Source of the DNA: Arcuatula senhousia | Lineage: Eukaryota; Mollusca; Bivalvia; Mytilida; Mytilidae | Assembly (NCBI GenBank): GCA_963971305.1 | Contig: OZ020317.1 | Coordinates: 18,804,001-18,868,000 of the forward strand | Direction: 5' to 3' | DNA: 64,000 bases | In this document: piece after piece, positions 1 through 64,000 of the stretch | Numbering within the stretch: position 1 is the first letter of the stretch | Layout of the letters: each line of letters starts with the position of its first letter | Translations under genes and position numbers: made by a program | The notes under the pieces: model-generated | Seen by the model: only the letters and a program-made list of their open reading frames with translations | What the model was told of the DNA's origin: nothing | Databases searched by the model: none

Positions 1-2440
1 GTGGTACAATGGAAAATCATTATGGTTGTGAGCCATACCTAACAAGATGGCTGGGCTTTGCAAAATCTGTCGTCTGCCAACTAAGTACAGAAACAATGGA
101 AGTCATCAAATTATAGCTCAAGATAAAAACTTCGTAACCTTAAGGGTGTACCCAACACTTTTGCTCTAATAAATTTGTGTCGTTTAATTTTCCTGAAAAT
201 TTGCAAAAATATGTATTTTAGTCAAAGAAATTTAATGTAAAATCTTGTGAAAATTAAACCATAAGTTTCTTTGGAAAATTTTCATTGAATATAATTGAGT
301 TTCAACATTTCATATTTTGATCATTGAGAAGCTCGATTTCTTTGTATAAAGTTGCCTGACTAAAACGTTCAAGTGATATGTAAGAGTTATTTCTCTTAGG
401 TGTTCTTTACTCCCTGAACTCCAACGTGATTTCAACTCTTTTCAATTGCGCAAAGCTTGTGAGAGTGGCCAAGAATGATTTAAAGAGACTCACACATTTC
501 ATCGTATGTGCTTGAGTAGGATCTTGATAATTCATCGGCCATAGAAAATCTCAAGCATTGATCTTCACAATTGCATTGAGACCACAACACTGTCTAATTC
601 CTCTAAAAACGTAGATGGAAATAAGTTGGTCAGAGTATTTGTAGAGATAAAAACTACAACATCAAAATTGCGCTGACATATTGGCTGGGGGACAAAAAAG
701 CAAACTTCTAAAGACCAGGCGAAAACAGAGGAAAGCGGTTGGAAAGAAAAAAAAATGGGACATGGCAAAGGGCTGAAGCTGTAGCAAATGAAAGACAAAA
801 TGGCACAAGATGTTGTCAGATCTCATGAGACCATAAGCGCCAAGATAGGAAAAAGATATGGAGCTTCCATTATAATTGCAATAGATGAACGTTTACTTTG
901 AATAAACAATGTTGTAACTAATACATTTAATTGTTTTCAATTCTTTAACGATGATTTTTTTTAACTTTGGAAAATAACAAACATGTCTTTTATGATTTCT
1001 ATTTAACATTCGAACTAACAAGCTTAAATTCAAAGAGACGATTTCATATGTTAAGGTTTTTTAGCAACAAAAAAAAGACAGTAGTTGTTTTTTAAATATA
1101 TCTCATTATCCAGAAGATCGTTTATGAATGAGTCTTTCAATTTAACACAAAAGGACACATTTCTGAATTTCCTGACAACATCCTTAACTTATCATTAATA
1201 TTTTTCACTATAGTTGATCCAAATAGCTAATTTCATCACGTGTTTATTACCCAAGATATAAAGAGTTAAATTTGGATAGATCATTTATGGAAAACATTTG
1301 GAAAACAAATATATTGTTTTGACTTAAGTAAAGTGGTTCAACAAGACAATAGAGAGCTTAATTTCCTCTTTTCTACAAAATATAATTAAAATAACCTATT
1401 TATTACTGCATTGTTGTGTTTTCGTAATGTACAGTAATTCATCACATCTAAACCAATACAATAGACAGCTATAAAACTTCATGATAAGTAATTGCAATAT
1501 CTACGGACCTATTACAAAGAAGTAAGAATAAGTAGTTCTTACCCATGAATCTATGTAATAGATCACAAAACACTAGAAGGTGGATTTTCTACATCAACAA
1601 AGACAATCTAAGCGTTACATAATTTCCCTATTCTGCATACTAACATAGTAGTTTCTCACATGTTGTAATACTTAAAGCACTTTCATAGCTTCATGACTTC
1701 TGATTTAAAAACGAAATACACAAATGAAATAAGATCAAAGAAAATGCATGTACATATTTGTAAGAGATTAAAGCACGTAATTATTATATTACCAAGCATT
1801 CAACTGATTTACAAATTCATTGTACCAATAGAACTTAAGGTAACGGTTTGTGGTTTGATCCTCGTCAGCGTTGAAAAATCCATGAATTTTTAGCGACTCT
1901 CATGACACCATTTGCCAGAATTGTCTCAAGAAAGGGTTCCAGTACATTTTGTTGTACTTTAAGGGTGGTGTAAACGGTTTCCCATATATAAAAAGACCAA
2001 TACATCAATAAACCTTTTACAGCCCTTTTCTGTGAAAGTAAAAAAAAAAATATTACACATGTAGGGACATAGTAGGTCACATAAAAAAACCTTATTTTAG
2101 AGATTTTTTCAAAGATTTTACTTTTTGATGTTGTTACCATGCACATATTATAGATAAGCAGAATAAAGAGTTTCTTATTCAACGTTAGTATGCATTTAAT
2201 TACCAAGAACATAACAAACCGTTACCAAAAGCAGATTCAGATTTATATTATAATATGAAATAAAGGACTTATTCTCTCAACATGACTTGAAAGTTATACT
2301 TCGTCTTAAATCACAATGTTCTGTAACAGTAAACAAAGGAAATAACAAAATAATCGAACTTGGAGGGTCAATTGCAATGTCCAAGAGAAAAGACTAAAGC
2401 ATGGAAGACACACCGGATAGTTATAGATCGCAATGGTCCT
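1..2440. other. AT-rich stretch, no gene seen
   Basis: No ORF here has recognisable protein motifs; the short open frames look like chance in AT-rich DNA. A short motif near 140-165 (AAGGGTGTACCCAACACT) recurs in diverged form near 52190, so it is part of a dispersed repeat. No RNA gene or CRISPR-like structure was seen. Confidence 0.6.
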
Positions 2441-2500
2441 TTCAAATAAAATGGTGGGTTAAACCAGGTTTTATAGCGCGCCAAATCTGCCTCTTCCATT
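2441..2500 (-). repeat. Fragment of a dispersed bivalve repeat
   Basis: Read on the minus strand this matches the core near 33680-33720: a 'cataaaacctggtttaac' type stretch followed by 'ccaccattt'. Two independent occurrences mark it as a dispersed repeat. I recall the same motif being common in mussel sequence. No coding content. Confidence 0.5.
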
Positions 2501-2668
2501 GCATTCTTATGGACCGATACTAACACACAACGCAACACGGTTTTTATGACAAAATAGCGATAATAAGATGATCATCTCAATACAACAATCAGCAAAACAT
2601 TAATCAAAACAGACATTTTTATGGACAGCATGAGACGCATTTTCTTGTAACCTTGGTCTAAGAGTCGG

Positions 2669-2960
2669 TCACGGAGACAGCAGTGTCGTATAAAAAAAGT
2701 AAAATTGTACAAGCCCTGGCATATCGAATAAGTTGTAAGATATTAACACCGTAAGCAGGTGGGTTAGTAACATTTGTATGTTGCTTTCAAGGTTAAGGAA
2801 ATTAATAATTTGAAAATTAAAGTCGTCTCTTTTATCGATAATTTTTGTACTGAGATGACCATCCTTGACATACATTGTGTATTCGAGATGCAAATCCAAG
2901 AACGATGTGAAGCAATTGCATTCGGTCGGTTACCTTAATCTATAACTCTGGGGGAAATAT
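2669..2960 (-). pseudogene. Retroelement reverse-transcriptase C-terminal relic
   Basis: The minus-strand frame reads YLDLHLE-like, then DKRDDFNFQIINF. This is the diagnostic 'YDKRDDFNFPIVNFPF' stretch of a reverse transcriptase family that recurs in this window at 28.4, 33.2, 42.1 and 53.2 kb. Downstream the frame degenerates, and 'SNIQMLLTHLLTVLI' is only reminiscent of the family's SNIPxxPAYGVYxSQLIRYSRA segment, as after a frameshift. It is a fragment with no start and no catalytic YxDD in the open part. It is a retroelement relic, not a host gene. Confidence 0.6.
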
Positions 2961-3388
2961 CAAAGGAACAAACTCGCCAAAGGTCATTGCCAATTAATAA
3001 TTTTATGAAGTCATGGTGTTCGTAGTATGTCATTACGTTTAGACAAAAGGATGTTTCATATGCTATGTCGTGGATTTTTCCAAACCATTGCTATTTAACA
3101 GGTGTGATGATATAAATGATAACTTATAGAGAACAAGCCTAATTAAACGTTCTTTTGGGGGAATAATTATATTCAAATATGGCATAACAGCTAGTTACTT
3201 GAAGAAATTCTTCATCAAAAAAAGTCCAAAATTCTTATGTTAATATATGTACATTCAATTTCGTTTAGAGGTTAAATGTCTGAATGTATTTTTGTGGCAT
3301 TTACGTGACATCATGTGCGTTTTGTTTTATTAAATTGAATGCAACTATTGAAAATACAAATGACAACAAAGTTCCAGACAAAACATTT

Positions 3389-3440
3389 GCTACGCCTGAC
3401 GCGCGTTTCGTCTATTCAAGACTCATCAGAGGCGCTCTAC
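3389..3440 (-). ncRNA. Type I hammerhead ribozyme, array copy 1
   Basis: On the minus strand: stem I strand GCGCCT, then CTGATGA, stem II GTCT/AGAC with loop TGAAT, GAAA, a very short self-complementary helix III (ACGCGCGT), cleavage triplet GTC, and the returning stem I strand AGGCGT. All conserved core nucleotides are present. Cleavage is predicted after the C complementary to position 3398. A helix III this short usually implies low activity as a monomer and better activity as a dimer. Confidence 0.85.
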
Positions 3441-3745
3441 CAAACATATTGAAAATGCCAAACACTGTATGAATATGAAGAGCATAGAACAGTATAACAA
3501 AAAATACCAAACTGGGGAACCAAATTATTACTAAGATATTCAACCTATCTTTGGGGTAGGAAGAACCTTAGGGTTTAGACAATTTTGAAAATAAGACGGA
3601 TAATTTAAAGCTTTGATGTATTCTCCAACTCAAAAGTGTTGGTGCCGGAGCGGGCTAACCTCGGGGAATTTAAACTCCACCAGCAGTGCTAACCTTCACG
3701 TGTGTTCGAAATACAAATGACAACAAAGTTCCAGACAAAAAACTT

Positions 3746-3797
3746 GCTACGCTTGACGCGCGTTTCGTCTATTCAAGACTCATCAGAGGCGCTCTAC
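3746..3797 (-). ncRNA. Type I hammerhead ribozyme, array copy 2
   Basis: Same core and stem II as copy 1 on the minus strand. The returning stem I strand is AAGCG rather than AGGCG, which puts one C-A mismatch next to the cleavage site. The cleavage triplet is GTC. Confidence 0.8.
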
Positions 3798-4102
3798 CAA
3801 AAATATTGAAAATGCCAAACACTGTATGAATATGAAGGGGATAGAACAGTATAACCAAAAATACCAAACTGGGGAACCAAATTATTTCTAAGATATTCAA
3901 CCTATGTCTGGGGTAGGAAGAACCTTAGGGTTTAAGCAATTTTGAAAATAAGACGGATAATTAAAAGCTTTGATGTATTCTCCAACTCAAAAGTGTTGGT
4001 GCCGGAGCGGGCTAACCTCGGGGAATTTAAACTCCACCAGCAGTGCTAACCTTCACGTGTGTTCGAAATACAAATGACAACAAAGTTCCAGACAAATTAC
4101 TT

Positions 4103-4154
4103 GCTACGCTTGACGCGCGTTTCGTCTATTCAAGACTCATCAGAGGCGCTCTAC
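4103..4154 (-). ncRNA. Type I hammerhead ribozyme, array copy 3
   Basis: Identical in core and stems to copy 2, including the stem I C-A mismatch. The cleavage triplet is GTC. Confidence 0.8.
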
Positions 4155-4466
4155 CAAAAATATTGAAAATGCCAAACACTGTATGAATATGAAGAGGATA
4201 GAACAGTATAACCATAAATACCAAACTGGGGAACCAAATTATTACTAAGATATTCAACCTATGTCTTGGGTAGGAAGAACCTTAGAGTTTAGACAATTTT
4301 GAAAATACATTGTAAGACGGATAATTTAAAGCTTTGATGTATTCTCCAACTCAAAAGTGTTTGTGCCGGAGCGGGCTAACCTCGGGGAATTTAAACTCCA
4401 CCAGCAGTGCTAACCTTCACGTGTGTTCGAAATACAAATGACAACAAAGTTCCAGACAAAAAATTT

Positions 4467-4518
4467 GCTACGCCTTACGCGCGTTTCGTCTATTCAAGAC
4501 TCATCAGAGGCGCTCTAC
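4467..4518 (-). ncRNA. Type I hammerhead ribozyme, array copy 4 (GTA triplet)
   Basis: Core CTGATGA and GAAA and stem II are intact. Stem I is fully paired (GCGCCT/AGGCG) as in copy 1, but the cleavage triplet reads GTA instead of GTC. GTA is an allowed NUH triplet, usually slower than GUC. Confidence 0.75.
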
Positions 4519-4808
4519 CAAAAATATTGAAAATGCCAAACACTGTATGAATATGAAGAGGATAGAACAGTATAACCATAAATACCAAACTGGGGAACCA
4601 AATTATTACTAAGATATTAAACCTTTTTCTGGGGTAGGAAGAACCTTAGAGTTTAGACAATTTTGAAAATACATTGTAAGACGGATAATTTAAAGCTTTG
4701 ATGTATTCTCCAACTCAAAAGTGTTTGTGCCGGAGCGGGCTTACCTCGGGGAATTTAAACTCCACCAGCAGTGCTAACCTACACGTGTGTTCGAAATACA
4801 AATAACAA

Positions 4809-4846
4809 CAAAGTTCCAGACAAAAAAAAAATTGTCTGGAACTTTG
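4809..4846. repeat. 15-bp perfect inverted repeat closing the array
   Basis: CAAAGTTCCAGACAA (4809-4823) is followed after 8 A-rich bases by its exact reverse complement (4832-4846). The left arm is the start of a fifth repeat unit; the right arm is the same sequence inverted. The array therefore ends in a hairpin. Confidence 0.85.
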
Positions 4847-6410
4847 AAGGTTGAACGGTTGAAGTAGAATATGCTTTATTCTCTTGTTTTAAACTTTAGG
4901 TTGTTTTAGGACCATCCTTAGTTCTTCATATTTTAATATAGGTTGTTTTATGTATTATTTGTACCTTTGATGAGAATAAAGTTGTTGTATCGTGTTTGAG
5001 ACCAAACATGTGGTACTGTTTTTAATACAGCTGGTGAAATGCTTAGCGTTCCCTCTTACACGCACCGCACACGGAGCAAATACGGGAAAAAATGGTAAAC
5101 GAGTTCGTTCCGTACGTGTGACATGAAAAACAACTTTAAGAGTTTGTTTCGATACGAAACAAACGAACATTTTACGTGTCATTTCGTGACCCAACGATGC
5201 CAACGTTTTTTTTTTATTTTCACATCATCGGAGCAGTATTGATTTGTTACATGAAATGAATGATTATATTAACGTATTAAATATTTGTTATCGAAACTTT
5301 ATTTCCACCAGTATTTTATAAAGTAATGTGCATTTCAACGTATCGTTCATTTTAAGTTGAACGTAATATAATTGCGTATTTATTCTTTCATTAGTTTTAT
5401 CATTTATTCAATACCTTTAAAGATTTTAATAAATAGTTTTTTTTTCAATAACAAAAGAATTGATGGGAATTAGGGAAAACTTTCTTAGTCAAATATTTGA
5501 TATGCTATAACAAAAGTACTTTTTATCTTCTTTTTGTATTTTTTTTTGGTTATCATAAAGAAATAAAAAAATGTGCTGTGTTTTTATTGTGGTTTGCTCC
5601 AGTTTTAATTTTCTTTATAAGTGTATTGACAAGTCATATTTTTTTTGAACTCGGTTGTTGACATTTTAAGGATTGGCTTTAAATGATGTTTAAATAGAAT
5701 AACCGCTAGCAGCGACCACTGATCACTTTCAAAGTTGCTAGCAGTTTTACATTATATATTTTTTAATTAATATGTAGGTTGTGTCGGGTACACCTATTCC
5801 ACATCTCATTATCTTCTGTGATAATATGTATTGACCGGGAAAATGTCAACTCATATTTGGGAGATATCTATTCATGACTTTATACATGTACCATTGGTAA
5901 AATGATAGAAATGAACACTACGTTGGTCATGTTGGTTGCAACCTACTTTAATCATTAAATCATAATAAAATAAATCTTAGTATGTTTATTCTCAAACTTC
6001 CTGTATCAAAGATATTATTTCATTCAAGATGCATGATAAAAAAACTAATTTGCAGTTAATCTTTGAAGAAATAGCTAATTTATGGTTTTGTGAAATTTCT
6101 ATGGCTTCCTCAAGAATTTTTGATTGCGATTTTATATGGGAAATTTTTATTAGATTGTATTTTTGACATTAGATTTGAGTTAAGATAATATGAGCTTATT
6201 TGGGCTTTTCATTCAGCTCAAGCACTCTTATTTTGTTCTCAATTAAATTTTTATTATTGAATTTGTAAAAATAGTTTCTTAATGAAAAATATGGTTACAT
6301 GACAAATCATAGAATGATATATGAATGTCTAATTTTATCTGGTTAGTACACGAGTACGTGTAAAATTGGACGGGTTTTTTTCCAATAAATTCACTTTTTA
6401 AAACACAAGG
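4847..6410. other. Non-coding stretch with a fragment of dispersed repeat X
   Basis: No gene seen. At about 5775-5815 is GTTGTGTCGGGTACACC followed by TATTCCACATCTCA, the right end of the family called X here (see 13926-14290). Weak similarity to its left part may extend back to about 5690. The rest is AT-rich without recognisable features. Confidence 0.5.
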
Positions 6411-6565
6411 CCCGGCCGCCACAAACCATGAAAAATTACTTAAGTCTTGAAATGTTCTCAACTCATTGTGACGTCATCAAATTAAAAAGTTTTGATTGGA
6501 ATCGCCATGGAATTTAAGAATATTCTCAGACTTAAGTATTTTTTTAAGTGTTGTGGTGCCCATGC
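6411..6565. mobile_element. Small foldback/MITE-like inverted repeat
   Basis: The left arm contains GCCACAA...ATTACTTAAGTCTTGAAATGTTCT. The right arm, reverse-complemented, reads CACCACAACACTT...ATACTTAAGTCTGAGAATATTCT. The arms are imperfect, ~45 bp long, with a ~50-bp centre. No coding capacity. Flanking target duplication not resolved. Confidence 0.55.
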
Positions 6566-6585
6566 CAGGTTTTTTCTTGTACTTA

Positions 6586-6625
6586 ACATGGTCGATATCT
6601 TTGGTGCTTGATTTGGCTTCAATAG
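6586..6625 (+). repeat. Fragment of the 382-bp retrozyme family
   Basis: ACATGGTCGATATC followed by TTTGGTGCTTGATTTGGCTTC matches, in reverse orientation, positions near 57620-57655 and 58005-58035 of the retrozyme-2 unit, and also 63901-63940. About 40 bp only; the hammerhead part is absent. Confidence 0.55.
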
Positions 6626-7109
6626 CATGACGCCACAACTGTGTTTTAAGAATAACTAAAGGAATAATTCCGAAACATAAAACCTATTTCTATTTTTCAA
6701 TTACATAATAGTACTGTGAGCAAATTTATATTACTTTAATTTATCCCGTATCATAGCAAATATATATTTTCGCACCACCACATACTCATGAATGATAAAT
6801 CACCTTTTTTTGTTCCTACATTATGCAAACCTTTTAGAAATATTTTAAGTTTTTATATGAAATCCAGAGGTAGTGGCTTTATAAAGATACTAACGTCAAA
6901 TAAAGATACGCGTGGTGGAGCTTTTTATATCAAATTAGTCAAAATGACAATACAAATATATCTATGCATTAACTTTCCTGACTAAACTCATTTAAGAGGG
7001 AAACTAGACTACATAGTGCATGCTATTGATGATAAAAGGATGTTGCAACAATGTTATGACCTAACTGATAAAGCTAAGTGTGAGGGTGTAAGGTAAAGAT
7101 TAAACTAAT

Positions 7110-7640
7110 TGAAATTATAGTACGAAACAAGAACGGAATTCCTGGGTCCCCTGCAGAGTGGCAAAAGTTATATATATCAGCTTGCTCAAAAGAAAGAAGA
7201 TAAGCAACAGACCTGAAACACATGCCACCATAAGTCTACGAAAAGTAAAAGCTGAGAATTCTGTTACATTTTGTTTTCATTTTTTACCCTTAAAATGATA
7301 AAGTTGGCTCATTAAATAGGGAGTAGATAAGCGACAGGCATGATAACGCATCCCACAATATGGGACCCCTAACTTAATCTGCATACCAAATATCAAAAGC
7401 CTACAAATAGTGATAGCTTAGAAATCTGTTACGTTTTCATTTTTTGACCCTTAAAAAATCAAAATCTAATTCGGCTCGGTTAACAGGAAGTAGGTAAACA
7501 ACAGACATGAAAACGCATTTCACTATATGGGATCCTCATCTTAAGCTGCATTCAAAATATCAAAAGCCTACGATTAATAGTTTCTGATAAAAAAGGGTTA
7601 CGGACGGACGGACGCATGCGTTGTGGCGGGGGACAATTAA
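7110..7640 (+). repeat. Degenerate internally repeated bivalve element ending in GGAC repeats
   Basis: Three related segments begin near 7196, 7324 and 7490 with 'gataagcaacagacctgaaa'-like sequence and share a 'gttacgttttcattttttgaccctt' type core. The element ends in a short GGAC tetranucleotide run at 7603-7615. I recall bivalve repeats that end in GGAC runs like this; exact family membership is inference. No ORF. Confidence 0.55.
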
Positions 7641-7832
7641 ATCTTGACCAATCCCGATTTATTTTGGCTTTATCTTTGTGTTACTTTAGCTATATCATGT
7701 CAAACCTGTTCAAATGTTGAAAAATAACTAATGAACGTCATCATTTGTATTGATACGCAAAGCATTAATATTTTTATTATCTTGGTAACGAAAGTAAACT
7801 TGAAACATTGACACTGCATTTAATTTTTATGA

Positions 7833-7873
7833 GCTGTATGTCATTTCAAAATTTTATTCCTCATCAGAAGCAC
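7833..7873 (-). ncRNA. Hammerhead ribozyme, third family, weakened copy
   Basis: Minus strand: CTGATGA (7867-7861), a weak stem II (GGAA/TTTT with two G-T pairs, loop TAAAA), GAAA, a short near-palindromic helix III (ATGACAT), cleavage triplet ATA, then CAGC. Stem I (GCTT/CAGC) has a mismatch at the first pair. The catalytic core is intact but the helices are poor. The flanking ~100 bp (7800-7905) is homologous to 9605-9700 in opposite orientation. Confidence 0.5.
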
Positions 7874-8753
7874 TAGAACCAAACACCTAGGAAATCTAAT
7901 ATTCAAAAAAGTGTCGAAAATGCATCAAGCAAACGAAATCAAAGTAATCAGTTTTATGTCTAAGGACAAACTATGTTGGAGGGACTTTAACCTTAGTTTT
8001 CAGAATTAACATAAATTAAGATCAAAATAGTAATAAACAAAGTGAACACATGCTTAATAATCTCATGTACAGGTACACCATATCTAAGAACAATAAAGAG
8101 CATACATATGAAACACGGGGAATAGCTCTACTAATCTGTAGTTTGGTGGTAATGTTCAATAATTTATGAAAGGCTATGGAGAAAACGAGATCACAACGCA
8201 TATGTTAACTCCATCTACAATTTATTTTTATGAGCAGTATGGGCATTTCGGAAGTTGTGTTAACTGCTTATTTGTTGAGAAACGAGATACAATTCTGAAG
8301 TACATTAATTCCGCATTAAAAACAACGTGCAAAACAAAACTAGCGTGAAGATAAAGTAAAACAATCTACAAAAAAATACTAGCAGCACAAGCTGTTTTCA
8401 CAGGAGGGAGAACAAGAAGATGAAATTGGCAAGATATACTGGTGATATCTTTCCTGTCAACAATGCTCCGTTCGATAGATAAATTCCCTCAATAAATCCT
8501 CCAGAATTACAGATTAAGGTAACCACCGAATACACTTGCATGTCATTCTTGTATTTGCATTTCAAATTCAAATAATAATTAGTTAACTGCCTTTTTTAAA
8601 CATGAATATAAAACTGAGGCATCCAACATGATCTACATGTTACTTTATGCATATTTAGAATTTAGGTTTCAAGAGGTTTACGATTATCAAATCAGAAAAG
8701 AAACATAATATCGAATTGTAACATAAGTGTGAATATCGTTTTATAATCAGAAT

Positions 8754-8854
8754 AACACTTTAATGTAACTTATTAATTTGTGCTGAACACTTTAATGTAA
8801 CTTATTTATTTGTGCTGATTAGTGTAATACAAATTACAACAAAGTTCCAGACAA
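8754..8854 (+). repeat. 36-bp tandem duplication next to a lone retrozyme-1 end motif
   Basis: AACACTTTAATGTAACTTAT plus the following ~16 bases occurs twice in tandem (8754-8821). Immediately after, at 8826-8854, is a 29-bp stretch AATACAAATTACAACAAAG...TTCCAGACAA. It matches the unit-boundary sequence of the 3351-4823 array but carries no ribozyme. Confidence 0.6.
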
Positions 8855-9279
8855 TAAAGCTATCAGTTCTGTTCTTATGGAAAAAAATCCCACGACATCA
8901 GCTCTGATAAAACGTTTAGTGCCGTGTTATATCTCTTCGATAATTCAATTAGACCTATTATATTATTCGATCCATACTTACCCTTTCATCTTTCTTTATC
9001 TACGATTTTATTGTTTTCAATTTGGATTAAGCGATAAAATTATATTTGAGTCTCTTAAATGATCTTATGATTTTTAATTTTAGCATCCGTCGATCAAAGG
9101 AAAAATTACATGACAATTTTTTACAGGTTTGTGATATAAAAGAAATATATATTTAGGTTAAATCCTTATATGATCATATAATTATCTAAAGTTTAAAAAG
9201 CTTCCTAATGTCATGAATGTATTACATATTAAATATTGCGTCTCATTATTTGATTATTGGATTTGAATTATATGCATTT

Positions 9280-9440
9280 AATTTAGATCATGGGCCAATT
9301 GCAGAACCGTGAGCAGCGGCTACTGGCATCGTTGAAGGCTGGTGGTGGTTGTCCTTGCGTTTTTTTCTGAATTGCCGCTTGATTGTGGGCTGTGACGCGT
9401 ACACCTACTCCAATTATTTTCTATTGTACATAACATTATA
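9280..9440 (+). repeat. Copy of dispersed repeat family X (variant with long left motif)
   Basis: GGGCCAATTGCAGAACCGTG followed by AGCAGCGGCTACTGGC and TCGTTGAAGGCTG, then a degenerate right end (GTGACGCGTACACC). The same left motif is at 37091-37200 and 55135-55200; the right-end motif is at 5779, 14218 and 60897. No protein. Confidence 0.6.
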
Positions 9441-9637
9441 TCTCATGTGTGCACTTTGTTTATTTAAATCTTTAAATTTATACTTATTCTAATACAAAAT
9501 GTTCCCAAGGTTAAACTCCCACCATCGCAGTTAATCCTTAGAAGATATTCTTGATATTGCTGTTTATATGGATTTTAAGATAAATGCATTTCCAATACTT
9601 GTTTTTAATTGTGGATTTCCTATGTTTGGGTTCTAGT

Positions 9638-9677
9638 GCTGCTGATGAGGAATAAAATTCCAAAATTGCCGTACAGC
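9638..9677 (+). ncRNA. Hammerhead relic, third family, inactivated copy
   Basis: Plus strand: stem I GCTG (9638-9641), CTGATGA (9642-9648), perfect stem II GGAAT/ATTCC, then AAAA where the core requires GAAA (G12 changed to A at 9662), ending GTA and CAGC (9674-9677), which pairs perfectly with GCTG. The stems are better than those of the 7833-7873 copy, but the essential G is lost. Homology to that copy spans about 9605-9700. Confidence 0.5.
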
Positions 9678-9734
9678 TGATAAAAATTATTTGCAGTAAG
9701 AGTTTTCATAGGTGTTAAAATTTCATGTTCATTT

Positions 9735-10850
9735 ACTCATAAATCCTATCTGGCTCACCTTGCAGAAGGCATGTGAGCTTTTGTCATCACTCGAGTCCGT
9801 CGTCCATCGTCCAACTTTTCAATAATCTACTTCTCTTAAACCGCTAAGCCAAATGTAATGAAACTTGGTAGGGTTGCTCTGGAGCATATCTTTTACAAAA
9901 CATTCGTTCGAAATTTTGATTCGACAAAAAACATGGCTAAAACTAGAACATAAGGGTAAATTGTAGTTTTTGCAAATTACTCAAAAACCGTAACAGATAC
10001 CAAAATTCCGTCAAATGAAAGTAATCAGCGCATCGAGATCTACTTGCCCTAAAATTTTGAAGAAAATCCAACAATCGTTGTAGGAGTCATTGCCCTTTTT
10101 CTAGACCTTTTTTTCTTCAAATTTTGCACTTTTTAGACCAATATCTTAAAAACTGTACAAGATATTTAAAAAAAAAATGTATATGGTTTAGCACATCAAG
10201 ATCTAAAAAACAAAGTCGAAGTTCTAGGACCGTTTCTTTAGAGGTATACCCCTAAGATCATAAAAAATTACAATTTTTAAAGCTTTTTGTTAAACTTTTC
10301 TTCTCTGAAACCGCTTGCCCAAATCTAATGAAACTTAGGAGGCTTGTTTTGTAGTATGTCTTCTACTATACAGTCATTCGAATTTTTGATTTGTTTGAAA
10401 AATTGGCCGCCATTGCTAAAAATAGAACATAAGGGTAATTTGCAGTTTTTTGCAAGTTGCTAAAAATGGAACCATATATTAAAATTCTTTTTGAAAAGTG
10501 ATCAGCACATCAAGATATACCTGTCCTGAAATTTTTTAGAAGATATGTCAATGGTTGTAGGAGTTGTTGCTCTTTTTCCTGTTTTATTTTAATTTTCTTT
10601 TTTAGACAAATATCTCGAAAACTGTACAAGATATTTGAAAAATTGGAATTGCATTAGGTTAAGCACATTAAGATATAAAAAATTATGTAATGGGGTCAAA
10701 GTTCTAAGACTTTTCTTGATAGGAGTTGTTTACCTTAAAACGTTAAAATTGTTCATTTCACAGAGTAGCAGTCCTTTGTAAACAATATCCATCTTATAAG
10801 TATCATTGAATACATGGCGAGCGGTTCAAGCTCCTGGGAGCTTCTAGTAT
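9735..10850 (+). repeat. Bivalve dispersed repeat with internal ~490-bp duplication
   Basis: It starts with GGCTCACCTTGCAGAAGGCA and 'gtgagcttttgtcatcac', followed by 'gtccgtcgtcc', a signature I recognise as a very common bivalve repeat. The body is a diverged tandem duplication: 'aaaccgctaagccaaatgtaatgaaactt' near 9838 corresponds to 'gaaaccgcttgcccaaatctaatgaaactt' near 10307. The end reads GCTCCTGGGAGCTTCTAG. No ORF. Confidence 0.7.
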
Positions 10851-12437
10851 AAACAATATATTATTCAATCTATTTATACCATTTATTACTGCAATAACTG
10901 TAATTTATTGCAACAGTTTAAAATCATATTAAACAACATTCTGCAACATAATTTATTTATGACAAATTAACATTTGTACGAATCTATGTTTTTATAACCT
11001 AGATTGTTCTTCTCCCCCATGATGTCTCTCTTAAAATTCTTTATTTTTCAACTTTCCAATTACTATCTCTCCTAAACACACAGTATTATTCTCTCGATGT
11101 TCTATACTTTAAACAATGTTAAAGAAAATATCAGATATAAAATGATTCTGTAATGAAGGGATACGTTTGATATTAAAAATGATCTCACAAAGTTCTATCC
11201 GCTTAAGATCATTTATGGGGTTCATCAGCAACTCTTGAAATTAACAATATTCCGATCTTAAAGATATAACCAGGCGTTTTTGTCATAAAGCTTATGAAAG
11301 CCTTATATAATCAGATTTAACCTACCTCTTATATTAATTATTGATAAACCATCAGGTGAGTAAGCTTATTTCAAGGTTCTTAGGCTAATTTTTATTGATA
11401 GTATAATGTGAAGTTTGTTGTGTAATGTAGAGGTTTTAGTCTATTCTGTTTTTTATTTGTTTCACACAATGATATATTAGGAAATTGAAAGCTGCAAAAA
11501 ACCACAATGCTATTTAGCCGTCTTTTATACATCGGTATATGTGTTGAAGCACTCAACGTTTAGATCACTATTTTCATGAGCACAAAACTATAAAAATCAT
11601 AAAAATTGCTTTGAAATACCCATACGTTTCAATCCATTGCATATACACATAACTTAAAGACAAAAAAAAATATTAACAGCTATATTATACAGCAAACATT
11701 GCATAAATAAATTACACAGAGACAGTTTATATTGCTTTAAATTAAGTTTAAGTCTAATACACTTTACATATTCGTCTCTATTTCATCAGTTAAAAATGGT
11801 TTTATATTGATTGCAGTTCCCGTTTTACCTTGAACTTACATTAATTTTGTTAATTGTACTTAAATCAAAGCGCTAAAGCGTTAAAAGGCAGAGCTAGATC
11901 TAACCACTGAAAATAAAGAACGATCTGTGTTTCATACATTGAAACATAGCACATCAGTTTTGTTTGTTTCCTCCGCACACTTACACATTTGTTAAGATCC
12001 TGTAATTTAGCCCCGCCCACTTGATCAAATATCAAAGGTCAACAATGCGCAAGTAAACGTCAACGAGTATTGATACACGATATATAGTGCACATTTATAT
12101 CGCATTTATGTTGGGGTATAAAAATGTACCTTTTATTTTAGACAATCCGTATAACATTTAAAACACAATACACGATTAATGTTCTGTAATAGGTCCTCTG
12201 GTAGCAATATTGACTGACCGATTTACCCTGCCTAGACGGAAAAAAACCCCGCGAAAATCAGATAGCTATATGACTCTATAAGGCTCTGTCTAAAAATGGT
12301 TACATGCACTCCTATTTCAATAAGACTGGTTAATTGTTCGTTTAATATGCCATAAAAGCTTTTGAAAGAATTAAGCAGTCATTTAAAACTATCTATAAAG
12401 ATGACATCAACGTTCCTACAAAAGCTCAGAAGAGATT
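10851..12437. other. AT-rich stretch, nothing recognised
   Basis: No coding pattern, tandem repeat or inverted repeat of note was found by reading both strands. Confidence 0.5.
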
Positions 12438-13375
12438 TGTGAAATTCGAGATTCGAAATTTGAAATTCAGTATACTAATAATCAAACAACTTGCTTATAA
12501 CATTATCGTTTTTAAATCAGAAAAGTAATTATAAATGTTGCGGCTTGTAGCCACTTGTTATAAAATTCGTGAAATTTTTTTAATTCCTAGTTAATCAACA
12601 ATTTTGTCCAATGTAATTTAAGGAAAACTATTATTATACGTGAGAGATGATAATATGATTCCTACGTCTTTCTTATCTCCGCGGTTGGAGAAGGTATCGT
12701 CTCCGGTTTAACTGAAACTGAAGCAGCAGGCTCTTGCGATGGTAAAATTTGACGGCTCATGGCAAACAGCGAGTCTTCAATTATCAGTCGCTTCATAGGC
12801 TTCTAGCCTTTAGTCACGACTATTAACTTCACATTGATTTGTATGTTTTAAGCGTCTCTGGACGGTCAAACGGCTATTTTAACCCAAAAGAAAGGGAGGA
12901 TTCCAACTACAAAACCCTGTCTGGATTAGCTACTGCAGCTTCTTATTCCTACCGTATTAAAATCGAAAGTCATTTCATTGAAAATACAAATATATATCAT
13001 GTATATCAATTAATTGAATCTGTATGGTTTTACCATTTTAAACCAAAATTAAAGCATACACAGTTAAAATTGGGGGTGTTATGAATTTACTGATTTTCAA
13101 TCTTATTGGGTTTTTAGAATATTGGATTTCGAATTTCGAATTTTGAATTTGAATTTCGAATCTTTAATTTCGAGGTTTGATAATGCACGTGTTTACATAT
13201 TTAAAGCACTTGTTTGATTGATACATGCGAATGAAAAAAAAAAAGAATATGATTGATCATAAGTATATTGAATTTCGAATCTCGAATTCTGAATCTTGAG
13301 TTTCGAATGTCGAATTCCGAATCTTGAGTTTCGAATGTCGAATTCCGAATCTTGAGTCTCGAATCTCGAATTTTG
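12438..13375. repeat. TTCGAA-type minisatellite blocks around a more GC-rich island
   Basis: Blocks built from GAATTTCGAA-type words occur at 12438-12470, 13118-13165 and 13269-13375. The last contains a 28-bp unit (GAATCTTGAGTTTCGAATGT then CGAATTCC) about three times. Between them, 12660-12960 is less AT-rich. It holds a 44-codon minus-strand ORF (about 12660-12797, starting MKRLIIEDSLFAMSRQ) and an 81-codon plus-strand ORF (12839-13084). Neither has a recognisable domain or splice support. A diverged exon is possible but unproven. Confidence 0.5.
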
Positions 13376-13925
13376 ATTATTGTATCTACAATGAACCTTC
13401 TTGGCTTTCTGTTATATTGTAATTAAACACATCATTAACCAAAATTTCGCTATTACATAGCGATGGGAAAACTGTAAAATGAATGATAAACAAGATCGTG
13501 TCTTGGTGAGTCTGATGGGTTTTTATATAATACAGGTTTAGTAAAACGTTAAATTCTTCAACAACTTAAACACTATTTCAATTTTGTAGACATACCACCT
13601 GGGTGGTAAACTCTACTTATCGTTTAAGCATCAACACTTCTGTGTAAGAAAAAGATTTGGGCCTTTTCTTTTCATTTTTCAAATCAATTTTATTGTCCAT
13701 CGCGGCAACGCTTAGCAGAGACCTAGTAATAGTCTTCGGGACGTCTGTGAGTCCGTTTGACGGACGTTTTGTAGACACATTCCTCCTAGACTACTCAACA
13801 GATTCTAAGGAAATTTTATAAGATTGTTTGTCGTTATACGCATTTGATCATATTGCCGTTCTTTTTGACAAGTTCTTTAGTAGTTATCGACTTGAGTTTT
13901 ACAGTGTGTTTTATATGTAGCTTTG
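13376..13925. other. Non-coding stretch, nothing recognised
   Basis: No ORF, tandem repeat or structured RNA recognised. 'ggacgtctgtgagtccgtttgacggacg' near 13740 contains a short imperfect hairpin only. Confidence 0.45.
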
Positions 13926-14290
13926 TGCAAGCTTATCAATAGGGGAAAGGTTTGATCCAAAAAACTAGTTTAACCCCGCCACATTTTATATGTGCCTGGT
14001 CTAAGCCAGGAAACCTTGCCAAAGCCTTTGTTTGTCCTTGTCATTCTATGTTAACTGTTTTATGTCAAGAATTGAGTCTTTCGTTGATGATTTAGGGATT
14101 GGTTTTGATACTTTTGTATTGTATTATAAGTCTTGGGCCAATGCAAGACGGTAAGCATGTTGAAGACTGCTTGCTGTTTTCCGTTGTGATTTTTTGAATT
14201 GCTGTTTGTTTATGTTTGTTGTGTCGCGTACACTTATTCCACATCTCAATAGCGTATATTTGTCATTTATAGGTCGTATGAACACCTTGA
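13926..14290 (+). repeat. Nearly complete copy of dispersed repeat family X
   Basis: Alignable over ~300 bp with the minus strand of 38216-38500 and with 58867-59140. Order of shared landmarks: TTTAACCCCGCCACATTTTA, a 'gtgcctggtctaagccagg' segment, 'gggattggttttga', GGGCCAATGCAAGACGG, 'gcttgctgttttccgttgtg', then GTTGTGTCGCGTACACTTAT and TCCACATCTCA. Non-coding. It may be a SINE or the end of a larger element. The short minus-strand ORF here is a shadow. Confidence 0.65.
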
Positions 14291-15338
14291 GAGCGCAACT
14301 TCTCTGGAACAACTCCACGGATTAAACCGTAAATGTTTACGTTTTTTTTTATAATAACCAGTTTATTTTATTGCATCACAATTTTGATTTTACAAAATTG
14401 ATAGTACATGTAGTTATGGGACTAAAAGTAGTCAATAAGAACTCCTTGTGAGCTACTCTGAGTCTGCTTGTAGATTTTGTTGTTTTATTCATTTTTTTAT
14501 GAAGAAAATATACTTTCTTGACTTACGACATTTTAGAGTGACAGCGACGATTTAGAAGATATTTTGATTCCATGTAAAGCCATCTCTTATATAAAATGAC
14601 ATATCAGAATATTATATAACATATTTAGATCTTGTGGAAATAATATGACACCGGTTTTGATATCATTCATGAAATCACTTTCCGATTAAGCTTCCGATAC
14701 TTGAACATATCAATCATCCGTTTACTATATTTTAATTCATATCATGACTGTCTTTGGTGAAACTTTTCAATCAATAACAAAACCTATCAATGAGAAAACA
14801 TCTAATGTTACAGGAAACATCAAACTTGCATCATATTTGCATTTCAGATGAAACGCTATACATAACTTATAATGAACTAAATAGATTATTTTATTTTCAT
14901 TAATATTTAAAGAGAATATCCACCATTTCATTATGATTACACATAAAGCTCTCTCTTATATTAAATTGAAACCCCATCAACATTTTACGCAACATATCAT
15001 GTTTTGATATCAAACATGGCGTTCCGATTTAATTTCCGATGTTTGAACACTTCTGTCATCATTTGCATTTTATATAAACTTTCCTTTATTTTTATTTTGC
15101 AACAAGTTTGCCTTGTTGGTTGTTGTTTATTTACTTTTGTTAAAAAAAAATGCGTTCATATGTTCAGTATATGCAATGTTTGTTAATTAATTACTTGATT
15201 AGTTTTGGGTAATAATTGTGTCTTATGTAGCACAATCTATACGAACCCCTTTCCAGTTTGCCGTATTCAAATATATATTACCCTTTTTTGTCCATTTTTC
15301 CTGAAATAATTGGTCTCTACAAATGTTATCTCTATAAA
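14291..15338. other. AT-rich stretch, nothing recognised
   Basis: Small open frames (for example 15004-15186 on plus) lack any protein signature. No repeats matched elsewhere in the window. Confidence 0.45.
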
Positions 15339-15523
15339 TACAGATGGGCCCAAACCTAACCTGTACAAAAGTGAACCGGGAGCAAACATCTAGTTTACTT
15401 TTCTGGTTTGGTTTGCTTAACCAAACAAAATAGCAAACCACAGTTTACTCAAAACCAACCGTGGTTTGCTTTTTATAGTTTGGTTTGGTTTTAAAAGCAA
15501 ACCAAACCAAACCAAACCAGGCG

Positions 15524-15671
15524 GCTGGTTTGGTTTGCTCTGACCAAACCAAACTTTGACGCTGGGTTGGTTTGCTCTGACCAAACCAAACTCGGGTGCT
15601 AGATTGGTTTGCTCTGACCAAACCAGAATAGGGTGCTGGTTTGGTTTACTCTTACCAAACCAATCTAAAAT
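15524..15671. repeat. 4 x 37-bp tandem repeat, each unit palindromic
   Basis: Units start at 15524, 15561, 15598 and 15635, exactly 37 bp apart. Each contains TTGGTTTGCTCTGACCAAAC or a close variant, in which GGTTTGGTTT pairs with AACCAAACC around a short centre. They lie inside the foldback MITE. AAACCAAACC words also flank it at 15450-15520 and 19295-19430. Confidence 0.8.
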
Positions 15672-15760
15672 GATGGTTACTATCTAAATCCTAATAAATT
15701 TTTCAAATAAAACACATTTGTTTTACGAGAACAAATATCATAAAATGATGTGGGACGTTG

Positions 15761-15773
15761 TTTTATTTCAATT
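15761..15773 (+). repeat. 13-bp direct repeat flanking the Penelope-like unit (left; right copy 19251-19263)
   Basis: TTTTATTTCAATT occurs at 15761-15773 and at 19251-19263, one at each edge of the composite retroelement. This is the size expected for a target-site duplication of a Penelope-like element. The right copy overlaps the last 7 bp of the inverted repeat, so microhomology is an alternative. Confidence 0.55.
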
Positions 15774-15911
15774 GATTAATAAATGTTGTGGTGTGGCAAG
15801 TTAAAATGGAGACAATAAAATAAGTAGGTTGGTTAAACCACACATAAAAGGTAAAAATATCAAATATAAAACTAATATAAATTAATAAAGAATACATCTA
15901 AAATCTAAAAA

Positions 15912-15946
15912 GCCCAAATATTCGGCTTTCAGCCTTCGTCGGGGGC
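15912..15946 (-). ncRNA. Hammerhead-like fold in retroelement 3' end (non-canonical), left copy
   Basis: Minus strand: GCCC, CCGACGA, then GGCT/AGCC stem, GAA, a short AT helix, and GGGC pairing with GCCC. The layout mimics a hammerhead, but CTGATGA is replaced by CCGACGA and there is an extra A before stem II. Probably not catalytic. The same sequence is at 19125-19159 on plus. Confidence 0.3.
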
Positions 15947-16084
15947 AGAGCAAAGAAAAAAATCACGACCGCCACGGTCTGAGGACAACCAACAAGTGAA
16001 TATAGTAAAAAGTGTTCACTCGATAAAAACAACCACGTCATCATCACCCAAATCCTGAACTGAGCAATATAACAATAGGCCAAA

Positions 16085-18232
16085 TCATACCCAAAGAATC
16101 AAATTAAGTAAATTACTAAGAAATGATTTGATGCCGAAAGGACGTGCTGTTCCCAGGAATTTTATTATTCTCTGCTCAAGGAACTGTCTTTGTTTCTCGC
16201 CGTGATGGGTTTGAAGCAGAACCGTGACTTGCATATCTTTTATACTTTGGCCGGACCCTCGGAAATGCTCCCCAACTGGACATTCAGTATCTCTGGTGAC
16301 ACTGTTTTTGTGTTCCACAAAACGGTCCCCGAGTCTCCGACAAGTTTCACCAACATAAATCATGGAACATCGCTTACATCTTATAGCGTATACGACGTTT
16401 TCGGTAATGCAGGTGAACCCATCCTTCAGTTGGAAAGTTTTCGAGGGACCAACCACAGCATCGGTCTCACATGTGAACGGACAAGTAGAGCAGCAAGTTC
16501 TTTTACAAGGACGTGTACCTTTGTAGCTGGCGGGTTGACGTGACGACCTATACGAACTGCTGACCAGGTGGTGTTTAAGACTCTTGCCCTTTCTAAAAGC
16601 CGTAATAGGGGTAGAGTCAGCAAAAACAGTGGACATATACTCATCTTTGAGGACAATGGATTTAAAGTTGCGAATAAGGATGTTCTGGATGGCAACATTG
16701 TGAGGGTGATAAGTAAGGACTAACGGAACACGATCATTGGTGCTCTTCACCCGGGGCTCCATTGCCTTGCGTCTGTTCACAAGGGAAACCGAGGACACGG
16801 CCCTGTCCAAGACTTTGTCAGGATAACCTCTCTTCGTGAAGAAAGATCTCATCTTGTTACACTGGATCCCAAAATCCTTATCGTCATTGCAGATACGACG
16901 AAGCCTCAGAAACTGCGACTTCGGGATGGCGTCTTTGCAGGAGGAAGGATGACAGGATTCGTAATTCAGATAACAATGAGCATCGGTAGGTTTAAAGAAC
17001 ACCGATGTAGAGATCTTACCGTCTGTGATAGTACAGTTAATGTCAAGGAATGAGAGGCTATCCTGAGTGATGTTGAAAGTGTATTTGATTGCAGGGTGGT
17101 AGGAAGAGACAAAGTTGATAAAAGATTTCAACTCCTCTTCACTGTCGGACGAGACTCCAAATACATCATCGATGAACCGTTTGTAAAGTTCCGGGACTGG
17201 ACCGATGTATTCGGAGAACATTTTTTCCTCTAAATACCCTACAAACAAACACGCAAAACTTGGACCCATTTTGGTGCCCATGGCTACGCCACCCGATTGG
17301 TTGTAGAACTTCCCATCGAACTGAAAAGTATTCAGGTTGAGGACAAGTTCCGCCATTCTCAACACTATATCAGTACTGATGTGAGGATTGGGTCTCCTGT
17401 CCAAAAAGTGTTTTAAAGCTACCAAGGCGTCATTGTTGGTTATGCTGGTGTATAAAGCAGTGACATCCATAGTAAACAGTCTGAAATCGGAGTTTTCTGG
17501 CTCAAAGAACTCAAGGATATTCAGAGCGTGGGTAGTGTCCTTAATGTATGTAGGTAGGTTCTCCACAATAGGAATGAAAATATCGTGGAGGAAACTGGAA
17601 ATGTGTTCTGTGGGACAACTACACGCTGAAACGATCGGCCTACCTGGGTTACCAAGTTTGTGTATCTTGGGAAGCATATAGAAACGAGACGTTCTCGGTT
17701 GCGATACTACAAGACGCGATGCTTCCTCGGGCAGATCGTCGTTCTCTATGGATGTCTTGATGAAGTCTTGGACAGATTTTTGGTTGATTTTGGTGTTGTT
17801 AGAGCGAAGTTCTGTGTAAAATTGAGAGTCAGACAATTGAAACTCGCCCTCAGAGACATAACAACGAGCGTCCCACGTTACAACTGCACCACCTTTATCA
17901 GCAGGTTTGATGACAATATCGCTGCGTGTTCTGAGTTGGTGAAGCGCGGCACGTTCATCAGATGTAAGGTTATGTCTCTTGAGCGGTTTCGTATCTAGGC
18001 TGTCAATCTGACTTTGGCAGGTTCGGAAGTAATCTTGAAGGATCGGAAATAAAGACGCCTTGGGGGTAAAATTTGATTTTTTCTTAATGAATTTACTAAA
18101 TAGTGAAGAAGCTTGATTAGAAGAATCAGAACTCTCTGTTTCTTTATCATGGAAAAAAGCTTTGAGTAAGAGGCGGCGGAAAAAATGTTGTATATCAGTC
18201 TCATTTTGAAACTGATCTGCTACGAAGAGATG
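16085..18232 (-). CDS. Penelope-like reverse transcriptase / GIY-YIG endonuclease (no start codon seen)
   Basis: The frame is open from just after a TAA near 18233 to a TGA at 16085-16087, about 715 codons. No in-frame ATG lies upstream of the RT domain, so the true 5' end is missing or spliced. N-terminal landmarks are DERAALHQLRTRSDIVIKPA followed by DKGG (17879-17909). In the last 583 codons (17836-16085) are LPKIHK (55-60), RT motif A MDVTALYTSI with D124, motif B GVAMGTKMGPSFA (183-195), motif C FIDDVF (221-226), a Cys-rich linker CKRTCCSTCPFTC (444-456), and a GIY-YIG endonuclease (VVYAI 481-485, YVG 494-496, R501, E554). The RT copies element RNA; the endonuclease nicks target DNA. This architecture is specific to endonuclease-containing Penelope-like elements. 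All RT catalytic Asp residues are present. No frameshift was seen, so it may still be active apart from the 5' end. Confidence 0.85.
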   Translation of the reverse strand, partial: HLFVADQFQNETDIQHFFRRLLLKAFFHDKETESSDSSNQASSLFSKFIKKKSNFTPKASLFPILQDYFRTCQSQIDSLDTKPLKRHNLTSDERAALHQLRTRSDIVIKPADKGGAVVTWDARCYVSEGEFQLSDSQFYTELRSNNTKINQKSVQDFIKTSIENDDLPEEASRLVVSQPRTSRFYMLPKIHKLGNPGRPIVSACSCPTEHISSFLHDIFIPIVENLPTYIKDTTHALNILEFFEPENSDFRLFTMDVTALYTSITNNDALVALKHFLDRRPNPHISTDIVLRMAELVLNLNTFQFDGKFYNQSGGVAMGTKMGPSFACLFVGYLEEKMFSEYIGPVPELYKRFIDDVFGVSSDSEEELKSFINFVSSYHPAIKYTFNITQDSLSFLDINCTITDGKISTSVFFKPTDAHCYLNYESCHPSSCKDAIPKSQFLRLRRICNDDKDFGIQCNKMRSFFTKRGYPDKVLDRAVSSVSLVNRRKAMEPRVKSTNDRVPLVLTYHPHNVAIQNILIRNFKSIVLKDEYMSTVFADSTPITAFRKGKSLKHHLVSSSYRSSRQPASYKGTRPCKRTCCSTCPFTCETDAVVGPSKTFQLKDGFTCITENVVYAIRCKRCSMIYVGETCRRLGDRFVEHKNSVTRDTECPVGEHFRGSGQSIKDMQVTVLLQTHHGEKQRQFLEQRIIKFLGTARPFGIKSFLSNLLNLILWV

Positions 18233-18956
18233 TTATCCTGACAAAGTCTTGGACAGGGCCGTGTCCTCGGTTTCCCGTGTGAACAGACGCGAGGCAATGG
18301 AGCCCCGGGTGAAGAGCACCAATGATCGTGTTCCGTTAGTCCTTACTTATCACCCTCACAATGTTGCCATCCAGAACATCCTTATTCGCAACTTTAAATC
18401 CATTGTCCTCAAAGATGAGTATATGTCCACTGTTTTTGCTGACTCTACCCCTATTACGGCTTTTAGAAAGGGCAAGAGTCTTAAACACCACCTGGTCAGC
18501 AGTTCGTATAGGTCGTCACGTCAACCCGCCAGCTACAAAGGTACACGTCCTTGTAAAAGAACTCGCTGCTCTACTTGTCCGTTCACATGGGAGACCGATC
18601 CTGTGGTTGGTCCCTCGAAAACTTTCCAACTGAAGGATGGGTTCACCTGCATTACCGAAAACGTCGTATACGCTATAAGATGTAAGCGATGTTCCATGAT
18701 TTATGTTGGTGAAACTTGTCGGAGACTCGGGGACCGTTTTGTGGAACACAAAAACAGTGTCACCAGAGATACTGAATGTCCAGTTGGGGAGCATTTTCGA
18801 GGGTCCGGCCACAGTATAAAAGATATGCAAGTCACGGTTCTGCTTCAAACCCATCACGGCGAGAAACAAAGACAGTTCCTTGAGCAGAGAATAATAAAAT
18901 TCCTGGGAACAGCACGTCCTTTCGGCATCAATGTCAAAAATCAAATCATTTCTTAG
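18222..18956 (+). pseudogene. Inverted partial copy of the Penelope-like ORF (C-terminal third)
   Basis: Open from about 18222. It repeats the last ~235 residues of the minus-strand ORF almost exactly (DRAVSSVSRVNRREAMEPRV, Cys-rich linker, GIY-YIG with VVYAI and YVG), but has no RT domain. It differs by scattered substitutions (CKRTRCSTCPFTWET against CKRTCCSTCPFTCET) and a 13-bp insertion near the end. The insertion shifts the frame and changes the C-terminus to INVKNQIIS. With no upstream RT it is a dead-end fragment. The apparent start at 18249 is TTG, not a real start. Confidence 0.85.
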
Positions 18957-19124
18957 TAATTTACTTAATTTGATTCTTTGGGTATGATTTGGCCTATTGT
19001 TATATTGCTCAGTTCAGGATTTGGGTGATGATGACGTGGTTGTTTTTATCGAGTGAACACTTTTTACTATATTCACTTGTTGGTTGTCCTCAGACCGTGG
19101 CGGTCGTGATTTTTTTTTTGCTCT

Positions 19125-19159
19125 GCCCCCGACGAAGGCTGAAAGCCGAAAATTTGGGC
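19125..19159 (+). ncRNA. Hammerhead-like fold in retroelement 3' end (non-canonical), right copy
   Basis: Plus-strand counterpart of 15912-15946: GCCC (19125-19128), CCGACGA (19129-19135), extra A, GGCT-GAA-AGCC, GAA, AATT, T, GGGC (19156-19159). Core deviations are the same as in the left copy, so they belong to the family and not to one decayed copy. Confidence 0.3.
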
Positions 19160-19444
19160 TTTTTAGATTTTAGATGTATTCTTTATTAATTTATATTAGT
19201 TTTATATTTGATATTTTTACCTTTTATGTGTGGTTTAACCAACCTACTTATTTTATTTCAATTCTTTGAATCATCTGCGCATGCTCATGGTTTGCTAAGA
19301 ACAAACCAAACCAGCCGTCTGGTTTACTTTTCGAGTAAAAATTAAAGTAAACTTTGAAACAAAGTAAAAAATGAACTAAGACCAAACTTCTGGTTTGCTT
19401 TTTTTTAGTTTGGTTTGCATACAGGTTAGGTTTGGACCCATCTG

Positions 19445-19910
19445 TAATAGTTGAATACGAGGAACAATATAATGTTTTCAAATCATCGTATTTTTTTGTA
19501 TATAGTTAAGTAGTACTCCACCTAAGAATCATGCAAAATTGAAGAAAAGTGATTCATTGAAAAAAAGGCTACAGTGGTTTATTTTTAACAAAAGATAGTT
19601 CAAAGTATACAAAATAAGAAATAAATAACAATTTGCTCATAACTGTCTGGTCCTGGGAGAAATCTTGCCATTTTGTTACAATGATTTCTATTGAAATTAT
19701 TGACAATTTTAAGAGTTATCTCCCTTTCTTACAATTTTCCAATGCGTTCTATATATTTTTTTTCTCTCAGGACCAACGCTTGTTTGGAAAAAGAGTACAA
19801 AATATTGAATCAGGGTGCTAGTAGGAGTAACATATCACAAATAAAGTGGTGTAGGCTTTCCACCCATGAATCGCTTTTTGCATGGTTTTTATAAAAAGTG
19901 GTACCTAAGC
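19445..19910. other. AT-rich stretch, nothing recognised
   Basis: Overlapping short open frames at 19633-19894 have no domain signature. Confidence 0.4.
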
Positions 19911-20434
19911 AAATATACTCATGGAAAAAAGAAACTGTGCATGTCTACTGGAAATCAATTGTACCCATATTTCTTTTAATTAGAAAATCGTAAAAAATAC
20001 AGTTTTCGAATTGAAATTTTCACTGAATGTCGAGTGGATCATGCAGATCATTTTGGGGTAAAAATCCGAATTTTTTTTTAATTCCAGTTTCTGAGATTCA
20101 AAAAACCACTTTTTTAACCCAAAAATGAAAAATCAAGTTCTTCACTCAAAATTTAAACTGTTAACTTTCAACCACTATGAGGAGAAACTTTTGTGGTGAA
20201 AATCAGCTGAGAAAACTTAATTTCAAATCTGTGCATTGTTTCCAAAGTGTGATTTTGTGAATTTCATATTGACACTGCCTGATTTGAAACTGCAAACAAA
20301 ACATCTTTTAGGGGTTTAAAAATGAAATTTTTTGTCCCGATCTTGAGAAAAATGATTTTGCAAATACTGAATAAAATTTTGAATTTGTGATTTTTCAAAG
20401 TGATGCACAGTTTCTTTTTTACATTAGTATATTT
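19911..20434. mobile_element. MITE-like element with 33-bp terminal inverted repeats
   Basis: The left end reads AAATATACTCATGGAAAAAA then GAAACTGTGCATG. The right end, reverse-complemented, reads AAATATACTAATGTAAAAAA then GAAACTGTGCATC. 524 bp in all, AT-rich, no transposase. Flanking duplication not clear. Confidence 0.65.
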
Positions 20435-20974
20435 CAGTTTTAAATCTGTTGATGTGCAAATTAATGCACACATCAAGACATCCGGTTAGGAATTAATGGA
20501 CATATCAAAGAAAGGAACTTTCGACATAAATGGGACATATGGGACATACAGATTTGCATTGCTTTGATATATTATATAGATCTAGAATCCTATTTCTCAC
20601 ATGATTCTTTTAAAGGCATTCACATAAGTAACATTATTTGCTCTTAAGAGTCTAAAACATGCTTTTTGGACTTATTTCTTTTAGTGTTGAAAAATGAGAT
20701 CAACATCAAAATGACATTTTCGTGACAACAATATCAATACGATTATGTTAACATAAACATTTTTAATACATTCATATAACTAAGACAAATTAATCAAGGA
20801 CAATTGAAAGAAACATCTATAAATTTTTAATAGTCTTTGTATGTGAAAATTGTAATTTTGTTTTTTCTCCGTCTGTTTGTTTGATATTCATTTTTAAATT
20901 TTCTGCATAGTGATAGTTATTATAAAAGTATCATTATTTATGTTTAATAAAAGAAACGTATAAAAATTCAGCTT
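20435..20974. other. AT-rich stretch, nothing recognised
   Basis: No features supported. Confidence 0.4.
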
Positions 20975-21190
20975 ACTCTTCCGGAGCACCAGAGTTCACT
21001 CTCGTTTCGACTTGAGTTCACGTTGCTGAATGCGGTTTTGTTGCTATGTTGGTGTGGGAGTTTTATGTTGTTGTGTGGTTTGTTTTGTTATGATGATTTT
21101 TGTCTACCGGTTTTGTCTTTGTCTTTACGGTTTTATGTTATTGGTTACCCCTCTGGTACATCTTTGCTTCTCCCCATTTTCGACCATTGA
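20975..21190 (+). repeat. 3' tail fragment of the recurrent RT-family retroelement
   Basis: Landmarks 'ccggagcaccagagttcact', 'cttgagttcacgttgctg', 'gtggtttgttttgttatgatgatttttgtctaccgg', 'tttgtctttgtctttacgg' and 'tggtacatctttgcttc' appear in the same order at 24140-24320, 28080-28320 (minus), 42740-43200, 46990-47165 and 53570-53700. Downstream untranslated end of the element; no ORF. Confidence 0.65.
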
Positions 21191-22840
21191 TTAGAAACAG
21201 ATCCTTTTTAATCTTTGCTATCTGTATAAACAGAAATGACCTTTTGTGTTACCTCTAAACTACAATGGAAGTATATAGTTATGTCGGTCTGTTTTAGTTC
21301 AAGACTTTTGTACTTTTTTTGACACCACTGAGAATGACTTAAATTTCAATTTTATAAAAAAACAATTGAAACTCAGTCAAACTCACTAGTTAAGCAACAC
21401 AAACATTCTTCCTCGGATAAGTATTTTGTACAGAAGGGATCTTCATCGTTAGGTTGTAGTAAAAGCTTATTTCTTGATTTTACTGAACAAGATCCTAATT
21501 TTAATGGATTGGCTGGAAGAAAATTACACTTGATTTGATATACTGAATTTCATGAAATATTATACCCTTTTAGGGTTCAGTAAGATTATATGTTATTAAG
21601 TTCATTTTCAACAGTAAATGTTCTTCTGGTGACTCTTATTCAATCGCATATTTGAACTTAAGGATTCTTTTTATACTGTGAACACTTTTGTGACTCGCAC
21701 GTTTTACCGCATATTGTTTGACGAATACCCCCGTACCATATTTTGAATGATAAGCAACATCCATTAATATGTCTTTAAAACAGAAAAGTAATTACTCTGT
21801 GTGGAATCGAAACACGGATATTGATGTCATAATGTTGCTCCCCTTGGTTTGTACCTTGGTTAAGAACAGGTCTTCCTACTATTGATATCATTTGTCAGAC
21901 CTTAAGATGCTATTTGTTATTGTCGTTAAAAGGCGAGTATATTCTGTAATTATTCATAATAATGACCACATCCATACTGTCATAATTATGTTGTAAAACA
22001 TCACAAGCCTAAATTAAATCAGCATCAGCAAACTGTTTCACTTCCCGGCAATCAGTGCACAAAAAATTAATAATAGTAGATATGTAAAATGCCTTCATCC
22101 TAGTACTGGCAATCAACTTCAGATACTCATTAAGAATATGTTTAACCATACCCCAATAAAAATTATATTCACACACCAGGCATTTAAAGAAAACACGAAT
22201 TAATAATCGGAAATCATCTTTATGATTTCATGTCGTTTTGTTTGGTATAGAAGAAACTTTGATGTTACATTGGCACGAGTACTTTATATCATATCTTATT
22301 GTGACAGACGATTGTCTGAAAAATATTTGTTTAAATGATTGTTATACATGAAAAAATAATTTGCAAACTTGTTATTTTTATGAATATAGATATCTATATG
22401 TCAAAGAACATAAATCGGATAAGAAAAGGAAATATTCATCAATTCATTGTACTTTACAGACATGACTGTAACATAAATATAGACATGAAAATGGGAAATA
22501 AAATGTATAATATGAAAAAGTCACATTGAAAAGAATTTTGTTGAATAAATCAAACAGAACAAAAAAGATCTTTTTCAGAAACAATTAGAATTCAAAGCGT
22601 ATTTAAATCTTTCCGCATCTTTATTATGTGCATAACATGCGATTATGATTAAAGGACAAAATATGATAAGTGCTAAATTTGGCCCCCTAATTTACCATTT
22701 TTTTTTAAATAATTGAACTGAAGTTAGATTATTCTAGATCAGTTCTTAGATAAACAAGCTATAGTAAAATAACATTAATTTTAACTATATCTTGTTTATT
22801 ATGTCACAGTGACGTCATCAAATTATGTGAAAATTGCATT
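21191..22840. other. AT-rich stretch, nothing recognised
   Basis: No gene or repeat supported. The frame at 22335-22529 is low-complexity and unremarkable. Confidence 0.45.
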
Positions 22841-23050
22841 TTTGTGAAAAAGTGTAAAAATCTTGCAAATTTTGAGTAGTTTTTTAACTATGAGCCATAC
22901 GGAGTACCACAAAGATATTTTTGTGGTCTGTTTCTATATTAAAAAATGATTATCTACATAAATTATTGTAGCGGTACTCTGTGTGGCTCATAGTTAAATT
23001 TGCTGAAAACCACTTCAAAATTGCAGGTTTTTACAGTTTTCACCAAATCA
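22841..23050. mobile_element. Foldback element, ~75-80 bp imperfect arms
   Basis: TTTAACTATGAGCCATACGG (around 22884-22903) is mirrored by 'tctgtgtggctcatagttaa' (near 22978-22997). The pairing continues outward through 'gtgtaaaaatcttgcaaattttga' and 'ttcaaaattgcaggtttttac'. The short centre is AT-rich. No coding capacity. Confidence 0.6.
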
Positions 23051-23379
23051 CGATTTTTAAGCCATTTTGGGTAATTATTTCAACAACATAATGGATCACT
23101 TTAAACAAAATAATGCTGATATAGTAAAGTTTTAACTAATTTAAAGTATATATAACATACCTTTAGCTCACTTTAATAATTTCGAAATTGGGTGGAAAAA
23201 TTGGGCCCTTATCATATCTTGTCCTTTCCGTAAAAGAAGAAAAAAATGACAATTTTCTATAATATGAAACGTGCAAACTGTTTTTTAATGAACAATTTAC
23301 AATCGAATGAAAACGAATATAATGAATACAATAAAACTCATTCGTTAAACTAATTACAAAGTACAAAAAATGTAAACCG

Positions 23380-23545
23380 CCAAGTAGGCCATAGGCTAAT
23401 CTTTCCGCCCCTACCCACTTCTTCAATTCTCCTCGCTCTTCAAAATATACTGTCACTTTGTTTCCCATCTCACCCCGTATTTCATGTATCATCCTCATTT
23501 CATGTGCATTTATCACCCTTTTCATGTTCATCGCCTTTAAATAAC
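23380..23545 (+). repeat. Dispersed repeat shared with 50200-50370
   Basis: Shared order: 'gccataggctaatctttccgc' / 'gccacaggctaaattttccgc', 'acccacttcttcaattctcc' / 'acccacctcttctattttcc', 'cttcaaaatatactgtcactttgtttccca' / 'cttcaaaatttacagatcctttgtttccca'. The minus-strand ORF 23163-23579 runs across this repeat and is not supported as a gene. Confidence 0.55.
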
Positions 23546-23819
23546 CTATATGTAGCATTGCAAGAGCGTAAAACACCAACTCACTCGTTCAATTTTTGAA
23601 CATACATAAATGGGGTAGAGGTAGTAATAATAGTTGGGAAGTTTTGTATTTTGTTGGTAATAAATATTAAGTGGAAAATAAATGGATTTTAATTACAATT
23701 TAAATAAACAAATGTGTATTGGGTTGCTTTGAGTACCATCTGTTATAACCTTGAAATAATTTTTTTTTCGGACAAAAGATTACCATCCTGCATAATCGCG
23801 ATGACTGCAACTTTTCAAT

Positions 23820-24320
23820 AGTAACATTTCCCTATCTGTGTAACAACATTCCGTCCGATCTAGCATATGGAATTTACGTATTACAATTGATTCGTTATTC
23901 CATAGCTAGTAGGAAATATTTTAACTGTTCGATAGAGCAACACGACTGACAATCAAATTGTACATGGTACGTTGCTTCAATGTCGTTGTCATCACTCAAG
24001 AAATTTAATTGAGCATCATGTGCTGGTAGACAAATACAGGGTTTTTATTTCTCAGATGAGCGCTCTTTTCCAGATTGGACCAACAATAAAACAGTCCTTG
24101 TCAACGTGACAGGCGTGCTATAACTGCTTACTCTTTCTGAGCACTTGAGTTCACTTTCCTTTTGATTTTAGTCCACGTTGCTAATTGCGGTTTAGTTGTT
24201 ATTCGTATTTTTGTTGTGTGGTTTGTTTCGTTGTGATTATTTTTGACTACCGACTTTGTCTTTGTCTTTTCGGAATAATGATGTTTGATTGCCCCTTTGG
24301 TACACCTTTGCTTCTGTGTA
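23820..24320 (+). pseudogene. RT-family retroelement relic (C-terminus and 3' tail)
   Basis: The nucleotide landmarks 'tgtaacaacattccgtccg', 'gcatatggaatttacgtatta', 'attgattcgttattcc' encode the SNIPSxPAYGVYVxQLIRYS segment seen in the better copies at 42.2 and 53.3 kb. It is followed by 'ctcaagaaatttaattgagcatcatgtgctggtagacaaatacagg' and the shared 3' tail. Heavily frameshifted; no catalytic part. Confidence 0.6.
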
Positions 24321-24523
24321 ATAAAATTTTTACATATGTTATCTAAAACCTATATAATCAATATGTCTGGTTAGTGTTAACAGTAGTTTTTTATTGAATA
24401 AACATGAATATTATGTAGTGTGAAAAATATTCATATTTATACAATAAAAAACTACTGTTAACACTAACCAGACATATTGATTATATAGGTTTTAGATTAC
24501 ATATGTAAAAATTTAATTACACA
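24315..24523. repeat. 209-bp near-perfect hairpin (82-bp arms)
   Basis: The left arm runs from TGTGTAATAAAATTTTTACA through 'ctggttagtgttaacagtag' to TTTTTTATTG (24315 to ~24398). The right arm is its reverse complement, ending TTAATTACACA at 24523. The ~45-bp centre also contains ATGAATAT/ATATTCAT. The arms differ at only a few positions. It abuts the end of the preceding RT relic. Likely a foldback or MITE copy. Confidence 0.8.
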
Positions 24524-24880
24524 GTAATAGTTAAATCTAAATTATGCGTTAAAATTTTGGGGAAATGCCAGACGGCAAATTTTAAGGAATTAAGAATATC
24601 ATGTTAAAATATTAGGTTACCAAGGAAAGGCATGTTTTTTTTTTATATTTTCAATATCATCAATTCTTGCCAATGTTATGAACAGCTATCAATGGAAAAC
24701 CAGTATATCAACACTTTTAAAGTATATTTACACATGGCAAATACATAAGACGCAACACTTTTCGACTGTGTCAATATTGTTTAAATGTGAAATTAAACTT
24801 CACCAAAAAGTACCAAAACAAACAAACAAACATTTTTAAAAGAATTAAAAACATTTAACATAAATAATACCGCTTCACAT
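24524..24880. other. AT-rich 3' flank of the GPCR gene
   Basis: Downstream of the receptor stop codon on the minus strand. It probably contains the 3' UTR, but no unambiguous AATAAA was assigned. Confidence 0.35.
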
Positions 24881-25108
24881 TTAGAAAGAATTAAGACCAG
24901 ACCTTTTCGAGGTTCCAGATGTTTTTGAGCAAAGACTGTCTTTCTTATATTGTGTAATTCCTGTTTTAACACAGCTGCTGCGCTTCTTATTAAATGTTTC
25001 TGAGCTGTTGTAAAAATAACTGGTTTTATGCAATTGTCTGCTAGATTTATCGCATTTACAATCTGACCGACATTTAAACAGGTTCTTGAACTCTTGTTGG
25101 AACTTTTC
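24881..25108 (-). CDS. GPCR exon 4: cytoplasmic tail
   Basis: 75 codons plus stop after the acceptor TTCTATTTCAG (to 25109). It starts EKFQQEFKNLFKC, the usual helix-8 sequence after NPxxY in peptide receptors, and continues as a Ser/Lys/Cys-rich tail ending SGLNSF. The ATG upstream of this exon is intronic and not a start. Confidence 0.88.
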   Translation of the reverse strand, partial: EKFQQEFKNLFKCRSDCKCDKSSRQLHKTSYFYNSSETFNKKRSSCVKTGITQYKKDSLCSKTSGTSKRSGLNSF

Positions 25109-28100
25109 CTGAAATAGAATCCAAAACATTTTTTAAACAGGATGATAAACTTAACTTTTATATACTGAGTGACATTAAAAACGCTACACTTAAATTTTCA
25201 AAATATTTTTGATATATGTTAAAGTTTCATAAATTGGAAAAAATAGATGTGTTTTTTAACCAATAAGTAACCAATCGATACATTCATGGTTCAGTGATTT
25301 TTTAAAACTTTCTTTCCTACAGTACCCCCGTACAAACGCACGAAATTCTTGTTTCGACATGCAGACATGCATGAATAGCTTCAATAAAAGTCCGTTTGTT
25401 AACCTTAACTTCCGGTTACAAAAATCCCATCCTAAGTTTTCAAGTTCTTTTCGACACAAATTTGATAATGCCAAGGCTTTCAGACAACCAGCGACATGAG
25501 GTTTTGGCAATGGTCCAAGGAGGGATATCTTGGCGTAAAATTGCTCGTCGAATGAATTGTGTTCAATAGACAATTACTCGCTTGTCCCCAAACGACATTA
25601 TCAGACGTATTCAGTAAACGACAGATAACGTCTAAAAAGACAACTTAAACGAGCTGTAAGGAGACGCCAACAACCGTCGGTCATGCTTCGACGGCTTGAA
25701 ATCACCCTACAAGAGGAATGAAACAATATTCCACAAGAACCAATTCGTCGTTTTATCCGATGAATGTCACGAAGTTGTCGCGCATGCGTTGCAGAAAATG
25801 GTGGTAACATTCGCTTTTGACTGTGTGAAATTCAGATTCGACTGTGTAAACTGAGTGAGCCGTTGCACAGAAAAGAATTAACATTAAATTCAAACGCTTG
25901 CGTCGAATTGTTGCTATTGTTCAGAAGTTTTGAAAATACCAGTTGTTTCTGTACAAAAAAATATTGATGTTAATACTAGTGTTGTGTTTTCATTGTAACT
26001 CAGTATATGTTACAGTCAATTCGTGAAATCAGTAAATACGTGAATTTCCTACACCTGTCAGTAAATTTGTGTATTTACTGAGAGTTTAAGAAATACATGT
26101 ATTTCCTTAGTTGATCAGTAAATACGTGTATTAACTGATTTTTATTTCACATTTTACGCGTATTTACTGGACATGTTGTATGAGTATCTGACTTCAGTTA
26201 TAGACACACAAACAATTAATACAAATTCAAAACAGTGTGAATTATAAACATTCTATTTTTTGAAACATGGCAGAGAGCTGGTTTTTACTTGTTATATGGT
26301 TTGAAACATCAAATTGTGTTATTTGTGTAAGCTTTCCATGTGTAGAAGGAATGAATTAGATTTTACAAACTTCGTATAGTACAAAATATATTTTTTATTG
26401 AAAAGCTCTGTTAAACCGTTTTGTTTTAAAAAAAGTATACTGAATATCCATTAAAGGGACGTCTAAAATGTAGACAGGGGTTAACCTCAGTAAGCGTAAT
26501 CGTGGTTCAAGTTTTCATTTCTTTTACTAATTCTACCAGTACAGTTTCTGTACGTGGGTGGCTAAAAGTTTACTGGAGGGCTGTAATGCAGAAAACATAA
26601 ACGCAAATCATAGTGGTTTATATGTTGGGTAAAATACAACAATCATTGCATGTAAAGAACCCTGTTGCAGGTTTTAGTGTTAGAAGAGCCCATAAAATCC
26701 CCTACAGGAGACTACATTTTCTGATTCTGCCAATCCCATTTTTTTCCAGTGACTGTCGAAATTTTTATTCGGATTGGCCTTGTGTCCCTATATTTTCCAC
26801 TTCATTATGTTCATCTACTTGATGTAGCCGAATTCACAATCTTGGGAGTAAAACAATTCCCTATTTTTTTCAGAAATCACACGTTATCCCTAATAACACT
26901 CATTCTCTGTACCGGTAACATATACACTGTATAAAACAAGTTTTCATCTTGAGTCTTTTCCTTAGTGTTTTATTTCTTGTTGGGCATTTAATATTGATCG
27001 TTCCAGGTCTGTAGGTTTTTGATTATCTTTCTTTGAATGCAAGTTATAATTAAAAAAGTAAACATGACAACCATAATAAATTATTTCATATTAAACAAGA
27101 TTGCATTTGAACTTTCTTGATGGTTTGTTTGTTTCTTTTAATTGTCAAATCAAAAAAAAGTTCGCTGGTTCTCAATGCTTACATTTAACAAGCCATAAAT
27201 AAATGGATTATAACAGGAATTGCTCATTGCCAACCAATTTGCGCAAAACCATATAATGTTGATATATTTAAACCTGAAACAGAAAAAGATGTAATATAAT
27301 TAAGCAGTAAAAATATTACTTATTGTTTACCCATTGTATACAAAGCTTTTTCGAGTTTAACATATACATGCATAACGATTTTTTTATATGTAAATTAATA
27401 GGTAAACAAAAACAGAAAACACCTTATTTAATTAAGGAAGAGAGACGAAGAAAACAAACGAAAACTTAATATGTTTTACAATAATTTTTACAATTAAGCC
27501 TCTTCGTATTTTCAAATCTTATCCCGCCACAAGTTTTAAGTATTTCTACATGTACGTATCCCCTTAGAAATGAAGAAGACCTTCCCCCCCTTATTGCAGA
27601 TTTTTAGTTAGATTTAAACATTCGACACATGCAATCAGTAGACGATAAAGAGATGTGAAATAAGTGTACACGACACAACCATTAAAACATTAAAGAAATG
27701 GCAATTTTAAATGATGTAGAAAAAACCTATGAAAGCTATCTCGTGTAGAAGTATACCATCATTAAAACATTAAAACATTAAATAAACGGCAATTTACAAT
27801 GAGGTAGAAGTATGCCATCATTAAAAAATTAAAACATTAAAGAAACCGCAATTTAAAATGAGGAAGAAAAACCTATGAAAGCTATCTCGTGTAGAAGTAT
27901 ACCATCATGAAAATATATAAGAGCATACACCTCAAGCACGGAGATACCTTTGACTCCATCCACCTGGCCTAAACAATTTAATGACATAAGCTGTGCGACC
28001 TGTATAGTTGTAAATTAATAATCAGACAAATGCTTTTATATTGAAGAGCACAAATTAAATACAAATCTTTACAAATGTTAAAATAAAAATAGACGGATAA

Positions 28101-30342
28101 ATGTACAATTTAGTTCAATGGTAATAACCCCATCTATAAGTATATCAAAGTGGTAATCAAACATAATTATACCAAAAAGACAAAGACAAATCGGTAGAAA
28201 AAAAATCATCAAAACAAAACAAAGCAAACAACAACAACACAACAAAAAACACACACATAACAAACAAAACCATATTCAGCAACGTGAACTCATGTCGAAA
28301 CGGAAGAGGGGACAGTTTCTGCTTGCTATAGAACACCTGTCACATTGTCAAACATCGATTTAGTATTGGTCAAACCCGAAAAGGATGGCATTACTAAACT
28401 TATGACAAACCAACATTTGTGCTCATCTCAGAGATAAAATTCCCGAATTTGTTAACATTCCATCAAATATCTTGAATTATGACAACAACCTGGGAGCACA
28501 TACCCATGTGTTTACAATGTGTTTTACAGTCGTGTATACGTAGTTCTATCAAGGAAGTCGTTATGCTCATCACATGCTCTGGAATAACGATTCCATTGTA
28601 ATGCGTAAACTCCATATGCTGGAGCTGACAGAAGGCAAGGTTGCCTTCTGGAAAGGCATCATGTTTGTCATAGAGCTTTATAAAAAGCATTCCTAGTGAC
28701 TGTCAATTTCGAGAAATTAATAAAAGAGGAAATGGATCTCCTAGAATCTATAGTGTCGTTAATCTCAAGTTTCCATGGATATATAAGATGTAAACAGTCA
28801 CCAATTCGAGGACTGTCGAGTGAAAGGACAACATCAATAAAACGAAATCTTTCACTAATTTTTAATAATAACAACTTTTAAAAAAAAGTATTCATGAGAA
28901 ATTAATTCGATAAAAACTATGTCCGAATTTTATTCCTTTACTTACCTATTGATAGGTCTATAAACAGCATTTATGACATTATACGTTTGGAGCGGTAGCC
29001 AACAGAAGGCAAATAGACAGGTAACTGTGATCAACATCTTAACTACCTGAAGAAAAAAAACCACAAACATAATGGTTAGCGTTACATTGATAATAGCATG
29101 ATATTCAAATAAAACAAATTTAATCTGAAACAATGATTTGTATATAAAGTATTAAATTTCACTATAGAAAACAACAGACGTAAGCGTACAATATAGAATT
29201 CAACGTTTGGGACGTCACCAACTATAAACCAAATTTAAAGCAAGGTGTTGGTGTTCGGTATACAAGATAAGAAAATGGTTATTGCATGGATATTGTGGAA
29301 GTTTGTTTCTTGTAGAAAAATTATTGCACTTGTAAACTCGTGTGATTTAAATTCTACTTGAGACAGTTTTCGTGTCTTTGTATTCAGTAAGGTTATTTCT
29401 TCCAAGACACCTATTTATACTGGTTAATGCCTGTTACTCGCTTATTAAACTTCAGGGAAAATTCAATAGTGCTAAAAAACTAATAAACTATGTTTGTTAA
29501 AATACTCAAAATCTACAGACACAACAAATAGAAAATAAAAAAGTTATTTGTTTAATGCAGCTTACTTTTTTCTTGTGGCCAGTCCGAGAACGATGACATC
29601 TTCCAATTTGAGATCCCGATTTAACTCCTCCCCAAATGTTGCAACCAATTCGAAAATAACACAAACTGATAATTATTAACGGTACAAAATATTGCAACAA
29701 AAACAGGTACAGGAAATATACAGTAGCAAACGTCTTCGATGGCCATTTTGAATCACACACAGGTCTTTCTGTCCATGAAATTACGTCAAATAAAATTTTA
29801 ACATCAAAGAAAATGAGATCTGGCAGGCTTGATGCAATTCCAATAACCCAAATAACCATGATAACAAAAACAGCAATACGTTTTCGGAACCCAGCTTTGA
29901 AAGGGTAGATAACTGCTACATAGCGATCTATTGCTATAACTGTGAGCGTTAGTATACTTATATTCACCGAAAGATTCTTAACAAACGGTGCTATTTTACA
30001 CATTGCATCTGCTGCTATCCAACGCTGCAGTACAGCAGTGTGAAATTGAAACGGGATACTAAATAACGCTATAGCCACATCTGCTATTGCCATGTTAGCA
30101 ATGAAAAAGTTTGTAACGGTCCGCATTGCCTGAATTCGCAACACTACAAAAATAACTAAAGCGTTTCCAATGATAGCTAGTAATGATACAGTTCCATAGA
30201 GAAAAATAAGTAGAACTAATATTTCTGTCGAGACTTTTACCAGCAATGGTGATACAGTATTATTAGCAAAGTATCTTTCAAAATCTGTAATGTTAATTCC
30301 TGAAAAATCATATAAGCTTTCCAAATCTTGAAGTCTATTCAT
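24881..30342 (-). CDS. Rhodopsin-class neuropeptide GPCR, leucokinin/lymnokinin-receptor-like, four exons
   Basis: Joined coding exons (minus): 30342-29566, 29046-28946, 27273-27183, 25108-24881, giving 398 residues. All introns are GT-AG with pyrimidine-rich acceptors, and phases fit (0, 2, 0). TM1 has N60; TM2 NMAIAD has D88; C115 and C196 form the conserved extracellular disulphide. DRY is at 139-141, W165 in TM4, P221 and Y229 in TM5, CWLP at 274-277 in TM6, NPFIY at 315-319 in TM7. N-glycosylation sites are N17 and N27. The C-tail is Lys/Ser-rich with a Cys cluster (FKCRSDCKC) suited to palmitoylation. FQFHTAVLQRW, NLSVNISILTLTVIAIDRY and WLAMSNSCYNPFIYGLLN resemble leucokinin-type receptors; tachykinin- or RYamide-type is possible. 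It is a plasma-membrane, G-protein-coupled receptor. The start is the first ATG, 38 residues before TM1. Upstream non-coding exons were not found. Confidence 0.9.
25163..26005 (+). mobile_element. Decayed, internally deleted Tc1-like transposon in GPCR intron 3
   Basis: Terminal inverted repeats: the left end TACTGAGTGACATTAAAAAC and the right end, reverse-complemented, TACTGAGTTACAATGAAAAC, flanked by TA on both sides (25161-25162, 26006-26007). A plus-strand transposase N-terminus starts at 25468 with MPRLSDNQRHEVLAMVQGGI and a helix-turn-helix (SWRKIARRMN), then a stop. After a large deletion, C-terminal Tc1-type sequence (LQEE, IPQEPIRRFIR, ENGGNIRF) follows with TGA codons where Trp is usual. 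The DDE catalytic region is absent, so it is non-autonomous. Inserted antisense to the receptor. The minus-strand ORFs here are shadows. Confidence 0.75.
26033..26173. repeat. Cluster of CAGTAAATACGTGTATTTACTG-type palindromes
   Basis: CAGTAAAT(A/T)(C)GTG(T/A)ATTTACTG-like words occur at about 26030-26050, 26069-26092, 26118-26140 and 26155-26170, in both orientations. They lie just downstream of the Tc1-like element, in intron 3. Probably a foldback repeat. Confidence 0.6.
27183..27273 (-). CDS. GPCR exon 3: TM7
   Basis: 91 nt after the acceptor TTTTTCTGTTTCAG (to 27274). With the split codon it reads R FKYINIIWFCANWLAMSNS, then CYNPFIYGLLN, then donor GTAAGC (27182-27177). Contains NPxxY. 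Too short to appear as a long ORF, but splice sites and phase agree. Confidence 0.9.
27690..27910 (+). repeat. Irregular minisatellite in GPCR intron 2 (three units)
   Basis: Units of ~85, ~60 and ~85 bp share CATTAAAACATTAAA, 'gcaatttaaaatgaggtag', 'acctatgaaagctatctcgtgtag' and AAGTAT(A/G)CCATCAT. The middle unit lacks the 'acctatgaaagc' segment. Confidence 0.65.
28080..28880 (-). pseudogene. RT-family retroelement relic in GPCR intron 2
   Basis: Minus strand reads RFRFIDVVLSLDSPRIGDCL and HLIYPWKLEINDT, the degenerate YIDDVLSLNN...HLIYPxELEIKDT stretch around the RT catalytic motif. It continues as LYDKHDAF, a segment equivalent to PAYGVYxxxxIRYSRA after frameshifts, and the shared 3' tail (28080-28320). 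The second catalytic Asp is changed (IDVV). In the same orientation as the receptor. Confidence 0.65.
28946..29046 (-). CDS. GPCR exon 2: TM6
   Basis: 101 nt between an acceptor (TTTTTTTTCTTCAG, ending at 29047) and a donor GTAAGT (28945-28940). Encodes VVKMLITVTCLFAFCWLPLQ and TYNVINAVYRPIN plus two bases, that is TM6 with CWLP. Ends in phase 2, which fits the next exon. Confidence 0.9.
29566..30342 (-). CDS. GPCR exon 1: N-terminus to end of TM5 and third loop
   Basis: 259 codons from ATG (30342) to ...GHKKK, followed by the donor GTAAGC (29565-29560). Reading on into the intron gives 19 spurious codons before a stop. Contains TM1-TM5, the DRY motif and both disulphide cysteines. Ends in phase 0. 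Confidence 0.92.
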
Positions 30343-33160
30343 CCTGAGGCTGTTATGTTAGTCGTCGTAGAACGATGTGACTTTACATAAGTTTCCGTAT
30401 TCCAATCGAGTAAATATACGTTCAATGTGCCGTCTACAATTGTTTATTTATTTAAGACTGTTATTATTGCAATTTCAAATTTGATGAAATTCTCCCTTTT
30501 TAATTTTCCAACTTGAAATCTGTTCCCATTAGGTTTTCACATTAATTAAATAGAGAATGTTATGTTTTAAAAAAATATAATAATATAATATCCATATGTA
30601 ACATTATCACAAGTATTACATGTATGTATAAGAATGAATATAATAATTACTTCTTACGCATTCTAGTCTTGTTCCTAAACTAATTCTTCTGGAATAGCTT
30701 GACTCCTATATACGCTAGCATTATGAATCAATAAAGCTTGATGTAGAGTCTTTGATTGATACACAATAAGTTTAATTCGTATAAGATAACAAAGCTAAAT
30801 TAGTAGATAATAAATCCGCTTCATAAAAGGTGCCTTAATAAAATGTTCTATCCTTATCATACTTATTGAACAGACATCTTCTTAGAAAATAATGCGTGTG
30901 ACGATTTGGACATTAAAGGCATTTCTGATGATTTGAATGTATATATAGTTGTTTAATTCTTAATAGAATTTTCCTTTGTGAATACATTTAGACTGTTAAA
31001 AATAAGAAAAGATCATAAAATTGCAAGAAAAAAACGCACGGTCATAAATCTTGATGATAGCTTTAAGTGGCTTTACGTGACAAAACTTTTAAATATTACC
31101 CGTGATAATGAATAATACAAAGTAACGTGAATAATTGATAACAGTTTTATCAACTAATTGACAGATAAAAGTACATTTTAAGTTATTCATCTATAATTGC
31201 TAATGTTCAGCATTTATATAAAGATTCAAAAGTATAAAAAAAACAAGAAATAATTCCACTGCCATTCTTCCCGGTGTCCTTTATTTAATCTTCCGCACTA
31301 GAATTGGTTGCCATATGTTGGTTTTCACATTTTATTAAAAAGATGACTAGATTGTGAGAACCTGGGCTGCACGTATCATTTACTTTGTATGATATGTAAA
31401 CTGTTTTAAAAATGTTACGTGATAAACAAAAAAAAACATACGAATATCCCTATATAATGTTAAGTAATGTTATTATACATTTATCATCCGTAATTTGAAA
31501 AATAAGAATGTAAATATCACCCCCAAATTGCTTGTTATAATGTGTAAATTTGAAATTTTGCCATAACAAGTCTCTTTGTATAAAAAAACTATACAACAAA
31601 AATATACAAGAAAAATATCATTTGGCAACCTATAAAAAAATTACAGTCTTCCTATACATCATAATTATGTCCATCACAATGTGTTTCCATTAAACAAAAC
31701 TGAAAGTTGAAAAGTTATTTGTGTTAAGTTTATAATAACCACTACGGCATCAAACATGTTTAATGTGGTTCAATGTGAAAGCCAAAACACATCATAATGT
31801 CATGTAAGTGCATCACTGGAACTTTAACTAAGATGAAACATAAAGTTTTACACTATCTGAAAATTGTCTGTATTTTTAAAGATCATGACACTGGAACTTA
31901 CCATTCATTTTTCTTAACAGGAAGGAAATAGGTCTTTTCATGAGAATATATCACGTCAAAGAAAACAAAGATTTGCATTATAAAATGAATACTATTCTGT
32001 ATTTTTTTCATCAAAAGAGACTCCTTTAGACCATGTGACAATCATTTTTTATACAGTAATCACGATTGGGAATTCGTCTTGACCTATTGTACAAGATTAA
32101 ATGTGTGAATAATGGCTTTTAAGGCCAAACTAGATTTTTCTTTATATCGCTTGTACTTTTTTCCGTAACTTTGCACAAGGATTCAACGTTCAACTTAAAA
32201 CATATCACATTTAATCATCAGTGAAAGGTAAAAAGTCGAAAACATAATTTTCGTCTATATTTTTTTTACCGTAAGTCCTATTTCAAAGGCTATAAAGAAG
32301 TGTTGATATACCCAAAACGAGAACAAGATGTTTTTAGAGTATATTGAGGTTTATCTATTTATAAGATAAACATGTTTAATGAAAGCGAGATTAATAAATT
32401 TTCCATTCTTTCTCCGTAATTTACTATCCATATTTGTTCCGGGTTTTATAATTTTATTCACGAGTTGACATTGATGGACGAAGGAAACAAAATCCCTCCA
32501 TCCACTCCCTTTTCATCGTCCAACATTTTTGCTGCTGTTGTTTCTTTTTTTCTTTTCAGGCTCTTCAAATATAACAACAGGAGCTTCCAAGGATCTTACA
32601 ATGTGAGCTTAGAATAGACTTCATCGACAAATCTACAAATTTGCGGACGATGCAGTTTGAAATACACTTGGATTTTACAGAAATGTCCGTGTCAATGTTC
32701 ATTTTGCTAGTATTTGAATGACTTGTTTAAAATGCTACTTAATGTATATTTATTATTTTCTACCTGCATATAGCGAGTATACCAAATACAGACTTTTTAA
32801 AGTTCTAAGTTTTCAGTTTTCATTCAGTTTTTAATTATTTGTTGTGGTGTTTGTGTGTAAATGCTTAATTATTTTAATAAAAATATTTAATATGTTTGTC
32901 TCAATATTTATGCACCAAATTATTTGAGTCTTTAATTAATTAATTGTTTCTGAAAATTGTATTTAAAGACGAACAAAACTACCCTTATATTTTAGGTAAT
33001 GTTGATCGGAGAATTTAGAACTTTTATTTCTATGATATTAAACAGAGGCTGGTATTGTATGACTTTTTCTAAAAATATGAATCTGATTTGATATATATAA
33101 TACCAAAACGGAATAAAACGGGTAATTTGGTAATGCCAAGAACTTCAATTAAAAGTCACC
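30343..33160. other. Upstream flank of the GPCR, AT-rich, nothing recognised
   Basis: No TATA-plus-initiator arrangement, ORF or repeat could be assigned. The receptor promoter and any 5' UTR exon should lie here or beyond. Confidence 0.4.
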
Positions 33161-33164
33161 GGAT

Positions 33165-33310
33165 TCCTGGCCGTCTGTTTGACGTTTACATCTGAATTAA
33201 AAAGTAGACAATCAAGGAAGACTTTCAACAAAGTCCTATGGCTAACATGATGACTTTAACTTTCTATTCATTAACTTTCCCTTGATGTAGAATTATTTTG
33301 CTCTCTTCTG
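33165..33310 (+). pseudogene. Short RT-family relic
   Basis: Near 33209-33290 the frame reads VDNQGRLSTKSYG, stop, then HDDFNFLFINFPL, matching the 'GRLxTKLYDKRDDFNFPIVNFPF' stretch with a stop and substitutions. Confidence 0.55.
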
Positions 33311-33659
33311 CTTAAAATATTAAAAGATCACCAAGATCACATGTGTTTACACGTTGCCTTATTGAAGAATAGAAAAGAAGTGTTTATCCGTTAGGTATCA
33401 AAATGTTCTGCTAAATAAATAGGGGAAGCAAGAGCAGCTGGTTTTTTTTTGGAACATCAGGAAAATTGAAAAAGAAGACAGATCTGGGTTGACCCATCAT
33501 TTATTGTGAATTGCAAATCATATCGTCTACACTGTGAAAGTGCATGTTACTTTTGATTGATCTTTCTTTCTTTTCATCTTGTCAATGTTTTGATTTAAAT
33601 GTATTTTGAAAGAAAATATATCTGTGTTTTATATTTTATCGTCATTGAAGGCACAACAT

Positions 33660-33930
33660 TCCCTCACATGGAAGGGGTAGGTTTGGCGCCATAAAACCTG
33701 GTTAAACCCACCATTTCGTTTGAAATGCCTGTACCAAGTCAGGACCATTGCGATCCACCCATTCTCCGGTATGACTGATTCATTTTTGTCATTTTCTCTG
33801 GACTATGAGATTGATCATTTAAGTTCGGTAGTTTTGTTATTACCTTTATTCACAAAGATATCCATAAAACAACGTGGGTTTCACCAGACATGCGAACAAA
33901 GAACCCAATTGTTTTTTTAACTGCATCAAA
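33660..33930 (+). repeat. Dispersed bivalve repeat ('cctgtaccaagtcagga' type)
   Basis: 'cataaaacctggttaaacccaccatttcg' followed by 'aaatgcctgtaccaagtcaggac' and a ~200-bp tail. I recognise this from mussel sequence; the first part recurs at 2441-2500. The 66-codon ORF over it is not a gene. Confidence 0.55.
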
Positions 33931-35772
33931 GATGACCCATCATTTCTTGTTAATTGCTATTTTTATCGTCTACAGTGTGATATTGTAACTTTTAATTGAT
34001 AATCTTTCTTTTCATCTGGTGAATGTATTGATATAAAGGTTTTTGAAAGAAAATAAATCAGTGTTTTATATTTTATTATAAATCTTGGTTTGATTAATAA
34101 TATTTTCTTCTTTCATACAAAGCTGGATCTTGCATCTTTTTTAATTTCTATCATTTCTTTTGACGAGGTCTTTTAACGAATAACAAATGTCAAAGTCCTC
34201 TCTTATAATATTGAACCTTTCTATGGCGTGGATTTACCTTTCAGCAGTCAATATACTTTACTAAGCATTATTTATTGTCATTATTAACAAAGTACGGCTA
34301 TTTTAGATATCTTTTTACTTGTACCAGTACGATGTGATATCTCAAAGAATTATTAAATTGCCCTTTTATTTCTTCCAAATCATATCGACATTTATTTGTA
34401 ACTGTTAATCATATCTAAAGTAATGTATGCATAACATTTTACGATACTTTTAAAATGAAATTGGGTGTATTCATTTGAATCCGTAGTGAATGCATTTTAA
34501 TAAAAAATAATAACGTCATGATCTGGCAATCTGCATAACGGAAGGAAAAAACAAGGTTATAAATTTCCAATAAAGATAATTTGGTGGTTTTGTTTTATAT
34601 CATATTTAAATCAGAATCCATGATAAAAGATTAAAAAGGATGACTTGTAACACATTCATGAATCGGTTTTTGCATCATTATTAACATCCAAAAATATATT
34701 TAATTGTGTCATCCTTTGTATTCTCGATATTAAAAGCATCAAATGCAGTTACGTTTACTTTTTTCGTACGCTTTTTGTTTTTGGATTCGAAGAACATAAA
34801 TTGTATTTTTTTTCTAAATGACATATTCTTAGTTCCATGTTAAATGCATATGTCTATTCTAATACCACACAGCAAATTAATGATATGAATATAAAAATGC
34901 CACAAATATCTGTAAGCATTTTTATACATGGTTTATTTTTACACAAAACACCGACATAATTTCCGTTGTCAAACAATCTTATAGTCTTTAAAAATGAAAT
35001 TATATGAGGCTATAAATGCTCCCATTGTTGTCAGAGCAGTCAAGCTTTATAGTTTACGAATTGATAATCTTTTTTTCGGTGTGAATTCAATTAACATATA
35101 AAACGTATTTTTATCATATGGTAATACTATCTTTATTTTATAACAGAAATAAGGTACTAAAAAGTTTATCATGGTCCGCAAGTATTTGTAGACGACACTA
35201 GTGGATAACTTAGTACATTTTGTAAAGCATGGTAAAAGGAAGCCAACTTATAAGACGGTTTGCTTTTAATTTATAGCCCTCAAAACGTGAATAGCACACA
35301 CACTTTAAGGTAAATGTATCTTTTTAGACATTGGTAAGTTGTTGGACAGATGAAATAAAGACAAAACGAAAGCGTTTTTAAAGACGACATTGACATGTAT
35401 ACGGATTTTTTTTTAATTTACCTAGTCTGACAAGTTTTATTTTTCTAACAAGAACTGCTATATTTTCAGAAGAAATTAAAAATGAAAGTAACATATTACG
35501 GAATATTATACAATGTCTGACCTGCTATCTATATAAATAATCTATAAAAGTACTTTTTGGCAATAAAACTATATTGATAAAAACGAATATGGTATATCTC
35601 CTTTTTGAAATAAATACCAAAAAAAGAGAGTTGATATACTAAGCGATTCTATGTATTTCTTTCCCCAGTAAGCAGTGTAGCGTGAAAATTAAGCGGCCTT
35701 TTATGAAAATTATTTTGTTCGAGTAAAAGCAATGCATAAAGCATTGGTATTAAAATATAAAAACGTTTTACT
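33931..35772. other. AT-rich stretch, nothing recognised
   Basis: No supported features. Confidence 0.4.
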
Positions 35773-38700
35773 ATGTTTTTACATTTCTTACACTTTATAT
35801 TTGCTGCTGGTGTTTTGTTTAAAATGAAGCGCCATGTGACGTAAGTAAAACTTTTCACAATGCTATTCTTATTGTCCTGAGACTTTAGGTAAACACAAGG
35901 AACAAAACATGATTCTGTTTTTATTACATGTACCCTTAAAGGAGAGCTTCTTGTTTCTATCAAATATACCTAAAAACTTGTTAGAACAAACACGTAAGAT
36001 AAAAAAAAGAAAGAGACAAAGCAGTTGATATTAAGAAAAAATATTGATACTTTTCTGGAATGTAAACGCTAATATTTATATTGCGTCCATTTGATAAAAA
36101 AAAATAGATGAATCTTTTAACATTTTGATGTTATCAACTATCTTATTCTGCTAACGTTTCTTTTCAGGCCTAAAATATAAATCAAAAAGTTCAATATTTA
36201 TTTTGATATAGAAATTGATATATTTTACTTTATTTCGAGTAAACCTAGTCTGAAACTGGATTAAAATAATGAAAATGAATATGCAAATTGATGTGTATTG
36301 TTTGAAATGATATTCATAAAAAAATCGAGCCATTCAGGCTCCTGGAAGCGTTTCGTTTCATTTATCATGCATAAAACTATGACGACATTTTATTTCTATC
36401 TCTGCAGTCAAGATCAAACCTGGCAAAACATTTCTAATTATTGTCTTATATTTAAGAGCAGCAAATATGCTAAGTAGCCGCCTTCGTGTTATAGGAATGT
36501 ACTAAATATTTGATATATTTTAAAGCACCTATACAATAGAAAATCTTTTAACCTGAAAGTTTGTGTTTGCCAAATCAATAATAGTTTCAAATATCATCAT
36601 AATTTTTAAGTGAAACTCGCGAGCATGTGCAAAATGGAATCAGAAGTAAATTGATACATGTAAGTAAATGAAAGAAACCTAAACATAATAGACGAATGCC
36701 TTAAAATCACATTAAATTATATTCATGTTTAAACATTGTGATATAAAGTTAATTTAACGGTTGATTTGACAAACACGACATTAGTTGAAATACATTATAA
36801 AAATATCATGCAACACACACATGTCCCTTGTTAAGCAAGTGCAACAGAAGGTGCACGATACATAGCTTTAAATGTACTTTAGTCAATCCAACAATAACGA
36901 TGCGAAAATATAAACATGTTACAAAGATGCTCTGATCTTGGATTATCATTAAAGACTTGTCGAAGTTATCCTTCTTGAAGATTTATATACTGACCTTTTT
37001 TTCTCACTACACAGACTTTCAATTAATTTTAATAATGTTTAATATATAGTTTGTATTTCAGGACTTCATTTGAATTGAATGCAATTTATTTAGACCGTTG
37101 GCCAATTGCAGAACGGCGAGCAAGCAGCGCCTACTGGCCTCGTTGAAGGCTGCTGGCGGTTGCTCATTGTGGGTGTTTTAAATTGCAGCTTGTTATGTGT
37201 CCTGTGTCGCTTATGTATCATATATACGGTACGATATTTTTCTGCCTACGAATCGTGTAATTATGCAGTATTTATCAAGATGAAATATAAATTCAACCGT
37301 TTTCATTTTATTTTTGTGTCCTTGTAAATTAAAAGTGATAATGATTATGTCGCTCTGAAAAAGATGCATGTAACTTTTTATGAATAATGCATTGAGATTT
37401 AATACATCGTTGTAAAAATAGTTAACTGATGAAATTATTTGTGCACTAGCATTTTTGTTTGAATATTGCCCTCTTTTAAGATTGACATACATTATATTAA
37501 GTTTAAGATTTTACTTTAATTTATAACACTTTTAAAACGTTCTTATGGTTTGGATATTACATGTTATGTATCATTTATATATTTGAAATTATTAAAGATA
37601 TATCTGCATTGATATTAAGAGTCAACTTCTCTTTCGTATTTTGTTATTTCATTTTTTTCGGATCTACTGTAGAAAAAAATACTCCTAAATCAAACTGTTC
37701 CAACGAAATAAAAATGCAATTTAAGGATGATTGTTTAAACATTATTTCCAACCATAAAAACTATAATCAAAACTGTTTTCCTCATTAAATTAAGATGACT
37801 CAAACGTAAAAAAAAAAACCTTTAAAATAATCATGAAATTCGAAAAGTTACATTGACCATTTTGAAAGATTTCAAATTTTGTTTTTCGAAGTTCCTGGAG
37901 AGCACTTGTTGCTATCTTTGACTGAAGGAGATTTTAGATGCATAATTCAATAAAGTAATGCGTAAAGATGCACCATAAGATTACAAATAGTTCCCGACCC
38001 TGTTTTTAACTACTTGAATAATATAGCGAAAGGTGTTTCCTGAGCTCTTTTTAAAGATATAGCATTAGAGTGTTAAAGTTTTACGTCTGACAAAACGTTA
38101 AACCTGAATCAAAAATTGTTATACATATCTGTATGATAAAAAACGTTGAATTTGATAACTTGAAAATAGAGGGTGAATATTTAAATAAAGATAATGAGAT
38201 TTGGAATAAGAGTACGCACCCTACAATATTAACATCAATTTAAAAATTCCACAACGGAAAACAGCAAGCAATCGTCAATGTAACTAGCGTTGCTGCTCGC
38301 TGTTTTGCATTTGGGCCTGGAATGAATAATGCTTCAAACCTAATCCCAAACTGTCAATGAAAGACCCCTTTCTTGACAAAAACAAATAACATAAATTTGA
38401 TGAATACAACCATCAGCTTCGATAAGGATTCATTGGTAAGGACGGGCACATTTAAAATGTGGCGGGGTTAAACAATTTTTTTTGGGGGGTTCCAACGTTA
38501 TCCTTATTGATAATCAATCAATAACCCAGTACAAACTTACACAAAAGTTCAAAATAAATCGATAGAAGTTTCATTCAACAGGAGAGAACCTGAGACACAA
38601 CGAACAAAAAATAACGGGAGGTAGTGATACTCTCTTAATAACACATGAAGTTACTGGAAGCTATGAGGAGCATCTATCGACTGATGTACAAAAAATCAAG

Positions 38701-38855
38701 TATTTCGATTTTAAATCCAACACAACACTTCAATCAATAGAAGATATTTTTTATTCTTTTTGCAAATAATGATGTTTTATTTACATTCGGGAACTCCGTC
38801 TAATGCAATTGTAAAATTATAAGGACCAGTCTGTTTGCATTCTGTTGGCTCATCA
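35773..38855 (+). repeat. ~3.1-kb duplicated segment, copy A (uninterrupted)
   Basis: Collinear with 53834-56240 joined to 58867-59556. Anchors: 'tttgctgctggtgttttgtttaaaatgaagcg' (35807 and 53866), 'aagcaagtgc.acagaaggtgcacgatacatagc' (36832 and 54877), 'ggccaattgcagaacggcgagcagcg' type (37100 and 55138), 'gaaaatagagggtgaatatttaaataaag' (38162 and 56177), 'ccacaacggaaaacagca.gcaa' (38250 and 58895). No ORF with protein signature is shared, so this is probably a non-coding element or a segmental duplication. Confidence 0.8.
38216..38500 (-). repeat. Family X copy at the right end of duplicated segment A
   Basis: The minus strand aligns with 13926-14290 from AACCCCGCCACATTTTA through GGGCCCAAATGCAAAACAG-like sequence to 'gcttgctgttttccgttgtgg'. 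A related left motif in opposite orientation is at 37091-37200, so copies of X-like sequence face each other inside the duplicated segment. Confidence 0.6.
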
Positions 38856-39520
38856 AATATAGTATCAAATGTTCTTTAATATTTTGTCTCAAATCAAAGT
38901 CATAAGTGTTTGAATTCCCTAATGAATGAGAATATATTTAACTATATTTCAAAGAAATAAGAGTACAGGGACCAATATGTCTGGGTGTATGTGTGTATGT
39001 CTTGGTGTTAAAAAGCTACTTTTGACGCACTTATGTCATGCAAGGCGGTAAGATAATTGGCAACGGAAACCGATGTACCTTTTAGACACAACCAACCTTG
39101 GGCAGGTAACTGAAAAACCTACCTACATACAGGTAAAACAATCACGTTTTTGAAATTGGAAAACTGGGATTTGATCCAACAATCTAGAGCGCCAAATAAT
39201 TAGTAATCAGTGGTGTGAAGGGACACAGGCAAAATCTTCTGAAATCAAAGACTTATTTACCGAAATATGTTTTACTTTCAATGTTACTTCCTGATCAAAC
39301 ACAATAAGATAACATGTATTTACTTTCATAATGTTTTGTTCATTTCAAGAGTTTTTTCTGTTATTAAGAATTATTCACGAGAATACAATAATGATCATAT
39401 ACATGTATTACTCTCTCTTTTAAAAATATGATAAAGTTGACCATTTTATCATATACTTATAATAGATAAAGGATTTTTTGACTTGGTGATAAACCTGTTG
39501 TTCATTAAGAAATTTTTAAT
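38856..39520. other. AT-rich stretch, nothing recognised
   Basis: No supported features. Confidence 0.4.
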
Positions 39521-39940
39521 CGAGATTTAATGTTGCGTGGCTGATGAAACTTTGACGTCATCGTCCGAGGCTGATTAAGCTTTATCACGCCCGCTTCGGG
39601 TTATCTATCGAACCCCTTTCCGTCACTCCTCGGAATCATGACGTCATTCGTGACATTCCGTAATGACGCTGTTCTTATGACGTCATTGTGAAATAGGCAC
39701 CATTTTTGGAAGTAACAAGGTGAGCCTTCTCTGGAGGATTAAGAATTACTTGTATTCCCATTATAGCTTTTCTCTTGTCCAATGTTGAAGTATATGATAA
39801 ATACTTCATTACATGTTTTATTTTATATCTTATGCTTAATCAGCCCTCGGTCATTTTATAATCCATTCGGCATTCGGGCTGATGAAATAACCTTGTGCTA
39901 ATAAAGGGTAAGATATAAAATAAGAAATGTAATAATCTAT
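39521..39940. promoter_or_regulatory. TGACGTCA-rich patch beside a foldback sequence
   Basis: TGACGTCA (the CRE/ATF palindrome) occurs near 39552, 39650 and 39679, with related TGACG words between, in a locally GC-richer stretch. At 39805-39940, 'ttattttatatcttatgcttaatcagccc' pairs with 'gggctgatgaaataac...gtaagatataaaataag'. Whether this regulates anything is unknown; it may be the inside of a MITE. TGACGTCA also appears singly at ~6471, 22811, 46200, 60632, 63182 and 63620. Confidence 0.4.
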
Positions 39941-41880
39941 ACTTATGCAATTATTTATTGTTGTCTCGCTTTATTCGAAGTAAAGAGAAAGCGCAAACAT
40001 TGATCGACCGAACTTCTGAAAAATTCTTTTGTACGATCAAATATTTATTATTTAATCAAAAACTCAGATTTAATATAAGATTCTTGTACATGTTTTCATT
40101 ACACTAAAATGACGCTTATCCAGCAAACTATCTCCAGGATAAATCTTCGTTGTTTGATATAAGAATTAATACATTGATATCAGGAGTAAAACAATGTAAT
40201 ATATATAGAGTGTTAATTAAATCCACAATTCTTGTGGCTTAGTGATGAAACGTAATATGAAGCTGGAACGTGACTGATGAGAACATAATATTTCTAAGGA
40301 CAACTACATGATTATGAACTATTAAATTATTATGTTGTCAAAGTAGACAAACCTAAATAAGACACGATATGAATGATAGGCAAGCAATGTTTGCACAAAC
40401 GTAAAAAGATGTATTAAGCGAATGTTATCGAACAAAAACTATACCGTGTATTCGTGTGTCTTATTTTCGCTATGGTTGCGATTGGTTTTCTCGAAAAAAT
40501 ACACTAAGCGAAAATCTCACATAAAGTAATTGTTTCTGTTCCTTTACCTCAACAAACACTGTCAGTTTTTTTTTTCTTTTACGAGTTCTAACTGATGTTT
40601 CGTGGATGACAATCAGGGGTAATTTAACTGCATAATTCACTGACACTGATAATTCGTTTATTGCTTTAAGTGTTATTATAACTATTAAGAAAATTTAAAT
40701 TTGTAAAAAATATCGAAAAATCACACTTATTTACCGAGTGATGCTGCACTTTTGCAATGTTACTTCTTTTCAAATATCAAGCGGGACATGACATATGGTG
40801 CTATTTTGAAATAAAAAAAAAAGATGAACTAAACTTTGATATTTAATAGAAACATGCATGCTCTACTATCATGAGAATGAGAAAGTGTTTTGAAAAGTCA
40901 AAATATAGTTGAAATCTTTTTTAAATCATGTACTAGTTATTGAGTATTGTAGGCTTCATCATTTACACGAAATTAAAGGCGTGTTTAATGTAAAACTGAT
41001 ATTGGAATAAATACGCGAGAAAAAAAATTCAAAACGTTTAAAATATATAGAATATATTGGTAAAACCGGAAGATAACAGGTGATTGACATTTGGTCACAT
41101 GATGATTAATAAATGAAAATATTCAAAAGATATTAATGATTTTTTACGGCTGATTAAACCAATAAAACAATATTTGATAGTGCAACATACGGTCCTCGGC
41201 ATCAACTTAAAAATGTAGTTTTTGTCGATTACCGGCATGAATTATAAGATATGTTACAAATTAACTCGTATCATGCATTTTTTTATCATTTTGTCAAGCA
41301 AAACTCTGCAATGTATCTTAATCAAAAACTCATTTTTTCACATCATACACATTTTCTTGTTATATTAATAGCTTTTAATGTTTCCACAAAGACACATTTT
41401 ATATTTAAAGTACAAACAGTACTTTTTACATTTAAATGATAATAAAATATTATTTAATGATTACTTAAAATATGCTTAAATCGATACAAAAAGTCAACTT
41501 GCACATTTAGTACGGATCTTTATCCGATAAACAGGCCAGAATTGCATATAGAATAAAAAATAAGCTTATAGTTTTTGGACATTCTTACGGATTATTCTAA
41601 TCTGGTTTATCAATTTAAAAATAATATGTTATTAAATGGTAAGTTTAAACATATTTGATTCATTATAGCAAACATATGTACAGATAAATAGAACAAAATG
41701 CAACAATAGTATTCGGAAACAAGCAATTAGCTTATATTTACCCGTCTCCCTGATACTTCAAACAATTTACACATTTAACATACATAATGCATGCTTTAAA
41801 AATAACATTCGTTTACCCATCAAACTATATGTGAAAATCAAAAGTAAACTTAATTGTTTGCTAATTTGTTTCTTCATGCA
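39941..41880. other. AT-rich stretch, nothing recognised
   Basis: No supported features. Confidence 0.4.
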
Positions 41881-42266
41881 TACGAAGCAGACCTCTTAAA
41901 ATTTCCTCTAGACAAAAGGATCGTAGACTAGCTCTATTTTTCAAATTCACGTTCCGTTAGATTGGTGATGTGCTTGCACTGAATACATGTAATTCCCGAT
42001 ATTGTGACTTTCCCCATCTCATATATCCTCAGGAACTCGAGATAAAGGACACAGCATATTTTAGGAAGTTTGCTTCATATTTAGATTTACATTTCGTAAT
42101 TGACTTTCAAAGAGATTTTCAACAAAGCTCTATGACGAACGTGATAACTCCTACTTCCCAATCGTCAACTTTCCCTTTTTGTGTAGCAACATTCCGTCCA
42201 CTCCTGCTTATTGAGTCTTCGTACATGTATCACAATTGATTTGTTACTCTAGAGATTGCGGGGATT

Positions 42267-42477
42267 CCTGTGTTTTCATTATTTTCGTGAGGTTTCAATT
42301 TTTTTTTGGTTTTCGTTGGTGGCCTTGACCCACGAAATTTGATACCCAACGAAAAGGAAATTCAATATTGATCTGTGTGCTGCAGACTTCAGAACCATGA
42401 TTTAATATTCCACGAAATTGTCCCTTTTCATCAAACCACGAATATTGGCACCCACGAAAATAAGTGAATCAACAGTA
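42267..42477. mobile_element. MITE with 'TTCGTGGGT' terminal repeats
   Basis: The left arm contains CTGTGTTTTCATTATTTTCG. The right arm reverse-complemented reads TACTGTTGATTCACTTATTT then TCGTGGGTGCC. Inserted in the RT relic. A second copy starts at 63017. I recall a bivalve MITE of this type with TTCGTGG repeats. Confidence 0.6.
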
Positions 42478-42775
42478 CATCGGTTTCCTTGGCAGAGCGT
42501 GACTTCATGCTTGACACAGACATTGTTAACAAAGGGTTATGTTGGTCCACGGTTGCTGTCTTCACTCAAGAAAGTTTACAGTAGACACCGTGCACTCGTA
42601 GACAATTATGGGATTAATATCTCTCAAATGAGTGCAGTTATTGGTTTTTCATGGAAATTTGTTTTGTCTTCCATTACCGGATTAAAGACACAGAATAAGA
42701 AATTAGCAACACGACGGGTGTGCTAAAGCAGGCAAACTGCCCTCTCTTCCGGAGCACCTGATTCTACTCTTTTTA

Positions 42776-43039
42776 CAGATGGGTGCGCACATAACCTGTA
42801 CAGTAAGTTAACTTGAGAAGCAGACATCAAGTTAACTTCAAGTTCACTTGCGACTGGTCATGCGACTGTGACTTGTTATGACCAGTCATAAAAAAGCTGT
42901 CACAAGTCTGCTTTGACCAGTCATGAGTTAACGCAGGTTAACTTGAATGTCTGCTATAGCAGACATGAGCAGACGTGGAAAGCAGTCACAAAGTTAACTT
43001 TATGTTAACTTCCGCACAGGTTATGTGTGCACCTATCTG
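42776..43039. mobile_element. 264-bp foldback MITE, sister of the 15341-19444 element
   Basis: Flanked by TA (42774-42775 and 43040-43041). The left end reads CAGATGGGTGCGCACATAAC then CTGTAC. The right end reverse-complemented reads CAGATAGGTGCACACATAAC then CTGTGC. The interior is full of self-complementary words (AAGTTAACTT, CAGACAT/ATGTCTG, GACTGGTCAT). It shares the CAGATGGG...ACCTGTAC end pattern but not the interior of the 15.3-kb element. Confidence 0.75.
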
Positions 43040-43200
43040 TACGTCTTGAGTTTGTGTTGTTGATTTCTGTTCGGTTGATTTTGTTTTGTGTTTCTTTGTG
43101 CTGTTCGTGTTCGCTTTTACCGGTTTGTCGTTTTCCTTTTGGACTTTTGACACTCGAATGCCCAATTGGTGCCTTTTTGCTTCTTTGTCTTTAACATTTC

Positions 43201-43733
43201 TAAAAGTAATAATTTCTTGATTTCTTTGATCTTTTATCTTATTGCAAGATTATCAAATACCAATATATTATAAAAGTACATTATTATTGTTTTACGGTCT
43301 CAAAAAACATAATCAAACATTTCTTCTATAATTTAGTCCAAGACGATAAAGAAATACAAACATTTCAATATTTCTTGAAAAGATGACCCTTAATTTCGAC
43401 GACGTAAATGTAAAAAAAACTTTTTTATTGATTATATTCCAATAATTAAAGATAATTTTAATATATAATAAGTCATAATTTATTTTTGATTTCGACTTGT
43501 TGATCTTTGAATTCAGTTAAGCTTGATAAAGGCAATTACAAAGTACCGAATCTTAAAGTTAAACTCATATTATAAAAGATTCGCAAACTTTTAAATCAGT
43601 GAGAACAGAAATAATAACTCTCAAAAGGTTATACCCTGACCTTTGCTCAGAGAAATTACTATTATTCGGTTTTCTGCTATTCACCTCTATCAAAGTCAAT
43701 AAATATTTAATACTTAATTTAGTGTGAAACCTT
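43201..43733. other. AT-rich stretch, nothing recognised
   Basis: No supported features. Confidence 0.4.
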
Positions 43734-44357
43734 AGATAAGTCTGTTAGATTATCATCATATCTGAAACACGGTTTGAAAATGTTTCAAATAAATAAAGAA
43801 AAATAATAAGTTAAGCCTATCGTTGAAAGTCTTTTTAGTGCAATCTAAAGAGATAAAAGCTGTACTAAATTGAATGATCATGTTGTTAAAGATCGCTTTG
43901 AAGACTAGTATAGCAGTAGGATAAATTATGCTTTATAGCACTCACAGACTGTATACTTAAGAATTCAAAGCATAAGATATTAGCCTGTATTCCGGATTCT
44001 GTTCAAATACTGAATTTAAAGCAACACCAAAAGAGTTTAAAGTACTTAATGTTGTAAAGGCACTAGACATTGATAGATGAATCGGCAGAATTCATGATAT
44101 ATTTTTTCATTTCTAATGAGCTTATCACAGATTCATACGGAAAGATTTACTTTTTCATATTAAATTGAAAACAGTCCAACGGTAAGATTAAAAAGATTGG
44201 TGCAGAAGGAGTGCTAAGAAGTGATTGGTTTCTTGCGCTTCCAAAAAATAAATTACAAGATAAGTCTGTTAAATTATCATCATATCTGAAACACGGTTTG
44301 AAAATGTTTCAAATAAAAAAAATTTTTTAAAAAAATAGTTAAGTTAAGCCTATCGTT
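43734..44357 (+). repeat. Pair of ~95-bp direct repeats 524 bp apart
   Basis: 43734-43825 and 44258-44357 share AGATAAGTCTGTTA(G/A)ATTAT, 'catcatatctgaaacacggtttgaaaatgtttcaaat' and 'agttaagcctatcgttg', differing mainly in an A/T run. They could be the ends of a small LTR-like (TRIM-type) element or a local duplication. No coding sequence lies between. Confidence 0.6.
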
Positions 44358-44796
44358 GTTTTACCTAAGATTACACCCTTTTTTCTTATATGAAACAACT
44401 GCGCTAAAGCAAATTCAATTAGACATATTCGTTCAGATACTTGAGGTCAATTCATCATAATTGTAAAATCAGCCATGTACTTCCTGGTAAGAAATTTACA
44501 TTTATTCGTCCTGGCGTGAATACGTTTACTCAAATTAAAATAAAAACTATTCGAATGCTATTGCAATATTTATCAACAAAATAAACTAATATTTACCTTT
44601 TTAGGACATCGGAAATAAAAATAGTTTGGGTATCATGTTTAAAAACGAATAAAACAAGCCTGGCTGAAGCAACATATTTAAACAAACGCTTTATCATGTA
44701 GTGAAAATGAAAACAAAATAACGTAACAATATCAATTTACTTTATAAACAACATGTAGCGACAGTCAAGCTTCTCTAAATTTGTACAAGAAATACT

Positions 44797-44979
44797 AAGG
44801 GACCGACTATTTAACTTGAAAATGGGACTTGATTGTTTTCCGCGGAAAAAAAATATTTAATTTTTAAAGGTGTCGCGACAAAATATTTTTTCTTCATCTT
44901 CTCTGTCAAATTTTATTCATAAAAAAATCTGATCAAAAAATATCAGCAGCCCCCTTTTAAGTTAAATGATGGTCCCTTT
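44797..44979. mobile_element. 183-bp MITE with AAGGGACC ends
   Basis: The left end reads AAGGGACCGACTATTTAACT then TGAAAATGGG. The right end reverse-complemented reads AAGGGACCATCATTTAACTT then AAAAGGGGG. Interior AT-rich. Confidence 0.65.
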
Positions 44980-46640
44980 CATAAAGTAGAATAAACTGTT
45001 TATTTGTACGAAAAGCTATAACAAAAGTGATAATTCTTTTTCCGGCAAATAAAAAATGAGATATAATACCATAGGTCAATTAGAAAATACTTTAAACCTT
45101 ATGTAGATGAGTGAGGGGTTAATATAGGTTATCAAAACTCAATCTAAAATATATTTTTCAAATATAAATGAATATCTGAATTTGATATCAAATGTTAAAT
45201 ATGTGTCATTAGATCGAAATGCTCTAATATTATATTTGTTCCTTATTATCTTTTTAATGACATGCTTTTGTTCCTTATTTTCGTAGATACACAAATAAAA
45301 CCAGTACAAAAAACTCGGAATTTGTTTTTTCATAGAACTAAACCTGAACATTGTCTTTTCGTGTCATTTTCATTGATGCACGAAAAAAACAGTTGTCAGA
45401 AAACATTTAATATTGGAGTGTTATTGAATTGCTTATATATATTTGTCAACCTTAAAAAAATATATAGGTTATATAAATTGCGAAGGAACTCATTTATACT
45501 TCGATGCAGGTGAAATTAACAATCGGATGGAACTAAATAGGTTGGTAATTTATTTCTGTATACTAGTAAGAAGAATTCATGTACAGCAATGTTTATCTCC
45601 ACAAATACACATTGATTGTATTTAACTTGATCCTCTAAGTAGAGTAATATTGTTATTACCCTTTTGTACTCTACTGCAATTATGTATCTATAATATCGAC
45701 CATAAAATACCAGGTCACTTATTACCTTAGGGGGTTTAAATAGTATTATTACTACTAACATATTTTTTTACATTGTTATTTTTATAGTTTTAGGTTCAAA
45801 TGCGTGTACATTGTTTAATCATTAGATTAATTTGATTTAAAAATTTGAAGCAAATGCAAAAAAAAACCCACACAGTTTTCTAGCTTGTCAGTGTTGTTCT
45901 TAAGTAAGGGTTACCATGAACATGTGGAATGGCGAAAAACCTATGTTTAATCACGTTTGACTCAAAACTTGCTAACAAAGAGTTATATTACATATGGTTT
46001 ATCATTCTTACATTTTCATAGGATTATTTGGTCATGTGATTTTATGGATATTTAGTGTATTTCTTTGCTTTGAAAATTAAAACGACGCATTTTTGGTATA
46101 TTGACGCTATGATTCTATTTTTACCTATATTGACGCTATGTTACTAAATTAAGATCCGGATATTCGTCCTTTCTTGACATATTTTATACACATCTGTGTG
46201 ACGTCATTTTAGACGTCCTACATATTGACGTAGCTTGCAACGGAGCCTTCACACTCTAACAGTGTGGGCACAGATACAAAACTAACAATGAAAATGAGTT
46301 TGATTAAGTGATTTTGTTTAAAGTGTTTAGAATTTGATAAATTACATGACCACCAAGACAAAAGAATGCAGTGAAAAATGATATGTTTGTCAGCATTTTA
46401 CAAAGATGATATAAACTAACTGCCCCCCCCCTAAAAAAAATAGGCTAGAAATAATAACAATTAAGCTGTGGAAGATAACCTAGGTAAATTAGTTAATTTT
46501 TGCTTTGATATTGCAAGTCAAAAAATTATGACATCGACAATACGTAAAAAACTGCGAATTTGAATTATATGATGTTAAAACAATAAAAAAGCAATTCATT
46601 TACATGTAACTCTTATTTAATAAAATACATATGTAATATA
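44980..46640. other. AT-rich stretch, nothing recognised
   Basis: Short overlapping ORFs on both strands at 45139-45761 have no domain signature. Near 46100-46220, TATATTGACG(C/T) recurs three times. Confidence 0.4.
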
Positions 46641-46643
46641 ACA

Positions 46644-46785
46644 ATGACGGACTTTTGACTCTGTCAATACGATATACATGGACCTGTTAGGAATATATTG
46701 ACCTCGGACTTCGTCCTCGTTTAATATATGCCAAACAGGTCCATATATAATGTATTGGCCTCGTTAAAAGTCCATAATTGATAAA
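46644..46785. mobile_element. Foldback element, ~65-bp arms around a CGAAG centre
   Basis: 'gacggacttttgactctgtcaatac' and 'atatacatggacctgtt' on the left are mirrored by 'aacaggtccatatata' and 'gtattggcctcgttaaaagtcc' on the right. The centre is CCTCGGACTTCGTCCTCG. Confidence 0.65.
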
Positions 46786-46789
46786 TATT

Positions 46790-47170
46790 GCCCCACTGTT
46801 GCTCTTCTCACTCAAGAAATTGTACGTTAGACACCGTCAACTCGTAGACAAATATGGGATTTATACATTTGTATCTCTCAAATTAGTTCAGATGTTGGTT
46901 TGTCGTAGAGATTTGTTTTGTTTTTATTTATATATGATTTGACACACTCAATTGGAAATTAGCAGCACGATGGGTGTGCTATAGCAGTAACCACTTACTA
47001 TTCTGGAGCACTTGAGTTCAACATTGTTTCACTTGAGTTCACGTTGTTGACTTCCGTTCGCTTGATTTGAGTTTTTTGTTTCTTCGTGCTGCTCTTTTTC
47101 GTGGTTACAGGTTATGTCGTTACCCGTTTTTGACATTGGTGCCTCTTTTTGCTTCTTATAGTTTGAGAGC
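46790..47170 (+). repeat. RT-family retroelement 3' fragment
   Basis: 'gttgctcttctcactcaagaaattgtacgttagacaccgtcaactcgtagacaaatatggga' corresponds to 42558-42612. It is followed by the shared 3' tail (GAGCACTTGAGTTCAACATT, 'cacttgagttcacgttgttgacttccgttcgcttgattt'). No open frame. Confidence 0.6.
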
Positions 47171-48458
47171 ATTGGGCAATTGCTTTTAATTATAAACACG
47201 TTTTTTGTAAATATATGTACATGTATATATACATACTAACTCAAAAACTTAAGGTGCCAATTAAAAAGATATTTAAAAAATGAAATAAAAGCTAGTAAAC
47301 ATTAAGCAAAAATTGTATTTGCACTTTTCAAAATATCAATGTCTAAAATGAACTCCCTTGCTAAACATTCTATCTAAAATGACATTTCATGGAAAGAATA
47401 AACATTAATGTATTTGGAACAATTTGGAATAGTGTAGTGCGTCTACTGTTAAACTGTTGCATAAGAGTCTGATAAAATAACGAATGTTTCACATTACACA
47501 TCGATGTCTTTATTTGTCTATTGGAAACTCTGACCTCACGGAAAACAGGGCATTAACTTCAAATAAAGGGGAACCAATATTAGTGTTGTCTTTTAAACCA
47601 ACTGTACGACAAAATTGATAACAGCATGCACACTTACTTATAATTTGTTTAAGCTTTACAGAATAAAGCAAAATTGGCAAATCAAAATTAATTTTGGTAT
47701 CGATTTATTCAACACATATGCAAGAATATTCGACTTTTATATTTAATGTTATCTTATAAATTTAGTTTGATGCATTTCATGATTGAGTAAATGTACATCT
47801 ATACATACATGAACATAATTTTTTATGTACCTTTTATGTATATATGGAGTAACATAAGTGCTGCACTGTTTTACTATATTCTGTAGAGACAAAGTTGTTT
47901 ACTCGATTTTACAAGAAAGATACCTTTTGGGTTGAACAATCAGATGTACTTATAATTCAAAGAAATAAATTCGTCTGTCAGATTCAAATCAATTTTTCTG
48001 TGTTGTGTGTAGTAGAACTAAAAGCTACAATTATTGTTGGAAAATATTTTGCAAAAGGAAAATTGTTAATTGCAGCAAATAGAATGTAAGATTAGATTTC
48101 TGAGATAGTAAAAGAAATCACTTAAAAGCATATTAAGATGAACGACAGGTTAATATATTGTATTTAAAAAAGATTTTCTCAACACAAAAAATTTTTGATA
48201 TAAATCTGCAAAAATGTCAAATTATCAATATTATAAAGTCTTTATTAATTTTTATTTCATTTCCCCTCCATCTAAGCGAGCAAATCAGTGCATGATAGGA
48301 TAATTCTGTTTTATTTGTGTAATTTGAGTAGATTTTGAATTACATGTGTACTTATCTGAATGATGTATGAAAGGTTTTTTTTTTCTTTTCCTTTTGTTGT
48401 TATTTTACTATGCATTGATTTTGGCTTATGTTTAAAGAATAAAATATAGCCGTAACCA
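47171..48458. other. AT-rich stretch, nothing recognised
   Basis: No supported features. Confidence 0.4.
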
Positions 48459-49351
48459 CTGTAGGTCCGGCGACAGGATTGCTTTTTCGAGAGGGATTTA
48501 CAATTGGCCTGTTTTTTTTCAAGAGAATAATCAATAAAAATGTAAACTTTGGTGATATTTAGTGATTTTTAACTGAAAGCGAAGAAAACATGCTACCAAC
48601 GGGTAGCCATATTTAAGTATTATCATATTGTATGACAACACAAATTCCTATTAAAAAATGTGATTCCTAAATAAAATTGTGGGTTGTTTTTTGAATTTTT
48701 ACCTTTTTGCATTTTTCGCCCCTTAAAAGACAAATATATTGAACGACATTGCTGACCATTATAAGTGAACATCAATGTTATATTATGGCATCCTGAACAT
48801 TGATGCCAAAAAGTTGCGTCTTACATATTTTTAAATTAAAATAAAATGCATGTCCAGGCTTTTTAAAGAAGCGTTCAGGTTTTTGCAAGAGAGGTCCAGG
48901 TTAGTTGTGTGTGTTGTTTACCTCTTAAATCATATTTTAAAAGACAAGGATACGGTACTATCATTTCAATGGTTTTGGACAAGAATACGCCAGTTAAAGT
49001 CAAGAATTCAACCTTATTTAGCCTATATAAACAGGCATGCACATATAATTGACGCTTACAAGCAGAACCCATTAATCTATTGTCTAAGCATAACTACCAA
49101 CTGTTTTAAATTGAAAATAGCCTCCTTGAATAATTGGATGGAAACAAAATGTTTGTGTTGCGACAAGCAGAAAATCCTTACAGTTCCTGGGCTACCTTCT
49201 TTTAACTTGACTTGTAGGTGTTTCTTGGATGTGTTTGTTTGTATCACAGAGTCGTCTTATTTCATGTCTGCTGTTTTATCCGGGATTATATTAGACTCGA
49301 ATGCCCTTTCAGTACGTCTTAATTTTTACACATATGTATTTATTGTATATA

Positions 49352-49937
49352 TACAGCTGGAAAGAAGTTTAGCACCTCTGTGATTTTTTAAAATCATACA
49401 TTTTCAAAACACTTTTAAACCATTATTTAACTAATAGTCATTGTAAATTTTTATTGCAAACTGAAATATGCACTATTTAGCAAAATTTAACATATTTGAT
49501 TGTAACAAATAAAAAGACATCTGTTATTTACATAACACGACATGGCAAAAAAGATAGCTTTTGTACATAAACATGGTTTTCGAAAAGTATGGTCCCCTCA
49601 AGCGCGAAACTTTTAATAAATTGTCAAATCGCACAAGAAAGGTAAATCTTAATCAAAAGATTGATACTATATCGTTAAAGAGTCAATTTCGAGTACGTCC
49701 ACCTTTAGCACTATTGACTGCTGGAAGCCTTAGTTTTAAACTGCCATTTTGGCGTCTAATTTCCTGAAGAGTTATCACCCGCTTTTCAAGGCGAAAATAT
49801 GCTTTTTACCGAAAGCTTACACCCCTTAAGTCATATATTGAAGATTAAAACTGACCAAAATCATGAAATTTAAAAATTATTTCAAATCATCGAAAAGCAA
49901 AAAAAGTCTAGGGATGCTTAACTTTTTTCCAGGTGTA
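49352..49937. mobile_element. TA-flanked MITE with TACACCTGGAAAAAAGTTAAGC-type ends
   Basis: The left end reads TACAGCTGGAAAGAAGTTTA then GCACC. The right end reverse-complemented reads TACACCTGGAAAAAAGTTAA then GCATC. TA is at 49350-49351 and 49938-49939. Interior lacks transposase motifs; the 68-codon ORF at 49561 is unremarkable. Confidence 0.7.
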
Positions 49938-49974
49938 TATTATGGTATCAACAAAAACCTTCATAAGAGTATAC

Positions 49975-50370
49975 TCCGGTGCGGGACCCGGAGGCGAATA
50001 GGTTAGCAGCAGCGCTAAGCATGTCGGTAAAAGTCCACTAAAGAGCGCTGAGAAACCTGTTATCTTTCCAGGCTGCTAAGCCCACAAAGCGACTGGGATG
50101 TGTGCCACTGGTGGTTGAATGGGACAGCCCTGTCATAATAAATGCCGGTTCATCATGCTATATACTAATGCGGAAACTTGACCGTAAACCATATTGGACC
50201 AACGTGCGTGGAGAGTTCCAAGGTTCATGCACGTAAAATATCCCATTGTGCACCGCCACAGGCTAAATTTTCCGCACCTACCCACCTCTTCTATTTTCCA
50301 GTGATCTTCAAAATTTACAGATCCTTTGTTTCCCACTCCAACCCCGCTTCTCTCTCGGTGAGTAAAGGTT
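49975..50370 (+). repeat. Dispersed repeat, GC-richer, shared with 23380-23545
   Basis: Starts 'ggtgcgggacccggaggcgaataggttagc', passes 'gctgctaagcccacaaagcgactggga', and ends with the 'tttccgcacctacccacctcttc...cttcaaaatttacagatcctttgtttccc' part found at 23.4 kb. It has a tRNA-like GC content, but no cloverleaf or A/B boxes could be drawn. The short ORFs on both strands are not genes. Confidence 0.5.
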
Positions 50371-51312
50371 CAAACAGGATTCAGCATTGTATTTTCTGGA
50401 CATAAAACAAACATCAGAGTATGAGATTCAAATGATATTAAAGTTTCTGTATCTTTACATTCATATGTATACGTTAAGGGGTTCCAAGATCTCATATTCC
50501 CTAGCATTTTTATCAAATATCCAAGTTTGTTTTGCCACAAACAACCCGTATCCCAGGAATAAATATGTAAATACCCTATATTCCAAAACACCCTTAAACT
50601 CTTGAAGTAACAGAATGCACCAGTGGGTATTTATTTGTTTCTGACATACTGGTAGATTTGATAGTTTCAAAGACTTGAAAAGGCACAAAAACAAGATTGC
50701 AACTTACCTTTCAAAATTTTGCCCACCGTAACAATCGCTCTTTTTGCAACCGGTAATTTATTAAAGCACATCAAGAATGTCACAAATGTACAAATGTACC
50801 ATAAAACTAATTTTGTCAAAACACTAATTTAGTCTTCAAAGATAATGCATTTGGGCAGCCTACTTATGCTTTATTAAAGTTAGTAACAAACTTGATATTT
50901 TGCATGTAATGTGTTTAAATGTATTTTTATTGAGTAGGAGGGATATTAGTTTCCATTTAAGTCGTATAGTTTCCACAAAACCCAGTGCCTCTCTCTAGTC
51001 AAAATTTTCAAAAAACCAGGACACCTCTCGAAAAAACCGGACAAGTTGTTGTGCCTCTCGACAAAAACCTGATCATTTTTTTATAAATCATTAACTGATG
51101 CTTCTAAACGGACTTTTTTGGAAGAAAAGTAATAATTCAAACATTTTAAATACTCTTATTCCTCTTTTTTATTTTGTTTCACTTACAATTGAGAATTTAA
51201 GCATTTTTTGTAAACGGACAGGCGCAAAAACCTGGACCTCTCTCGAAAAAACTGGACAATGCCTCTCGAAAAAACAATCCTGTCGCCGGACACGGGACCT
51301 ACCGTGGAAACA

Positions 51313-52369
51313 TGTATTGCTTGATACTCCTTTACACCCTAGCCCGGTGGTGATGGAAGGAGATTGTAAAAGCTTGGCTAAATCAAAAACCAAATAAAAA
51401 AAGAATTTACTTTGAATAAATCTAACTTTACTGATGATAGATGCCGATTTTTAAGATCAAGATTTAAGGGCATATGATACAGTTTTGAACTTATATTGAA
51501 AAACTGATGAAAATTTTATGATAGACTCATCTTTTTATTCACTTTCAGAATATGCAAAAAAAGTTCAGCTTATTGAACTAATTTTTGAAACATAAAGACT
51601 TGAAATTTACATAAAATCACATATCTTGAGATCTTGATGGTTTTTGCTAGTATCTCTTTAACTTATTGTATTTTTCTTAACTTTTGGGGTATTTACACAT
51701 TGTTTTTGCTTAAGAAAGTCTAATAATTCTTCTTTTATCTAAATGTAAATAATTATTAAATTTTAAAGTCATTTCCAGTTTATTTTAAAGATTGACCAAC
51801 ATCATTGCCGATAAAGTATCAATCATGACTTAGTTTTCCCTTTATGCAAAATGGTTCTCCCATTGAAAATAAGCTAAAATTTTGATATTTGATAGAAACC
51901 AATTATGAAAAAAAGAAGGGGGTTAATGTGCTTGTTTTTCAGGAACGACAAAAACTTAGAAAAACATACAATATTTTTTTCCGAATTTGGCGGGAAAACG
52001 TCAATGACGTTTCCCGTCATTTTCAAGCAGAAGAAAAAGAAAAAATAAATGTACTAATTACCTATGAAAAAAGTTTATTAAAAGATTGATTATGCATGTA
52101 AAACGATAGCATTTGACATCAAGAGATGCAACCCTTCTATCATATCAACAATGACCTAAGGCTTGTGGAAAATACTTATGAATTTAAGGGGGTACCTAAC
52201 ACTTTGGCTAATGTTTTGGAATGAGTTTGCATGATGCATGGAAGTTAACAATGGATGCTGGGCTTCCGCCAATTAAATGGAATGAACAAAATTGGGACTG
52301 GGGTTGGAATAAAATAAGGGAATAGTAAGGTAAATTAAAAAATACTCAAAAACCTCCATGTATTTCAGG
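51313..52369. other. AT-rich stretch, no supported gene
   Basis: The 66-codon frame at 51889-52089 has a CTTGTTTTTCAG acceptor-like sequence inside it and lysine-rich content, but no recognisable domain. A spliced exon cannot be excluded. Confidence 0.35.
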
Positions 52370-52890
52370 ATGGCTTCAGAAGTTTACATGAAGTGCTGGC
52401 TGTGTCAACAGACATTTCCAAAATCTATAGAGCTTAAACATCATGCAATAGACAAGCACGAGGTCTGCAGAGTTATTTTCCCTTGGTGCCCAGAAAAAAG
52501 GCAACATTTAAGAGGGTCAGCGAATTGTGCAAGCACAGAAAGCGGAAACATCCTGATTTAGTAAAGGAGCTCAATGAGCTGGATTTCTTTAATGAAGCAA
52601 ACGGATTCTGGTTGGCCACTAAACTTCTAGAATATGCCAAGATAATCAAGCCCACAGGCTGGCAAAATAGTACAGCAATCAGGACCAGGGCTGCATTTCT
52701 AGGATGGTTGGAAAAGAGAGGGACAAAAGACAGAATTCGAGAATCTTGGGAGAGGGAATGAAACCATGCCTTAGGATTAAAGCTTTTACATGAAACACCC
52801 GAGAACAGAGAGAGGAAACTACAAGAATACAGTCCAAAAAAAGAAAGCCAGGTCAAACTAACAATTGATATCAAAAAGGCTATGGAAAAC
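52370..52890 (+). pseudogene. C2H2 zinc-finger-like protein fragment with frameshift and in-frame stop
   Basis: From the ATG at 52370 the frame encodes MASEVYMKCWLCQQTF, a CxxC...HH...H zinc-finger-like segment. The frame breaks at an A6 run near 52496; a one-base difference would continue it into ATFKRVSELCKHRKRKHPDL. It then reads through NEANGFWLATKLLEYAKIIK and WLEKRGTKDRIRESWERE to a TGA at 52759-52761, after which the same frame stays open (HALGLKLLHETPENRERK...). At ~52890 it runs into repeat sequence. Protein-like composition and a preceding TGTATTTCAG suggest a once-real exon. I do not recognise the family. It is either a pseudogene or contains sequencing errors. Confidence 0.55.
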
Positions 52891-52929
52891 CGAATGAAGC
52901 CGACTTCGTGTTATAAGAATGTACTAAAG

Positions 52930-53690
52930 ATTTGTTTCTTTATTCATATGGAGCAGGCTTTTTACAATTTCTTCTAGACTAAAAGATCAAAGATTAGCTC
53001 TCTCTTTTAATCTCACTTCCTTTATATAAATGATGTACTTTCAATGAAGAGATCTTTATTTTGGTGATTTTATCCATCTCATATATCCTCAAGAACTTTA
53101 GATTAGGGACACAATGGGTTCTATGAAGTCTGCTTCATATTTATATACATTTTGAAATATAATTTTAAGGATAATGTTCAAGAAACTATGACAAACATGA
53201 TGACTTCAAGTTTCCAAGAGTCAACTTTCCCTTCTTCTGTGACATCATTTCGTCCGCTCCAAGATATGGAGTTTACGTACAACAATTCATTCGTTACTCC
53301 AGAGCTAGTTGGAGTAACATCAATTTCCTTAGCAGAGCGGCACACAAAAACTGGTAACACAGGGTTACGTTGCTCCTTGGTTGCTGTCTTCACTCAACAC
53401 TTTTTACGGAAGACATCGTGAGCTGACAGACAAATGTGGTATTTCTATCTCTCAGATGAAGACATTTTGGCTTGTCATAGGGTTTTGTTTACCGGATTTG
53501 TCACACTGAATTTTATATTAGCAGCGCGACGCTTGGGCTATAGCAATCAGGAACTGTTAACTCCTCCGGAGCACCTGAGTTCACTTAAGATCGCGTTGTT
53601 GATTTTTGTTATTTTTTTTTCTTCGTGCTCCTCTGTTCGTGTTTACTGGTTTTGTCGTTGCCCATTCTGACTTTTGTTATTGATGACTTT
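52930..53690 (+). pseudogene. RT-family retroelement relic (clearest C-terminal copy)
   Basis: The frame reads YINDVLSMK (degenerate YIDDVLS), then after gaps YDKHDDFKFPRVNFPFFCDI and ISSAPRYGVYVQQFIRYSRA, SWSNINFLSRAAHKNW and a stop, then the tail 'gaagacatcgtgagctgacagacaaatgtggtatttctatctctcagatg' and the shared 3' end. The catalytic motif is changed (INDV). It shows the protein order of this family best. Confidence 0.65.
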
Positions 53691-53833
53691 GCGCTTTTTT
53701 CAAAATATTACTTGAGTTACTGAGTGAGTAACTAACAAACCACATCAATTTTAGCTACTGTTTTTTTTAAAACACCAATAGCCTTGGTGTATTTTAACTT
53801 GCTCGAACAAAAAACTGACGAGTAAAAAACTCG

Positions 53834-56240
53834 CTGTTTTTACATTTCTTACACTTCATATTTGCTGCTGGTGTTTTGTTTAAAATGAAGCGTCATTTGA
53901 CGTCAGAAAAACGTTTCACAATGCTATTCTTATTGTCCTGGGACTTAAGGTAAACACAAGGAACAAAAGATGATTCTGTTTTTTATTAGTTTAAAAGGAG
54001 AGCTTCTTGTTTCTATCAAAAATACTTTAAAAGATAAAAAAAGAAAGAGACATCTGAACAAAACAGTGTATTTTAAGAACAAAATAGTGATACATTAATA
54101 GATCTTATTTGGAATAAAAACGTAAAAAAATATCTTTCGTGCATTTGATAAACAAATTTAGATGAATTTTAAACATTTTGAAATTATCACAAATTTTATT
54201 CTTCTTAGTTTCTTTTTAGGCCTAGTATATAAATTAAAAAGTTCAATTTTTATTTTGATATAAAAGTTGATATATTTTACTTTATTTCGAGTAATCTTAA
54301 TCTGAAACTGGATTAAAATAATGAAAACAAATATGCCAATTGATATGTTTTGTTTGAAATGATAATCATAAAATATCGAGCCATTCATGCTCCTGGAAGC
54401 GTTTAGTTTCATTTAATATAAAGCATGAAACTGTATTATTTTTATCTCAGCAGTCAAGATCGTATCTGGCAAAAATTTTCTAATTATTGTCTTATATTTA
54501 AGATCAACATATATGCTATGTATCCGACCTCGTGTTATAAGAATGTACTAAATATTTTATATATGTTAAAGCCCCTATACAATAGAGAATCTTTTAACAT
54601 GAAAGTTTGTGTTTTCCAAATCAATGATAGTTCAAACATCATCATAATTTTTAAGTGCGAGCGAGCATGTGCAAAATGGAATCAGAGATAAATTGATACA
54701 TGTAAGTAAATGAAAGAAAACCTAAACAAAATAGACGATTGCCTTAAAATCACATTAAATTATATTCACGTATAAACATTGTGATATAAAGTTAATTTAA
54801 CGGTTGATTTGACAAACAAGACAGTAGTTGAAATACATTATAAATATATCATGCAACACACATGTCCTTTGCTAAGCAAGTGCGACAGAAGGTGCACGAT
54901 ACATAGCTTTAAATGTACTTTAGTCAATCTAACAATAACGATGCGAAAACTAAACATGTTACAAAGATGCTCTGATCTTGGATTATGATTAAAGACTTGT
55001 AAAAGTTATCTTTATTGATTTATATACTTACCTTTATTTTCACTTCACAGAATTTTATTTAATTTGAATAGTGTTTAATATATAGTTTTTATTTCAGGAC
55101 TTGATTTGAATTGAATGCAATTTATTTAGACCTTGGGTCAATTGCAGAACGGCGAGCAGCGCCTACTAGCTTCGTTGAAGCTGCTGGTGGTTGCCCGTTG
55201 CTGGTGTTCTAAATTGACGCGTGTTATGTGACCTGTGTCGCTTATGTATCATATATACGATACAATATTTTTCTGCCTACGACTTCTGTAATTATGCAGT
55301 ATTTATCAAGATGAAATAAGTTATACCGTTCTCATTTTAGTTTTGTGTCCTTGTAAATCAAAAGTGATTATGTCGCCATGAAAAAGATGCATGTTACGTT
55401 TTATAAAGAATGCGTTGAAAAGTTAGAAACATATCGTTGTACCTTTTTTGGAGCAGTTAACTGGTGAAATTATTTGTGAACTGGCATTTTTGTTTGAATA
55501 TTGCCCTCTTTTAAGGTTGACATGCATAAGATTAAGTTTCAGCTTGTACTTTAATTCATAACACTTTTAAAATGTTCTAATGGTTTGGATATTACATGTT
55601 ATGTATCATTGATATATTTGAAATTATAAAAACATATTTATGCATTGATATTAAGAGTAAACTTCTCTTTCGTTCTTTGTTATTTCATTATTCGACTCTA
55701 CTGCATAAAAATACGTGTAAATCAAAATGATCCAACAAAAAAAAATGCATATTTAAAGCTGATGGTTTTAACATAATTTCCAACCATAAAAGCGCAATCA
55801 AAGCTGTTTTCCTCATTCGATTAGGATGTCAAAAGTAAAACACCGCTTTAAATGAATCACGAAAAGCTACAATGACCATTTTAAAAGATTAAAAATTTTA
55901 TTTTCCGAAATTCCTGAAGAGAGCTTGTTGCTTTTTGTTTGACTGAAGGAGATTTTGGATGCCTAAATCAATAAAGTAATGCGTAAAGATGCATAATTAG
56001 ATTACAAATGTTTCCGACCAAGTTTTAAACTACTTGAATAATATTGATATAAGTGTTTCCCGGGCTCTTTTTAAAGGTTTTGCATTTGAGTGTTTAAGTT
56101 TATCGTCTGACAAAAACTGAATCGATATTGTTATAAATATCTCTATGATTAAAAAAACGTGGACTTTGAGAACTTGAAAATAGAGGGTGAATATTTAAAT
56201 AAAGATACTGAGAATTGAATAAGTGTACGCGACACAACCT
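53834..56240 (+). repeat. Duplicated segment, copy B, left part
   Basis: Collinear with 35773-38213 (copy A) with moderate divergence and small indels. It ends near 56225-56245 at AGTGTACGCGACACAACCTA, the reverse complement of the family X right-end motif, where a ~2.6-kb insertion begins. Confidence 0.75.
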
Positions 56241-57451
56241 ACCCATATCCTCAGTGTCTGCTATCTCTATGCTTTCAGTTCATGTTAAGTTATGGGAAGT
56301 AAAACTCGAAGCCTAGAACTGAAAACATAAAGATACGTACACAATGTGGACAATTTACACCAATTCTTGTTCGATGTCATATATTTTACTTGTCCCAAAA
56401 CTCAAAAAATTAAATAAAACACCTCATATAAAAACGATATGACAAGGACAAGGGTTTATCTAATAAAACCTGCATTACAAACTGATTGTAATGGCTTTTG
56501 CGATCATTATACAACAATCTCATATTAAGCACCAACACAAATCTAAGTCTGACACATGCGAAGGCAAAACATCCACTATTTCAAGTTTCTTTTCCGATCT
56601 GCGCGTGAGTTTGCAAAACGAAGGGATCTCTCCTTCAAGTGTAAACAAGTTCCTGAGATTCCCTATTATTATATAGTTATATGAAAATCATATCGGTGTG
56701 TAACTATAACATTAAAGCAAAATAAATGGAATAAAAATCATATTTACTAAAGACCAGTTTAATTCAAATACTAGTGTATACCAATTTTGTAACACCTAAA
56801 GGAGAAAATCCCCTCGTATGCAACTCACGTGAGCGAACCCACTAGGGCATCAGTGTCCCTTGAATTGCTAACGAAAGGGAATTCACAAAGAAAGCAATAC
56901 CAAACAAGAATAAGGGCAATTTGTATAAAACATTTAACATGTCAACAAAGTACACATTTTAATTATCTCCTTGTATTTGCCTTGAACATTCGTTTAACAT
57001 GAAATAACGATCCCTTAAGTCTATTGTTATAATAGATTGCTATATCATTCACATTGTCTGATTTGGCTTTGATTTCTGTCTTCCATCTCTGGGTTAATGC
57101 TTTTCCAGCGTAACGGGATCACTACCATTCCGTACCTTATGTTACTCTGAAATGAACAAAAATACTATATACTGTTAACAAGCTTAGCCTATCAAGATAT
57201 TTGATATATTAAACATGTTATATAATTAAATATGTCCGTTGTATAACTATGTCCGTTGTATAACTATTTCTTCTTTTCTTAATGAATTCTGATAATAATG
57301 TTAAGCAACTAACGAAACAGTTTTCGAACAGAAATTACATGACGGCACTTACAAGACCGAACTGCCACATGTATTGGCCAACAGAACAAGCTTATTATGC
57401 ATTAACACTACGGATATCTTTCAAAAACAATGCAAAGATCAGATAATTTGA
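56241..57451. other. Left part of the 2.6-kb segment absent from copy A
   Basis: No matching sequence in copy A. A 61-codon plus ORF (56491-56676, containing SKSDTCEGKTSTISSFFSDL) has no recognisable domain. The short direct repeat TATAACTATGTCCGTTG/TATAACTATTTC occurs at 57233-57265. Nothing else recognised. Confidence 0.4.
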
Positions 57452-57493
57452 GTTACAAATACCAAAACGCGGGTATACACGGTTAATTTGGAT

Positions 57494-57539
57494 ATGCTAT
57501 ATATCGATATTTCAAGGAGTAACCTCTCATCAGTAGCAT
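57494..57539 (-). ncRNA. Type I hammerhead ribozyme, family 2, copy 1
   Basis: Minus strand: stem I ATGCTA (57539-57534), CTGATGA (57533-57527), stem II GAGG/CCTT with loop TTACT, GAAA (57513-57510), a self-complementary helix III ATATCGATAT (57510-57501), H17 = A (57500), and TAGCAT (57499-57494), which pairs perfectly with ATGCTA. Stem I can extend past an internal loop (GGTTTAA near 57548-57542 with TTAACC 57486-57481), where loop-loop contacts occur in natural hammerheads. The cleavage triplet is ATA. Confidence 0.85.
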
Positions 57540-57875
57540 TTAAACCAAAACATAGGAAGGTCAAAATCCAAAACAGTTGAAAATGAAAAGTACTCAAAAC
57601 CAAAACGTTCGAACAAGGAAGCCAAATCCAGCACCGAGGATATCGACCATGTGCATTACATAGAAAGAAACCTGGTGTTTTTATCAATTTTGAATTTCAC
57701 AATCGGAAATTTCAGCGACAATATATTAGAAATTTTATGGTAATTCGTGTCAGACAAGTCTGACTACCAGGCTTGTGATTACCCTCGGGGACCTCTGGTC
57801 CACCAGCAGCGGTTATCACCCAGTGGTTTCAAAATTACAAATACCAAAACGCGGGTATACACGGTTAATTTGGAT

Positions 57876-57921
57876 ATGCTATATATCGATATTTCAAGGA
57901 GTAACCTCTCATCAGTAGCAT
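57876..57921 (-). ncRNA. Type I hammerhead ribozyme, family 2, copy 2
   Basis: Identical to copy 1, offset by 382 bp. A transcript across both would release a 382-nt unit. Confidence 0.85.
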
Positions 57922-58093
57922 TTAAACCAAAACATAGGAAGGTCAAAATCCAAAACAGTTGAAAATGAAAAGTACTCAAAACCAAAACGTTCGAACAAGG
58001 AAGCCAAATCCAGCACCGAGGATATCGACCATGTGCATTACATAGAAAGAAACCTGGTGTTTTTATCAATTTTGAATTTCACAATCGGAAATT

Positions 58094-58520
58094 ATAAATA
58101 TTTTGTTGGATAACACGCACAAACTAACCCCAATCATATATTTGAATTCCAGTATTTCCACAGAAAGTAATCCTCTTCTTTTATAACACTTACATCTCTG
58201 AAATCAAAATAAATACTTGTAAATTTTAACTAATAATAAAGCACATGTTCGGTGTATATTTAAATTTACTCAACCAAATCAAAACAGTTCTCGATAAAAC
58301 GACACGTGAACTTCATTCAATACAACAAGGTTATATGTCCTTGAAATAGAAAATACACAATGACATTATGTTCACAAATAAGCATTTATCTATTATTCAT
58401 ATGCTTGCTTAAAATTTGTTGGCATATATTTTCTTTAAAGTTATACATGTTCTAAGCTTTTCTCTACGCAAAAAACGTCCACACATGTGACTCAATATTT
58501 ATTTCATGAAATATCTTTTC
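58094..58520. other. AT-rich stretch, nothing recognised
   Basis: No supported features. Confidence 0.4.
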
Positions 58521-58740
58521 ATAGCCACCTAGGCCAATATGTGCTTGACCACCTAGGTCTATATGTTCATGGCCACCTAGGCCTATAAGTGCATGGCCAT
58601 CTAGGCCTATATGTGCATGACCACCTAGGTCTATATCATGGCCACCTAGGCCTATAAATTATCAGTGCATGGCCACCTAGGCCTATAAACATTCAGTGCA
58701 TGGCCACCTAGGCCTATGAAATATAAATGCATAGCCACCA
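58521..58740 (+). repeat. GGCCACCTAGGCCTATA minisatellite, 8 units
   Basis: CCTAGG (or TCTAGG) words start at 58528, 58552, 58576, 58600, 58624, 58645, 58676 and 58707. Spacing is 24 bp four times, then 21, 31 and 31. The unit consensus is GCATGGCCACCTAGGCCTAT plus 4 bases. A ninth, degenerate unit is at 58731. Each unit contains a palindrome around CCTAGG. Confidence 0.85.
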
Positions 58741-58866
58741 TAGCAAATAAAATGGAATACCTTACAGTATGACGTGTCGCACTCGACACGTCCGTTCCCT
58801 AGCATGGATATTAAAATAATGAGGATGAGTAACATGAACTTCCGCCTACGTCATCAGTTAATGAGA

Positions 58867-59556
58867 CTATAGAATATTGTAACAATTTAAAAAATCCACA
58901 ACGGAAAACAGCACGCAACATTCAATGTTACCAGCGTCCGCTGCTCTCTGTTTTGCAATTGGCCCTGGATTGTATGATTCAACCAAATTCTAAAGTGTCA
59001 TTGATAGACACCCTTCTTGAAAAAAACAAATAGTATAAGTTTTACGAATACTACCATCAGCTTTAATAAAGATTCATGGATTAGGACTGGCACATTTAAA
59101 ATGTTGCGGGGATAAACAAAAATTTCGGGTCCAACCTTCTCCCTAGTGATAATCAATAATTTAGAATAAACTCACAGTAAAAAAAATCGATATAAGTTCA
59201 ATTCAACAGGAGAGAACATAAGACACAAGAAAACCAAAAAAAGTAACGGGACGTAGGGATATTCTCCTGAGAACAAATGAAGTTACTGGCAGCTAGTTAA
59301 GAAGCTTCTATCGACTGATGTTAGAAAATCAAATATTTCCATTTTAAATTCAACACAAAACGTCAAACAATTGACGATTTGGGGACGGACATATTTTCCT
59401 GTTTTTTGCAAATAATAATTCTTTATTCTGTTTCAAAAAATTCGGTCTAATGCAATTGTAAAGTAATTTTTAATTAGCTAAAGATATTTGTTGTTGTTTC
59501 AGGTGGTAAATATGTGAATTTAAGTGACCAGTCTGCTTGCATTCTGTTGGCTTCCT
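58867..59556 (+). repeat. Duplicated segment, copy B, right part (includes family X)
   Basis: Collinear with 38219-38855 of copy A: CCACAACGGAAAACAGCACG, 'gtttgcaattggccctgga'-like, 'ggcacatttaaaatgttgcgggg', 'tcgactgatg', 'ccagtctgcttgcattctgttggct'. Confidence 0.7.
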
Positions 59557-60239
59557 CTTCAATTTACAACTTTTTAAATGCCATTTACAAAAAAAAAATA
59601 AATTGGCGAGTCTTTGTTATTGTAAGGTCTTTTCATTCTTTTCAGTGTTTTGTTTTTATTATATGATAAAGAAATTTTGAACTAACTGCTAAAAAAGACA
59701 GAGTTTTATTCATTATAATTCTTATATTAATAATTTACTCATATCAATTTGTAACTCTTGATTTTAAAATGTCTTCCATATTATGTATTTTTATAAACAT
59801 TAGTTTAGGGGTGTGATGTTTGAATACCTGATAGAGATTTTTTCCTTCGTGTTATAATTTAATTTTTTTCTTTGATTATCCCTTTTAAGAATTTATATTT
59901 TCTAAATCCAATATATATTTCTAGCACTGACAAGATTTTTTTTAGATTTCGATGTGTGTATTGATACATCTAAAAAAAAACATATTGACGGGAATATTTT
60001 GGTGTTTGGTGCAAGTACCCCCTTAGAGCTGTTTGGAAGAAAAAAACAACGTTTAAACGTTAGTTTGTCGAATACAAAAAAAAACTTAATAAAAATATAC
60101 AGTGGTGTCTAACAAATTTGTAAACGGATGAAATTAGGAAATTTACCTTCAAATATTTTGATTTAAATGCTACTCCTTTATACCTGCATTGTTGTATTCG
60201 TAATTTTACAATTCATATATTTTTTCACTCCCACGAAAA
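59557..60239. other. AT-rich stretch, nothing recognised
   Basis: No supported features. Possible further decayed downstream part of the relic at 60240-60655. Confidence 0.4.
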
Positions 60240-60655
60240 TACTAAAATTTCCTGAATTCTTCATGGAAAGAAATATTGAAATAAGCATCTGCCAGATCTA
60301 TTGATGTCAAAAATTATATCCATTAATTAAATCCAGGGAAATAGACAAATTTACTTATTTGAAATGCTGATATTGTACAAGCAAATGCAACTTTTTTCAG
60401 ATTTATTATCAGTCGAAAGGATTGGTAGTCCTTTTTTGTACTAAAAAAGATATTAACTGACCCTATACGGGTTGAACCTTTTTAAAAGTAATATTTATTT
60501 TACTTCTTCTGACACAATATCAGCTTTATCTTTAGAAAAAAAATAAAATCATTCATTCACGAAGAATGTTCGGGTACAAAACTGGACTTAAGTTTATAAC
60601 TATTTCGAACAGTGTCTAGAATCCATGGATCTGACGTCAACTTTTCCATTCTGCA
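60240..60655 (-). pseudogene. DIRS-like reverse transcriptase relic
   Basis: Minus-strand frames read MEKLTSDPWILDTVRNSYKL (the 'WxKLTSDPWILxxVxxGYxLEF' lead-in), then stops, then VNIFFSTKKDYQSFRLIINL (RT 'STIFLVPKKDGxxRxIINLK') and FLTSIDLADAYFNISFHEEF RKF (RT motif A, 'SIDLKDAYxHIPIHxxHRKF'). These motifs in this order are typical of DIRS/Ngaro tyrosine-recombinase retrotransposons. Several stops and indels make it dead. The YxDD motif was not found downstream. Confidence 0.6.
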
Positions 60656-61490
60656 AAAACTAATTTTCTAACCTGTGTAACATCTAACGACTGTAATTGT
60701 TTTTTAATCTTGGTGCTGCCCCATGTGATAACCCCTGGGGTAGCATCTGTTACCCCTTGCTCTGCCTCCCACTATACCTTGGGCCCTGCATATCTACAGG
60801 GCATCTTGAGCTAAAATCCATAAGAATGAAACTATGGTAGGCAGGATTATAAGTGGTTTCCATTGTTGATTTTTTTTATTGTCGTTTATATTGTAGGTTG
60901 TGTCGCGTACATTTACCCTACATCTCATCGTCTTCTTTTTTTTTTCATTTTACATATAGCAGTACTCAAATATCTATTTACTTCTGTACTACTAATGATG
61001 ATTCTTCGAAAGGAACAGTGTGATGAAAATACTAATTATAAAATCACCTATGTCGTTTACATTATTGATTTTTGCAGTGGTCAGTTCGAGCGTTGTGTAT
61101 TTGGTTTAAATAGATATTTACCTTATCGTAGTCTATTGATTATTAATCTTAGTTGTTGTTATCAGTTTTAAAAGGAACGGACGTTGAATTATTTCAAAGC
61201 AAGGTATGTGTTTATGAATTGTTTTATTTAGGATACTAATATATATCAAAGAATTGTATTAAAATAATGAGAATAAATGTGCATTACGATCTTACCGGAG
61301 AGGCATTTGTTTCTAGTAATTAAATATCCATGTTATAAACAAAAGCTAAAGTCTACTTTCGATTTCAATGTTTAATTCAATATTATAATTTTCAACATAG
61401 ATTTGCTATTTCGAAGACCATCGGACGTTCAGCCAACAAGTTTACATGACTTAAATCGCATGAGAGATGTAGAGCAACGTTCCACATACG
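60656..61490. other. Non-coding stretch with family X right-end motif
   Basis: At 60893-60930 is TAGGTTGTGTCGCGTACATT then ACCCTACATCTCATCG, the family X end. The 102-codon ORF 60863-61171 reads straight through it and is not supported. Short hairpins at 60735-60760 (CCCCTGGGG) and 60783-60802. Confidence 0.45.
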
Positions 61491-62090
61491 TATTTTTGCA
61501 TACGGTACTAAAATTTGCACACCATCCTCATATTTTGCACTAGAACACTTGATTTTTGCACACGACACCTAGGTATCAAATAGTATATAAAGGGCGGGAA
61601 AGCGCCAGTCGTGGTCTTGATTTCGTAGAGAGCGGATCGTTGAATTCATATAAAGGTCATATAAATCAACAGTCTCACATTGTGATTTACATTGATTTCA
61701 AATAGGATATTAAGTTTTAGGGTTATTGTGTTTATTAAGTTGTAGACGACAGTCTCACATGGTGATCGACATCGTCTAATAATTAGTTGGTTTATTTTGA
61801 ATTAAGTTGTTGGTATAGTTTGCTCATTGAGTTGTCGTGCTCATTGAGACTATTTTGTATTAAGTTATTAAGTTGCTCATTCAGGACTCATTTTGTATTA
61901 AGTTGTATCATAGTGTAGTAGTTGTTCAATTGAGAAGTTATCTTGATGTACGCTATTTAGTGGTTGATCTGTTCATTGAGAAGATTGTTAGTATTGGGTT
62001 ATTAGTTTCTATAGTTCACTCATTGAGAAAGTCTCATTTCTATCTCATATTGGTTGTTGCTCATTTGTTATTTGGCATGTAATCACCTTT
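61491..62090 (+). promoter_or_regulatory. Candidate promoter or LTR: phased TTTGCA repeats, TATA box, CTCATTGAG repeats
   Basis: TTTGCA occurs at 61495, 61514, 61534 and 61555 (spacing 19, 20, 21, about two helical turns), followed by TATATAAAGGGCGGG at 61584-61598. Predicted initiation is about 30 bp downstream, near 61615. Then follow two CAGTCTCACAT(T/G)GTGAT copies and repeated CTCATTGAG or close variants at about 61822, 61840, 61970 and 62018. No ORF with protein motifs follows. It may be an LTR or the promoter of an element or of a gene outside the window. Confidence 0.45.
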
Positions 62091-63016
62091 TGATTTTGTC
62101 GATTGAGTTTGGATAGAATTGATCAGTTTTATATACAAGTTTTCCTATACTGACATCGAGGTGTAGGTTAACTTCAGAATATCTCAACAACGGACCATAT
62201 TTTGTTCTTATTTATGTCACCCAGTTGTTAAGATATATAAAGCCCGCTCGGTATACACGTGACAACAGCAAATAATAAGGGTCATTGAGTCTAAAGCGAT
62301 GTGATTATCTATGATAATAAAACGCAATAACAAAGGGGAAATGAATAAATAGTACGTACATATGCATCTATATTCCAGATCACGGAGCCACTTTTCTTTA
62401 TTAGAAAAACTTAAGCGTGAATGATTTGTTATTATTCTGCTCATCAACAAAAACGCTCATGTCATGTTGTTATACTTAAAGTAATTAATGACTTTCTTCT
62501 AAAACTAAAACAAAAAATGGATAAAATCCGAAGAAGCATATCCATTTTGTTGCAGATTAGAGCAAATAAAACTAAAATCAGAATACCTTTACAAATTATT
62601 AACACTGAAAGTGTTAATAAAAATAGTCGTAGTTTGGTTTTCTTGAGGAGCGAAAACTACATTAATTAATTATCTGAACTGCTTCTTGAAACTATTTGTT
62701 GGGCTGATCTCAAGAAACATTGCTACATCTTCGAAAGATATGAAAAGGGTCATTCCGTGTATGGAGAGATAAATGCTTCTGTGGCATTCATTAAGCACAT
62801 ATTTGTTGGTTTCAATAAGAGTAGACTAGTTTGAACCACTACAAAGTCAATACTCGAATCATGCAAGCTGGAGAGGGATTGACATAAGGATCAAGCTTGG
62901 TTCGCATTCCGGATATTCAAATGCTTGAACTAATAAAATAATGTATTTGTTATTTGTGCATAGTAATTGAAGATGAGAAGCTTATCATTTGATGCACTTA
63001 TACTGTTTGTTTAAAA
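62091..63016. other. AT-rich stretch, nothing recognised
   Basis: The frame at 62421-62669 has no recognisable domain. Confidence 0.4.
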
Positions 63017-63115
63017 TACTGTTGATTCATTTATTTTCCTGGATACCACTTTTCGTGGTTTTATGGAAAAGGCTCAGGTCGTTGATTCCTGAATTTGTGG
63101 TTTCATCTCATGTCA
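63017..63115 (+). mobile_element. Fragment of the TTCGTGG MITE
   Basis: TACTGTTGATTCATTTATTT then 'tcctggataccacttttcgtgg' matches the right arm of the element at 42267-42477 in reverse orientation. Confidence 0.55.
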
Positions 63116-63506
63116 AAAACAGAGACAGCATAAAAGGCCTCTCGTAAAACGTAAGCATGAATAAAACAGTCCAGATATACTGACGTCATGAACAACAGCC
63201 TACGATTAATATCAAAAAGGAATTGTTTAATCAACATGGTTAACTGTAAAAAAAACAAACACAATGATCAAAGTTCATCGTTGATATCTTATATTTCATG
63301 TGTTTCTTGTAGTTTTATAGATTGATTTCTGTTACACTATCTACAACAGTAAGCTTGTACTCTCTTACGAAAAAAAGTAATAGCAGTGTATCCTATCATC
63401 AAGTTAGTTGTGATATTCATATTTTTGGACAATTGAATTGTACATGTATATGCTGACTTTATTTAAGTTATGATGCATATTATCTAATTGTTCAACTTTT
63501 AAACCC

Positions 63507-63765
63507 TTTTATCGGTAATTAGCGGCTTTTTCCTTTGATCTCATCTGCCTGATATTTTTTAGTATCATGGACAGTCCGTGATACAAGAAAATATCAGGTG
63601 GGAGCACTTGATGACTGTGACGTCATTACCGATAAAAAGAATATTATATACTTTCCTTTTTGATACTATCTACATCTAGTCTCGTATCAGACTCGTCCTA
63701 CCGGACTCGTCTGATACTCACCTAGATATAGATAGTATCAGAAAGGAAAGTACATAATATTCTAT
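63507..63765. repeat. Three nested or adjacent inverted repeats
   Basis: TTTTATCGGTAAT (63509-63521) mirrors ATTACCGATAAAA (63625-63637), enclosing CCTGATATTTT...AAAATATCAGG (63550-63599). Next, GAATATTATATACTTTCCTT (from 63639) mirrors 'aaggaaagtacataatattc' (to ~63763). An inner GTATCAGACTCGTCC/GGACTCGTCTGATAC surrounds TACC. Probably foldback or MITE sequence. Confidence 0.7.
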
Positions 63766-63900
63766 ATTGAATAATCCATAAGAATGTCCAAAAATCGAAG
63801 CTTACTTCGTCTATTTTTTAATATATTTTTTGCCTGCTTATTCGTTAAGGAATTGTAGAAGTTGACGTTTTTCATCGATTAGAATGAATATCTACAAGTA

Positions 63901-64000
63901 TAACATGGTCGATATCCTTAGTGTTGGATTTGGCTTCCCTGTTAAAACTGTTTTGGTTTCGAGTACTTTTCGTTGTTCAATACTTTGGGTATTGACCCTC
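63901..64000 (+). repeat. Start of another copy of the 382-bp retrozyme family (runs off the window)
   Basis: ACATGGTCGATATCCTTAGT then 'gttggatttggcttcc', 'gttttggtttcgagtacttttc' and 'actttgggtattgaccctc' match the minus strand of 57550-57650. This copy is therefore in sense orientation on plus. The hammerhead would lie ~40 bp beyond the window end. Confidence 0.7.

Follow-up and report, generated by a model that had tools for sequence, protein, structure and literature searches.

How a short, non-coding sequence carrying a hammerhead ribozyme motif becomes inserted into a chromosome is the question raised by a tandem array in the genome of Arcuatula senhousia. The array is located in the first part of the window, i.e., the whole stretch of 64,000 nucleotides that was analyzed, and comprises, together with one isolated piece, the following features (unit positions are referred to as phases):

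3352-4827, minus strand: retrozyme array of approximately 4.1 units, with its sense 3' end at 3352
3352-3708: unit 1, 357 bp
3709-4065: unit 2, 357 bp
4066-4429: unit 3, 364 bp
4430-4793: unit 4, 364 bp
4794-4846: first 34 bp of a fifth unit (4794-4827), after which its own sequence recurs inverted (arms at 4809-4823 and 4832-4846)
3392-3435, minus strand: type I hammerhead of unit 1, 36.5 bits, E-value 1.6e-5, expected cut between 3398 and 3397
3749-3792, minus strand: type I hammerhead of unit 2, 32.0 bits, stem I with one C.A mismatch, cut expected after 3755
4106-4149, minus strand: type I hammerhead of unit 3, 32.0 bits, stem I with one C.A mismatch, cut expected after 4112
4470-4513, minus strand: type I hammerhead of unit 4, 30.1 bits, GUA at the cut site instead of GUC, last base before the cut 4476
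3352-3397, minus strand: the 46 nt that separate the cut from the constant sense 3' end
8826-8858, minus strand: isolated 33-bp piece, 94% match to unit phases 2-34

Tandem Repeats Finder reported a period of 357 with 4.1 copies, 96% matches and a score of 2625 for positions 3352-4827, and the four tandem units of 357-364 bp proposed in the original prediction were thus recovered, complemented by the 34 bp of a fifth unit. Units 1, 3 and 4 show 93.7-96.4% identity to unit 2, the GC content amounts to 37.9-39.8% per unit, and the longest stop-free stretch comprises 56 codons; no coding frame is present. Among the repeats listed, neither flanking direct repeats nor LTR-like repeats were found around the array. 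The inverted self-copy at the truncated end of the array perhaps arose by snap-back of the cDNA, and the piece at 8826-8858 is perhaps a strongly 5'-truncated retrozyme insertion.

Applying the covariance model for type I hammerheads (Rfam RF00163, curated cut-off 34 bits), which the original prediction had suggested as a check, a minus-strand match was obtained in all four units, as claimed there. Only the ribozyme of unit 1 exceeded the cut-off (E-value calculated over the 64-kb window), the other three, with the stem I mismatch in units 2 and 3 and GUA in unit 4, scoring below it. The cleavage position predicted for unit 1, after 3398, coincides with the last base before the cut in the model match. 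Considering the E-values and the occurrence of the same motif in many dispersed relatives within the same genome, these hammerheads are not chance matches. The sense (minus-strand) RNA probably cleaves itself once per unit. When the 76-nt region around each of the four ribozymes was folded, the minimum-energy structure contained all three stems in no case, that of unit 1 showing stem I and its outer continuation, and the linear full monomer was no more stable than shuffled sequences (z +0.68 for the sense strand and +0.44 for the plus strand).

By its sequence features, the array belongs to a known kind of element, namely the metazoan non-LTR retrozymes described from mussel (PMC7229834). Features characteristic of this group were found, i.e., a type I hammerhead in each unit, a non-coding unit within the range of approximately 170-400 bp with a GC content below 50%, dispersed short to long arrays, and Penelope-like elements in the host. 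As far as the description by Cervera and de la Pena (2020, PMC7229834) extends, the retrozyme of Mytilus galloprovincialis likewise carries a type I hammerhead in tandem units (350-390 bp there, 357-364 bp here), is low in GC (38-40% here) and occurs dispersed, alongside Penelope-like elements. For the Mytilus element, cleavage and circular RNA were demonstrated in that work, whereas the element described here is known from sequence alone; moreover, the Mytilus RNA is reported there as highly self-paired, in contrast to the linear monomer analyzed here, which does not exceed its shuffled versions in stability. Plant LTR retrozymes are similar in being non-autonomous, in carrying hammerheads and in their proposed circular RNA intermediate. 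However, as summarized in the same source (PMC7229834), they possess type III hammerheads, a length of approximately 700 bp, LTRs, 4-bp target duplications and a GC content above 55%; here, the hammerhead is of type I, the unit measures 357-364 bp at 38-40% GC, and neither a type III ribozyme nor LTRs were found.

The same hammerhead search applied to the genome of the window (1.036 Gb; 74 places scored of 145,145 candidates) placed 62 of the 64 matches listed above the cut-off, and none of 14 control genomes gave a match. Two patterns searched in viral contigs and one searched in prokaryote genomes gave no match. A set of 48 loci, representing 52 of the 64 listed places after the 12 lowest-scoring ones had been left out, contained the retrozyme unit without exception. 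Furthermore, the first 28 bases of the unit were matched exactly at 15,346 places genome-wide, and the reversed-pattern control gave no match. These starts follow CG in 9,243 cases, which are mostly internal joins judging by their spacing, a non-C base plus G in 2,682 cases, and A, C or T in 3,421 cases; the 6,103 starts that do not follow CG are not a count of insertions, since mutated internal joins are among them. Young copies, differing at 2-8 of 358 bases, were found at seven loci on five chromosomes. A second sample of ten further loci, picked from a DNA-similarity list and not by ribozyme, contained 25 ribozymes, all with an intact core and one with a stem I change that is also present in the window. 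The dispersed copies, their unrelated flanks, the fixed 3' end and the near-identity of some of them indicate that the family is mobile. The interpretation as a bivalve retrozyme put forward in the original prediction is supported for the features that can be tested by sequence.

The end at which these copies join the chromosome is not arbitrary. BLAST pieces from the 48 loci and the window were chained into 69 arrays, and the left (sense 3') end was visible in 65 of these. It lies at phase 1-3 in 51 arrays, approximately 0.5 being expected by chance, at phase 4-7 in five and elsewhere in nine, two of which (L047 and L002) look like pieces of interrupted copies. Within the second sample, seven of eight visible starts fall on phase 1 and one on phase 6. 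In the sense RNA, the predicted cut precedes phase 1 by 46 nt. The opposite (5') ends are scattered: in the 22 arrays exceeding 380 bp, their phases are compatible with a uniform distribution (P 0.77), and the same holds for 28 ends including the second sample (P 0.23). None of these 28 ends falls within phases 40-55 around the cut, where approximately 1.3 would be expected, and the missing pile-up is accordingly weak evidence. Pieces spanning phases 1-49 and 309-357 had also been considered as element ends and were dropped, as they are probably edges of the scoring windows of the similarity search.

Flanking sequences were evaluated for arrays that start at phase 1-3 and lie completely within their locus, leaving 49 after removal of two with duplicate flanks. 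The base at -1 is G in 27 of the 49 junctions compared to a background of 16.5% (P 8e-10) and in six of eight junctions of the second sample (P 4e-4); otherwise the flanks are near background, with A/T enriched only at -3. Concerning direct repeats anchored at the junctions, only L022 stands out (21 nt with one mismatch) and L001 does so more weakly, the remainder of the 49 behaving like permuted pairs.

Since the arrays are flanked at this end by arbitrary DNA, the constant sense 3' end must apparently be set by recognition inside the RNA. To produce an insertion of more than 46 nt, copying must have crossed the ribozyme junction, and the template was hence ligated or uncut; as the samples were picked for a ribozyme or a whole unit, the share of insertions crossing the junction is not a statistic. 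The junctions suggest that reverse transcription begins at an internal position that is always the same. The kind of element was already known, and the constant sense 3' end of retrozyme arrays is new here: in the literature searched (including passages of PMC7229834, PMC11167929, PMC7761336 and PMC11722881), no constant integration end was reported for animal retrozymes.

Based on these results, the array is proposed, with a probability of roughly 70%, to be a genomic copy of a metazoan non-LTR retrozyme whose circular or multimeric RNA is copied from a fixed internal site by a borrowed enzyme, likeliest of the Penelope class. The sense (minus-strand) RNA would cut itself once per unit, as the motif in each unit suggests and as shown in the literature for the mussel relative. 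The template of a borrowed reverse transcriptase would then be a ligated circle or an uncut multimer; copying would begin 46 nt past the cut and cross the ribozyme junction for a variable distance. The expected outcome would be a constant sense 3' end and a scattered 5' end, both of which were observed, and a unit number equal to the number of units read. Later exchange between units would alter some arrays, as indicated by period-2 and period-3 variant patterns between the units of L029 and L033, from which we infer unequal exchange. Points against this mechanism are the nine of 65 arrays beginning beyond phase 7, the monomer z-value of +0.68, the folds without all three stems, a target preference unlike that of the Penelope-like family of the window, and the finding that the 16-nt retrozyme end is shared by no other abundant sequence. 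A Penelope-class enzyme would be the likeliest mobilizer because such internal initiation is described for a Penelope-like element (PMC11167929). The shared fixed end is a clue to how retrozymes get into chromosomes. Moreover, it offers a direct assay: candidate enzymes can be compared for initiation at this base, and so can the different forms of retrozyme RNA as their template. The A. senhousia genome, with its many young copies, is a place for asking both questions.

A candidate of this enzyme class is encoded in the window itself:

16085-18232, minus strand: Penelope-like open frame, candidate mobilizer class, longer-type 3' end at 15774
18216-18956, plus strand: second Penelope-like copy, 5'-truncated and in inverted orientation, shorter-type 3' end at 19257
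15912-15946, minus strand: hammerhead-like motif of the Penelope-like element, recognized by eye, with a second copy at 19125-19159 (plus strand)

The two copies are joined 5' to 5' and share 97.8% identity over approximately 1 kb. A GIY-YIG domain was matched in both, scoring 21.6 bits (just under) and 24 bits (above) relative to the Pfam cut-off of 22.6. A region of the open frame which we take to be the reverse transcriptase was identified by eye from its motifs. Relatives were scored at 62 places of 10,325 candidates in the genome, most being 96-98% identical to the window protein and two only 73%. Among 39 Penelope-like 3' regions examined, 36 could be typed, with 25 ending at the same base and 11 ending variably around a point 40 nt earlier. 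Nine neighboring pairs in opposite orientation were found; both 3' ends were examined in six and typed in five, and all five carry one end of each type. The hammerhead-like motif precedes the commoner 3' end by 142 nt in the window and by 98 nt in the 73% subfamily; it shows two compensatory changes in stem II between the subfamilies as well as an extra A, the Rfam search calling no hammerhead at this motif. By sequence, the pair is young and carries hallmarks of PAc of Anolis (Frangieh et al. 2024, PMC11167929), whose purified protein initiates internally downstream of its hammerhead in vitro. The two end types resemble what is given there for PAc, namely a pair of start sites and a tail of 30-40 bp.

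Two side observations concern the surroundings of these elements. The pair is bracketed by two 25-nt sequences that are nearly perfect inverted copies of each other (15340-15364 and 19421-19445), and GGTTTGGTTTGC-type repeats lie between them (15506-15667), as would be seen after insertion into an element with inverted ends. Head-to-tail Penelope-like copies occur at L097 (G000:C8:17207500-17209400) and at G000:C933:2591-8393, the spacing in the latter being 3,706 bp.

As described for PAc (PMC11167929), the retrozyme would insert from a fixed internal site past a hammerhead, non-homologous to the target, and both are arranged in tandem. PAc, however, has its own enzyme, AT-rich targets and, by subtraction from the values given there, two start sites 85-92 nt past the cut, whereas the retrozyme is non-coding, begins mainly at a single site at a distance of 46 nt from the cut, and favors targets preceded by G. 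It contains no reverse transcriptase or GIY-YIG frame and thus is not itself a Penelope-like element. Target preference differs within the genome as well: the local Penelope-like family is flanked by AT-rich DNA beginning with T (23 of 29) and then A (24 of 29), in contrast to the G at -1 and the lack of AT-rich targets of the retrozyme. Except for short weak matches (best E-value 0.19), the retrozyme unit shows no homology to the Penelope-like region. The terminal 12-mers of both are alike at eight or nine of 12 bases, depending on the variant, compared to 1.0% of random window 12-mers matching the retrozyme end at ≥8 and 0.16% at ≥9 bases; the likeness is suggestive only, since the retrozyme 12-mer includes a final C that just 27 of the 49 junctions possess, and since the two ends have their richness in T in common. 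A LINE, or a different lineage of Penelope-like elements, is a possible mobilizer.

Mobilization by a LINE-type instead of a Penelope-like enzyme appears unlikely, albeit with appreciable weight. In its favor, G stands at -1 in 27 of 49 retrozyme junctions, unlike the AT-rich, TA-beginning targets of the Penelope-like family in this genome. A 3' tail is usually common to a LINE and the parasites that it mobilizes. The 16-nt retrozyme end followed by a different next base occurs at 246 places versus 41 in the control, approximately as expected from mutated retrozymes, so that no other abundant sequence possesses this end, which argues against a LINE partner. Furthermore, PMC11167929 describes fixed internal initiation unmatched to the target as a property of Penelope-like elements alone. 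An ordinary satellite, dispersed through unequal crossing-over or the reinsertion of DNA circles and with the ribozyme playing no role, would fit the long arrays (L011 to L014) and the periodic variants in L029 and L033, but with 51 of 65 starts at phase 1-3 against approximately 0.5 under random phases, and with unrelated flanks, this reading is very improbable and is disfavored as the means of dispersal.

Concerning the template of the proposed reverse transcription, an uncut multimeric transcript is a serious contender to the ligated circle, with chances somewhat short of even. Ribozyme mutants of PAc still insert in vitro (PMC11167929), and the window array is a mosaic of two monomer types, which would arise more easily from a mixed multimer or later exchange. 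On the other hand, private variants are repeated in both units at three of six young two-unit loci, as expected of one circular template, although a homogeneous source array would match equally well. A more far-reaching reading, which is held tentatively and as marginally less probable still, is that animal retrozymes parasitize Penelope-class enzymes that start on the ligated circle 46 nt past the junction; multi-unit insertions would then record passage of the junction, and the genome would mark circular RNA as the template. As for the mosaic, phases 36 and 46 carry variants common to units 2 and 3, whereas units 3 and 4 have a block at 151-291 in common. Read cut-to-cut, the monomers represent two types, arranged a, a, b, b. 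The switch lies between phases 46 and 151, possibly exactly at the cut-site joint, and the array looks like an older, mosaic retrozyme copy. Whatever the family does, this array itself may well be a dead copy too drifted for cutting or copying, a view we consider plausible without favoring it: the units have diverged by several per cent, stem I is mismatched in two, one carries a GUA site and three of four ribozymes score under the Rfam cut-off, yet unit 1 retains a complete core and stem I with a score above it.

Further observations were made on individual retrozyme loci. L011 and L012 (G000:C10:2690000-2706000) belong to a long array extending beyond both ends of the stretch examined, in which a deletion-bearing unit occurs again after 6,602 bp, a satellite-like higher-order structure. 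Arrays in opposite orientation with their 5' ends facing each other within approximately 1.5 kb were found at L022, L034, L041 and L045, which is commoner than sparse insertion suggests. At L047:1331-2548, the retrozyme is interrupted after phase 34 by approximately 785 bp with mutually inverted ends, apparently another transposon; the 34-nt piece at this locus, previously regarded as a solo fragment, is now considered part of a retrozyme split by this element.

Elsewhere in the window, positions 24357-24481 form a long hairpin on both strands, matched by plant-type microRNA models well under their cut-offs (56 of 101 bits), which is perhaps a small inverted-repeat element. Moreover, a Rhodopsin-type receptor gene fragment is located at 29506-30357, leucokinin-receptor-like by its named relatives; its closest named record originates from Mytilus coruscus (53%), followed by other molluscs, in keeping with a bivalve host, the top match overall reaching 61%.
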